Of a stretch of DNA of 42,799 nucleotides, positions 1 to 42,799 are shown piece by piece; within the stretch, counting starts at the first letter, position 1, and the number at the start of each line of letters is the position of its first letter. The DNA lies in the NCBI GenBank assembly GCA_021842405.1, contig JAKBZR010000020.1, forward strand, positions 1-42,799, written 5' to 3'. The notes beneath the pieces were generated by a model that had not been told where the DNA came from, did no database searches, and saw nothing but the letters and a program-made list of their open reading frames with translations. This DNA is from a bacterium (GTDB taxonomy: Bacteria > Armatimonadota > Chthonomonadetes > Chthonomonadales > JAMCWF01). A program made the position numbers and the translations under genes.

Positions 1-73
1 GATCTGGAGAGGGGGAAGGGGGGTGAGGTGGGCAACGTAAAAATTATTTATTCCCATAAAGCTGAACTCTTAC
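1..73 (-). repeat. diverged, truncated copy of the ~196-bp dispersed element
   Basis: The end CTGAACT followed by CTTAC at 62-73 matches the right end of the complete copy at 4409-4605. The preceding bases (GGGTGAGGTGGGCAACG, then TTCCCATAAAG) follow the same order as the right arm of that copy but with many differences. The left part lies outside the window. This is a degraded copy, and the assignment rests on order and end sequence rather than high identity. Confidence 0.55.
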
Positions 74-91
74 GGAGCGAGGGCGCAAGCA

Positions 92-120
92 AAATTGGGG
101 AGGCCGTGCGGCCTCCCCAA
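92..120 (-). terminator. intrinsic terminator of the DUF4382 lipoprotein gene
   Basis: Read on the minus strand, an 11-12 bp perfect stem (TTGGGGAGGCC with GGCCTCCCCAA) closes a 4-base loop and is followed directly by TTTT. It lies about 27 bases beyond the TAA stop at 147, the usual position for a rho-independent terminator. Confidence 0.8.
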
Positions 121-146
121 GGTGAAATGAAACGGAACAAATACTC

Positions 147-1274
147 TTAGTTATCATCCCCAATCAACACGATATTCGCATTGAGGGTTCGTGTTGACGA
201 ATCGTATGTCCCTGCAACGATCACACGTTCCCCTGATGTGACATCACTAAACAAGCCGACCGGATTTCCAGTGCCGATAAATGTCACGAACAGCGTGTTG
301 GCGGTCGTATCTACCGTTATATCCCCTTGTTCGTCATCATTCGATCTCATATGATCCATTCTTTCCGGAATGATGGTAAAGGAGAGGGTTGATGTGTCCA
401 CCGTATCAACGATGCCGGCCACTCGGGGCGTATTGCCGAACCCCATCCCCTCCGTCGTGACCAGCACTAAATTCGCCGTCAGCGTATTGGTCGAGGAATC
501 ATAGGTGCCGGTGACATGCACTTTCATACCGGTCGTTAAGGTGACGTGGTTGCCTCCCCTCTGCTCAACGACGGGTGCGTTAGGTAGCACGTCAACGTTG
601 ATCGTAGTTCCATCATCGAGTGTAAGAATGAAGCTGCTTTGGGAAGCCAATGAAGTAATCGTTCCATTAACTTCGCCGTGCTGCCTTAATATTCGGAACT
701 GGCTTTGGTCTTTTTCCTCGAGATCACAATGGAATTGGTTTTGAGCGACGAAGGCGGCGCCCAAGTTGAAGTCCACCACCACATCATCGGTATTGCCGGA
801 AGCGATGGTAACCGGTGACGAACGTTGGAAGACCACCTGTATTTCATTGGCGCCGACCGTTGTGGCATTTGCAGAGACGAATGTCATCGTCGTAACGGGA
901 CCGTTTGGTGCTTGCTGCACCATGACCTGGTTGCTCATCGTAACTCGAATTGTATCATACGTCCCTGATGGAATGTTGCTGATTGACAGCAAATCGGCTA
1001 CGCTGGAAAGTGATGCGACATTGATTTGGGTGCCGTTGGTGCTGCTGAAAATGGTCTGGAAATTACCGGTTGCTGAATTACCCAGCTCAATCTGATAGAT
1101 GGTAACCAGTACCTGGGAAAACTGACCGTTCGGTGCGTCGGTGACAAATGCGGCCGCGCGACTGCCTCCGCTCGAGCTGCTGCTCCCAATGGAGCCACTG
1201 CCACCACAACCCGCTAACGTTGCGAAAGTCGAAATGACGGTTAAAGCGATAAAAAACCGCTTCCAAGGTGTCAT
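147..1274 (-). CDS. DUF4382-type lipoprotein with two C-terminal DUF5666-like modules
   Basis: Predicted envelope lipoprotein of 375 residues with unknown function. It has a short basic N-terminus, a hydrophobic segment and a lipobox ending LAGC, then a Gly/Ser linker. Next comes a DUF4382-like beta domain (starting AAAFVTDAPNGQFSQVLV, typical of that family). The C-terminal half holds two related beta modules, each closing with a GTYDSSTxTLxANxVL pattern, as in DUF5666 proteins. The ATG at 1274 is preferred to a TTG 33 bases upstream: AGGAGG lies 10 bases before it, whereas the longer version would translate the Shine-Dalgarno itself. A terminator follows the gene. It is divergent from the HTH/TPR gene. 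The binding partner or ligand cannot be read from the sequence. Confidence 0.85.
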   Translation of the reverse strand: MTPWKRFFIALTVISTFATLAGCGGSGSIGSSSSSGGSRAAAFVTDAPNGQFSQVLVTIYQIELGNSATGNFQTIFSSTNGTQINVASLSSVADLLSISNIPSGTYDTIRVTMSNQVMVQQAPNGPVTTMTFVSANATTVGANEIQVVFQRSSPVTIASGNTDDVVVDFNLGAAFVAQNQFHCDLEEKDQSQFRILRQHGEVNGTITSLASQSSFILTLDDGTTINVDVLPNAPVVEQRGGNHVTLTTGMKVHVTGTYDSSTNTLTANLVLVTTEGMGFGNTPRVAGIVDTVDTSTLSFTIIPERMDHMRSNDDEQGDITVDTTANTLFVTFIGTGNPVGLFSDVTSGERVIVAGTYDSSTRTLNANIVLIGDDN

Positions 1275-1375
1275 CAATTTCTTACCTCCTTCTTCTGGCT
1301 GGCTCAAACGATCCGATCCCTGCTTTGTGACAACCGGATCCTGCGTTCTACGACCTTCACCGCAAGTATATCCAC

Positions 1376-1381
1376 ATTATA
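1376..1381 (-). promoter_or_regulatory. possible -10 box for the DUF4382 lipoprotein gene
   Basis: A perfect TATAAT lies on the minus strand about 100 bases before the start codon. No good -35 hexamer is found at 16-18 bases, so this is only a candidate. Confidence 0.35.
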
Positions 1382-1477
1382 CGACAGGCCGATAAAATCA
1401 CCGCATTAGACTGATCACTTGCTCCATTTGTTCCAATTTGGTGTTTCCACCTTTGAATCGCTAGAATTAACGTACAT

Positions 1478-1506
1478 TTGCCAAATGAATCTAACCATGT
1501 TATAAT
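1478..1506 (+). promoter_or_regulatory. sigma70 promoter of the HTH/TPR regulator
   Basis: TTGCCA at 1478-1483 and TATAAT at 1501-1506 are separated by 17 bases, and a TG at 1498-1499 makes an extended -10. Transcription should begin near 1513, giving a leader of about 40 bases before the ATG at 1554. Confidence 0.8.
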
Positions 1507-1553
1507 TATGCCGTTTCGCTCGCTTGCAGGCAATACCGGCTTGATAATGAACC

Positions 1554-3383
1554 ATGCTTGATCTATCCACACAATCGGGGCGCCGCGTTCAGGGGCGCCG
1601 AATACAAACAGCGGCCGAAAAGGTGGGGCTTTCGCTGGAGGAGCTGGCGCGCGAGATCGGCTGTTCCCGCGCGCTTCTCTATCACTACGTTTCCGGCAAC
1701 ACGCTGGCTCAACCCGATCGCCTCCAACAGATTGCAGTTCGCACGGGCGTGCCGCTGGCATTTTTCTATAGCGATGAGGATACCGATCCGGCCGGTTTAG
1801 TGACGGTGGATGGGATTGAAGAAAAAAAAGCATGGGAGCAGGAACGGGCGCAACTACAACGCCGCATCGCCGAATTGAGCGCCTTGAACGAAAGCGGATC
1901 CACCGATCAATTGCGACAAAGGCTGGACTCGTTGATGGAAGCGCTGGATCTGATCACCAACCCGATGGGAGCGGCTCGACTGGTACCCATCTGCCATCAG
2001 ATACTGCCGCTTGCTCGTGAACTGGGTGATGAGCACGCGGAAGCAGAAACCTTGCTGAAGCTGGGCAACTATTTCGCACAACGTGGCGATCTGGCGGAAG
2101 CGGAAAGCACCCTGAGGCCGGCGGGCGATACCTTCAATCGGCTTGAGGAGACCAGCCGTCAATGTGTAGCCAAACAAACGTTGGGACAGGTTTATTTGCG
2201 AGAGGGACACACCGAGATGGCACGGCAACTCTTCGGGCAGGTCATTGGCGGCGGCTCCTGGCACAACCGCTGGCAGGGAACTTTATCACTGGGCGCGGTG
2301 TCTGAATATACCGGCGATTATATTCAGGCTATGAATCACTTTGACGAAGCGCTCCAAATCGCGAGGGAAGCGCCGGAAGGATACGATCGCTCCGAAGCGA
2401 TGGTTTACATCCAGATGAATATCGCAAATGTCTATATGGCGACCGGTGATTTCAAGTCCGCGTTAAATGTGGTTAATGAAACATCGCGGGAAGCCTACCA
2501 GATAGGCCTAAACGATCAGCTTATCGAGGCGGAAGCCAATCAAGCAACGGCGGAATACCATCTTGGCAACTGGGACAAAAGCGTATATCATTCCCGGCGC
2601 GCGCTCGATATCTGCCATTTCGCCGGTGATCGCGTGAGGGACAGCTCAATGCGCGCCTGGCTGCTCCCGATTCTATCGCTTACTGAAGGAGTTGATAAGG
2701 CGAAGCAAGAGGGAGTCGAGGCGTTGAAATCAGCGCTGCAAACCAACAACAAAATGGGCCAGTTGTTCGCTTACTGGCAATTGGGGCGGTTACAGGGCAC
2801 GCTGGAGGATGCAAGGGAATGCCTCTACTACCTGGATTACGCGCGCACGCTGGCTTCAGAGTTAAAGGCGATCCCGCTGTTGACGGCCGTTCAGATTGCC
2901 AGGGCATCTCTGCTCGTTAAAGTGAAACGGCATGCGGAAGCGGTTGCCGAAGGGAAAGCGGGCCTTACCAGCGCCGAAAATATCGGCGCCCGCCATCTTG
3001 AGGCGGAGGCTTTGTGCGTCTTATCTGAAATTCCGAGCGCAAACGGGCGATCGGAGGACGCACTTCGGCTCGCCCAAGAGCTGGAGATGCCGGAGCTTGA
3101 AGCGATGGCCCACACTGCAATCGGGAAAGCCGTTCTAGTCCGCGATTTGGAACAAGCCTTAGAGCACTTCCAGCGAGCGGTCATCATCATCGAAAATTTG
3201 AGGTCAAAGCTGGCTCAGGCCGGCCTGATGGATGCTTCATTGGAAGAAGAGCCGAGACATAGCTATTATCGCCAATTAATAACGACTCTTTTGGATTCCG
3301 GTCGGGTTGACGAGGCCGAAGCGATCGCACTCAAGAGCAACTGGTCCCCCTTGCTCAATATGATTTCACCGCCGAAGGACTGA
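1554..3383 (+). CDS. XRE-type HTH regulator with a long TPR domain
   Basis: Protein of 609 residues. Residues about 15-75 form a Cro/C1-type helix-turn-helix (LSLEELAREIGCSRALLYHYVSG is the HTH core). A short coiled-coil-like stretch near 92-125 follows. The rest is a run of helical TPR-like repeats rich in the A..YxxA..AL pattern, to the C-terminus. This architecture is known from regulators that sense peptides or partner proteins through the TPR part. Here the effector is unknown. There is no clear Shine-Dalgarno before the ATG, but a very good promoter stands 41 bases upstream of it. The stop overlaps the start of the next gene (TGATG), so the downstream lipoprotein is translationally coupled and is the most likely functional partner. 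Confidence 0.85.
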   Translation: MLDLSTQSGRRVQGRRIQTAAEKVGLSLEELAREIGCSRALLYHYVSGNTLAQPDRLQQIAVRTGVPLAFFYSDEDTDPAGLVTVDGIEEKKAWEQERAQLQRRIAELSALNESGSTDQLRQRLDSLMEALDLITNPMGAARLVPICHQILPLARELGDEHAEAETLLKLGNYFAQRGDLAEAESTLRPAGDTFNRLEETSRQCVAKQTLGQVYLREGHTEMARQLFGQVIGGGSWHNRWQGTLSLGAVSEYTGDYIQAMNHFDEALQIAREAPEGYDRSEAMVYIQMNIANVYMATGDFKSALNVVNETSREAYQIGLNDQLIEAEANQATAEYHLGNWDKSVYHSRRALDICHFAGDRVRDSSMRAWLLPILSLTEGVDKAKQEGVEALKSALQTNNKMGQLFAYWQLGRLQGTLEDARECLYYLDYARTLASELKAIPLLTAVQIARASLLVKVKRHAEAVAEGKAGLTSAENIGARHLEAEALCVLSEIPSANGRSEDALRLAQELEMPELEAMAHTAIGKAVLVRDLEQALEHFQRAVIIIENLRSKLAQAGLMDASLEEEPRHSYYRQLITTLLDSGRVDEAEAIALKSNWSPLLNMISPPKD

Positions 3384-4393
3384 TGGATACTTTGAAACGC
3401 AGACCACGCGTTCCGCAGTGGAGCCGGTTGCTCCTGTTGTTATTCGCCCTCACTGGCTGTGGCGCCGACGCTCCCCTAAGCATCACCGGTGGAAGCATCC
3501 CAATCGGCCGCGCCGTTCCGATTACCGGCCAAGCGATATTGCCCGGTAATCAGCCGGCAGCAGATGCCACCGTCCAAATCACGCTGGCCAATTCCAGCAC
3601 TAATCTGCTGTCAGCACCGGTGGTCACAAACAGCCATGGCCAGTTCCAGACGCCGCCCGTATCCTTTGATCCAAGTTTAATCGTCATTATACAGACCACC
3701 GACACGAACGGCTATCGAATGCTGGCCCCGATGCCGGTAAGTCCGACCGTGGCTGATGGCCAACCGCTCAATGTCGGGATCGTTGATGCACAATCCTCGT
3801 TGGTGGCCCGTGCGGTGCAACTGGAGCAAACTTCGGGAATATCGAGCTCGATCACCTCACCGGATTTAGAAAGCCGCCTTTTGAATACGGCCAACAGTGA
3901 AACGGAGAACGAAACGGAAGAAAACGATGACATTCATAACTCTAGCCACCTCGATACTCATGCCGCCCAACTGATCACCGACACCGCCAACGGCGCAGTT
4001 GGAGATATGGCTCAACAGCAGCAGCTTGCAAACCTGGAGGTGGATATGCAGTGCATCATCGCTTATGGGCATGTCAATCATGGTTGGTCGGTATCGGTTT
4101 CTGATGCAACCGTCAATCGGCTGGCAAAAGCTCAACTCAACCGCACCCTCATCACAGCGGCCGCCTTGGTGAGTGCGATGGCGAGGGCAGGAATTATGGG
4201 TGTCCATCAATCCGGCATTATGAGTGGCTCGGTTGCCATCCGGCGCGAGCTTGTAAAAATGGGCGCTTTATCGGGAAGCGGTCTATCCCCGGCTGAAGTC
4301 TTAGCCATAATGACCGTTTCACCCAACATCACCGGCTTTACGATCTCCTCATCCCAACTCGATGCGATAACCTCCGACCTCTATGGACCATAA
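3383..4393 (+). CDS. lipoprotein with a carboxypeptidase-regulatory-like N-terminal fold, function unknown
   Basis: Protein of 336 residues with a lipoprotein signal (hydrophobic run then LTGC near residue 26). After the lipobox, residues about 43-120 read like a CarboxypepD_reg/Ig-like beta domain (VPITGQAILPGNQPAADATVQ, then TNSHGQFQTPPV). A polar Glu/Asn-rich linker follows near 170-190, then a mostly helical C-terminal part with no recognised family. Its ATG overlaps the stop of the HTH/TPR gene by one base. Cotranslation suggests an envelope protein working with that regulator. A dispersed repeat begins 15 bases after its stop. Confidence 0.75.
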   Translation: MDTLKRRPRVPQWSRLLLLLFALTGCGADAPLSITGGSIPIGRAVPITGQAILPGNQPAADATVQITLANSSTNLLSAPVVTNSHGQFQTPPVSFDPSLIVIIQTTDTNGYRMLAPMPVSPTVADGQPLNVGIVDAQSSLVARAVQLEQTSGISSSITSPDLESRLLNTANSETENETEENDDIHNSSHLDTHAAQLITDTANGAVGDMAQQQQLANLEVDMQCIIAYGHVNHGWSVSVSDATVNRLAKAQLNRTLITAAALVSAMARAGIMGVHQSGIMSGSVAIRRELVKMGALSGSGLSPAEVLAIMTVSPNITGFTISSSQLDAITSDLYGP

Positions 4394-4408
4394 TATTTTT
4401 TGAGAAAT

Positions 4409-4605
4409 AGTTCAGTTTTGCGGGAATCATTTACGACCATATTGGATGCACCCCCACCCCGGCCCTCCCCCGTTGACGGGGGAGGGGATTAAGAGAGGGA
4501 CTGGGGGGCAAGATAAAAGCACCGCCGCTAAACTCCCTCCCCCTCCCCGCTTGCGGGGAGGGCTGGGGTGGGGTCGAACGAAAATCACTCCCACAAACCT
4601 GAACT
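4409..4605 (+). repeat. complete ~197-bp MITE-like element, copy A
   Basis: The element begins AGTTCAGTTTTGCGGGAATC and ends with the near inverse (CACTCCCACAAACCTGAACT), giving imperfect terminal inverted repeats of about 24 bp. Inside are two hairpins: an 11-bp stem at 4463-4473/4476-4486 (CCCTCCCCCGT) and a 10-bp stem at 4541-4550/4553-4562 (CCCTCCCCGC). Same orientation as the copy at 42728, opposite to those at 25237 and 34892. It encodes nothing credible. Confidence 0.9.
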
Positions 4606-4649
4606 CTTACAGTTATCACGAGACACCACTCTGGTGGTAATATCACTTC

Positions 4650-5618
4650 ATGATGCATGAACAACCGTCACGCCGATACTACGCGTCCGCTCTCTCTCAG
4701 CTTCATCCGAGCCACTCCTACAAGGCCTGGGGACGAAGTCAGTGGGCGAACTGGCGTGACGAGCTGATTTTCGTCCTGAAAAAGCTGCTTACCATTGAGC
4801 AGTTGGAACCGGTACCGCTCGCTCCTCAAACAGTACATCAGGAGGAGTGGGCCGCCGTTTATTTTGAGCGGATACTGATATCCACCGAAGCTACGGTGAG
4901 GGTGCCCGTCAATCTTTATCGCCCTAAAAACGGGACTCCCCCCTACCCCGCACTGCTGTTTTTACACGGGCATGATACCACGCTTAATGTCGCCGCCACT
5001 TTTGCCAGCTATGGCTACCTGGTTCTGGCTCCAATCCAGCGCGGATTTGATGAGCGCTCGTTATCCGGCCAACCCGCCGCTGCCACCTGTTCTCAAGAGT
5101 TCCAGTTGCTGGCTCAATTGGGAATTAATTTAACCGGCATGCGGCTTTTTGATGCACAATGCGTGATGGACTATCTGCTCAGGCGATCCGATGTCGATCC
5201 CAGCCGGATCGGAGTGATCGGATGGGAATTGGGAGGTTACATTGCGTTGCTGCAGGCGTGCTTCGATGATCGTATCGGCGCAACGATCGCAAACGGTGCG
5301 CTCATACCGGCTGAGAGCCGCCTGTCTCTTTCCGAACACTGCCCTTGTGATACGGTGCCCGGCATATATCTCTATGCGGACATGCCCGACATTGCCGGGC
5401 TGATCGCGCCTCGCCCACTCTTGATTGAAACACCACAAACTTCGCCTGAGTTACCGCTGGATGAGGTTTTGTCCGCGTTTAAGTCGCTTGGGGCCATCTA
5501 CGCTAGCCTGGAGGCAGCCGGTAATCTCGATCTGGATATCTATCCGGGCCAAGATATCCGCTATTCCGACAAGAAAGCGGTGAAATTTCTATCGAAACAC
5601 GCAATGGCTCATTTCTGA
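4650..5618 (+). CDS. alpha/beta-hydrolase fold protein lacking its catalytic triad (predicted pseudoenzyme)
   Basis: Protein of 322 residues resembling the acetyl-xylan-esterase/dienelactone-hydrolase-like family. Family landmarks are clear: LFLHGHDTT near 104, VLAPIQRGFDERS near 125, CPCDTVPGIYLYADMPDI near 231 and IAPRPLLIE near 252. The nucleophile elbow reads G191-W-E-L-G-G, with Glu193 (codon GAA) in place of Ser. The usual acid position (family pattern GTxDPxFP) reads TPQTSPELP, and the usual EGGH with the catalytic His reads PGQD. All three triad residues are therefore absent, while the fold and reading frame are intact. No signal peptide is seen. It ends 10 bases inside the convergent TIGR03790-type gene. 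A binding or scaffold role is inference. Confidence 0.8.
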   Translation: MMHEQPSRRYYASALSQLHPSHSYKAWGRSQWANWRDELIFVLKKLLTIEQLEPVPLAPQTVHQEEWAAVYFERILISTEATVRVPVNLYRPKNGTPPYPALLFLHGHDTTLNVAATFASYGYLVLAPIQRGFDERSLSGQPAAATCSQEFQLLAQLGINLTGMRLFDAQCVMDYLLRRSDVDPSRIGVIGWELGGYIALLQACFDDRIGATIANGALIPAESRLSLSEHCPCDTVPGIYLYADMPDIAGLIAPRPLLIETPQTSPELPLDEVLSAFKSLGAIYASLEAAGNLDLDIYPGQDIRYSDKKAVKFLSKHAMAHF

Positions 5619-6763
5619 TTGCGCTCCCGTGATCGCTTAATTTTCATGTGAAATGGATAAACTCGGCAGAGCGGATCTCCGATCACTACATCCTTCCAGT
5701 GGAGATACGGAGAGGCAATGTAGAAGCTCTCAGCCAGGTTGTATCCCTCCGCATAGCGGTCAAACAAGAGATCGGCGTGACACAGGGCATCTACATACGG
5801 CTCCGATACATAACCCTTAACGCCGGTAACCCCCTCGTGAATCAGGTCGGCGATCAGGGACTGGCCGCCCGAGGTTTTTTGGAAGGTTCTGGCGCTGGTC
5901 GAAACCGCGGTTTCAGCGATGGCGCCGGGCAAAAACCGCAGGCTTAAATAGGCCTTTTCGCTGAAATGATAGTCGTTGCTGCCCCAAGAGTAATACCCGA
6001 TGATATTTTTTATGCCGCCCAGGAAATGGCTGGTTTTGTCCAGTAAGACCGGCAAACCCATCAGTTTCAGATGGTGGGCGGCCGCAATCATCTCATCGTT
6101 AATGTCTTTATAGCCACCCCAGTTCCTTCCGGGATCCACATCGAGCACAAACAGCCCGCTTTCAGCATGCGGTTCAACCGCATGCTGGATCAATGCCTTC
6201 ACATCGTCCAGCGTGTATCCGTCCAGCCGTGTCACCAGGTAGATCGAGTAGCGTTGGTGGCTGAAGGGACGGTCGGCCCCAAAATAGGGATTGTCCTGCT
6301 TGCCCGTTATCCCCTTGATATCCATGACCGTGAGCAGGCTGTCAACCGACCAGGTGTCTCGACTGCCTTGGTGGACAATTAAAGGCACCCCCTTGGTCAG
6401 CACAATGTAATTGATTTGTCGGCTTAGGTGACGCTCTTGTAAAAATCGTTGGATCGGCTTTTTAATGGCCGTCTGATACTCGGCATAATTGATCTGCTCC
6501 GTATCGGGCGCCAGTACAAAGCAGCGGTACTTTGAATCGATGTGGCGGGCGTGCAGGTAATCGTTTGCAATTTCAATTGAGATGTGGCTGTTTAAGTTAG
6601 CAACCACCAGCACGTCGTTCGGCCCATTTATTGGTTGCTTGGAAGCCAATGGGTTCGCAAGCGCGGCGGACATCGTTAAAATACCCAGCAGTAACAGCGT
6701 CGTACCCCAAAACGCGGCTGCCGGGGTGCGATTCCAGCGCTGCTTATGCGATTCCGATTTCAT
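5609..6763 (-). CDS. TIGR03790-family secreted protein
   Basis: Protein of 384 residues with an N-terminal signal peptide (hydrophobic run FWGTTLLLLGILTMSAALA, cleavage after ALA). The body matches my memory of the TIGR03790 family: NDVLVVANLNSHISIEIANDY, YIVLTKGVPL, YYSWGSND, and a late SEPY/GDPLCRVYPF ending. The family is found in several environmental phyla and has no established biochemical function. Its conserved start (ANDYxxARxI) is typical. The gene is convergent with, and overlaps by 10 bp, the hydrolase-like gene. Upstream lies a long stretch with little coding signal. Confidence 0.8.
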   Translation of the reverse strand: MKSESHKQRWNRTPAAAFWGTTLLLLGILTMSAALANPLASKQPINGPNDVLVVANLNSHISIEIANDYLHARHIDSKYRCFVLAPDTEQINYAEYQTAIKKPIQRFLQERHLSRQINYIVLTKGVPLIVHQGSRDTWSVDSLLTVMDIKGITGKQDNPYFGADRPFSHQRYSIYLVTRLDGYTLDDVKALIQHAVEPHAESGLFVLDVDPGRNWGGYKDINDEMIAAAHHLKLMGLPVLLDKTSHFLGGIKNIIGYYSWGSNDYHFSEKAYLSLRFLPGAIAETAVSTSARTFQKTSGGQSLIADLIHEGVTGVKGYVSEPYVDALCHADLLFDRYAEGYNLAESFYIASPYLHWKDVVIGDPLCRVYPFHMKIKRSRERNQK

Positions 6764-7416
6764 TGGGTGGCAAATTTGAGGATTTCAAACATAGTTGAGG
6801 TCGGGATTCGCGAGCGCGGGCTGAAAATCCTGCCGAACTAAGCGGTATTGAAAAATGGAGAAGATATACGATCCGCCGCGCAACAAGGATGGGCTCTCAT
6901 AGCACGGCGGACCGGGAGCCGATACGACCAGGAGGCGACCCCTTTTGGTACATCCGCACTGGTCATTAGCTCACGAAACACATTCTGGCTATTCGCCAAC
7001 CTTTCATCAGGGAGAAAAACGGGTTCGATGATAAAACCGGCAATCTAACCGGCAACGCCCTTTTGCTCCAAAATAAAGGCCTTTCAACCATCAAATGCCA
7101 TGTGAAGAAGATATGGATTCATGGCAAAACATAAACGGAGAAGCAGCCGACTCTCCAATGGCGAGATGGAAAGGGGATTAGAGATCATCATTGCAGGATT
7201 GCGAATTGAGTTGTATCCGCATTCAATCGTGATCCGACATCTTCAAAGTTTCCCAAAACACAGCTCAACATAGGAATCTCTAAAGGGCAGCAGGGCCTAC
7301 GGAGCATTCACCATGTAATGAGCTTACAATGCGAATGCACTGAACCATGGGGCCAGCGACCGGGTTGTCTCACCCGGATGCGCTCTACTTGCGGAGACAT
7401 AGGGAGATGCTACGCA
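6764..7416. other. intergenic stretch with no convincing gene
   Basis: About 650 bases. Short open frames occur (for example 6848-7048 and 7121-7273) but none resembles a known family or combines a good Shine-Dalgarno with protein-like composition. A direct duplication of CCGGCAA occurs near 7035-7055. No tRNA, riboswitch or transposase could be recognised. It may be decayed coding sequence or carry the promoters of flanking genes. Confidence 0.5.
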
Positions 7417-7647
7417 ATGGCAAAATCAGAGCGGAACGGCGCTTTGCGGATCCATGTGACACGCCGCTCATCCTGCGATCAGGTTAAAACCACCGATACA
7501 TCCGCTTCGCGGGTAGAGAGGCTTGAAGAAACGTTGGATCGCCGCATCAATGGCGCAATTGAGGATATCCGGTCAGAAATTATCCGCCGGGTATTCGAAA
7601 ACTCGGGCAGTGTCCCAAGCGAGAACACAACCGATCCAAATTCCTGA
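7417..7647 (+). CDS. small charged protein, predicted coiled coil
   Basis: Hypothetical protein of 76 residues. The ATG at 7417 is preferred because AGGGAG lies 10 bases upstream. Extending to 7318 adds a Cys-rich segment that does not look like protein. The central part (SRVERLEETLDRRINGAIED, continuing to IRSEIIRRVFEN) has heptad-like spacing of Leu/Ile and could form a helical coiled coil. The tail is polar. No family is recognised. A strong hairpin follows 23 bases after the stop. Confidence 0.45.
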   Translation: MAKSERNGALRIHVTRRSSCDQVKTTDTSASRVERLEETLDRRINGAIEDIRSEIIRRVFENSGSVPSENTTDPNS

Positions 7648-7670
7648 TTCCTAAACAGCCGTTTAAGGCA

Positions 7671-7711
7671 GTGCCTGGTGCATCACTGAGCAGTGGAATT
7701 GCACCAGGCAC
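7671..7711. terminator. hairpin between convergent genes, probable bidirectional terminator
   Basis: GTGCCTGGTGCA at 7671-7682 and its exact complement TGCACCAGGCAC at 7700-7711 form a perfect 12-bp stem with a 17-base loop. The plus strand continues TCTCTCTTAT. The hairpin lies between the stop of the small plus-strand gene (7647) and the stop of the minus-strand oxidoreductase (7718). Confidence 0.6.
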
Positions 7712-7717
7712 TCTCTC

Positions 7718-8743
7718 TTATACGGTCAACACAATTTTCCCGAACTGCTCTTGCGCCAGTAATCGGCGTTGCGCATCGGCCGCCTCTTCCAGCGGATAAG
7801 TACGATCAATCGTTGGTTTCAACTTACCACCGGCCACCAATGATACCACGGTGGCAAACTCAGAGCGTGTTCCCAGCATCCCGCCGATCAACGCTAGTTC
7901 GCGGCCGAACAGGGTGCGCAAAGTGACCTCGGTGGTTGGTCCGGTGGTTGAGCCGCAGGTAACCAATCTCCCGCCGCGACGCAAGCTCGCGATGCTTTGG
8001 GAAAAGGTGGCCGGGCCGACATGCTCCACTACCACATCCACGCCCTGGCCTCCGGTCAGTTCCATGATCGCCTCCGCAAAATTACCACTGCTGTCCACCG
8101 CTTTATCGGCGCCGATTTGAAGCGCCTGATTTCGTTTGACTTCGGTTCGGGATGCCGCAATGACCCGCGCACCCGCTAATTTCGCGATCGGGATTGCAGC
8201 GGCGCCCACTCCACTTCCAGCGCCCAGCACCAGAACCGTTTCACCCGGACCGACAGCGGCCCTGTTTACGAGCAAGTGCCAGGCGGTTAAGAACGTGATG
8301 GGGACTGCGGCCGCCTCAACGAATGAGAGGGAGTCGGGTATCGGCGCCACGTTTCTTGCCGGTACCACCACGTACTCCGCATAGCCTCCCCATATATGGG
8401 CACCCAGTATCTTTGCCGACCCACAGCGATTGCCCCTCCCTGCCAGGCATTCGATGCAGACACCACATGAGATACCGGGCGCCAGCACCACACGGGTTCC
8501 GACCGGTGGCCCTTCGACATCGGCACCCAAAACCGCGATTTCACCGGCCACATCGCCGCCCAGTACGTGAGGCAGCGGCGGCCCGTAGGCTCCACCTCCC
8601 AATCGAACCCAAATATCCAAGTGATTTAAAGCGCAAGCCTTGGTCTGAACCAGCACCTCTCCCCGCGCTGGCTCCGGTGTCTCGACCTCAGCCAATCGCA
8701 AGCGGTCCACATCGCCGTGCTCGTAAAAAACAATCGCTTTCAT
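7718..8743 (-). CDS. zinc-containing MDR-family alcohol dehydrogenase / NADPH:quinone oxidoreductase
   Basis: Protein of 341 residues, full length for medium-chain dehydrogenases/reductases. The structural-zinc loop is intact: Cys93, Cys96, Cys99 and Cys107 in CGVCIECLAGRGNRC. The nucleotide motif is LGAGSGVGAAAI near 173, followed by the Rossmann beta2 end VIAASR. The catalytic-zinc positions are altered: Cys37 is present, but the usual GHE reads GGD. The substrate is therefore uncertain, and a quinone/enone reductase is as likely as an alcohol dehydrogenase. A good Shine-Dalgarno (AAGGAGAAGG) precedes the ATG. It is the last gene of the long minus-strand run, 57 bases after GH130. Confidence 0.88.
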   Translation of the reverse strand: MKAIVFYEHGDVDRLRLAEVETPEPARGEVLVQTKACALNHLDIWVRLGGGAYGPPLPHVLGGDVAGEIAVLGADVEGPPVGTRVVLAPGISCGVCIECLAGRGNRCGSAKILGAHIWGGYAEYVVVPARNVAPIPDSLSFVEAAAVPITFLTAWHLLVNRAAVGPGETVLVLGAGSGVGAAAIPIAKLAGARVIAASRTEVKRNQALQIGADKAVDSSGNFAEAIMELTGGQGVDVVVEHVGPATFSQSIASLRRGGRLVTCGSTTGPTTEVTLRTLFGRELALIGGMLGTRSEFATVVSLVAGGKLKPTIDRTYPLEEAADAQRRLLAQEQFGKIVLTV

Positions 8744-8800
8744 CGCACCTTCTCCTTTATCCCCGAACGGATCGGTGGAGATATTACTTTGATATTACCG

Positions 8801-9814
8801 TTAAACTCTCGAGTGGGTTTTTGTAAATTCAATCAATTCATCCACCAGGGCGAAGGCAAGGCCGGTTACGGTGTCAGCGCAGCCGTAATAGATGGCAATC
8901 CTGCCGGTTGGCGCATCGGTTAAAGCAGCGCATGGGAAAACCACGTTCGGCACATCCCCCACGCATTCGTATAGCTCCCGCGGAGATAAGATATAAGGCT
9001 CAGTGCGGTATCGGACTCTCCATGGCTCATCGAGGTCTAAAATCGCAACACCGGCGCTGTAAACAAATCCGTTACACGAGGTCAGAACTCCGTGGTAGAT
9101 CAATAACCAGCCCTCAGCGGTCTCAATCGGGATCGGACCGGCGCCGATCTTGGTGGCCTGCCAGCCGCCGTTTGGCCGCATCACGTGGCGATGATGCCCC
9201 CAATGCTCCAGATCAAGGCTTTCGGAATAGAAAATATCACCGAACGGAGTGTGCCCGTTATCGCTGGGGCGAGAGAGCATCGCATACTTTCCCCTGATCT
9301 TTCGGGGGAAGAGGACACCGTTACGGTTGAACGGTAAAAACGAATTTTCTAGCTTATAAAAGGTCTCGAAATCTCGAGTCCAGGCGATACCGATGGTTGG
9401 ACCGTGGTAACCGTTACACCAGGTGACGTAATACCGATCTTCAAGCCACACCACTCGCGGATCATAGCCGTATTCCCAGCGCAATACTTCCGGATCATCC
9501 CCCTGAAATTGGATCCGATCCGGGTTGATTGTCCAGTGAATACCGTCTCGGCTGAATCCGACATGCAACTGCATAAACCTTCGTGTATCGTCGCACCGGA
9601 AAACTCCGGCGAACTCGCCTTTGAACGATACCACCGCGCTATTAAAGATGGAGTTTGACGTTGGATTTAGGTCTCTGGGGATTACTGGATTATTGGAGTA
9701 TCGCCAGACAACCCCTGCATACGTGGATGGTCTGTCCTCCCACGGAATATTGGGCAATGGACATCCAACGATCAACGCTGACCTGCTAGTCAAATCAGTA
9801 CCTTTCCCATTCAT
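8801..9814 (-). CDS. GH130-family glycoside phosphorylase/hydrolase
   Basis: Protein of 337 residues with the five-bladed beta-propeller signatures of GH130, a family that mostly splits beta-mannosides with phosphate. Blade motifs visible include [33 protein letters not shown] (Asp118 in DPR fits the family's general acid), [38 protein letters not shown] and [11 protein letters not shown]. No signal peptide is seen, so it is likely cytoplasmic. The ATG at 9814 is chosen because it lies one base after the stop of the BsuPI gene, allowing reinitiation. A start at 9859 would overlap that gene by 44 bases. The mannoside substrate is inference. Confidence 0.85.
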
Positions 9815-9815
9815 T

Positions 9816-10385
9816 TTATTGAACGACTGTAATCGTGACCGGCGAGCCAACGACATCATTGCCGGTCGGTACGATTGTGCTGCTCAAAGTTAAATTCGAT
9901 CGTGGGTAGATTTGATAGGTACCCGGAGCCAACCCACTCAGTGCGTCGTTGAGACCAGGGGCAATGCTTTGTGGAAAAGTCAGTGAGTAATGGATCGTTT
10001 GCCCGGGGTTCCAGGCTTGCGGTACGATTTGCTGCGTGGTCACCAACTTATGGCCCGGCCACCATTCCCAGGTCACCACCCGCCCGTTTTGAACGATCGC
10101 ATACCCCCACCAGATTGTGGGCGGTGGCGTGGGATAGTTTACGTGGATTACGGCGGAGGTGGTGTTGGTGACCGCAACGTCTATTTGAATGGTATCACCG
10201 GTGTGGTAAACCTTTTTGTCGGTGGAAAGCTGAACCTGCAAACCGTAGGGCGCCGGTACTTGATTAATGGAACGCCCAATCGCGCTATCGCGGGTTGCGG
10301 ATTGATTCAATCCGGAGTTCGATCCCCCGCATCCCCAAAGGGATGCGGTCAGGGTTAACAATGAAAGCGTAACCATCCTTTTCAT
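9816..10385 (-). CDS. lipoprotein with a BsuPI-like domain
   Basis: Protein of 189 residues. The N-terminal lipoprotein signal ends LWGC near residue 19. Residues about 48-185 form an Ig-like beta domain that resembles the BsuPI (intracellular proteinase inhibitor) family: [24 protein letters not shown], then a W-rich middle (TIWWGYAIV) and a [12 protein letters not shown] end. Proteinase inhibition has not been shown for most such lipoproteins. GGAG lies 9 bases before the ATG. It begins 3 bases after the acuC stop and ends 1 base before GH130, so it belongs to the same transcript. Confidence 0.78.
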
Positions 10386-10388
10386 TTT

Positions 10389-11549
10389 TCATGCTCCGTT
10401 TACCTTGCTGTCAGAGCTTAAACCGTGAATTGGAAAATGTCTGCTCTTTACTTCCTTTACCGTTGCATTGGCCGTGGTTTTAGCAATCGAAATTAATGGG
10501 CCCGGGATTTCAACGGGTTCCGGATCCAGCATCGCTCGGTTCTTAGCGCCAATCTCCCAATCCGAAGGAAGTTCCGTCGGTAAGGGCTTATTCAAAACCA
10601 CGGCGGTTGCCAACGCCCACATTCGAGGCACATTGTCAAGATTGTATCCACCCCCGCCAAGGGCCAGCACCGGCACTCCCAATGCCACCACCGCTTCGAT
10701 CGGTTTTAACCAACCCTGAATAGTCAGGCAGATGTGCGCCAGAGGATCGGCGTAGTGAGCATCGGCGCCCATTTGGAGGCAGATAACTTCCGGTTGAAAC
10801 GCCTGCAAGATGGGCAGCGCAGCCTCTTCAAATACATAATGCCAGCTTTCATCGTCGGTATACGGTGCAACCGGAAGATTGACCGCAAAGCCCTTCCCCG
10901 CTCCTTCTCCCATGTCAGCCACCCAGCCGGTTCCGGGGAAAAGATGGTGTCCCGATTCATGAATGGAGAGCGTTAAAACGGTTGGATCATCATAAAACGC
11001 TTCTTGCACGCCATCGCCGTGATGAACATCCACATCCACATAAGCGACTTTTTTAAATGCTTGGCGAAGTCGCTTGATGGCTACGACCGGATCGTTAAAA
11101 ACGCAAAAACCGGCCGCCTGCGACCAATGCGCATGGTGCTGCCCCCCGGACAAGCTGACCACCCTCTCACATCCACCTATGATGGCTTCCGCACCTTGAA
11201 GCGAAGCGCCGGTATAGAGCGCTGACGCCGAGTACATGTTGGGAAAGATGGGGTTATCACCGCCCCCAAAACCATATCGGGCCGCCTCTCTCGGCTCATA
11301 ATCATCGGTCACTAGGGAGAAGCGTTTTACGGCATTCAGATAGTCGGCGCTGTGAGCAGTATTTAGCTCCTCGAAGCTGACCTCTCTTGGCCTGATGATG
11401 GGGATATCATCCAAAATTCCTAATCGCTCCGCTAACTTAACGGTCAACTCCAATCGCCGCGGGTTGAGCGGATGTTCCGCCCCCAGGTTATAACCTAACA
11501 GATCAGCGTGATAGATGAATAGGAGCCCGGACTTTGTCGAGTTTACCAT
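10389..11549 (-). CDS. acuC: AcuC-like histone deacetylase superfamily protein
   Basis: Zn-dependent amidohydrolase of 386 residues, full length for bacterial AcuC/class I-like deacetylases, which remove acetyl groups from lysines such as those on acetyl-CoA synthetase. Active-site elements are complete: His138-His139 (GGQHHA), the metal ligands Asp174 and His176 in VDVDVHHGDG, and Asp263 in QMGADAHYADP. The GGGGYN loop is also present. The ATG at 11549 overlaps the stop of the DUF2892 gene as ATGGTAA, so translation is coupled. An upstream start at 11585 is less likely. The acetylated target cannot be told from the context. Confidence 0.87.
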   Translation of the reverse strand: MVNSTKSGLLFIYHADLLGYNLGAEHPLNPRRLELTVKLAERLGILDDIPIIRPREVSFEELNTAHSADYLNAVKRFSLVTDDYEPREAARYGFGGGDNPIFPNMYSASALYTGASLQGAEAIIGGCERVVSLSGGQHHAHWSQAAGFCVFNDPVVAIKRLRQAFKKVAYVDVDVHHGDGVQEAFYDDPTVLTLSIHESGHHLFPGTGWVADMGEGAGKGFAVNLPVAPYTDDESWHYVFEEAALPILQAFQPEVICLQMGADAHYADPLAHICLTIQGWLKPIEAVVALGVPVLALGGGGYNLDNVPRMWALATAVVLNKPLPTELPSDWEIGAKNRAMLDPEPVEIPGPLISIAKTTANATVKEVKSRHFPIHGLSSDSKVNGA

Positions 11550-11767
11550 CGCGTTTTTATCCCCAACGCTCGAATTGCACACCAACCGATGAAGCCTTCA
11601 TATAGACTAAAGATGCCACCCATCGCCAGAAGGATGACTAGGATGACACGAATATCAAACGGTTTCGGGAGACGCAATAAAAATAGAATGCCCGCCATTA
11701 ATAGCGAAATGACTCCCCCGGCAAGTCGAATGAAACGACCACGATGGTTAATATTACAGGCAGGCAA
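11543..11767 (-). CDS. small DUF2892-like membrane protein
   Basis: Protein of 74 residues with two hydrophobic helices (about 14-31 and 40-58) and an ending FIGWCAIRALGIKT that matches the GxCxxxxxxGI(N/K)T tail of DUF2892/YgaP-type membrane proteins. Their function is mostly unknown, although some are linked to rhodanese domains. The start is TTG at 11767, strongly supported by AAGGAGG six bases upstream. It sits between rpoD and acuC and overlaps acuC by 7 bases. Confidence 0.8.
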   Translation of the reverse strand: MPACNINHRGRFIRLAGGVISLLMAGILFLLRLPKPFDIRVILVILLAMGGIFSLYEGFIGWCAIRALGIKTRW

Positions 11768-11839
11768 TCCACCCCTCCTTTCGAGGATCCCCGCCCGAAT
11801 TCGGCGTGATTGACGATGAGGCTTTCCGGTTTAGTGGAA

Positions 11840-12988
11840 TTACTGAAAATCGCGCAGTTTTTTGCTTCGACTGGGATGTCGTAATTTCTTCAGTGCTTTT
11901 GATTCGATTTGCCGGATCCGTTCACGAGTTACCTGAAAATGACGTCCTACCTCTTCCAGTGTTTTGGAACAGCCGTCATCCAGACCAAAACGCAGAATGA
12001 GCACTTCTCGCTCTCGTTGCGTTAATTGATCGAGTGCTTCTTCAATCTTTTGACGAAGCAGCAGATAGTTGGCTGCATCAGAGGGATTCAGGGTATCTCG
12101 ATCCTCGATGAAATCGGCCAGATGGCTCTCATCCTCTTCACCGACCGGTGACTCCAGTGAGACCGGTTCCGACGCCACCCTCAAAATTTCCGACACTCGC
12201 TCAACCTTGATTTGCAGCTCATCGGCAATCTCACCCAGCGAGGGCTCGCGACCCAGCTTTTGCCTCAATTGCGTCGAGGTCTTGATCAGGCGGTTGATCG
12301 TCTCCACCATGTGAACCGGCACTCGAATGGTTCGCGCCTGATCAGCAATTGCACGGGTAATGGCTTGTCGAATCCACCAGGTTGCATAGGTGCTAAATTT
12401 ATAACCGCGACGATAATCAAATTTTTCAACCGCACGTATCAGTCCGAGATTGCCTTCCTGAATGAGATCGGGAAAAGACATTCCGCGCCCACTGTAACGT
12501 TTGGCGATGGAGACAACCAGCCTCAAGTTCGATTCGCAGAGGAGTTGTTTGGCGGCCCAATCGCCCCCTTCAATTCGTTGTGCCAGCTCGATCTCGCGTT
12601 CCAAGGTCAGCAGAGGGGTTTTACCGATTTCACGAAGCCACATTCTCACCGAATCATCCAACGGAGCGCCTTCAACCGCCACAAGCTCCAGATCGGTGGT
12701 CTCTATTTCGTGAGTCTCCGGCCTTAATTCGTATTGAACCGGTTCGTCTATCGTAGTGGTTAGGTCACTCTGTTTCCCCAAGATCGAGATATTTTCTTCT
12801 TCCAACTGGCAAAGGAATTCATCGATCTGATCAGGATCCACTCCATCCGGCGGCAGGGAATCGTTGATCTCATCGTATGTGATGAAACCTTTTTGTTGCC
12901 CCTGCAATAAAAGCTGGGGGAATGGAGCCGATCCACTGGGTAGATGCTCCCCAGCAAGACGACGGCTCATTGGAACACCACTGTTCAA
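11840..12988 (-). CDS. rpoD: primary RNA polymerase sigma factor RpoD/SigA
   Basis: Housekeeping sigma factor of 382 residues. A short region 1.1-like N-terminus ([15 protein letters not shown]) and an acidic linker precede region 1.2 ([18 protein letters not shown]). Region 2 is complete, including [20 protein letters not shown] for -10 recognition and melting. Region 3 and region 4 follow, with the HTH at [24 protein letters not shown] start at 12988 is chosen because GGAGG lies 8 bases before it and it falls one base after the dnaG stop. An ATG at 12970 (MSRRLAG) is the alternative. The dnaG-rpoD order is the classical macromolecular synthesis arrangement. Confidence 0.93.
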
Positions 12989-12989
12989 A

Positions 12990-14855
12990 TCAGCGCCCTC
13001 CGATATCGGTCCGATCGCCATCCGTATCCTTTAATTCACTCGATAGACGATGATACTCCCGCACGATCTCACTCTCTTCCACCGTTAAAACCGGCTGCCT
13101 TCGCACCAGTTCCGCTACCCGCCTGCGCAGTTCCTCTCGATGTTGCCGTCGAATGCGATCTCTGCAATCTAAAATCGAGGCCTGCATTAATGGCATGTTC
13201 CCTGCCTGTTCTAATATTTCCTGCAAGGTTATCCGAATGTTGGAGGAAAATTCGGCATCGTCTAATTTTCCAATAACATCGAGCACCTCAACGCTCGCAT
13301 CGAACTCCACCGCGTTGCGGATTACATTATGGAGTCGCCTGAAAGCAGGGGTACGAAAATCCTCCTCATTGACCTGCTCGAGTACGAAATGCCGCCACTC
13401 GGTGGATATTAAGGCGCGTATCAATTCGCGTTCAGCCCGTTCAGCGGCTGACATTATTTTAGCCGTCGTTCTTAAATCGCGGTTATCAGCGGAACGAGCC
13501 GATTTCGCCGAGATACTATTTTGTGCGGATTGAGGTGATTTCCATTCTCGCCTTTTCGCACCAGCGTGCTGGGAACGTCTTTCCTCAATGTCAGCTCTTA
13601 TTTGTGCCTCGGCAACCGTAATCCCGCTCGAGTAGCGGGGATGGTAAGGCGCAAGCATTCCCACAAACCGTTCGCGCTCAATTGCGCTGCTCAGCCGTGC
13701 TACCATGGGTAATGCTCGGCGGAAAAAGGTCTCTTTACCCGATTCTTGACTGAGATCGCTTGAGGAAATCAAATTCTCGATTTGGAAGGTCGTCAAATCC
13801 ACCGCATTTCGAATCGCGGACTGAAACGCCTCCGATTTCCCATCCCTCAGCAGCGAATCGGGATCTTCGCCAGCCTGAATTCGGGCAATCTTCACCTCTA
13901 GACCGGCTCCGGTCAAAATCTCAGCCGCTCGAACGGCCGCTTTTCGTCCCGCCTCATCTCCATCGTAACATGCCACCACCTGGTTGCAGTACCTTGCCAG
14001 CAGCGCACCGTGCTCCGGGGTTAAGGCGGTGCCTAAACCGGCTACCGCATGGGTGAAACCCGCTTGATGAGCGGCAACCACATCAATATAACCTTCCATC
14101 AATAAGGCACAATCGGTCTTTGCGATGGATTTTCTGGATTGTGAAAGGCCGTAAAGCGTTTTACCTTTATCGAATAGGGCGGTTTGAGATGAGTTGAGAT
14201 ATTTCGGCGGCTCATCGCCTAAGGCGCGGCCGCCGAAGCCCACTATCCGATCTTGAGCGTCAATAATGGGAAACATCAACCGATGGTGGAAGACATCGCT
14301 CAACTCTCCGTTCCGATTTTTACGGATCAACCCTGCGCTGACCGCAACGGTATCGGAGATCCCTTTTCGCCGCAACGCACCCGCCAACGCGGTCCAACTG
14401 TCTGGGGAGTAACCAATCTGAAACTTCTCCTGGCTGTCTAGAGAGATGCACCGAGTAGTTAAATACTGCTTTGCTACTTCGCATTCAGCCAGGAATTCAC
14501 GAAATAATCGGGCGGCTACTTGGTTGACTTGCGCAATCTGATCGCGCTCGCTGGTGGCTCCTTGTTTACCTTTACGCTCGAAGTCAAGACCTACCCGTCG
14601 CGCCAGTTTTTCGGCTGCCTCCACAAAGGATAGGTTTTCCATTCGCTCAATGAAATCGAAGACATCCCCACCCAGTCCACATCCAAAGCATTTCCAAGAC
14701 TGAAACGTTGGATCCACGTGGAACGACGCCGTTTTCTCCTCATGGAACGGACAGAGCGCTTTGTAAACTCTGCCTGCTTTTTTGAGACGAATATACTCTC
14801 CGATTACAGACACGACGTCGTTTTTGGCTCGTATCGCTTCCCGATCGGCCGCCAA
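12990..14855 (-). CDS. dnaG: DNA primase DnaG
   Basis: Primase of 621 residues that makes RNA primers at the replication fork. The N-terminal CHC2 zinc finger is intact (Cys35, His38, Cys56, Cys59). The catalytic core contains the TOPRIM elements [16 protein letters not shown] and [12 protein letters not shown], and DPDSLLR near the end of the core. The C-terminal part (about 480-610) is helical, as expected for the helicase-binding region. The start is TTG with only a modest Shine-Dalgarno (GGAG 11 bases away). Its last codons contain the Shine-Dalgarno of rpoD, so the two genes are tightly coupled. Confidence 0.94.
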
Positions 14856-14916
14856 TTTTCTACCTGCTCCCCCACTAGATTGGGTGGGCTTTTTACGACA
14901 ACCCCTTAGCCATTCC

Positions 14917-15876
14917 CTACTCGGTGATCGCGATCGTTATCCCTACCACTAGAAAACCTTTACCGTTGTGGAGATCCAACAGGTTAAATGCAGCGTGAGC
15001 CGATTCACGATAATCAACGTAAAGAGTATTACCGGTCTGCTGCACACTCGATGACCAGCCGTAGAGCTTAAACACTTTAGACAGAGGATATCCCAGCCTC
15101 ACGCCGCGCTCCGTTTCACCCGGACCGCTGTAGCCAAATATCTGTATCTGGATCACTCGACCATCTTTATTGAACAAAAACCGCTTTTCGTATTGGTCAT
15201 TTTTGGTCTTATAAATCCAGGTCTGCTCGCCCGGTTCGGTGCCGGTCGTGCTGGCTGACATTGAGCCGAACATCGAAGCGCCCGGCTTTTGTGCGCCACC
15301 GGCCATACCGGGCATCCCCGGCATTCCGTAAGGCGTACTGCCGGTCATCATATTGGGAGGCATCCCCGGCATCGCGGAGCTAGCTCCCATCATGGTTGTC
15401 GGCATACCAGGAACACCGCCCATCCCGATACCGCCTCTCCTGGCGCCACCGGGCATATAGCTCAATCCGCCACCTCTCGCCGCACCCGGCATCGTCGGCA
15501 TTCCCGGGATGGTACCTGGACCCATCGTACCTGCACCGGGGCCGCCCAGTCCCGGCAAGGCGGGCAGGTAGCTACCGCCCATGTAAGGCGAGCTCCCAGG
15601 CATCGTGGGTTGCATCGGGTATCCACCCTGCATACCGGGCTCCATACCGGTCATCCCCATTCCGGGGTACATATTGGTTTGTTGCGCGGCACCGCCTGAA
15701 ATTATTTCAGAAGGAGCGCCGAACTTGTCAAGCACTGAACGAAAGTTGCGCAATAGGTATATGCCCAGCAATGATCGCTCGACATGTAGCCCGGCCGCCG
15801 GTGCAGGTGCCACCGCCCCCATCGCTAAAGCGCCCGCTATTAAGACACACAGTGAACTCCGCCTCATCCATCTCAT
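14917..15876 (-). CDS. secreted Met/Pro/Gly-rich low-complexity protein
   Basis: Protein of 319 residues, not assigned to a family. It has a signal peptide (SLCVLIAGALAMGAVAPAPAAG). A short conserved-looking domain (about 29-62, ERSLLGIYLLRNFRSVLDKFG) follows. The middle (about 68-215) is a low-complexity tract with repeated GMPG, GMPGM and PTMPG units. The C-terminal domain (about 225-319) starts WIYKTKNDQYEKRFLFNKDG and ends in beta-like strands. The two outer parts look like one small domain predicting structure from 'slope' and 'phase' of a profile, as in SmpA/BamE-like folds, but this is weak. GGAGG stands 8 bases before the ATG, and a TATAAT is found about 85 bases upstream. Confidence 0.7.
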   Translation of the reverse strand: MRWMRRSSLCVLIAGALAMGAVAPAPAAGLHVERSLLGIYLLRNFRSVLDKFGAPSEIISGGAAQQTNMYPGMGMTGMEPGMQGGYPMQPTMPGSSPYMGGSYLPALPGLGGPGAGTMGPGTIPGMPTMPGAARGGGLSYMPGGARRGGIGMGGVPGMPTTMMGASSAMPGMPPNMMTGSTPYGMPGMPGMAGGAQKPGASMFGSMSASTTGTEPGEQTWIYKTKNDQYEKRFLFNKDGRVIQIQIFGYSGPGETERGVRLGYPLSKVFKLYGWSSSVQQTGNTLYVDYRESAHAAFNLLDLHNGKGFLVVGITIAITE

Positions 15877-15959
15877 AGGATTTCCTCCCCCCGATCCATT
15901 GATCCGTAAAGGTAACGCATAGACAACACTATTCCGTTTTTTCTTTCAATCACTCATCT

Positions 15960-15965
15960 ATTATA
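15960..15965 (-). promoter_or_regulatory. possible -10 box upstream of the Met/Pro/Gly-rich gene and dnaG-rpoD
   Basis: A perfect TATAAT on the minus strand lies in the 171-base gap after the polysaccharide deacetylase gene. The -35 at 17 bases (GCAGGA) is poor. It could start an internal transcript for the Met/Pro/Gly-rich gene, dnaG and rpoD. Confidence 0.4.
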
Positions 15966-16047
15966 CAAGACTTGGACGAATTCCTGCTTTAATTTTAAAG
16001 GACATTGAAATTAAAATTCTCCGTATTTCAATACGACTTAACTTCGA

Positions 16048-17886
16048 TTATCGGTTGATTTGGATCCCCCGCGTTAGAGGGGTTTTATTCTCTATCGTTG
16101 CAACCAACTGCCGGAGTAAAACAAAGCGGAACCCACGAGCTTTCAAGCCGGCGATAATCTGCGGCAATGCTTGAACCGTAGCGGAGCGACCATTGTGCAG
16201 CAAAATAATCGCACCATCGCGAGCCTTATCTACGATATAGTGAGTCAACCGTTCAATTGGGGGGTACTCCATCTTTTCGGCGTCCACCGTCCAGAAAACC
16301 GGCGTCAGTCCCCATCGAGCGGCCTCACGTATAACCATGGGGCTTATGTCACCGCCGGGTGGCCTGAAAAATTGAGGTCGGGGTGCTCCGGCCGCTTGTA
16401 TGGCAACGTTTGCTTTGAGAAGCTCCTGGTCCACGCCGTCAGCGGTCAAGAGCGCTAGGTCAGGATGGCTATAACTGTGGTTTTCTACCTCCATCCCATC
16501 CTGAACCATCATTTTGACCAGATTCGGATGTTTCACTACGTGGCGGCCGATTACAAAAAAAGTGGCGGGGACCCCGTTGGTATGTAAGATCGCAAGCAGA
16601 GCGGGCGTAATGCCCGGTTTCGGCCCGTCATCAAAGGTCAGCGCTACCTCCTTATCACTCGGGTTTCCCTTCCAAAGCGCCAATTCAGCCCCACTGGAAT
16701 CGGATATCAGCTCTTTTCGGGCGAGATGGCGACTCGGATCCAGGGCAATGGAGCGCTCCAACCACTCACTCACTAACTGGCTTTTGTCCTCCAATTTGAG
16801 GGCGGCTTGCGCAATTCGGTCGCTCAACATGGCACGGCTTGGTTTAAGGGCGAGCAACCGCCACAACTCCGCCTTTACCATCGCCGATTCCGCGTCCAGT
16901 TGGCTGGCGGCCGGCGGAGCATCCGGATTCAAGGTATAAACTTGTCGGGTTGAGCGATCTATCACTTGGGCGTTGGAACCATAGGTGATCACTTCAATCG
17001 CATGTGCTCCATTTGCCACTTTAGTGGTATCCCAAAGATATTGATAAGGGGGGCGGTTCAATATGGTAAGGGGGTGGCCGTCAATCCGGAAGACAAGGTA
17101 CTGAAAATCGTTGCCAAGGTTGCCGGGTGTCAGCGATACCACGCCATGCAAGGCATCTTTGCGACTGGGGAACCGGGCGGCCGGCGTTTGAATGGGAAGC
17201 GGCTGTGAAAATCCGGTTGCGAGTGGTAAATCGGGGTTTAACGTCATTAAGATTCCGACCGGTTCACTCGTTGGGTTTGAGCCGAGTAGCCAGTACGCTT
17301 TGCGGTACTGTACGTAGACCTCCGACCAGTTTTTCCGGCGCTCCGCCGATAATCCATTAAAAAAATCGCTCTGAGCTGCATAGGCATCCGGAAGAACCAG
17401 ATCGCTCGCCCCGTTGACATCCCCCAATAAGTAGTAAAGGTACTCACGAGCGATGCTGAGGGTTGCCACGTCGCCATTCCGAATCCCATTTAAACGAACA
17501 AGCGCTTGTTGAAAGTGCCCCTCTGAAATAAGGTGAAGCGCCAGCCCGTAATTCGCGATGGCATCTTTTGGGCTCTCGGCTTGAGCCGCTTTGAAATACC
17601 AATTCGCCCGATGATCGGAACCAACTATCAGCCACAGCGCACCGGTCATATCATTGATCAGCGGATCATCCGGGTCAGCCAATCGCGCTTGATTGATCTC
17701 AACCGCGGCACCGCGAATATCACCCGATTTCAAGCGCGAAATGGATTGGGCTACGTCGAATACTACCGATCGGGATGCTGCCTCTGCCTGAATAGTTATG
17801 AGTGTGCTGAAAATCAATAAAACAAGAATGGTTTTGCCAATCCGACTTGCGCGATCTTTGAGATCGCGGACAAAATATATCCTCAA
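16048..17886 (-). CDS. TPR and NodB-domain polysaccharide deacetylase
   Basis: Exported protein of 612 residues. A hydrophobic segment ([18 protein letters not shown]) acts as signal peptide or anchor. Residues about 40-200 look like TPR-type helices, followed by a beta-rich part near 240-315. The C-terminal NodB domain (about 415-600) carries the metal and catalytic motifs [20 protein letters not shown] and LLHNG, so an active metal-dependent deacetylase of cell-wall glycan or exopolysaccharide is expected. The TTG start overlaps the hflX stop as TTGA, indicating translational coupling. The true substrate is unknown. Confidence 0.87.
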
Positions 17887-19208
17887 GTCTCGTCCCCCGC
17901 CCTATTGATTGTTTTGCGCAGCACGCTTCCTCGTTTGTCCAAGTCAATCCGATACTGGCTGCACCAACCCGCAAACTCGCGGGTTACTTGCGCCTCAACG
18001 ATGATTGCCTCATCTTGATATTCGGCTCGGATGACACGGCCGTACTCGTAGCATTGCGCCACCAGGTCGCTGCGGTAATAGGGTATTTTTATCAACACCG
18101 GCACCAATAACGACTTTAATGCCTCGGTAACCTTTTCCATCAGGTAACTGATCCCCTCCGCCTTTAGCGCCGAGAGGTAGACTGAGTTCGGAGTGTTGGC
18201 TATTAACTCTCTCAGACTTGAAGCGTCCTCAACTTGGTCACTTTTGTTATATACGGTGATGGTGAGCTTGCCGCCGGCCCCCAACTCATCGAGGACCTGC
18301 ATAACCACTTGGCATTGCAGTTCACGCATTGGATGTGAAGCATCCACCACATGGATTAATACATCGGCTTCAACCACCTCTTCAAGTGTCGCTCGGAATG
18401 CGGCCACCAGATCCAAAGGTAAGTTGCGTATAAAACCGACCGTATCGGTCAACAGCAGCGCCCATCCGTCCGGTAGCGCAACGCGCCGGGTGGTTGGATC
18501 GAGCGTGGCAAACAGCTTGGGATCAGCGTAGACATCCGATCCCGATAAGAGGTTGAGCAGGGTAGACTTGCCGGAGCTGGTATAGCCCACCAGTGCAGCA
18601 GTCGGAAACGGCAATTTTCGCCGGAGCGCCCTCTGTTGGCGCCGTTGGCTTCGAACTTCAGCCAACTCCTCACCCAGTTCGGCGATCCGATCTCTTAATC
18701 TACGACGGTCGGTTTCCAATTTCGTCTCGCCGAACCCACCGCGAATGCCGATACCGCCCTGTTGCCGCTCGAATCGAGTGTAGAGATTTGAAATGCGCGG
18801 CAAAAGATAGGTGTTCCGCGCCAACTCGACCTGGAGCTTGCCTTCACGGGTATGGGCACGCTGGGCAAAGATATCCAAGATAAGTTGAGTTCGATCAATG
18901 ACTCGGCAATCCGTCAAATCCTGTAAATTCCGCTGCTGGGTAGGAGATAATTCACAATCCACGATCACCAGGTCAGCGCCCAACTCCTTGACAACCGCAA
19001 AGATCTCCTCCGCCTTGCCTCTGCCCACATAAAACACGCTGTCAGGCTGAGATCGGTGCTGGTGTAACGATCCTATCACCACCGCGCCGGCCGTCGTTGC
19101 CAGCGAAGTTAGCTCATTAACGCTGTAGGATTCAACGGCCTCATCGCTTTCCACGCAAACCACCAGCGCTCGCTCTACGTTCTCAACCGTATGGCCGGAT
19201 GTCTTCAT
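17883..19208 (-). CDS. hflX: ribosome-associated GTPase HflX
   Basis: GTPase of 441 residues that splits or rescues ribosomes in the HflX family. The N-terminal domain ends in the family motif [14 protein letters not shown], followed by [20 protein letters not shown] and the Gly-rich [17 protein letters not shown]. The G domain has G1 [10 protein letters not shown]3 [10 protein letters not shown] and G4 NKSD. The ATG at 19208 (MKTSGH) is preferred to a TTG at 19244. It lies 41 bases after dapL and overlaps the deacetylase gene. Confidence 0.93.
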
Positions 19209-19249
19209 TGATTCATCACTTCCATATTTACGTTTCCATTTCAACTCAG

Positions 19250-20428
19250 TCAGCGATAAGGAACCGTTGCCTCCAAACGTTTCACCGCCTCATTCAATCG
19301 CTCGCCGTTTTGATCTCCTGGTACGGTGAGCGACATTCGCACATAACCTTCTCCATAGTCTCCATATCCGATTCCCGGAATGACCAGCACTCCGGCCCGC
19401 TCCAGCAGACGCTTGGCGAAAGCAATGGAGCTTTCGCCGCTTGGAGTGGGGGTCCAAACATAGAAGGTCGCTTTCGGCGGCTCAACCGGCCATCCCAACG
19501 ACTGCAAGCCTGCAACCAGTATGTTGCGGCGATGTCGGTAAAGCTCGATCGTCTCCGAGTTATCCCCGTGACGAATCGCGTAGGCGGCCGCCCTTGAGAT
19601 GGCTGAAAACTGCTTGCTGTCCACATTCGATTTCAGCTTATTCAAATGTGAGAGCGCCTCCCCGTTGCCGACCGCCATCGCAATGCGCCATCCGGTCATA
19701 TTAAACATTTTTGAGAGCGAGTGGAGCTCAATGGCAACCTCTTTGGCGCCCTCCGTCTGTAAAATGGAGGGCGGGCGATAGCCGTCGTAGGCACACTCGG
19801 AGTAGGCTAAATCGCTGACTATCAATAAATTATAGCGATGTGCGAACTCCACCGCTCGCTGAAAAAACGCTTGGCTGGCCACTGCGCCGGTCGGATTGTT
19901 GGGATAATTGAGCCAGAGAAGTTTCGCCTTATTTGCAACTTCAGGCGGCACTTCGTCCAGTACCGGCAGAAATCCGTTTTCCTTTTTCAATGGCAAGGGA
20001 TATATTTCTCCGCCAGCCAGCCACGTTCCAACCTTATATACGGTATAGGCGGGGTCGGGAACGAGCGAAATGTCTCCCGGGTCAATAAACGTCCAGGCGG
20101 TATGCGCCAACCCCTCTTTGGAGCCAATCAACAGTAGCACTTCCGAATTGGGCTCCAGATCAACCTCAAATCGCTTCCGATACCAGTCCGCTACCGCCTC
20201 CAAAAAAATGGGGTCACCAGCCGGCGATTCGTCATATCGGTGGGTAATCGGGTCATGCGCAGCCCGATTCAGCTCCTCAATAATATCCGGCGGAGTGGGG
20301 CGATCTGGATCCCCAATTCCAAGGTCAATAAGATCCTTCCCCTCTGCGACTGCTTTTCGCTTGGCGGCTGCAATCTCACCAAAAAGATAGGGCGGGATTC
20401 GGTCCAACCGCTTGGCTCTTGATATCAC
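19250..20428 (-). CDS. dapL: LL-diaminopimelate aminotransferase
   Basis: PLP-dependent class I/II aminotransferase of 392 residues. It fits LL-diaminopimelate aminotransferase, which turns tetrahydrodipicolinate directly into LL-diaminopimelate for lysine and peptidoglycan. Landmarks are [50 protein letters not shown] and the PLP lysine Lys240 in [12 protein letters not shown]. The GTG start follows AAGGAGG by 10 bases. As first gene of the long minus-strand run it probably carries the main promoter. Other class I aminotransferases are the alternative, but the Y-D-G-Y-R-P-P-S pattern favours DapL. Confidence 0.88.
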
Positions 20429-20633
20429 GATATCCTTGCCTCCTTCATTTTAACTGTCCAAATAATTCTGTTCCACCTATTGGCACGAGTTGTGCACTAA
20501 ATTGGTGGGAACTTGATCCACTCGCTGTCCCATAAAGAAAGATCGGCGGATTGGCCACAATGATAATAGCCATCACAATGATCCAAAGAAGTGCCAACCT
20601 TCAAACTGAGCAATGAGCAAAGCATTCATAAAT

Positions 20634-20663
20634 TTGACCGGCACACCCATTCTCGGTTATACT
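20634..20663 (+). promoter_or_regulatory. sigma70 promoter of the LolA-like gene pair
   Basis: TTGACC at 20634-20639 and TATACT at 20658-20663 are separated by 18 bases. Transcription would begin near 20670, about 60 bases before the ATG at 20732. Confidence 0.7.
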
Positions 20664-20731
20664 CCAGAGAACGGGCTGCGGATCCCCGGTAGGAATCAGC
20701 AACATCTATTGATGAAGGAAGTTTACCCACT

Positions 20732-21637
20732 ATGACGGTTACATGGCGCCAAACGACATTGGCTTACCCGCTTCTAGCGGTGCTACTGTTCAGTATGGCT
20801 GGTTGCCATCGGTCAAAACCCGATTTGACAGTGACCGCCGCCCCAGATGCCAAAATATCCTTTAGCGGCTACCAAATGCCGGCTCAAAACTATCCCCCAA
20901 CGAGCGACCCGAGCATCATACTGGATCGCGTTAGCGCTGCCTATCACAAGCTGAACGGCTTTCAATCCCAGTCAAGCGCCAAAATCCAATTGGGTACCGC
21001 ATCGGGCGTTCCCTATTATCAAACGACGGTATTCCGATTTCAGCTCCCAAATCGGGTCTACTTAAAAAGCAATGATCCCCAGCAGGGAGAAATACTGATT
21101 GCGTGCGATGGAAACACCATCGCCTACTATTATGGCGCCCATGACAGCTACATGCGCGAGGTGGCGCCGAAAACGCTGGAGGAAGTTTGCGCAAAGATCA
21201 CCCACGACGCTCCACAGCTTCTCGATCCGATCGTATTTTTGGCTAACGCCAACATTCCCATGGAGATCACGCATCCCATCTTGGCTGGAATCACTCAAGT
21301 TAACGGGCGCAAGGCGCTGATCATCCGAAGCGACATCTCGACATCTTGGTTGCAATCCATTTCAAAAGCGGCCGGCCTGCCAAATAAAGGATACCGGTTG
21401 ATGAAGGCGGTCGTTACGGCTTACGTAGACCAACAGACCTATTGCTTGTTGAGAGTTAAGCACGATCTCGAGTGGGCGCCGGTTTCAGGAACTCATACCG
21501 CACAGGCACGCTCCATCATCCTTAAAGCCGATGAGACTTTCTCCACCGTGGTCGCAAACCCATCATTCCCGCCGGATGCCTTTCGATACGTCCCTAAACC
21601 AGGCACCCATGAACTCATTCAGGAGCCACAGAGTTGA
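20732..21637 (+). CDS. LolA-fold (DUF2092-like) lipoprotein
   Basis: Protein of 301 residues with a lipoprotein signal ending MAGC near residue 25. The body resembles the LolA/LolB-like DUF2092 group: ILDRVSAAYHKLNGFQSQSSAKIQ, then FRFQLPNRVYLKSNDPQQGEILIACDGNTIAYYY, VNGRKALIIRSD and a late AYVDQQTYCLLRVKHD, all typical half-barrel strands. Members bind lipids or other hydrophobic ligands in the periplasm, and this one has no proven role. It is followed without a gap by a second protein of similar plan, so the two probably form a pair. Confidence 0.75.
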   Translation: MTVTWRQTTLAYPLLAVLLFSMAGCHRSKPDLTVTAAPDAKISFSGYQMPAQNYPPTSDPSIILDRVSAAYHKLNGFQSQSSAKIQLGTASGVPYYQTTVFRFQLPNRVYLKSNDPQQGEILIACDGNTIAYYYGAHDSYMREVAPKTLEEVCAKITHDAPQLLDPIVFLANANIPMEITHPILAGITQVNGRKALIIRSDISTSWLQSISKAAGLPNKGYRLMKAVVTAYVDQQTYCLLRVKHDLEWAPVSGTHTAQARSIILKADETFSTVVANPSFPPDAFRYVPKPGTHELIQEPQS

Positions 21638-22425
21638 ATGAACAATTAAAACGAATCGGACTTGGCACTGCTGCTATTTTCATTTTGCTGCAGCCATTGA
21701 TAGCCAGTGGGCAGACTGCACCCGATATCGTGAACCAGATGCTAGCCACCTATCGAAGCATGCAATCTCTTCAAGTGGTCAGCAATGCCGAAACATACAC
21801 CGTGACTGGAAACAAGACGACGATCATTGCAAATTCATCACGGCTAATCTGGCAACCTCCCAATCATCTCCTGTTGGTCATGCAAAACCCGATACTCGGC
21901 TCGACGACCGTCGCTTGTGACGGCAGCCAGGTTATCGTGTATCATGGCCTGCACAGCCTCTATAGGCGTTATTCCCCCGCCCCGGGCACACCGCAAGACC
22001 TTTATCGGTTGCTTACCAGAACAGCTCAAGTGATAGAGCCCACTCCCGACAGTTTACTCTTTGCGCTGGAGGGATCTTTACCGCCCACGATCGGTTCCTT
22101 AACGCTGATTGGTAGTGATAATTTGAATGGACATGAGTGCTACATTATAAAAAGCTCGATGAAAATAGTCCAGCAAAAAGCGGGTGCCGTATTAAAAATG
22201 TGGATTGACAAGCAGACTCATCTGTTGATGAAAATATCGCTTCAACTACCGCCTATCCCCGTAAAAATATTCATACCGCAAAAGAATCATCATTTTATAA
22301 CCCAAACGGTCAGCCAGCGCTTGATCATACGTGAGTGGGTCGTAAGCACTCAGTTCAATCAACCGATTCCCTCAAAGATGTTCGATCTTAAGTTACCAAA
22401 AGATGCGATTTTACAGACCTATTGA
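21634..22425 (+). CDS. LolA-fold periplasmic protein, paralogue of the preceding gene
   Basis: Protein of 263 residues with a cleavable signal peptide (AAIFILLQPLIASGQTA), not a lipobox. The strand order parallels the upstream protein: VNQMLATYRSMQSLQVVSNAETYT, WQPPNHLLLVMQNPILGSTTVACDGSQVIVYH, LNGHECYIIKS and MWIDKQTHLLMKIS. The TTG start overlaps the upstream stop as TTGA, with AGGAG about 9 bases before it. The two genes could have arisen by tandem duplication, one remaining a lipoprotein and the other soluble. The 3' end overlaps the convergent glycosyltransferase gene by 7 bases. Confidence 0.75.
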   Translation: MNEQLKRIGLGTAAIFILLQPLIASGQTAPDIVNQMLATYRSMQSLQVVSNAETYTVTGNKTTIIANSSRLIWQPPNHLLLVMQNPILGSTTVACDGSQVIVYHGLHSLYRRYSPAPGTPQDLYRLLTRTAQVIEPTPDSLLFALEGSLPPTIGSLTLIGSDNLNGHECYIIKSSMKIVQQKAGAVLKMWIDKQTHLLMKISLQLPPIPVKIFIPQKNHHFITQTVSQRLIIREWVVSTQFNQPIPSKMFDLKLPKDAILQTY

Positions 22426-24350
22426 TGAGGCAAGACGGCTGTATTTTTTGGATTGGTTCGGTACAGGTTTACCAAAGAGTAGAGCACAATTCCATCATGG
22501 GAAGCCAACGGCCTACCGTACTGCTTGGCTAACCGAAGCAAGTAAGGATATTCATTGGTGCGGCCATCGCGCGCCAATCCAGATCGAATATCAGGGATTT
22601 TAAGATCATCCCAGTTGAATATCAATGCATTGATACGATACTTCTTCACCTCAGCAACAAAGTGGTCCCAATTGTTATACCGAATGGCTTGCTGCCAAAG
22701 CGCGTTTGAGATAAAACACGGATAGTGAGAGTAATAGGGCGCGCCTCCCCCATCCAGCAGAATATAACTCCCCTTCGGAAGGATGCGATTTGCCGCTTCG
22801 TACACGGAATAGACCGGTATCTTTCTTTCCAAATAATGGTTCCGCGATGCCTCTCCCATGTCCAACCTCAAAGCATAGGAAATCGCATTCGGCCTAGGCA
22901 GCTTTGGAATTAATATAATGACGACAATTAGACTCATTAATGCGGAGGAGTGGGGCCATTTTTCAATATATCTTAGCGCAACCAACATTATCCCAACGAG
23001 CACCAGCGGTAAAAGTGAGAAAATATATCGCTCATAGAGTCCGCTGCCATACATCTGTAAGATCAGAAATGTGGAAGCGATGAGACATACACCTTTCAGC
23101 TCAGTCGAGCGCTGCTTGATAAAGATAAACCCACACAGCACAAGCGCAGCCACAATTCCAAGCCAATAGAGCATCTCTCTGGCTTTTAAGCTCCAGTCTG
23201 CGGTTATATGACCATTGCCCCATATCCAATAGCGATCATCGGTTTGAAAAATGGCGCTGGCGGCCGCCGTCATATCTCGGCCGCCGAAAAACCGATACAA
23301 AAACGGATAAAAGGGATTCCCTACCAGCACCAATGCCCGTAAAAACCATGGGGCAACAATTAACAGCGCAATGGAACCGGCTAACAGGGTTGTTTTTAGC
23401 GGTTTTTGAGTTTTGGCATCTCCCTTCAATACCAGTAATCGCCAGAAAACGGCCAAGCATAATCCAATGATTACGAATAAACCAGTCAGCTTGCTGGTCG
23501 TGGTGAATCCGGCGAATATCGCCGCCAAAATTAACCAGGCGTTGCTTTCCGGCTGATTCGGGTCTTCCGCCCAGCGGAGATAGGCGTACAAAGTCAACAT
23601 AAAATAGCCAACGACCGCCATATCAATGAAGGCCATTTCCATCAGGCCCAAAAAATAGCCGATGATACTGATGCTCGCCGCCAGCCATCCGGCCCGTTCA
23701 TTGCCCAGACGGCGGGCCAGTAATACCGTTGCCCCGATCGTGATCAAGCCGAATGTGAAGTGAAACAGCTTTGTGACGGTATCGCTCCAGAGCGCCAGCG
23801 AGATGAGGTAGATCATTTCCAGCCCCATCGGTGAGTTGGTATGCACATAGCTGCGCAAATAGACCAGCGCTCCGGCCTGCAACCAACGCTTTGGAGCGGT
23901 CAAATGGTAGGTGATGCCGTCGTTGTCGGTGGGCGGCATGATTGTCTTGGTTAAGCACTCCGCCAGCGCCACGAACAAAATCACCAGTAGGATCTTTATC
24001 CACAACGGCTGCCGCTTGAACCACTGACCTATTGCAACGATTACTCGTGGCGCAGCCCGAAAAATGACCAGCCACTCTCTCCAGACGAGGATGGCTATCA
24101 ATATCAATCCGGCAGCTATCCATTTCGGTGTTAGCAGATGTATACAGCCGAGCGCGAAAGGCAGGTACTGCAACGCACCGAGTCCTACCGATACGCTTAT
24201 CATCGCCTTTTCCGCTTGACCGGGATTGATTTTCCGGAATAATGGCCGAAGGAGGTACAAACCAAGCGCCGTTGCGAGTAAAACGATCGCGATAGCAAAC
24301 GGCGGATCAGTTAGCAGAGGTCTTTGAGCAATTGGGACGTGATAATCCAT
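22419..24350 (-). CDS. polytopic GT-C-fold glycosyltransferase (ArnT/PMT-like)
   Basis: Integral membrane protein of 643 residues with about a dozen hydrophobic helices in the first 480 residues and a soluble C-terminal domain (about 490-643). The first large loop has TDNDGITYHLTAPKRWL, followed by HTNSPMGLEMIYLISLAL, the pattern of GT-C glycosyltransferases that use lipid-linked sugars. An acidic pair near D153-D155 in that loop would be the catalytic region by analogy. The donor and acceptor are unknown. It is convergent with the LolA-fold gene and sits between it and the translin-like gene. Confidence 0.78.
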   Translation of the reverse strand: MDYHVPIAQRPLLTDPPFAIAIVLLATALGLYLLRPLFRKINPGQAEKAMISVSVGLGALQYLPFALGCIHLLTPKWIAAGLILIAILVWREWLVIFRAAPRVIVAIGQWFKRQPLWIKILLVILFVALAECLTKTIMPPTDNDGITYHLTAPKRWLQAGALVYLRSYVHTNSPMGLEMIYLISLALWSDTVTKLFHFTFGLITIGATVLLARRLGNERAGWLAASISIIGYFLGLMEMAFIDMAVVGYFMLTLYAYLRWAEDPNQPESNAWLILAAIFAGFTTTSKLTGLFVIIGLCLAVFWRLLVLKGDAKTQKPLKTTLLAGSIALLIVAPWFLRALVLVGNPFYPFLYRFFGGRDMTAAASAIFQTDDRYWIWGNGHITADWSLKAREMLYWLGIVAALVLCGFIFIKQRSTELKGVCLIASTFLILQMYGSGLYERYIFSLLPLVLVGIMLVALRYIEKWPHSSALMSLIVVIILIPKLPRPNAISYALRLDMGEASRNHYLERKIPVYSVYEAANRILPKGSYILLDGGGAPYYSHYPCFISNALWQQAIRYNNWDHFVAEVKKYRINALIFNWDDLKIPDIRSGLARDGRTNEYPYLLRLAKQYGRPLASHDGIVLYSLVNLYRTNPKNTAVLPHQ

Positions 24351-24449
24351 GAGCGAATTGATGTTATTGGTTCAGATTTTTTGATTTCGCTGTCCAGGTG
24401 GCCTTAATCAATTATGGCCGTTTGCCATTGATAAGATTATATTGCTTTT

Positions 24450-25085
24450 CTACGTCTCGCCCGAATGACGCTCATTGAAGAGCGCGATCGCTCTCTGCGT
24501 TCTTTGCTGGGTGAGGGTCAGGATAAAATCGGATCTCGTTCTCTCCAGCACTCCGCGCAATGCATCGGTGGTCCGCCGCAAGCCACCGGTTATCGCATCC
24601 GGATAGTCAAAAATAAGCATGGCACCGTAGACTTCATCCATCCAGTCCAACACCCGGCCGGCATCCTCCAGCCGGTCATTCCTTAGCTCGTCCAGCACGA
24701 AGCGTCGGCATTCCGAAGCGGCCTCCGCAAGTCCATTTAAATAGGCGGGTATTGAAACCCCAATTTGGCTGGATAGCGGAGCCGGGCCACCCTGAATCAC
24801 AGCCAAAACCACCACTGCCTCCACGTACTCTTTTCGTGCGTCATGGAGTGGACCGGCGTTCGCCATTGAAATATGCTCTTGCTCACGCAAGTCCAATTGA
24901 TCTTTAACCGATTTTGCCTGATCGAGTAGCTCTTGAGCCAGGCTGAATTCACGGCGATGCGACGCACGAATACATCGGGATGAGAGCTGTATTAACGTTC
25001 GGCAAAGGGGTAAGACCGTTTCTCTGACCCGATGTGCCTCGGCGAGCCAATCTAATTCCTCCTTGAGCCGGATGCGATCATTCAA
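24450..25085 (-). CDS. translin-family protein (possible nucleic-acid-binding or RNase)
   Basis: All-helical protein of 211 residues matching translin/TRAX, a family best known from eukaryotes and archaea that binds single-stranded DNA or RNA and, as C3PO, cleaves RNA. The hallmark regions are visible: CIRASHRREFSLAQELLDQA, HDARKEYVEAVVVLAVIQGG, IPAYLNGLAEAASECRRFVLDELR and DEVYGAMLIFDYPDAITGGLRR. An E86-x2-E89 pair and D147-x3-E151 match the spacing I recall for the TRAX catalytic residues. A TTG at 25085 is the likely start because the extra residues up to a TTG at 25157 look unlike the family, but the longer version cannot be excluded. Likely a standalone gene. Confidence 0.82.
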   Translation of the reverse strand: MNDRIRLKEELDWLAEAHRVRETVLPLCRTLIQLSSRCIRASHRREFSLAQELLDQAKSVKDQLDLREQEHISMANAGPLHDARKEYVEAVVVLAVIQGGPAPLSSQIGVSIPAYLNGLAEAASECRRFVLDELRNDRLEDAGRVLDWMDEVYGAMLIFDYPDAITGGLRRTTDALRGVLERTRSDFILTLTQQRTQRAIALFNERHSGET

Positions 25086-25187
25086 TTTAAGGCAATTCCT
25101 CTTACTGAGGTGGAAAGCAAGATGCGGAGACTTTCCGATTTTCAAAGCGAAAATCAATCCAGATGAATCGGAAAAATCCTTGCTTTG

Positions 25188-25215
25188 ATTTTACCGGGTA
25201 ATCGAGGATTTTCAG
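25188..25215 (-). promoter_or_regulatory. possible promoter of the translin-family gene
   Basis: On the minus strand CTGAAA and TAAAAT are spaced by 16 bases, upstream of the gene. A transcript from here would start near 25181. The -35 match is moderate. Confidence 0.35.
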
Positions 25216-25236
25216 TGATGATTGGAAATGTGTAAC

Positions 25237-25471
25237 AGTTCAGGTTTGCGGGAATGGTTTTCGTTCGACCCCACCCCAGCCCTCCCCGCAAGCGGGGAGG
25301 GAGTTTAGCGGCGGTGCTTTTATCTTGCCCCCCCCAGTCCCTCTTAATCCCCTCCCCCGTTTACGGGGGAGGGTTAGGGTGGGGGTGCATCCAATATGGT
25401 CGTAAATGATTCCCGCAGAACTGAACTGTAACTCCCGCAGAACTGAACTGTAACTCCCGCAAAACTGAACT
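25237..25471 (-). repeat. MITE-like element copy B with two extra tandem end units
   Basis: The element proper (25237-25427, 191 bp) starts AGTTCAGGTTTGCGGGAATG and ends CCCGCAGAACTGAACT. It is followed by two tandem 22-bp units (25428-25449 and 25450-25471) of the form GTAACTCCCGCARAACTGAACT that repeat its terminal sequence. The last base of the second unit is the first plus-strand base of the stop codon of the UroD-family gene that ends at 25471. A G-rich tract at 25365-25385 (GGGGG, GGG, GGG, GGGGG) fits the G-quadruplex pattern. Confidence 0.9.
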
Positions 25472-26550
25472 CATTCGGAAATGTTGTTGTAGCGGCCGTA
25501 GGTCCGGGCCATCTCCAACACTTTAGTGTAGGTATCGTAACTGGTTCCAGGCGGAACGGAATGGTCGCTATGGTACACGTAGCCGCCGCCGCGCTTGGCG
25601 AATTCGATCTTTTCCTTCAGCTCTTTCTCCAAACCGGGAAGATCGTTGGCTTGCAGCAGGCGCGCATCCACGTTGCCCATAAAGGAGAGCCACTCGCCGT
25701 AATCTCGTTTGGCCTGAAAGATGTCCATCCCAGCCTTTACCTCGAGCGGCTGGAGACAGTCAACGCCCGATTCAATTAATAATGGGATGATCTTGGTGTT
25801 GTCACCGCAACCATGGTAGATTGTTTTCCCCCCGATACGTTTTGCTAGACCGCATAGTCGCTTGTGATAGGGCATCACCAGCTCACGATACATCGCCGGT
25901 GAAAAGAAGCAGCCGCCGCGGTAGGAGATATCGCCCCAAAGCCAGACCCCATCCAGCTCGATACCGGCTCCCAACAGCGTCTCGAAGCCGCGCTCAATGA
26001 GCGAGGTTATCGTCTCATAAAGGTCGTGCAGCCACTCCGGATCGTCCAGCATCACTTCAAGTTGAAGCTCCGGCCCGACAATGCGCCAACCGGCTTCGAA
26101 GACCTCCAACACCGAGAAAGTTATGTAGCGATCTTCTCGCCGCCAACGACCCACCGCCGCCCGAATACCGTCCACATCCAGACGGCTGTCCTTCCATTCC
26201 ATCCGCTGCTTGGTCTCCCCATGCCACTTTTCTCGGCTCTTGCAGGCAAAATCCAAAAGCTCCGGGGTAGACTGCTTTTTCTTCCACTCTCGATTGAGCA
26301 TCCCAAACTCATCCCTAAAAATGCGATACTCTTCGGTGTCCTCCACGTTTTCACGGGGCAACATGGGGCTGATATCCATCCCGACTTTACGGATATCCAG
26401 ATCAAAATAGTCCTCTGGATCGGAATTCGCTGGCATTGAACCCGTTTTTTGCCATTCAGCCAACGGTTCCCACCAGAAGTGATCCATAATGCCGATGTGA
26501 TCCGCCTCTTGATGGTTAAATAGGGCGGTAATGCGTTCACGGGGGGTCAT
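25471..26550 (-). CDS. UroD/MtaA-superfamily corrinoid methyltransferase-like protein
   Basis: Protein of 359 residues with the UroD-type TIM barrel, in a cluster of corrinoid methyl-transfer genes. It starts MTPRERITALFNHQEADHIG, the conserved N-terminus of this group. A partial zinc motif remains: His246-x-Cys248 (YHGCGD), but the third ligand Cys of MtaA is absent. Instead it has HSDHSVPPGTSYDTY near 327, a signature shared with the UroD-like protein encoded at 33749-34870 (there HVDHRVPPDVTYENY). The ATG at 26550 is supported by AAGGAG 10 bases upstream. It is the last gene of the operon, directly followed by a dispersed repeat whose edge supplies part of the TGA. Heme biosynthesis is unlikely given the cluster. 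Confidence 0.85.
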   Translation of the reverse strand: MTPRERITALFNHQEADHIGIMDHFWWEPLAEWQKTGSMPANSDPEDYFDLDIRKVGMDISPMLPRENVEDTEEYRIFRDEFGMLNREWKKKQSTPELLDFACKSREKWHGETKQRMEWKDSRLDVDGIRAAVGRWRREDRYITFSVLEVFEAGWRIVGPELQLEVMLDDPEWLHDLYETITSLIERGFETLLGAGIELDGVWLWGDISYRGGCFFSPAMYRELVMPYHKRLCGLAKRIGGKTIYHGCGDNTKIIPLLIESGVDCLQPLEVKAGMDIFQAKRDYGEWLSFMGNVDARLLQANDLPGLEKELKEKIEFAKRGGGYVYHSDHSVPPGTSYDTYTKVLEMARTYGRYNNISE

Positions 26551-26584
26551 TAATCGGCTTCTCCTTCGGCCATCGCTGAAGATC

Positions 26585-28450
26585 TCAATCGCTGGGAAAC
26601 TCCATCGCATCAATAAAAGCGTCTTGAAAATCTTGGCGGCGGGCAAACTCCACGAAATCCGCCATTTCACTGATGCGATCGGCGCGCTCCATCACATCCC
26701 GGGAAAGCAGAGCATGGCGTGCTCCTTCTCCCGCTGCATTTCCTATAAATTCAACTCGATCCAACGGCGCTTTTGGAATGAGACCGATCCGCATCGCGCT
26801 CCTGGAATTGATGTGGCTGCCGAAGGCTCCGGCCAACATGATCCGCTCCAGATCATTCTCTTCGATGCCTCGCTCCTTAAGCAGAATCTTGCGGCCCGCT
26901 GCAATCGCGCCAACTGCCAACTGCACCTCCCGCACGTCTTGCTGTGTTATCAGTAGTGGCCGACCATTGTGAGTCTGTTTTGAGGATGCCAAAATGATTG
27001 AGTTGCCCCGGTCCCCCTCCACAATACGGCGTTTTAAGCAGTCCAGTGTATTTGGCGGTAGCTCATCCACCGAGGGAATATGGCCGGACGCATCAATCAA
27101 TCCGGCATCCAGCAACGTCGCGATGGCATCCACCAAGCCTGAACCGCAGATGCCTCTTATTACGCTGTCACCAACAACCCCCAAGCAAATATCACGATCC
27201 AGTACAACTGAATAGACGGCACCCCGTGCGGCGCGCATGCCTTGAGAAATTCGTGCTCCTTCAAATGCGGGTCCGGCCGCATTGCTACCGCAGATGATCC
27301 GATCACGGTTGCCCACCATCGTTTCGCCGTTGGTTCCGATATCCACCGCTAGCGAAAGCTCCTGCCTTCGATCCATATTAGTGGCCAGCATAACCGCGAC
27401 TGAATCTGCGCCAACGAAGCCGGCCACGCACGACAAAAACGTAGCTTGGCAGGTCGGTTGCAGCTCGATACCGAAAGTGCCCGGTGAAAACTGAACTGAG
27501 CTCCCCGCCACCGGTAAATAGGGAGCCATTCCCAATACTCGCGGCGCCCAGCCGAAGAACAGATGGCTCATCGCGGTGTTGCCGACCACGGTCAGCCGGT
27601 AGATTCGATGGGTATCCACGCCGGCCTCACGAGCCGTTTCCCAGATCAAGTGGTTGATGGTATCGCGGATGGCCGCCTTCAGTTCTCGAAGGCCGGTGGT
27701 CTGAGTTAAGGCAAATGTCAAGCGGCTGATTACATCCCCACCCCAGCGCCGCTGTGAATTGGCGCCCGCGGTTGCACCCACCACTTCCCCGTTTTTAAGA
27801 TTCACCAGATAGCAGGCGACGGTAGTGGTGCCGATATCAACCGCGACGCCGTACATCTGGTCGGTGGTGTCATCCGCCTCCGCACCCATTAGCCAGCCAT
27901 CAATGGAGACGATCGTCATCACCGAGCATTCGCGTTCCAACAGATCGGCAAACTGGCTAAGAAAGGACTGCTTTACCGGCCGCTTTCGCCAGGCGGCTGG
28001 AAGATGACCGCGGACGTAGCTCCAATGGCTGCGCATGTTGAGTCGTTCAGCCACTGTGGTGGTCAACCGACAAACCGGCACCGCCCTTTTTTCGATCCCG
28101 CATTTTATCGTGAAGCCGGATGGTAATGGCAGCGCGGCCGCTTTATCCGCATGGTCAACATCCTCCTCTTCGGGCAGGCTCACCCACACATCTTCGGTCA
28201 CTTTGTGACGGCAGGCAAGACGAATTCCCTGGTGAATTTCGGCTTCCGTCAGGATTTCCTGCTCCTCCGGCAGTGGTTCCGGAACTGCATTCAAGAACCG
28301 GATGCGGCATTTACCGCAGGTACCCTGTCCGCCGCACTCAGCCATAAAAAAGTAGTCGAACGGCTCCGCCGCCTTTAACAGGGTCTCCCCTACTCCGACA
28401 TGCACTGTCGTGCACTCCGGGAAAAAGGTAACTGTTTTTCTTTCAGACAT
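26585..28450 (-). CDS. RACo-like reductive activator of corrinoid proteins
   Basis: Protein of 621 residues of the ASKHA/RACo (DUF4445) family, which uses ATP to restore inactive Co(II) corrinoid to Co(I). The N-terminal [2Fe-2S] ferredoxin domain has all four ligands, Cys39, Cys45, Cys48 and Cys80 (CGGQGTCGKC and ACRH). A linker of about 100 residues follows, then the actin-like ATPase with AVDIGTTTVACYLVNL near 217 and AVDIGTNGETMVGN and MLAGAFGSHIN near the end. It lies between the corrinoid gene and the terminal UroD-like gene of the operon, the position expected for a maintenance factor of the methyltransferase. Electrons would come from a ferredoxin. Confidence 0.92.
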   Translation of the reverse strand: MSERKTVTFFPECTTVHVGVGETLLKAAEPFDYFFMAECGGQGTCGKCRIRFLNAVPEPLPEEQEILTEAEIHQGIRLACRHKVTEDVWVSLPEEEDVDHADKAAALPLPSGFTIKCGIEKRAVPVCRLTTTVAERLNMRSHWSYVRGHLPAAWRKRPVKQSFLSQFADLLERECSVMTIVSIDGWLMGAEADDTTDQMYGVAVDIGTTTVACYLVNLKNGEVVGATAGANSQRRWGGDVISRLTFALTQTTGLRELKAAIRDTINHLIWETAREAGVDTHRIYRLTVVGNTAMSHLFFGWAPRVLGMAPYLPVAGSSVQFSPGTFGIELQPTCQATFLSCVAGFVGADSVAVMLATNMDRRQELSLAVDIGTNGETMVGNRDRIICGSNAAGPAFEGARISQGMRAARGAVYSVVLDRDICLGVVGDSVIRGICGSGLVDAIATLLDAGLIDASGHIPSVDELPPNTLDCLKRRIVEGDRGNSIILASSKQTHNGRPLLITQQDVREVQLAVGAIAAGRKILLKERGIEENDLERIMLAGAFGSHINSRSAMRIGLIPKAPLDRVEFIGNAAGEGARHALLSRDVMERADRISEMADFVEFARRQDFQDAFIDAMEFPSD

Positions 28451-28556
28451 ATCTAAACCTTTACTAACTTTGCGCTCAGCTCCTCCATTGCATACAAGTA
28501 ATGCTAAACAGCCAAACTGGTAATTGGATCACCGAATCGGCTTATAGGGTGTTGGA

Positions 28557-29195
28557 TCAGGAGCTAACGCCCAGCAGCTCCTTAGCCCGTAATACGGCCG
28601 ATGAAGCATCCGACGCAAAGGCATCGGCCCCGATTTGATCGGCAAAGCGCTGGGTGATGGGCGCACCCCCGATCATCACCTTCACGGTGCCGCGTATCCC
28701 CTCATCGTTCAACTTTTCAATCACCTTCTTCATGCCCGGCATGGTGGTGGTTAAAAGCGCCGACATCGCTATCAGCTCCGGCTTGAACTCCTTAACCGAT
28801 TGAACGAACTTGTCCGGTGAAACATCAACGCCCAGATCGAGCACGTCAAACCCGCCGCCCTGCAACATCATCCGCACCAGATTCTTACCGATGTCGTGCA
28901 GGTCCCCCTCCACCGTGCCGATCACCGCCTTGCCGACATACTTCATTCCGGAGCTGACCAGCAGGGGCTTCAACAGCTCCATCGAGGCCGACATGGCGCG
29001 CGCGGAGACGAGCACATTGGGAATGTAGTATTCATTGTTGCGGAACTTCTCGCCCACCACATCCATACCCGGCACGAGCCCCCGATAGATAACCTCCGGA
29101 GGCGGAGTTCCATCAGCCAACGCCTTTTCCGTCAGATCAATCGCTTTCTGGCGATTGCCCACAATGATGGCTTGGCTTAGATCCTCTAATGACAT
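28557..29195 (-). CDS. mtaC: MtaC-like corrinoid protein
   Basis: Corrinoid carrier of 212 residues. Residues 1-85 form the helical cap (PGMDVVGEKFRNNEYYIPNVLVSARAM). Residues 86-212 form the B12-binding Rossmann domain with D98-L-H100-D-I-G (DxHxxG), His100 being the cobalt-ligating His. SALLTTTM and GGAPIT complete the cobamide loops. Typical size and domain order of MtaC/MtbC/MttC. The ATG at 29195 (MSLEDLSQ) is preferred to a start at 29240. It could serve MtaB or one of the UroD-like methyltransferases. It lies after an MtaA-like gene and before RACo. Confidence 0.92.
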   Translation of the reverse strand: MSLEDLSQAIIVGNRQKAIDLTEKALADGTPPPEVIYRGLVPGMDVVGEKFRNNEYYIPNVLVSARAMSASMELLKPLLVSSGMKYVGKAVIGTVEGDLHDIGKNLVRMMLQGGGFDVLDLGVDVSPDKFVQSVKEFKPELIAMSALLTTTMPGMKKVIEKLNDEGIRGTVKVMIGGAPITQRFADQIGADAFASDASSAVLRAKELLGVSS

Positions 29196-29294
29196 GAGCT
29201 TTCTCTCTTTCTCGATTAAGACCGATTTAACCGGTCTCACCAGTGATTTTTAAGTGAGATGATTCTCTCAGGTTGGAAGTAAATTGGTTGATTA

Positions 29295-30455
29295 TTACTT
29301 TTTCTTCCGTAGGGTCGGCTTACCGTACTCCTCGGCTGCCTCGACCATTGCGTCTAGAAATGTCCATGAAGTGTGCGGGCAAACGTTATACCCATCCTGA
29401 AGCACTATCCCTCCGTATGGAGCCAGCACCTCCATAATGTGGTGGCACTCCTTCTTGATCGCATCGGTTGGACCGTTGTAGAGCAGCATGGGATCGAGGT
29501 TGCCCCGCATTACCACGTTGCCCGCCACCCGATCGCAGTAGGCTTCCGGAGGATTTACGTAGCCATACCCATCCAGTGACGTGATTTTCAGATCATCCAT
29601 CAGCACGTCCAACACGTGGATATTCTTGCCGCAAAGGTGCATCCCCCGCGCCCCCTGCCCGACCGGTGCAAAGGTATCGTATAACCGCTTGGTATGGGGA
29701 GCGATATGCTGCCGATACTGATTCTGGCTGAGCATTGGAACCGGATCATCGGAAAGTCCGAAGCCGCCGATCAACGGCCTACCAGAGATTTGCCGGTACT
29801 GTTTTTCGGTGTCAATCATCGCATCGGTAATTCGAGTCATGAACTGGTTCATCTCGTGGGGTGCCTCGATCAGCCAAGCCAGAAAATTTTCTCCGGCCAT
29901 ATCGAGCGCGCACATATAGGGTGAATCGCCGTTAACCCCCAAGCCGACCCCGATCTCAACCGGCTCTCCATTGAAGGTTACTTCAAACTCATCGCGTAGC
30001 TCCCGCATCACTTGATACCAATCCAAGCGCTTGCCCCATAGCCCCGCCATCGGCTCCGGCCGCCAAGCGACCGCCTCGTCAATTGTCCTGAGAAACGATT
30101 TTGCCCTCGGTGGATCGTTATCCGACCAGATGATTTCGCATCCGCACCCTGAGGCGTTGGTTACATTTTGAAAATCGGGCCAGACACCGACCCCCGGCCA
30201 GGCGACCCGATCGTCGCTAGTCCGTTCTAGGATGAGCTGGGCGTTGCGAAGCTGATGCTCCATCTGCACACGCGGGTTGGAAAAGTACTCGCTCCAGCTT
30301 ATGCCCCGCTCCGCCAGTGGAAATCGAGTGTCAAATCCGAATACCACCGGCACCCGGTCCACGTATTCGAACCGTTCCACCGCCTCCAATCGGGCCCGAT
30401 TCTGAAGCATTCGATCTTTCGGATAACGCAGGTCAATGCGCGTCTTCGCAGTCAT
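29295..30455 (-). CDS. MtaA-like UroD-superfamily methyltransferase with complete Zn motif
   Basis: Protein of 386 residues with a UroD-type barrel. The Zn site of MtaA/MtbA-type enzymes appears complete: His273-x-Cys275 in GMHLCGKN and Cys359 in DGYNVCPHT. Such enzymes move the methyl group between a corrinoid protein and a thiol or other acceptor. The sequence is distant from the fused MtaA-like protein upstream, so it is probably not a redundant copy but may have a different donor or acceptor. GGAGG lies only 2 bases from the ATG at 30455, so a start at a later codon (for example MLQNRARLEA at 30410) is possible. It lies between the fusion gene and mtaC. Confidence 0.84.
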   Translation of the reverse strand: MTAKTRIDLRYPKDRMLQNRARLEAVERFEYVDRVPVVFGFDTRFPLAERGISWSEYFSNPRVQMEHQLRNAQLILERTSDDRVAWPGVGVWPDFQNVTNASGCGCEIIWSDNDPPRAKSFLRTIDEAVAWRPEPMAGLWGKRLDWYQVMRELRDEFEVTFNGEPVEIGVGLGVNGDSPYMCALDMAGENFLAWLIEAPHEMNQFMTRITDAMIDTEKQYRQISGRPLIGGFGLSDDPVPMLSQNQYRQHIAPHTKRLYDTFAPVGQGARGMHLCGKNIHVLDVLMDDLKITSLDGYGYVNPPEAYCDRVAGNVVMRGNLDPMLLYNGPTDAIKKECHHIMEVLAPYGGIVLQDGYNVCPHTSWTFLDAMVEAAEEYGKPTLRKKK

Positions 30456-30510
30456 AACCTCCAGCTTTCTTTGAAACGGCTATCCATTCAATGCTGAGAT
30501 TTTCTCTGGC

Positions 30511-32331
30511 TCAATGGGCAAAAGCGCTCCTGATTTCACGCCAACTGGTACCCGTCGCGGCAGCGGCCGCGATGGCGGGAGCGCGGCTGGCTTTACCGCC
30601 GTGTATACCCAAATCGAAGGAGTTGCAGAACTCTTGCGTCACCGCCCCGCCGCCGCATGCGAACGGTACCTCGATACCGGCCTGCTTGAGCTTGGCGGCA
30701 ACCCGCGGAAAAGCGGACATGGTGGTGGTCATCAATGCGCTGCCGATCAGCAGCATGGGACTATACTGGCGTACCGCTTCCACCACCCGCTCATCGGGGA
30801 CATCAATTCCCAGATCAATGATCTCATATCCATTCGCTGAGAGCAAGGAGCGAACGATGTTTTTACCGATGGAATGGATATCGCCCTGTGCCACGAACAT
30901 CACCACCGTCCCCTTTCGCTGAAGCGCTTTGCCCATCTTCTTTTCACAGAGAACAACGCCCGCCTCCATCGCATCCGCCGCTCGAATTACTTGCGGCAAA
31001 AAGTAGCGTCCGCTGTCCCAGAGCTGGCTTACGTGGGTGATGCCGGCAACCAACCCCTCATCCACCACTTGCAACGGCGTGTGTTTTTCTAAGGCAACGG
31101 TAACCGCTAATTGGGTACGGGACTGATCCCCCACTGTGACCGCTCCGATAACTTCTTGCAGCTCAGCCGACTTCAATTCCGATGGAGCTTCCGCTTTTGC
31201 CGATGTCGGAGCCTCGCTCCCCGGCATAATCGGCCGGCGCGATAAGGCATTGTATCGGACAAACAGCGGGCTATCCGATTTCGTGATGCCGGCCGGCCGG
31301 CTCATAACAAATTGATCTCGACGCTCGACCGCTCTCGCCCCCTCAATCATCGCCCTAACGTTGGCGATGGGAGTTTCGGGCGCGATACCGCATCCCGGCG
31401 CCACCACCTCGAAGCCGGCTTCCACCGCGTCAGCCGCCTCTTGCCGTACCCGTTCGACCGGCCCGTAAAGCAGTGCGCCGGTGGGTGACAGCGGCCCGAT
31501 CAGCGCCGTCTTGCCACGGGTGGCATCACGAGCGACCCTGGAGTTGGTTCTTGCATCAATGCTGAGCGCTGATGCGCCGGTAACCGCCATATCGGCGATG
31601 ATTCCGGCCACATCGCCGCAGATATGCAATATTGATGGAACCGATATGCCGGCGAACAGCCGTTTCTCATACTCCAACACAATTTCCCGGTAGGCATCCG
31701 GTGAGATCATATCTGGGCTGGCAAGCATATCCTCAACGCAGATAGCATCGGCGCCCGCCTCGATTAATTTCTGCACCAGGATTCCGGCCGCTTCAACTGA
31801 CATCTCTAGTAAAGGCGCCAGTTGACTGGTGTCTTCCAACGTAGCCAACAGCACCTCGGAGGTCCCAACCAACGCGCCAGTCAGCGAAAAGGGCCCCACC
31901 ACCCCGCCGATCACCAGTGCATCCCGTCCCACATCCGCTTTTAATCGGACCAGCGCCTCAACCGTCCTATTAAGGGCCGGATGATTTGCAAATTCGGTCG
32001 GCAACTTCACCGCTGATCCAATTTTGTAAGGGTGACTGGAAACTTGCGGTAAAGCCGCTTTTCCCCCGTAATCAATGCGACAACCCAACGCCTCCGCTTC
32101 GGCCGTCTGCCCGAACGGCACCCGTGCCATATCGAGACCCAACAGGTGTACCGCTCCGGCCGCCAATTTAGCCATTGCAGCGGCATCCAGGTGGGCTTCG
32201 GGAAAAGCAACACCCAGTTTAACCATCTGCTCGACGGTGGCGGTCTGGTTCACCGCTCCGACGCATACTGTATCGGTCTTTCCTTGAAAGAGCGCAGCCA
32301 GCGCTCGATTTCGACTATTCATTACCGCCAT
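30511..32331 (-). CDS. MtaA-like methyltransferase fused to a corrinoid-binding domain
   Basis: Two-enzyme fusion of 606 residues. Residues 1-340 closely follow methylcobamide:CoM methyltransferase MtaA/MtbA, with Zn ligands His236, Cys238 (LHICGD) and Cys314 (APGCGIAPETP). A linker rich in Ala, Ser and Pro (about 365-390) leads to an MtaC-type domain: helical cap 391-465 and Rossmann part 475-600 with D484-I-H486-S-I-G (DxHxxG). The methyl carrier and the methyl acceptor enzyme are thus in one chain. Fused methyltransferase/corrinoid proteins are known from methyl-sulfide metabolism in Methanosarcina (Mts proteins), with the corrinoid part at the other end as I recall it. It begins 38 bases after mtaB. 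In a bacterium the acceptor is more likely tetrahydrofolate than CoM. Confidence 0.92.
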   Translation of the reverse strand: MAVMNSRNRALAALFQGKTDTVCVGAVNQTATVEQMVKLGVAFPEAHLDAAAMAKLAAGAVHLLGLDMARVPFGQTAEAEALGCRIDYGGKAALPQVSSHPYKIGSAVKLPTEFANHPALNRTVEALVRLKADVGRDALVIGGVVGPFSLTGALVGTSEVLLATLEDTSQLAPLLEMSVEAAGILVQKLIEAGADAICVEDMLASPDMISPDAYREIVLEYEKRLFAGISVPSILHICGDVAGIIADMAVTGASALSIDARTNSRVARDATRGKTALIGPLSPTGALLYGPVERVRQEAADAVEAGFEVVAPGCGIAPETPIANVRAMIEGARAVERRDQFVMSRPAGITKSDSPLFVRYNALSRRPIMPGSEAPTSAKAEAPSELKSAELQEVIGAVTVGDQSRTQLAVTVALEKHTPLQVVDEGLVAGITHVSQLWDSGRYFLPQVIRAADAMEAGVVLCEKKMGKALQRKGTVVMFVAQGDIHSIGKNIVRSLLSANGYEIIDLGIDVPDERVVEAVRQYSPMLLIGSALMTTTMSAFPRVAAKLKQAGIEVPFACGGGAVTQEFCNSFDLGIHGGKASRAPAIAAAAATGTSWREIRSAFAH

Positions 32332-32369
32332 CCAGCTTTTATCCTTCCGAACAAGGAAGTTGATTTAAA

Positions 32370-33752
32370 TTAATTGATACCGTAGTTTTTCGCACGAAAC
32401 TCGGGAACCGATTGCGAATAAATTTGAACGCACTCCTGGATGAACCGCTCCTCATCATCCGGCAGCTCATCCAAAGCCTTGCGACAGCTCTCAAGCGCCT
32501 CGCGCTCATTTTCTGATAGGGGAAGCTCACCGGAGCGATCGCTGCTTGCAATAATCTCGGCCGCTCGCTGCATGGCCCGCACGGTCCGATTGTAATACCC
32601 CTTTTCCTTGACGATTACACCGGCGATATCCATCGCCACGTCGGGAGAAAGCACCAGCGCTTGCGGGTCCCGATTCCGATCGGAGGTGATGAGCACATCC
32701 CGCATCGTGTCCGCACAGCCCATCTGGAGGGAAGCATTCATTTGGGCACAATCGTAAGCCAGCATCTCGGCGAAAACCTGTGGGGTGGTTCCTCCAAACA
32801 TTTCACCGTACTCCACCGCTTCGTTGCTCCATAAGTCACAAACCGCCGCGCTTAAATTGCCCATCAGGTCGGAATGGGCGCAGGCTGAGGTTTTGCCCTC
32901 CATCGAGATCGGTTTGCCGGTGATCGCTTTCAGAATGACTCCCTCATAGCCGCAATCCTTATCCGGTCCGGTTGCTCCCGCTTCAAAGGCAACCAACGAT
33001 CGCACCGCCCCGGCTGGCCGAACCAGCGCGGCGAACGTGTGAGGAAGTTGGGTTTCCATCAAACCGCCTGCCATGAACATGGCGGTATTGGAGTGAGCGC
33101 AGTCCGTGTCGCCGCCCGGTAATACACCGTACTCTTTCGCAATGGAGACGATGTCGGACCAAAGGTGTGCCATGTCCAAACTACCCAGGACACCGACCGC
33201 GAAAACCACTCCCCGAATATCCTGGCGCGTGACCGCATAATTGAAAACCTCTTTTCCACCGATCGATTCGATACTGAGGATGTCGGCGCCGGCCTCGGCG
33301 GATGCTTTCATTCCGTTCAAGATTTTCTTGTATTCGGGCGAATCCCAAAGGCCATTCTCCGGTTTGCGGATATCGGCGATCGTTGCCCTCAATGCCCCCT
33401 TGAGTCCGTAACGATCGTAATACTCCTTCAAGAGCCATTTCGTGAGGTGGGCGATCTCTCTGCCCCACTCCACCTGATCCGTCAACTGAAAGACATGCTC
33501 CAGCTCCATCACGATCGCCGGCGCTCCGATCCCCACAATCCGATCGAGCGCGTCCCGCGTGATGCGCTGGTACTCCTCCACCAGCGTGTTTAAATCTTTT
33601 TCGCGGCCCGGTCGCGGGGCATATTTTAATTCAGGAATAACGGCGCCGGCGCCGATCTCGACGTCGAAACCGGCCTTAACCGGGTGAAGCGAGCGGCCGA
33701 ACACCATATCCTGCCATCTCGAGTATTCGCAACTTTCAAATGGTTTTATCAT
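32370..33752 (-). CDS. mtaB: methanol:corrinoid methyltransferase MtaB
   Basis: Methanol-specific methyltransferase of 460 residues, the same length as the Methanosarcina barkeri enzyme. Shared landmarks are DMVFGRSLHPVKAGFDVEIG, GAGAVIPELKYAPRP, SIGGKEVFNYAVTRQDI and CGYEGVILKAITGKPISMEGK. The three Zn ligands are present at Glu162, Cys218 (GGDTDCAHS) and Cys267 (GPDKDCGYE), each two positions before Glu164, Cys220 and Cys269 of the M. barkeri protein. It therefore should activate methanol and methylate a corrinoid protein. The start overlaps the previous stop as ATGA. Methanol methyltransferases also occur in acetogenic bacteria, so bacterial MtaB alone is not new. Confidence 0.95.
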   Translation of the reverse strand: MIKPFESCEYSRWQDMVFGRSLHPVKAGFDVEIGAGAVIPELKYAPRPGREKDLNTLVEEYQRITRDALDRIVGIGAPAIVMELEHVFQLTDQVEWGREIAHLTKWLLKEYYDRYGLKGALRATIADIRKPENGLWDSPEYKKILNGMKASAEAGADILSIESIGGKEVFNYAVTRQDIRGVVFAVGVLGSLDMAHLWSDIVSIAKEYGVLPGGDTDCAHSNTAMFMAGGLMETQLPHTFAALVRPAGAVRSLVAFEAGATGPDKDCGYEGVILKAITGKPISMEGKTSACAHSDLMGNLSAAVCDLWSNEAVEYGEMFGGTTPQVFAEMLAYDCAQMNASLQMGCADTMRDVLITSDRNRDPQALVLSPDVAMDIAGVIVKEKGYYNRTVRAMQRAAEIIASSDRSGELPLSENEREALESCRKALDELPDDEERFIQECVQIYSQSVPEFRAKNYGIN

Positions 33753-34870
33753 GAATTTATCGCCTCTGAGTGAGCTGGCGGCCGCGGTATGCCGAACAAA
33801 TCGCGCTTGTAATCGAGATAGTACAGGTAATTTTCATACGTCACATCCGGCGGAACCCGATGATCCACATGCGGGATGTACCCGCCCTGATCGGCCAGTG
33901 GCTTCAGGTAGCTTAGCTCCTTTCGAATCTCTGCTTTGCCGGCAATGAGTGCGACTTTATCCACGCCACCAAGCAGAATAACATCCTTGCCGAATTTGTC
34001 CCGCAAACGGTAGGGATCGCTGTGAGAGGCGCGCTCGATGGGGAACATTCCTCGCACACCGGCCTGAATCCAAAGCGGCGCCAACTGATTGATGTCGCCG
34101 TCGCAATCCACGTAGACGATATCCACACCGTGTTGCTTTAAAAAGTCGGTGATCCGCTTGTATCGGGGAACCAGTATTCGCTCAAAGGAGGCCGGCGAGA
34201 TAAGCGGACCACCGTTAAACGCCATATCCTCCCAGAAATCGGCGAAGTCATACTGAACTCCAACCACCACCTTTTCCAAAACTCTCATAATAAGATTGCA
34301 AAGATGTTCAACCATATCTTCCATCAGATCCGGCTCTTCAACCGTGCAGATGGCGGCCCCTTCCAACCCCATCCAGTCTCGAATTCGGCCCCACAGGCTT
34401 CCCACGTGAATGCCCAGCGGATAGGTTCGATTCTCCCACTGCTTGGTGATCTCCGTCCAGTTGGAAGGAAAACGGCCCGGCGTCTCCGGATCGAGACGCC
34501 TTTTAAACTCCTCCCAGGAAGCGCGATCCTTAAGCGTATGGTCAATGAAATGAGGGATCGAGGTGAGTTGGCTGCCGTATTTAAAGATCATGCATTTGAC
34601 GCCGTTGCCGTCTATGATGATTTGATGGCGGTCGTCCTCCTCCACCACTTTGGTCTCAAAACCGGGGGCTAGGTCAAAATTTACCGGAGCCCATCGCCGC
34701 TCCGCAAACCCGAAAAAGATATCTGCCTCCGGGTTGTTTCGAACCGTTTTCGGCAAGCCCTGATCGTGCCAGGCCACGATGGTTTCATCCCAGTAACCGA
34801 ACTCTTCATCAGGAATGCGGTCTACCGGCTGGAAATGAAGACAGTTTACCCATCTTTCTCGATGGTTCAT
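33749..34870 (-). CDS. UroD-superfamily protein lacking the MtaA zinc ligands
   Basis: Protein of 373 residues with a UroD-type barrel (MNHRERWVNCLHFQPVDRIP at the start, DWMGLEGAAICTVEEPDLMEDM in the middle). Where MtaA has His-x-Cys-Gly, it reads Y253-V-D-C256-D-G, so the His is lost. It carries HVDHRVPPDVTYENYLYYLDYKRDL at the C-terminus, the same signature as the UroD-like protein at 25471-26550. It may be a methyltransferase with another mechanism or a different substrate. AAGGAG lies before the ATG. Its stop overlaps the mtaB start as ATGA, so it is cotranslated with the methanol enzyme. A dispersed repeat lies directly upstream. Confidence 0.85.
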   Translation of the reverse strand: MNHRERWVNCLHFQPVDRIPDEEFGYWDETIVAWHDQGLPKTVRNNPEADIFFGFAERRWAPVNFDLAPGFETKVVEEDDRHQIIIDGNGVKCMIFKYGSQLTSIPHFIDHTLKDRASWEEFKRRLDPETPGRFPSNWTEITKQWENRTYPLGIHVGSLWGRIRDWMGLEGAAICTVEEPDLMEDMVEHLCNLIMRVLEKVVVGVQYDFADFWEDMAFNGGPLISPASFERILVPRYKRITDFLKQHGVDIVYVDCDGDINQLAPLWIQAGVRGMFPIERASHSDPYRLRDKFGKDVILLGGVDKVALIAGKAEIRKELSYLKPLADQGGYIPHVDHRVPPDVTYENYLYYLDYKRDLFGIPRPPAHSEAINS

Positions 34871-34891
34871 CGGCGTGGTCTCCTTAGTAAC

Positions 34892-35087
34892 AGTTCAGTT
34901 TTGCGGGAATGATTTTCGTTCGACCCCACCCCAGCCCTCCCCGCAAGCGGGGAGGGAGAGGGAGGTTTAGCGGCGGTGCTTTTATCTTGCCCCCCAGTCC
35001 CTCTTAATCCCCTCCCCCGTTTACGGAGGAGGGTTAGGGTGGGGGTGCATCCAATATGGTCGTAAATGATTCCCACAGAACTGAACT
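34892..35087 (-). repeat. complete ~196-bp MITE-like element, copy C, inside the operon
   Basis: Starts AGTTCAGTTTTGCGGGAATG and ends CCCACAGAACTGAACT, with the two internal hairpins (CCCTCCCCGCAAGCGGGGAG type and CCCTCCCCCGT type, the latter with one mismatch). It is placed between the UroD-like gene (start 34870) and the DUF1638 gene (stop 35098), inside the minus-strand methyl-transfer run. Same orientation as the 25237 copy. Confidence 0.92.
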
Positions 35088-35097
35088 CATTCTCTCC

Positions 35098-35904
35098 TTA
35101 GTGGTCGAATCCGTTTTCAATGATTTGGGGCCGGGGATCGCTCAGTTCATTGACCGGTTCGATCACCCTTTCATCATAGGTTGGCCGGATGGTCATACCG
35201 GGCTGTACGATGATAAAATCATCGCTTTCCCAATCACCATCAATCCAACTTCTCAGCATACAGAGGCTGGCCGGTATCTCTTCATAAGCCCAGCCGTTTT
35301 GCTGGCAAGTCTTCTGCACTTGCCGATCCATTTTCAGGTGATCGAGGAAGTCGTGGCGGATAAAAGAGCCTCGGGCGTACTTTTGACGCCACTGCATGCC
35401 AAGCTCCATCAAATAACGCGCGTTCTCTTCACCATATCGCTCAATCAAGCTATCAAGGTCTTCTCCAAGCAGCTCGCCGACCTCGTTCTGTTGGATATCA
35501 CGCCCAACCCGCCGCGGACCTTCCATCCAGCCGGTGCTATAGTAGTAACTTCCAGGCCGTTTCATAAAGTGATCCAGATACCGTTCGCGTGACCCGATGA
35601 GAAAGGTGAGGCAGTCATGGGCGCGCGGAATAACCAGCTTGGTGTCACGTGCGGTTACCCCATCCAGTAGCCGATTGCAGAGACCGTATCCCAATAGAAT
35701 AGCGTCGAATTGACTGGTAGGGGTGGCATCAATCCGTTGCTGAATTTCAGCCGCGCCGTTCATCGGTTTCTCGTGATGCGCCTGGGAGAGAAACTCAAGG
35801 CAGATCGTGTTGCGGGAGGTGGCAACCACCGCGCAAATCTCACGGGTTGCCACCTCGCACGCGATGACCTTTAACATTAAGGGAGGGGGTTCATCATTTA
35901 TCAT
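35098..35904 (-). CDS. DUF1638 family protein
   Basis: Protein of 268 residues of the DUF1638 family, recognised by LMLKVIACEVATREI at the start, ILLGYGLCNRLL, and the conserved IPRAHDCLTFLIGSRERYLDHF. The biochemical role is not established. Members often sit beside corrinoid methyltransferase or RACo genes, and this one does too. Three conserved Cys (in ACEV, GLCNR and HDCLTF) could bind a metal or cofactor. That is inference. A GGAAG precedes the ATG, which lies 27 bases after the alpha/beta oxidoreductase stop. Confidence 0.85.
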   Translation of the reverse strand: MINDEPPPLMLKVIACEVATREICAVVATSRNTICLEFLSQAHHEKPMNGAAEIQQRIDATPTSQFDAILLGYGLCNRLLDGVTARDTKLVIPRAHDCLTFLIGSRERYLDHFMKRPGSYYYSTGWMEGPRRVGRDIQQNEVGELLGEDLDSLIERYGEENARYLMELGMQWRQKYARGSFIRHDFLDHLKMDRQVQKTCQQNGWAYEEIPASLCMLRSWIDGDWESDDFIIVQPGMTIRPTYDERVIEPVNELSDPRPQIIENGFDH

Positions 35905-35931
35905 TTTCTTCCGTACACTCTCCTGAATGAT

Positions 35932-38193
35932 TCAGAGCACCGGCGATTCGTGCATCGCCTTGAGCCTTGTCCAGCGCCGATCCACCTCTTGCTGCAGATC
36001 GGCCACCACATCGGCATATTCCGGCTTCAACAGATGGGCGGAGGCCACACCCATCAGAGGAACCATATCAGTAACGGGGCGCTTTTTGCCGAGCGCTTCC
36101 GGATTATACGTCAAGGTGGTGATGCCATGTACGATTTTCAACAGGGGGAACATACAGGTCTCAACCATCGTGCGGGCGACAATGGGGCCGTCCTCCCCTT
36201 TTGTACCCCAATTTAAGGGACAGGTAGAAAATGCCTTTAGGAAGGCAAAGCCGCCATTTCTAACCGTCTCTTGCGCTTCCCGTGCCTTCATCACCGCATC
36301 CTCATAGTGGCTTTCGCAAACCGTTGCGATGTAAGGGGCATGAGTCCCCCTTAAAATCTCCACCATATCCTTGGAATGAAACGTTTTACCGACCTGTGCT
36401 TTGCCGACCCGGCTGGTCGCCGTCATCATACCCTTAAATCCGGTATAGCAAAGCTGGGCGCCGGTATTGGCGTAGATGTTGTTGTCGTATTCCAGGTAGA
36501 TGAACGGGTGGTTTCGTATCGCGGCGCCGATGAGCTGATCCATCCCGATGTCGCCCGAACCATCACCGCCTACCACGAGAAGCGTCATATCTCGATCCAC
36601 ACGACCGTGCTTTTTCAACCATTCGTAATAGGCGACGATGCCGCTTGCCGTAGAAGAGCCATTGTGAAACAGGTTGTGGGCGTATGGAACTTTAAATGAG
36701 GTGAAGGGAAAGCCGGAACTCGTAATTTCAGCGCAACCGGTATTGTAGACTAAGGCGACTTGTCCATCGATTCCCTTTAAGACCATTTCAAGGTTCAAAA
36801 ATGCGCCGCAACCGGGGCAGGCGGAGGTCTTGTCAATCCGATTCGGCATCTCGGACGCAATCGTCTTCATTACGCTGACATTCATTCGGGCGCCGAGCTT
36901 TTCATTCAGTGAGATGTCGGTCTTTTCCACAATCGGTGCCGGTGCTTTGGGCGGGGTCAGTATCTGCTGCTCCGGATCGCCTTCCCAGTGTCCATAATAG
37001 TCAAAGTCAGCGACCGCTTCACCCTGGTCGGCGCTGAGAGCCTGGTCGTAAAGCTCAACCGCATCATGAAAGCTGAAGTTCAGCCCACCCAGGCCGTATA
37101 CGCGGTTGAGGATTCTGGCTGGATTATGTCTGGCTTGCAACAGCGCGCCAATCTCGTTGGCCAGGTAGGAGCGATAGGCGCCATATTCATCGGCACGATC
37201 GGCCACCATAAGAGTTCGAACCCCACTGAGCGCATCCGCCAACTCATCGGCCGGAAACGGCCGCAGCAGGCTCATCGAAACGAGACCGACCGATCTGCCG
37301 CTGGCCTTGATCCGATCCACCGCATCCTCACTGGCATGGGCGGCCGAGTTTAAAATCAGCATCGCAACCGGTGGATGATCCTCCATCCCCACCGTGCCGA
37401 CCATCGAATAGCGCCGACCGGAGATTTTAGCGTACTCCTGGAAAATGACGGGCAGCAAGCGGTAAGCGTCCTGCATCGCCAAATGAAGCTGATATTTATT
37501 ATTGATTAAATCATCATTCATATAGGCGCCGAAAGTCTTCGGATGATCGAAGTCTATATACAGGTCGCGAGGCGGTTTCGGGCCGATGAAATCCCGCACG
37601 ATACGGTTGTCCGCAAAGATTTGAAACCGTCGAGCGCCATGGCTGGTATGAAACCCATCGTAAGCGACCACACAGGGCAACTGAACCTGTTCGGCCCACT
37701 TCAGCGCAACGATATTCATGTCATAGACTTCTTGGACGCTTTTTGCCAGTAAAATGAGCCATCCCATGCCAAGAATGGACATCAGGTCGGAGTGATCGTT
37801 CTTAATGTTCAGCGGGGCCGAGACGGTTCGGGTCGCCAGATTTAGGACCATCGGAATGCGAAGACCGCTGATGGCCGGAAGCTCCTCCATTTTCAAGAGC
37901 AGCCCCTGGGCGGAAGTAGCATCCACAACCCGAGCTCCCGCCATCGCTCCACCGGCACAAATTGAAATGGCGGCCAATTCACTGGTGGCCGGCACGAAGA
38001 CCATATCCACCTCGCCGCGTGCAACGCGGGCCGATATCTCTTCGCCTACATCGCTGGAAGGGGTGATCGGATAAAAGCCCTCCAGCTCATAACCGATCGC
38101 CGCGATGGCCTCGGCCGCGGCCAGATTTCCACCTCCAATGCATACCTTTTGCTCGATCGCACGATCTATCACCGAATATGCTTTCTCACTCAT
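35932..38193 (-). CDS. 2-oxoacid:ferredoxin oxidoreductase, alpha and beta subunits fused
   Basis: Protein of 753 residues. Residues 1-395 match the alpha (pyrimidine-binding) subunit with YPITPSSDVGEEI near 41 and FVPATSELAAISICAGG near 66. Residues about 440-750 match the beta subunit: Cys459 and Cys462 (ACPGCG), Cys487 (NTGCAEI) and Cys658 for a [4Fe-4S] cluster, and the TPP motif GGDGSGDIG at 542-550 followed by a DNNIYANTG. Pyruvate, ketoisovalerate and indolepyruvate type enzymes share this plan, and the substrate cannot be told. The ATG follows the gamma/delta gene by 33 bases. Reduced ferredoxin from this enzyme could feed RACo. Confidence 0.9.
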   Translation of the reverse strand: MSEKAYSVIDRAIEQKVCIGGGNLAAAEAIAAIGYELEGFYPITPSSDVGEEISARVARGEVDMVFVPATSELAAISICAGGAMAGARVVDATSAQGLLLKMEELPAISGLRIPMVLNLATRTVSAPLNIKNDHSDLMSILGMGWLILLAKSVQEVYDMNIVALKWAEQVQLPCVVAYDGFHTSHGARRFQIFADNRIVRDFIGPKPPRDLYIDFDHPKTFGAYMNDDLINNKYQLHLAMQDAYRLLPVIFQEYAKISGRRYSMVGTVGMEDHPPVAMLILNSAAHASEDAVDRIKASGRSVGLVSMSLLRPFPADELADALSGVRTLMVADRADEYGAYRSYLANEIGALLQARHNPARILNRVYGLGGLNFSFHDAVELYDQALSADQGEAVADFDYYGHWEGDPEQQILTPPKAPAPIVEKTDISLNEKLGARMNVSVMKTIASEMPNRIDKTSACPGCGAFLNLEMVLKGIDGQVALVYNTGCAEITSSGFPFTSFKVPYAHNLFHNGSSTASGIVAYYEWLKKHGRVDRDMTLLVVGGDGSGDIGMDQLIGAAIRNHPFIYLEYDNNIYANTGAQLCYTGFKGMMTATSRVGKAQVGKTFHSKDMVEILRGTHAPYIATVCESHYEDAVMKAREAQETVRNGGFAFLKAFSTCPLNWGTKGEDGPIVARTMVETCMFPLLKIVHGITTLTYNPEALGKKRPVTDMVPLMGVASAHLLKPEYADVVADLQQEVDRRWTRLKAMHESPVL

Positions 38194-38226
38194 TGAAATC
38201 CTCCAAAACGAAAAGCGCCCTTACTT

Positions 38227-39231
38227 TCAGGACGCCTTTCGTATGTTCTTGTATGATGCCGCTTCGTTTGCAAGGACGACCTCGGCATAATCGGCTTCCA
38301 ACACCTTGGTGAGCGCCTTGCCGTTTTTTGTATCCGGGCAGACCATCACGCATCGGTTGCAACCCTTGCAATAATCGTAGTCAATTCCCATCATCTTACC
38401 GTTCGCAAAGACGATGGAGCCCGGATCGCTGCATGCGTAGTAACATTTCACGCAATGGATGCATGCATCCGGGTTGAATAGCGGCATCTGACCGGTGCGC
38501 GAGGCTCCATGTGTTTTGCCATAGGAGCTGTTCAAGGCGTTGATCAACACGCCGCCCGGTCGCTGTGTCAAGTAACCAATCACTCCACCTTGTGGCTTAG
38601 AGTAAGGCAGATGCTTATACTTGCCATCATAGGGAAAATCTTGAAATTGAGCGGAGGTGATCCCTTCGTAAGCCTTCAAGTTTGCTTCCGACACCTTCGG
38701 CCAGGTGGCAGACAGCATTTCACGGGCCGCCTGATCGGGAAAGCCGAGCACTTGTATCAACAACCCGAACACCGGGATGTTGATCCGCGACCTCGCCTCC
38801 GCTGCGATACGGGTCGCGTCCAAGCAGATGATCTTGCCGTCAGCGAGTTGTAAACGATCGCGAATTGCGGCCGGGTTCTCGGTCGTATTGACGATCACGG
38901 TGGCCTTGGGCTGAAGTCCCACATTCAGGCGCATCGGCTCGATGAGCTGCTCTCGCATAATCGCCAGAATGTGGGGAGTGGAAAGTGTTCCGCTCGTGCG
39001 GACCGGCCTGCCTAACTTGCAGAGCCGAATTGAAACATCGGTCGGGGTTCCTTTTTTTTCTGAACCGTACTGCGCATCAAATGCGCCATCCAAATCGAGC
39101 TTGTCAACCGCGATTTTGAAGAGGAGCTTTCCGATTGTATTGGCGCCGTCACCACCCAATGCGACCAGCTTGACATTGCAATACCCCAGCTCGTCCTCAT
39201 AACAGAGATCGAATTCTTCTTCGGTTTTCAT
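38227..39231 (-). CDS. 2-oxoacid:ferredoxin oxidoreductase, gamma and delta subunits fused
   Basis: Protein of 334 residues. Residues 1-190 form the gamma domain (VALGGDGANTIGKLLFKIAV, then YGSEKKGTPTDVSIRL). Residues about 245-315 hold two [4Fe-4S] ferredoxin motifs with all eight Cys: CIHCVKCYYAC and CKGCNRCVMVC. Together with the next gene it completes the four-subunit enzyme in two chains. It is the first gene of the run. Upstream are a palindromic operator-like site and a possible promoter at 39340-39380. The Shine-Dalgarno is weak (AGGT about 10 bases before the ATG). Confidence 0.9.
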   Translation of the reverse strand: MKTEEEFDLCYEDELGYCNVKLVALGGDGANTIGKLLFKIAVDKLDLDGAFDAQYGSEKKGTPTDVSIRLCKLGRPVRTSGTLSTPHILAIMREQLIEPMRLNVGLQPKATVIVNTTENPAAIRDRLQLADGKIICLDATRIAAEARSRINIPVFGLLIQVLGFPDQAAREMLSATWPKVSEANLKAYEGITSAQFQDFPYDGKYKHLPYSKPQGGVIGYLTQRPGGVLINALNSSYGKTHGASRTGQMPLFNPDACIHCVKCYYACSDPGSIVFANGKMMGIDYDYCKGCNRCVMVCPDTKNGKALTKVLEADYAEVVLANEAASYKNIRKAS

Positions 39232-39324
39232 TCATGATGTACCTATCAGCCCGGTATTACCATACGCGAGCCATCCCTTTCAACCGTCACGCTTTATTCT
39301 ACATCCACAGTTGCAAACGCGATC

Positions 39325-39348
39325 TAATCTATTAGTACTAATAGATTA
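39325..39348. promoter_or_regulatory. perfect 24-bp palindrome, probable operator of the methyl-transfer operon
   Basis: TAATCTATTAGT is followed immediately by its exact reverse complement, giving 24 bp of perfect dyad symmetry centred on GTAC. It lies about 95 bases upstream of the first gene, in the only long gap in the run. It is AT-rich, has no loop and no T-tract, so it fits a dimeric repressor or activator site better than a terminator. Confidence 0.7.
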
Positions 39349-39352
39349 TTAC

Positions 39353-39365
39353 TTTAGTACCAATA
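39353..39365. promoter_or_regulatory. second, imperfect operator-like site
   Basis: TTTAGTACCAATA repeats the core of the palindrome (ATTAGTACTAATA), with the GTAC centres exactly 22 bp apart, about two helical turns. On the minus strand TTGTCA (39377-39372) and TAATAA lie 17 bases apart around this site, a moderate promoter candidate that a protein bound here would cover. Confidence 0.55.
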
Positions 39366-39421
39366 TGCTGACAAATATACCCTTCATCCCCTATCGAGAG
39401 CAACCATTCCCCTCCCCGAAA

Positions 39422-42400
39422 TCATCTCCAGCGCACGCTAAGCCGATCACCCTCTTTTAAGATTATCGGTTCGCTGAACCGAAGCGCAGTCCACTCTCCA
39501 GCCTTGGCAGCGGTCACCGGAACCAGTTTACCGTTCAGCAGCACCCGATACCTTACACCGGTATGCCCAACGCTAGCCCTCACCGAACGCAGTGGAAGCT
39601 GGCCATCCATGATTTCAATCGTCTGGGCGGTGGTGCTCTGCATAAGGACGCCCCAACATACCGGCGTCGTAAATACCGAGCGGTGAGCGGTTGGCGCCAC
39701 ACGCGGTGAGAAGGCAATCCAGCCCTCCGGCGCGCTGTATTGAAACCCCTGAATGGCCATCAATACCGTCCAGACGCTCATCGGCCGAAAGTAGTGGTTG
39801 CCGCACTCGAAATGGTTCCAAGGCCTGCCCATCTTTAAATAGCGGTCTTGGACCTCGCGGACAACTTGCAGCCCCTGCTCCACCATACCGTTATATATCA
39901 TATTGGAGGCCAGCGCGTACTCCACCCCGCTCCAAACGGCCGACCATTGGCCGCCGCGCGGCAGCGCTTCAGCCGGATTGGGCCACCATCCGTTGATGAT
40001 GCTGCCGTTCTGACGATTGCGGGTGTAGATGGTGTTCAGAGTTGAAAGCAGTCGCTCTTTGGGATAAGGGCCGCCCAAGCCGGGATGCAGCGAGGCATAC
40101 CAAACCGCATCGGTCGCCGCCGCTAAGCTGGCATGATCCCTTTTACCTGTCTTGGAATCGTAGTAAAGGTCGTAATATTGGCCGTTCCACAGCTCTTTTT
40201 GAAAATTCGGCTGCGCCTTATGGTACCTTTCGCTAAAGATATCCGCTTGTGCGGTCTGACCCAGCGCCTTCCCCATCTCAACCGCCGCTCGCAGCGCGGT
40301 CAAATAAAGCGATGAGACATAAACCGAAGTCCCGTACATAGGCCAGCCATCATAGGTTTGATCGGCGCCGGTGTCATCGGGAAGGCCATCCCCATCGGTG
40401 TCGCGACGGCTCATATCATTCAGCGCCGCCACCACGTGGGGCCAGTGGAATTGCAAGAATTGGCGATCGCCGATCCATTGCCAATCCCGATAGGCCATCA
40501 AAACGTACTGCGACATCATATCAATCCGATAGTAGCCATCCGGATGATCAAACGTGGCCGGGAAAAAGTGGGGTATGTCGCCGTTGGACGCCTGATGGTC
40601 AACGGTTATATGAATTTCACTGCGCTCCAGCTCGGGAAAGAGGACGGTGATCATATTGGAGCCGTAGTAGCTCACATCCGTCGTTTGCAGGCCGCAGCAG
40701 CCCTCGCCCTCCCATACACCAAACTTCCCGTCCTTATCCCACCAGGAATCCTTGGACATTGTGGTCAGTTGGGCATTGATCGCGTCCAGTATTTTCCGCT
40801 CGACGCTGGCCGAGTAAAATTCGCGGCGAAACCGATCGGTTTTTCGGTGCAGATCGGGCAAGCGCGCAATGACGTAGTCGGCGACTCCATCCGCATCCTT
40901 AAACCAGTTCGAATACATATGCCCGATCTGATTCCGATCGGCATCGAGGTGATTGGGAAAGTGCCAGGTTAGAACAAAAGTAACTTTACCGCTTTTGTTC
41001 GGCTCCAGATGCAAGCGCTGGGTAACGGCCGCATTGCGCGCAGCGCTGCCCGAGTCCAGCGTGCCCTCCGGCTCCAGCTTGCCGTCTTGGTTGAAATCGG
41101 CCCAGAACTCCTCGAAATCGTTCCACGCCACGCGATATGCCCCGCGCCCCAATCCGGTTAAGGTCATCGTGCCGAACGATTGCCAGGTAGCCGGCATGTG
41201 ATTGGGCTGGAGGTAGCTGGAACGAGATACATAAGCGACCATCGTTCGATAAAAGCTGTCCACCCGGTCGAGCGTCGGCGGCCACCCGCCCCACACCGAT
41301 GAGGCGTAAACCAGCGTTCGTCCTTTTCCATAGTGGCCAGCAACCACCAGCGGCTGCCCGGCGAATCCGCTTGCGATGACGACGCCGTCCGGTTTCACAC
41401 CGGCGATCAGGTTATAGCCGTTAATGGAGGGTAGGGTCAGGTTACCGAATACCTCTTGAGCCAGCTCGCCCTTTACCTTTGAGATGCTGGTCGCCTGGTT
41501 AACCGCGTCGAACCGGTTTAGGAAATTAACGGGCAGAATGCTTTCCAAAATCGAGCCGTTCATGTGTCCCCAGCGATCGCTCGAATAGCCGTAAAAGGCA
41601 TCCCAGCCGCCGGAGTAGATCAGCCCCATTCCGGCATTGACCGCCTCTTGCAGAATCTTCATATTGGCGTCGCCCAGCGTGTCACGCGCGTGAGTGATTT
41701 CGCCGACCCAAGCGCAATCGAACCGACGCGCCAGCTCCTCGCCGTTATCGGCCGGCAGCCTAATCCCATCGGGCCCCTCGCCGGTCGCCCAGGTCACCTT
41801 GAGCCCGCTTACTCCGTCGAAGGCGCTGGCAAAGCCGCCATGCACCCGATCGGAGACGAGCAGCAAGCGTATCGGCTTGGACATCGAGGGCGGCTTTCCC
41901 CCGCTTAATGCTTCCATTGCGACCCGAATCCCTTTAGACGTAGCGCCTTTGCGGTTGCGAGTGCCCCGAAAATTCAGGTCATAGCCGGCGCCATTTCGCT
42001 GGCTGGCCAATAACGAAACCTCCACTGCTGTCGGGTTCGGATTATGAACAATAAAAGTAAAAATGGCGCAGGGCAGCGCGGAATCCTTCTCATCGAGTGG
42101 GATGAAGGGCGTCCAGGCATCCAAATGAATATTCACCGGCAGGTTGGGATCGGCATAATCGAGCATTGCGAAGGGGTGCTCGCCGACATACCCGATCTCA
42201 CTCACACCCTGGGCCAATCCTCTTGAATTCAATTGCAATAGCCGGGAGATGGTCTCCGCACCGGCATTGACCCACACGGCGAACAGTGAATCCTCAAGCC
42301 GCAGCTTTGAAGCCCAATCATTGAAGATTTGCCACTCATAAAAGGTTCCGTCGGCGCGCAGCTCCACCGTGCCGGCGCCGATCCCACCCAGCGGGATGCC

Positions 42401-42544
42401 GGAGTTCATGGGAGGATTGGCCCCAATGACGGTTTGATCCCCCTGAGCCGGCTTATCGCTCGTCATCGAGTAGCCGGCCGCGCCGATGGCTGCGGTAACG
42501 GCAATGGTCTTCACGAATTCACGTCGCGAAATTTCACCTGTCAA
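39422..42544 (-). CDS. GH116-family glycosidase with an inserted GATase1-like domain
   Basis: Exported protein of 1040 residues with a Tat-like signal (SRREF and a hydrophobic run). The N-terminal beta domain starts at about 40 (NSGIPLGGIGAGTVELRADG), the GH116 signature. Residues about 222-435 are a foreign block resembling class I glutamine amidotransferase-like proteins (RLLLVSDRVHGGFASAF, then GMGLIYSGGWDAF and ESILPVNF). The beta domain resumes near 450, followed by the (alpha/alpha)6 catalytic domain from about 575. By alignment with known GH116 enzymes, E612 in VWEGEG fits the nucleophile and D732 in QTYDGWPMYG fits the acid/base. The TTG start has GGAGG 7 bases upstream. Beta-glucosidase or beta-xylosidase activity is likely. 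Confidence 0.88.
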   Translation of the reverse strand: MTGEISRREFVKTIAVTAAIGAAGYSMTSDKPAQGDQTVIGANPPMNSGIPLGGIGAGTVELRADGTFYEWQIFNDWASKLRLEDSLFAVWVNAGAETISRLLQLNSRGLAQGVSEIGYVGEHPFAMLDYADPNLPVNIHLDAWTPFIPLDEKDSALPCAIFTFIVHNPNPTAVEVSLLASQRNGAGYDLNFRGTRNRKGATSKGIRVAMEALSGGKPPSMSKPIRLLLVSDRVHGGFASAFDGVSGLKVTWATGEGPDGIRLPADNGEELARRFDCAWVGEITHARDTLGDANMKILQEAVNAGMGLIYSGGWDAFYGYSSDRWGHMNGSILESILPVNFLNRFDAVNQATSISKVKGELAQEVFGNLTLPSINGYNLIAGVKPDGVVIASGFAGQPLVVAGHYGKGRTLVYASSVWGGWPPTLDRVDSFYRTMVAYVSRSSYLQPNHMPATWQSFGTMTLTGLGRGAYRVAWNDFEEFWADFNQDGKLEPEGTLDSGSAARNAAVTQRLHLEPNKSGKVTFVLTWHFPNHLDADRNQIGHMYSNWFKDADGVADYVIARLPDLHRKTDRFRREFYSASVERKILDAINAQLTTMSKDSWWDKDGKFGVWEGEGCCGLQTTDVSYYGSNMITVLFPELERSEIHITVDHQASNGDIPHFFPATFDHPDGYYRIDMMSQYVLMAYRDWQWIGDRQFLQFHWPHVVAALNDMSRRDTDGDGLPDDTGADQTYDGWPMYGTSVYVSSLYLTALRAAVEMGKALGQTAQADIFSERYHKAQPNFQKELWNGQYYDLYYDSKTGKRDHASLAAATDAVWYASLHPGLGGPYPKERLLSTLNTIYTRNRQNGSIINGWWPNPAEALPRGGQWSAVWSGVEYALASNMIYNGMVEQGLQVVREVQDRYLKMGRPWNHFECGNHYFRPMSVWTVLMAIQGFQYSAPEGWIAFSPRVAPTAHRSVFTTPVCWGVLMQSTTAQTIEIMDGQLPLRSVRASVGHTGVRYRVLLNGKLVPVTAAKAGEWTALRFSEPIILKEGDRLSVRWR

Positions 42545-42660
42545 GTCTTTCCCTCCATACGCTGAAGTAATTTTGTTATTGGTTGCCAGCCCGCCTAACG
42601 CAGCTTAAATTAACCGGATAATATAAGTATCTTAAACCACACCCTCCGCTTTTCCTGCCT

Positions 42661-42689
42661 CATATACAGGACTAAACGATTAATTCCAA
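42661..42689 (-). promoter_or_regulatory. sigma70 promoter candidate of the GH116 gene
   Basis: On the minus strand TTGGAA (42689-42684) and TATATG (42666-42661) are spaced by 17 bases. Transcription would start near 42654, about 110 bases before the TTG start. Confidence 0.5.
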
Positions 42690-42727
42690 TACGCCATAAC
42701 TTGATTGCGCGGTTAAATTCATGAATG

Positions 42728-42799
42728 AGTTCAGTTCTGTGGGAATCATTTACGACCATATTGGATGCACCCCCACCCTAACCCTCCCCCGTAAACGGG
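42728..42799 (+). repeat. MITE-like element copy D, truncated by the window end
   Basis: Begins AGTTCAGTTCTGTGGGAATC and continues through the ACGACCATATTGGATGCACC part and the first half of the CCCTCCCCCGT hairpin before the window ends. It is nearly identical to copy C read on the opposite strand, including GAATG just before AGTTCAG. Confidence 0.9.

Follow-up and report, generated by a model that had tools for sequence, protein, structure and literature searches.

Methyl transfer from methanol through a corrinoid carrier requires that the carrier, MtaC, dock on MtaB and on MtaA in turn. At the locus described here, on a 42,799-nt stretch of Armatimonadota DNA (the window; contig JAKBZR010000020.1, from a draft genome of 174 contigs), the carrier is tied to only one of these partners in a single polypeptide, MtaAC. 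This raises the questions of whether the joined chain is real, how it arose, and what accepts the methanol methyl group in bacteria that are seemingly neither methanogenic nor acetogenic. The chain, encoded on the minus strand, is organized as follows:

30511..32331, minus strand: mtaAC, a single ORF of 606 aa comprising an MtaA-type methyltransferase and an MtaC-type corrinoid protein
31318..32331, minus strand: MtaA-type (URO-D fold) domain, residues 1-338, by profile and structure match
31624-31626, 31618-31620 and 31390-31392, minus strand: His236, Cys238 and Cys314, the predicted Zn site of the MtaA domain
31168..31317, minus strand: tether, residues 339-388, delimited by alignment with stand-alone MtaC, pLDDT and dN/dS
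31249-31263, minus strand: FVRYN, residues 357-361, the MtaC N-terminal motif, by alignment with stand-alone MtaC
30514..31167, minus strand: MtaC-type corrinoid domain, residues 389-606, by profile and structure match
30874-30876, minus strand: His486, within the predicted lower axial ligand motif D484-x-His486-x-x-Gly489 of the MtaC domain

The mtaAC frame starts with ATG and is uninterrupted. Pfam assigns URO-D to residues 6-333 (E 1.5e-63), and B12-binding_2 (PF02607) and B12-binding (PF02310) to residues 392-459 and 475-567 of the C-terminal part. Among NCBIfam models, the N-terminal part exceeds the curated cut-offs of PRK06252 (277 bits against 244) and TIGR01463 MtaA/CmuA (257 against 235); its 297 bits fall short of the 400 set for the MtaA_Meth equivalog, so that it is MtaA-like by sequence, a score that does not imply specificity for coenzyme M (CoM). 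The C-terminal part scores best with MtaC2_Meth and MtaC_Meth (237 of 450 and 224 of 420 bits), under both equivalog cut-offs. Among solved structures, M. mazei MtaA (4ay7) comes closest for residues 6-330 and M. barkeri MtaC (2i2x_B) for residues 387-604; the structural match of the MtaA domain to 4ay8 and 4ay7 gives a TMt of 0.92-0.93, and the corrinoid domain matches 2i2x_B. The first-pass annotation, which had described an MtaA-like methyltransferase and a C-terminal corrinoid protein in one polypeptide, is borne out by the ORF, the Pfam domains and these structures. The zinc site and the DxHxxG histidine that it named are found at exactly those residues: H236, C238 and C314 align with the zinc site of stand-alone MtaA, and together with H486 they are unchanged in an alignment of four fused orthologs. 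Each domain thus belongs to the type found in methanol systems and has a complete predicted catalytic site.

Such a chain could also be produced by a sequencing or assembly error, or by the chance joining of two genes, and the first of these had been named at the outset as the observation that would undo the annotation. Beyond the draft state of the window genome, no support for an artefact was found. Full-length fused orthologs are present in four further Armatimonadota species (L007, L008, L009 and L030): a congener (G001, 88% identity) and three members of one other, distant family (G043, G056 and G216, 46-48%). The same full-length frame is therefore seen in five species, in independent assemblies and in two distant families. 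Purifying selection is coherent across the fused frame (dN/dS between the window and the congener: MtaA domain 0.10, tether 0.67, MtaC domain 0.07), which implies that both halves are kept as working proteins and that the tether evolves under relaxed selection in comparison with the strong purifying selection on the two domains. Assembly error is ruled out by this recurrence together with the selection, the probability left to any artefact is vanishingly small, and we take the fusion as genuine and as conserved among the five species. A near-full-length open-frame match was obtained in only 5 of the 291 genomes of the phylum searched, and some 30 genomes belonging to the same order gave no fused mtaAC. 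The five fused-gene genomes are about 97% complete in four cases and 64% complete in the congener. Opposite-order fusions were considered for three long URO-D ORFs of other Armatimonadota species (L118, L088 and L117) and rejected, as these ORFs have no corrinoid domain.

The two halves had been described as joined by an Ala/Ser/Pro linker. A stretch of this composition exists at about residues 366-388, but it is not the whole junction, and it corresponds to a segment that is likewise variable in stand-alone MtaC. Bacterial stand-alone MtaC begins with a short segment closing in F-V-R-Y-D, which appears in the fusion as F357-V-R-Y-N361 (F-x-x-Y in the distant-family fusions), while the C-terminus of stand-alone MtaA can be aligned up to about residue 338 of MtaAC. 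These two boundaries place the newly made joint within some 15 residues, at about 340-356. AlphaFold prediction of the whole chain (pLDDT 88.2, pTM 0.83), a check that had been suggested earlier, gives two well-folded domains connected by a single disordered tether at residues 342-381 (pLDDT <50).

Phylogenetic analysis places the origin of both halves among bacterial methanol systems. In the MtaA tree, the fused domains fall within a clade of bacterial MtaA proteins that accompany mtaB and mtaC, the two fused lineages being left as an unresolved fork when MtaA is used alone; with MtaC alone, the fused sequences come together at a support of 85 and group with bacterial MtaC. A concatenated MtaA, MtaC and MtaB tree of ten loci, which is unrooted and cannot prove direction, places the five fused loci on one side of a branch with support of 100/99.8 and fits a single fusion event. 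The nearest relatives of both domains are found in mtaB-mtaC-RACo-mtaA clusters (L034, L036 and L038), in a locus of variant order (L035) and in L040. The last of these contains the closest unfused pair found, separate adjacent mtaA and mtaC genes in that order and about 80 nt apart; loss of the stop codon in such an arrangement would yield the fusion. The best explanation for the fused state of all five species is a single joining of an mtaA-mtaC pair already in that order. Descent of MtaAC from CmuA was rejected, since both domain trees place CmuA on separate, very long branches.

The genes that surround mtaAC in the window lie on the same strand and follow one another in the order given, with mtaAC located between mtaB and the URO-D-family gene at 29295..30455:

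38227..39231, minus strand: 2-oxoacid:ferredoxin oxidoreductase gamma subunit and 2[4Fe-4S] ferredoxin in one chain, by profile
35932..38193, minus strand: 2-oxoacid:ferredoxin oxidoreductase alpha and beta subunits in one chain, by profile
35098..35904, minus strand: DUF1638 protein, by Pfam
33749..34870, minus strand: divergent URO-D-family protein, with a 4-base overlap with mtaB, by profile
32370..33752, minus strand: mtaB, methanol:corrinoid methyltransferase, 460 aa, by profile, matching 2i2x_A throughout
29295..30455, minus strand: divergent URO-D-family methyltransferase, directly downstream of mtaAC, by profile
28557..29240, minus strand: second, stand-alone corrinoid protein, MtgC/MtbC-like, 227 aa, by profile, apart from MtaC in the tree
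26585..28450, minus strand: RACo/RamA-type reductive activase for corrinoid proteins, by profile
25471..26670, minus strand: divergent URO-D-family protein, by profile

The mtaB stop codon lies 38 nt ahead of the mtaAC start, and mtaB is directly upstream of mtaAC at all five loci. Counted along the 2i2x_A alignment, the window MtaB keeps Glu164, Cys220 and Cys269 of M. barkeri MtaB, which we take to be its zinc ligands. The congener has the same gene order for the portion of the run present. The distant-family unit consists, in all three species, of mtaB and mtaAC only, with no other methyltransferase, corrinoid-protein or activase panel match in the stretches of 19-20 kb searched; the neighbours among those scanned (tRNA modification, NadA, PurH, ABC transport, TPR) have housekeeping or transport roles. 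The two-gene pair is thus the conserved, recurring core, and the second corrinoid protein and three extra URO-D proteins of the window operon indicate that the division of labour there may be more complex. When these URO-D proteins were inspected by eye, the product of 29295-30455 showed both the His-x-Cys (as MHLCG) and the late Cys (as NVCPH), that of 25471-26670 HGC only, and that of 33749-34870 neither a complete His-x-Cys nor a late Cys, which suggests non-sulfur substrates or other roles. The ferredoxin oxidoreductase genes (35932-39231), fused as two chains, adjoin the methyltransferase genes and are kept in the congener; their product may supply electrons to the RACo activase. The DUF1638 gene (35098-35904) is likewise kept in the congener, and a DUF1638-like ORF is also found beside mtaA in L041. 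Elsewhere in the window, positions 39422-42544 encode a large glycoside hydrolase of the GH116 family (beta-glucosidase 2 type), whose start, with SRREFVK, looks twin-arginine-like.

The conserved sites and the pairing with mtaB have led us to favour, with some reserve, a methanol system of two polypeptides, MtaB and MtaAC in place of MtaB, MtaC and MtaA, in which the methyl group passes to a thiol other than CoM made by the cell, and not to H4folate. From what is known of the family, MtaB would move the methanol methyl onto the Co(I) cobalamin of the MtaAC C-terminal domain, the flexible tether would let this domain swing over to its N-terminal partner in the same chain, and a zinc-bound thiolate there would accept the methyl and regenerate Co(I), with the RACo-type activase rescuing any Co(II). 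The earlier statement that fusion would force the transfer to be intramolecular goes too far. The tether raises the local concentration of the partners, and transfer between chains could still take place; MtaBC is oligomeric, and a complex with more than one MtaB and MtaAC would allow exchange with a neighbouring chain. The narrower proposal of a two-protein methanol:thiol methyltransferase with in-chain handover to a cellular thiol, for example homocysteine or another S-acceptor, is offered tentatively, as a possibility about which we are more doubtful than hopeful. Counting against the favoured reading, MetH could take the methyl from MtaAC and feed H4folate.

Direct transfer from the MtaA domain to H4folate, the acceptor suggested by the first-pass annotation as THF, would agree with bacterial methanol use, which normally ends at this cofactor (PMC13391211, PMC5770442). 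Methylene-H4F reductase is also encoded in all but one of the five genomes with the fusion. A protein of 29.7 kDa would suit the pterin-binding fold better than the URO-D fold of 335 aa, and this is the mass of the MtaA characterised in the methanol system of Moorella (PMC13391211). The MtaA domain of the fusion has no pterin-binding signature in Pfam and has the His-Cys-Cys zinc site typical of S-substrates. Within the superfamily, such sites go with S or Se substrates and carboxylate replacements with oxygen substrates (PMC10418091). The window genome (G000) has pterin-binding domains only in MetH and one protein of the FolP type; in the distant family they occur in a FolP-type protein and in a 576-607-aa protein with S-methyltransferase and pterin domains. 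Among the fused-gene genomes, all searched as drafts, no MtrH/AcsE/CmuB-type H4folate methylase was found outside MetH, nor the acetyl-CoA synthase beta subunit CdhC, nor formyl-H4F ligase, and a THF route through such a methylase was rejected, as was acetogenesis. Direct methylation of H4folate is, on this evidence, quite unlikely.

In the distant family, the 576-607-aa frame adjoins methylene-H4F reductase (L130 in G056, L131 in G216 and L132 in G043), and methionine synthase looks split, in a version that resembles the split MetH also known in Thermotoga. MetE is absent from the genomes searched. Methanol as a replacement methyl source for a missing methionine synthase was also discarded, since MetH or split MetH is present and no such need is evident.

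Coenzyme M is suggested as the acceptor by the N-terminal part, which exceeds the cut-off of a methylcobalamin:CoM methyltransferase model (PRK06252) and has M. mazei MtaA as its closest match in the PDB; the cofactor would come from neighbouring methanogens or by an unknown route. Against this, neither ComA nor sulfopyruvate decarboxylase is present over cut-off in any of the five genomes. The absence of ComA alone is not decisive, because the Methanosarcina control also lacks it, and far-below-cut-off matches to sulfopyruvate decarboxylase occur also in all 14 controls. CoM synthesis was rejected on these grounds, and CoM as the acceptor is very unlikely. The pterin-domain inventory and the missing marker genes together imply that the acceptor is probably neither H4folate (directly) nor home-made CoM, a conclusion drawn from absences in draft genomes, and most likely another thiol.

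The direction of transfer could also be reversed, with the MtaA domain acting as a second donor-side enzyme that demethylates a methyl-S or methyl-Se compound onto the same corrinoid domain; the carrier would then be fed by methanol, through MtaB, and by a thioether, and the methyl would exit through, for example, MetH. CmuA, which has the same architecture, works on the donor side and passes its methyl to CmuB (PMC3621897), demethylation of methyl-Se/S compounds has been proposed for relatives with a His-Cys-Cys site (PMC10418091), and MetH is present in the window genome and split MetH in the three distant-family genomes. However, the MtaA domain groups with the MtaA of mtaB-mtaC-RACo-mtaA clusters and not with CmuA, whose branch measures 2.7 changes per column, and the stand-alone relatives accompany mtaB and mtaC, where the acceptor-side enzyme would otherwise be missing. 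We therefore regard a donor-side role as unlikely. If the favoured two-polypeptide system is correct, methanol:thiol transfer takes place in bacteria that show neither CoM synthesis nor the acetyl-CoA-synthase (Wood-Ljungdahl) pathway.

The halves of MtaAC resemble MtaA and MtaC of the Methanosarcina methanol:CoM system (4ay7, 2i2x) in fold, catalytic residues and neighbouring mtaB, but they form one polypeptide rather than two and belong to bacteria whose genomes lack a CoM synthesis marker. Bacterial mtaB-mtaC-RACo-mtaA clusters differ in having separate genes, with the RACo gene nearby, and the mtaA-mtaC pair of L040 has the A-then-C order of mtaAC in unfused form. CmuA of Methylorubrum extorquens CM4 is, like MtaAC, a protein of about 600 aa with an N-terminal URO-D and a C-terminal corrinoid domain. 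The two share 26-28% identity, and CmuA (L026:7746-9599, L027:2548-4392) has NTQDIG in place of DxHxxG and hence, unlike MtaAC, lacks the lower axial histidine. No cmuB/cmuC-type neighbours of mtaAC were found, and apart from MetH and FolP the window genome yielded no gene of the MtrH/CmuB type. The long, separate CmuA branches and the missing histidine argue that CmuA is an independent fusion.

In the Mts fusions of Methanosarcina, cited by the first-pass annotation as a precedent of opposite order, the corrinoid domain is N-terminal and the methyltransferase C-terminal, the reverse of MtaAC. MtsD, MtsF and MtsH of Methanosarcina acetivorans do combine a corrinoid protein with an MtaA-family methyltransferase (PMC10762971), in a methanogen and for methyl-sulfide donors; CmuA, with the same domain order as MtaAC, is the nearer precedent (PMC3621897). 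Mothe_c14370 of Moorella thermoacetica is also listed, without study, as "mtaA and mtaC fused together" (PMC13391211); it is solitary, apart from the methanol mtaA1B1C1 cluster, and its likeness to MtaAC is one of description. The Mlp proteins of type 1 mlp clusters are MtaA-like with a His-Cys-Cys zinc site, occur mostly in non-methanogens and have no clustered H4folate methylase; they differ from MtaAC in their separate corrinoid protein and in a core cluster described without mtaB (PMC10418091). A same-order URO-D/B12 fusion of 579 aa in Vescimonas fastidiosa (L144:3677-5416) keeps DMHDIG and has lost the His-Cys-Cys zinc site; it adjoins a DUF2284 gene.

Fusions of corrinoid protein and methyltransferase, including one of the same layout in CmuA, are already known, and MtaAC is a variant of them; the papers searched contained no description of an mtaB-linked MtaAC fusion. 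What is new is a zinc-intact, acceptor-side MtaA fused to MtaC, with mtaB alongside, in two families and in draft genomes without the usual methyl acceptor pathways. In contrast to systems in which the carrier diffuses, MetH and CmuA shuttle a tethered corrinoid, and MtaAC makes the choice between these two modes testable by cutting at the tether.
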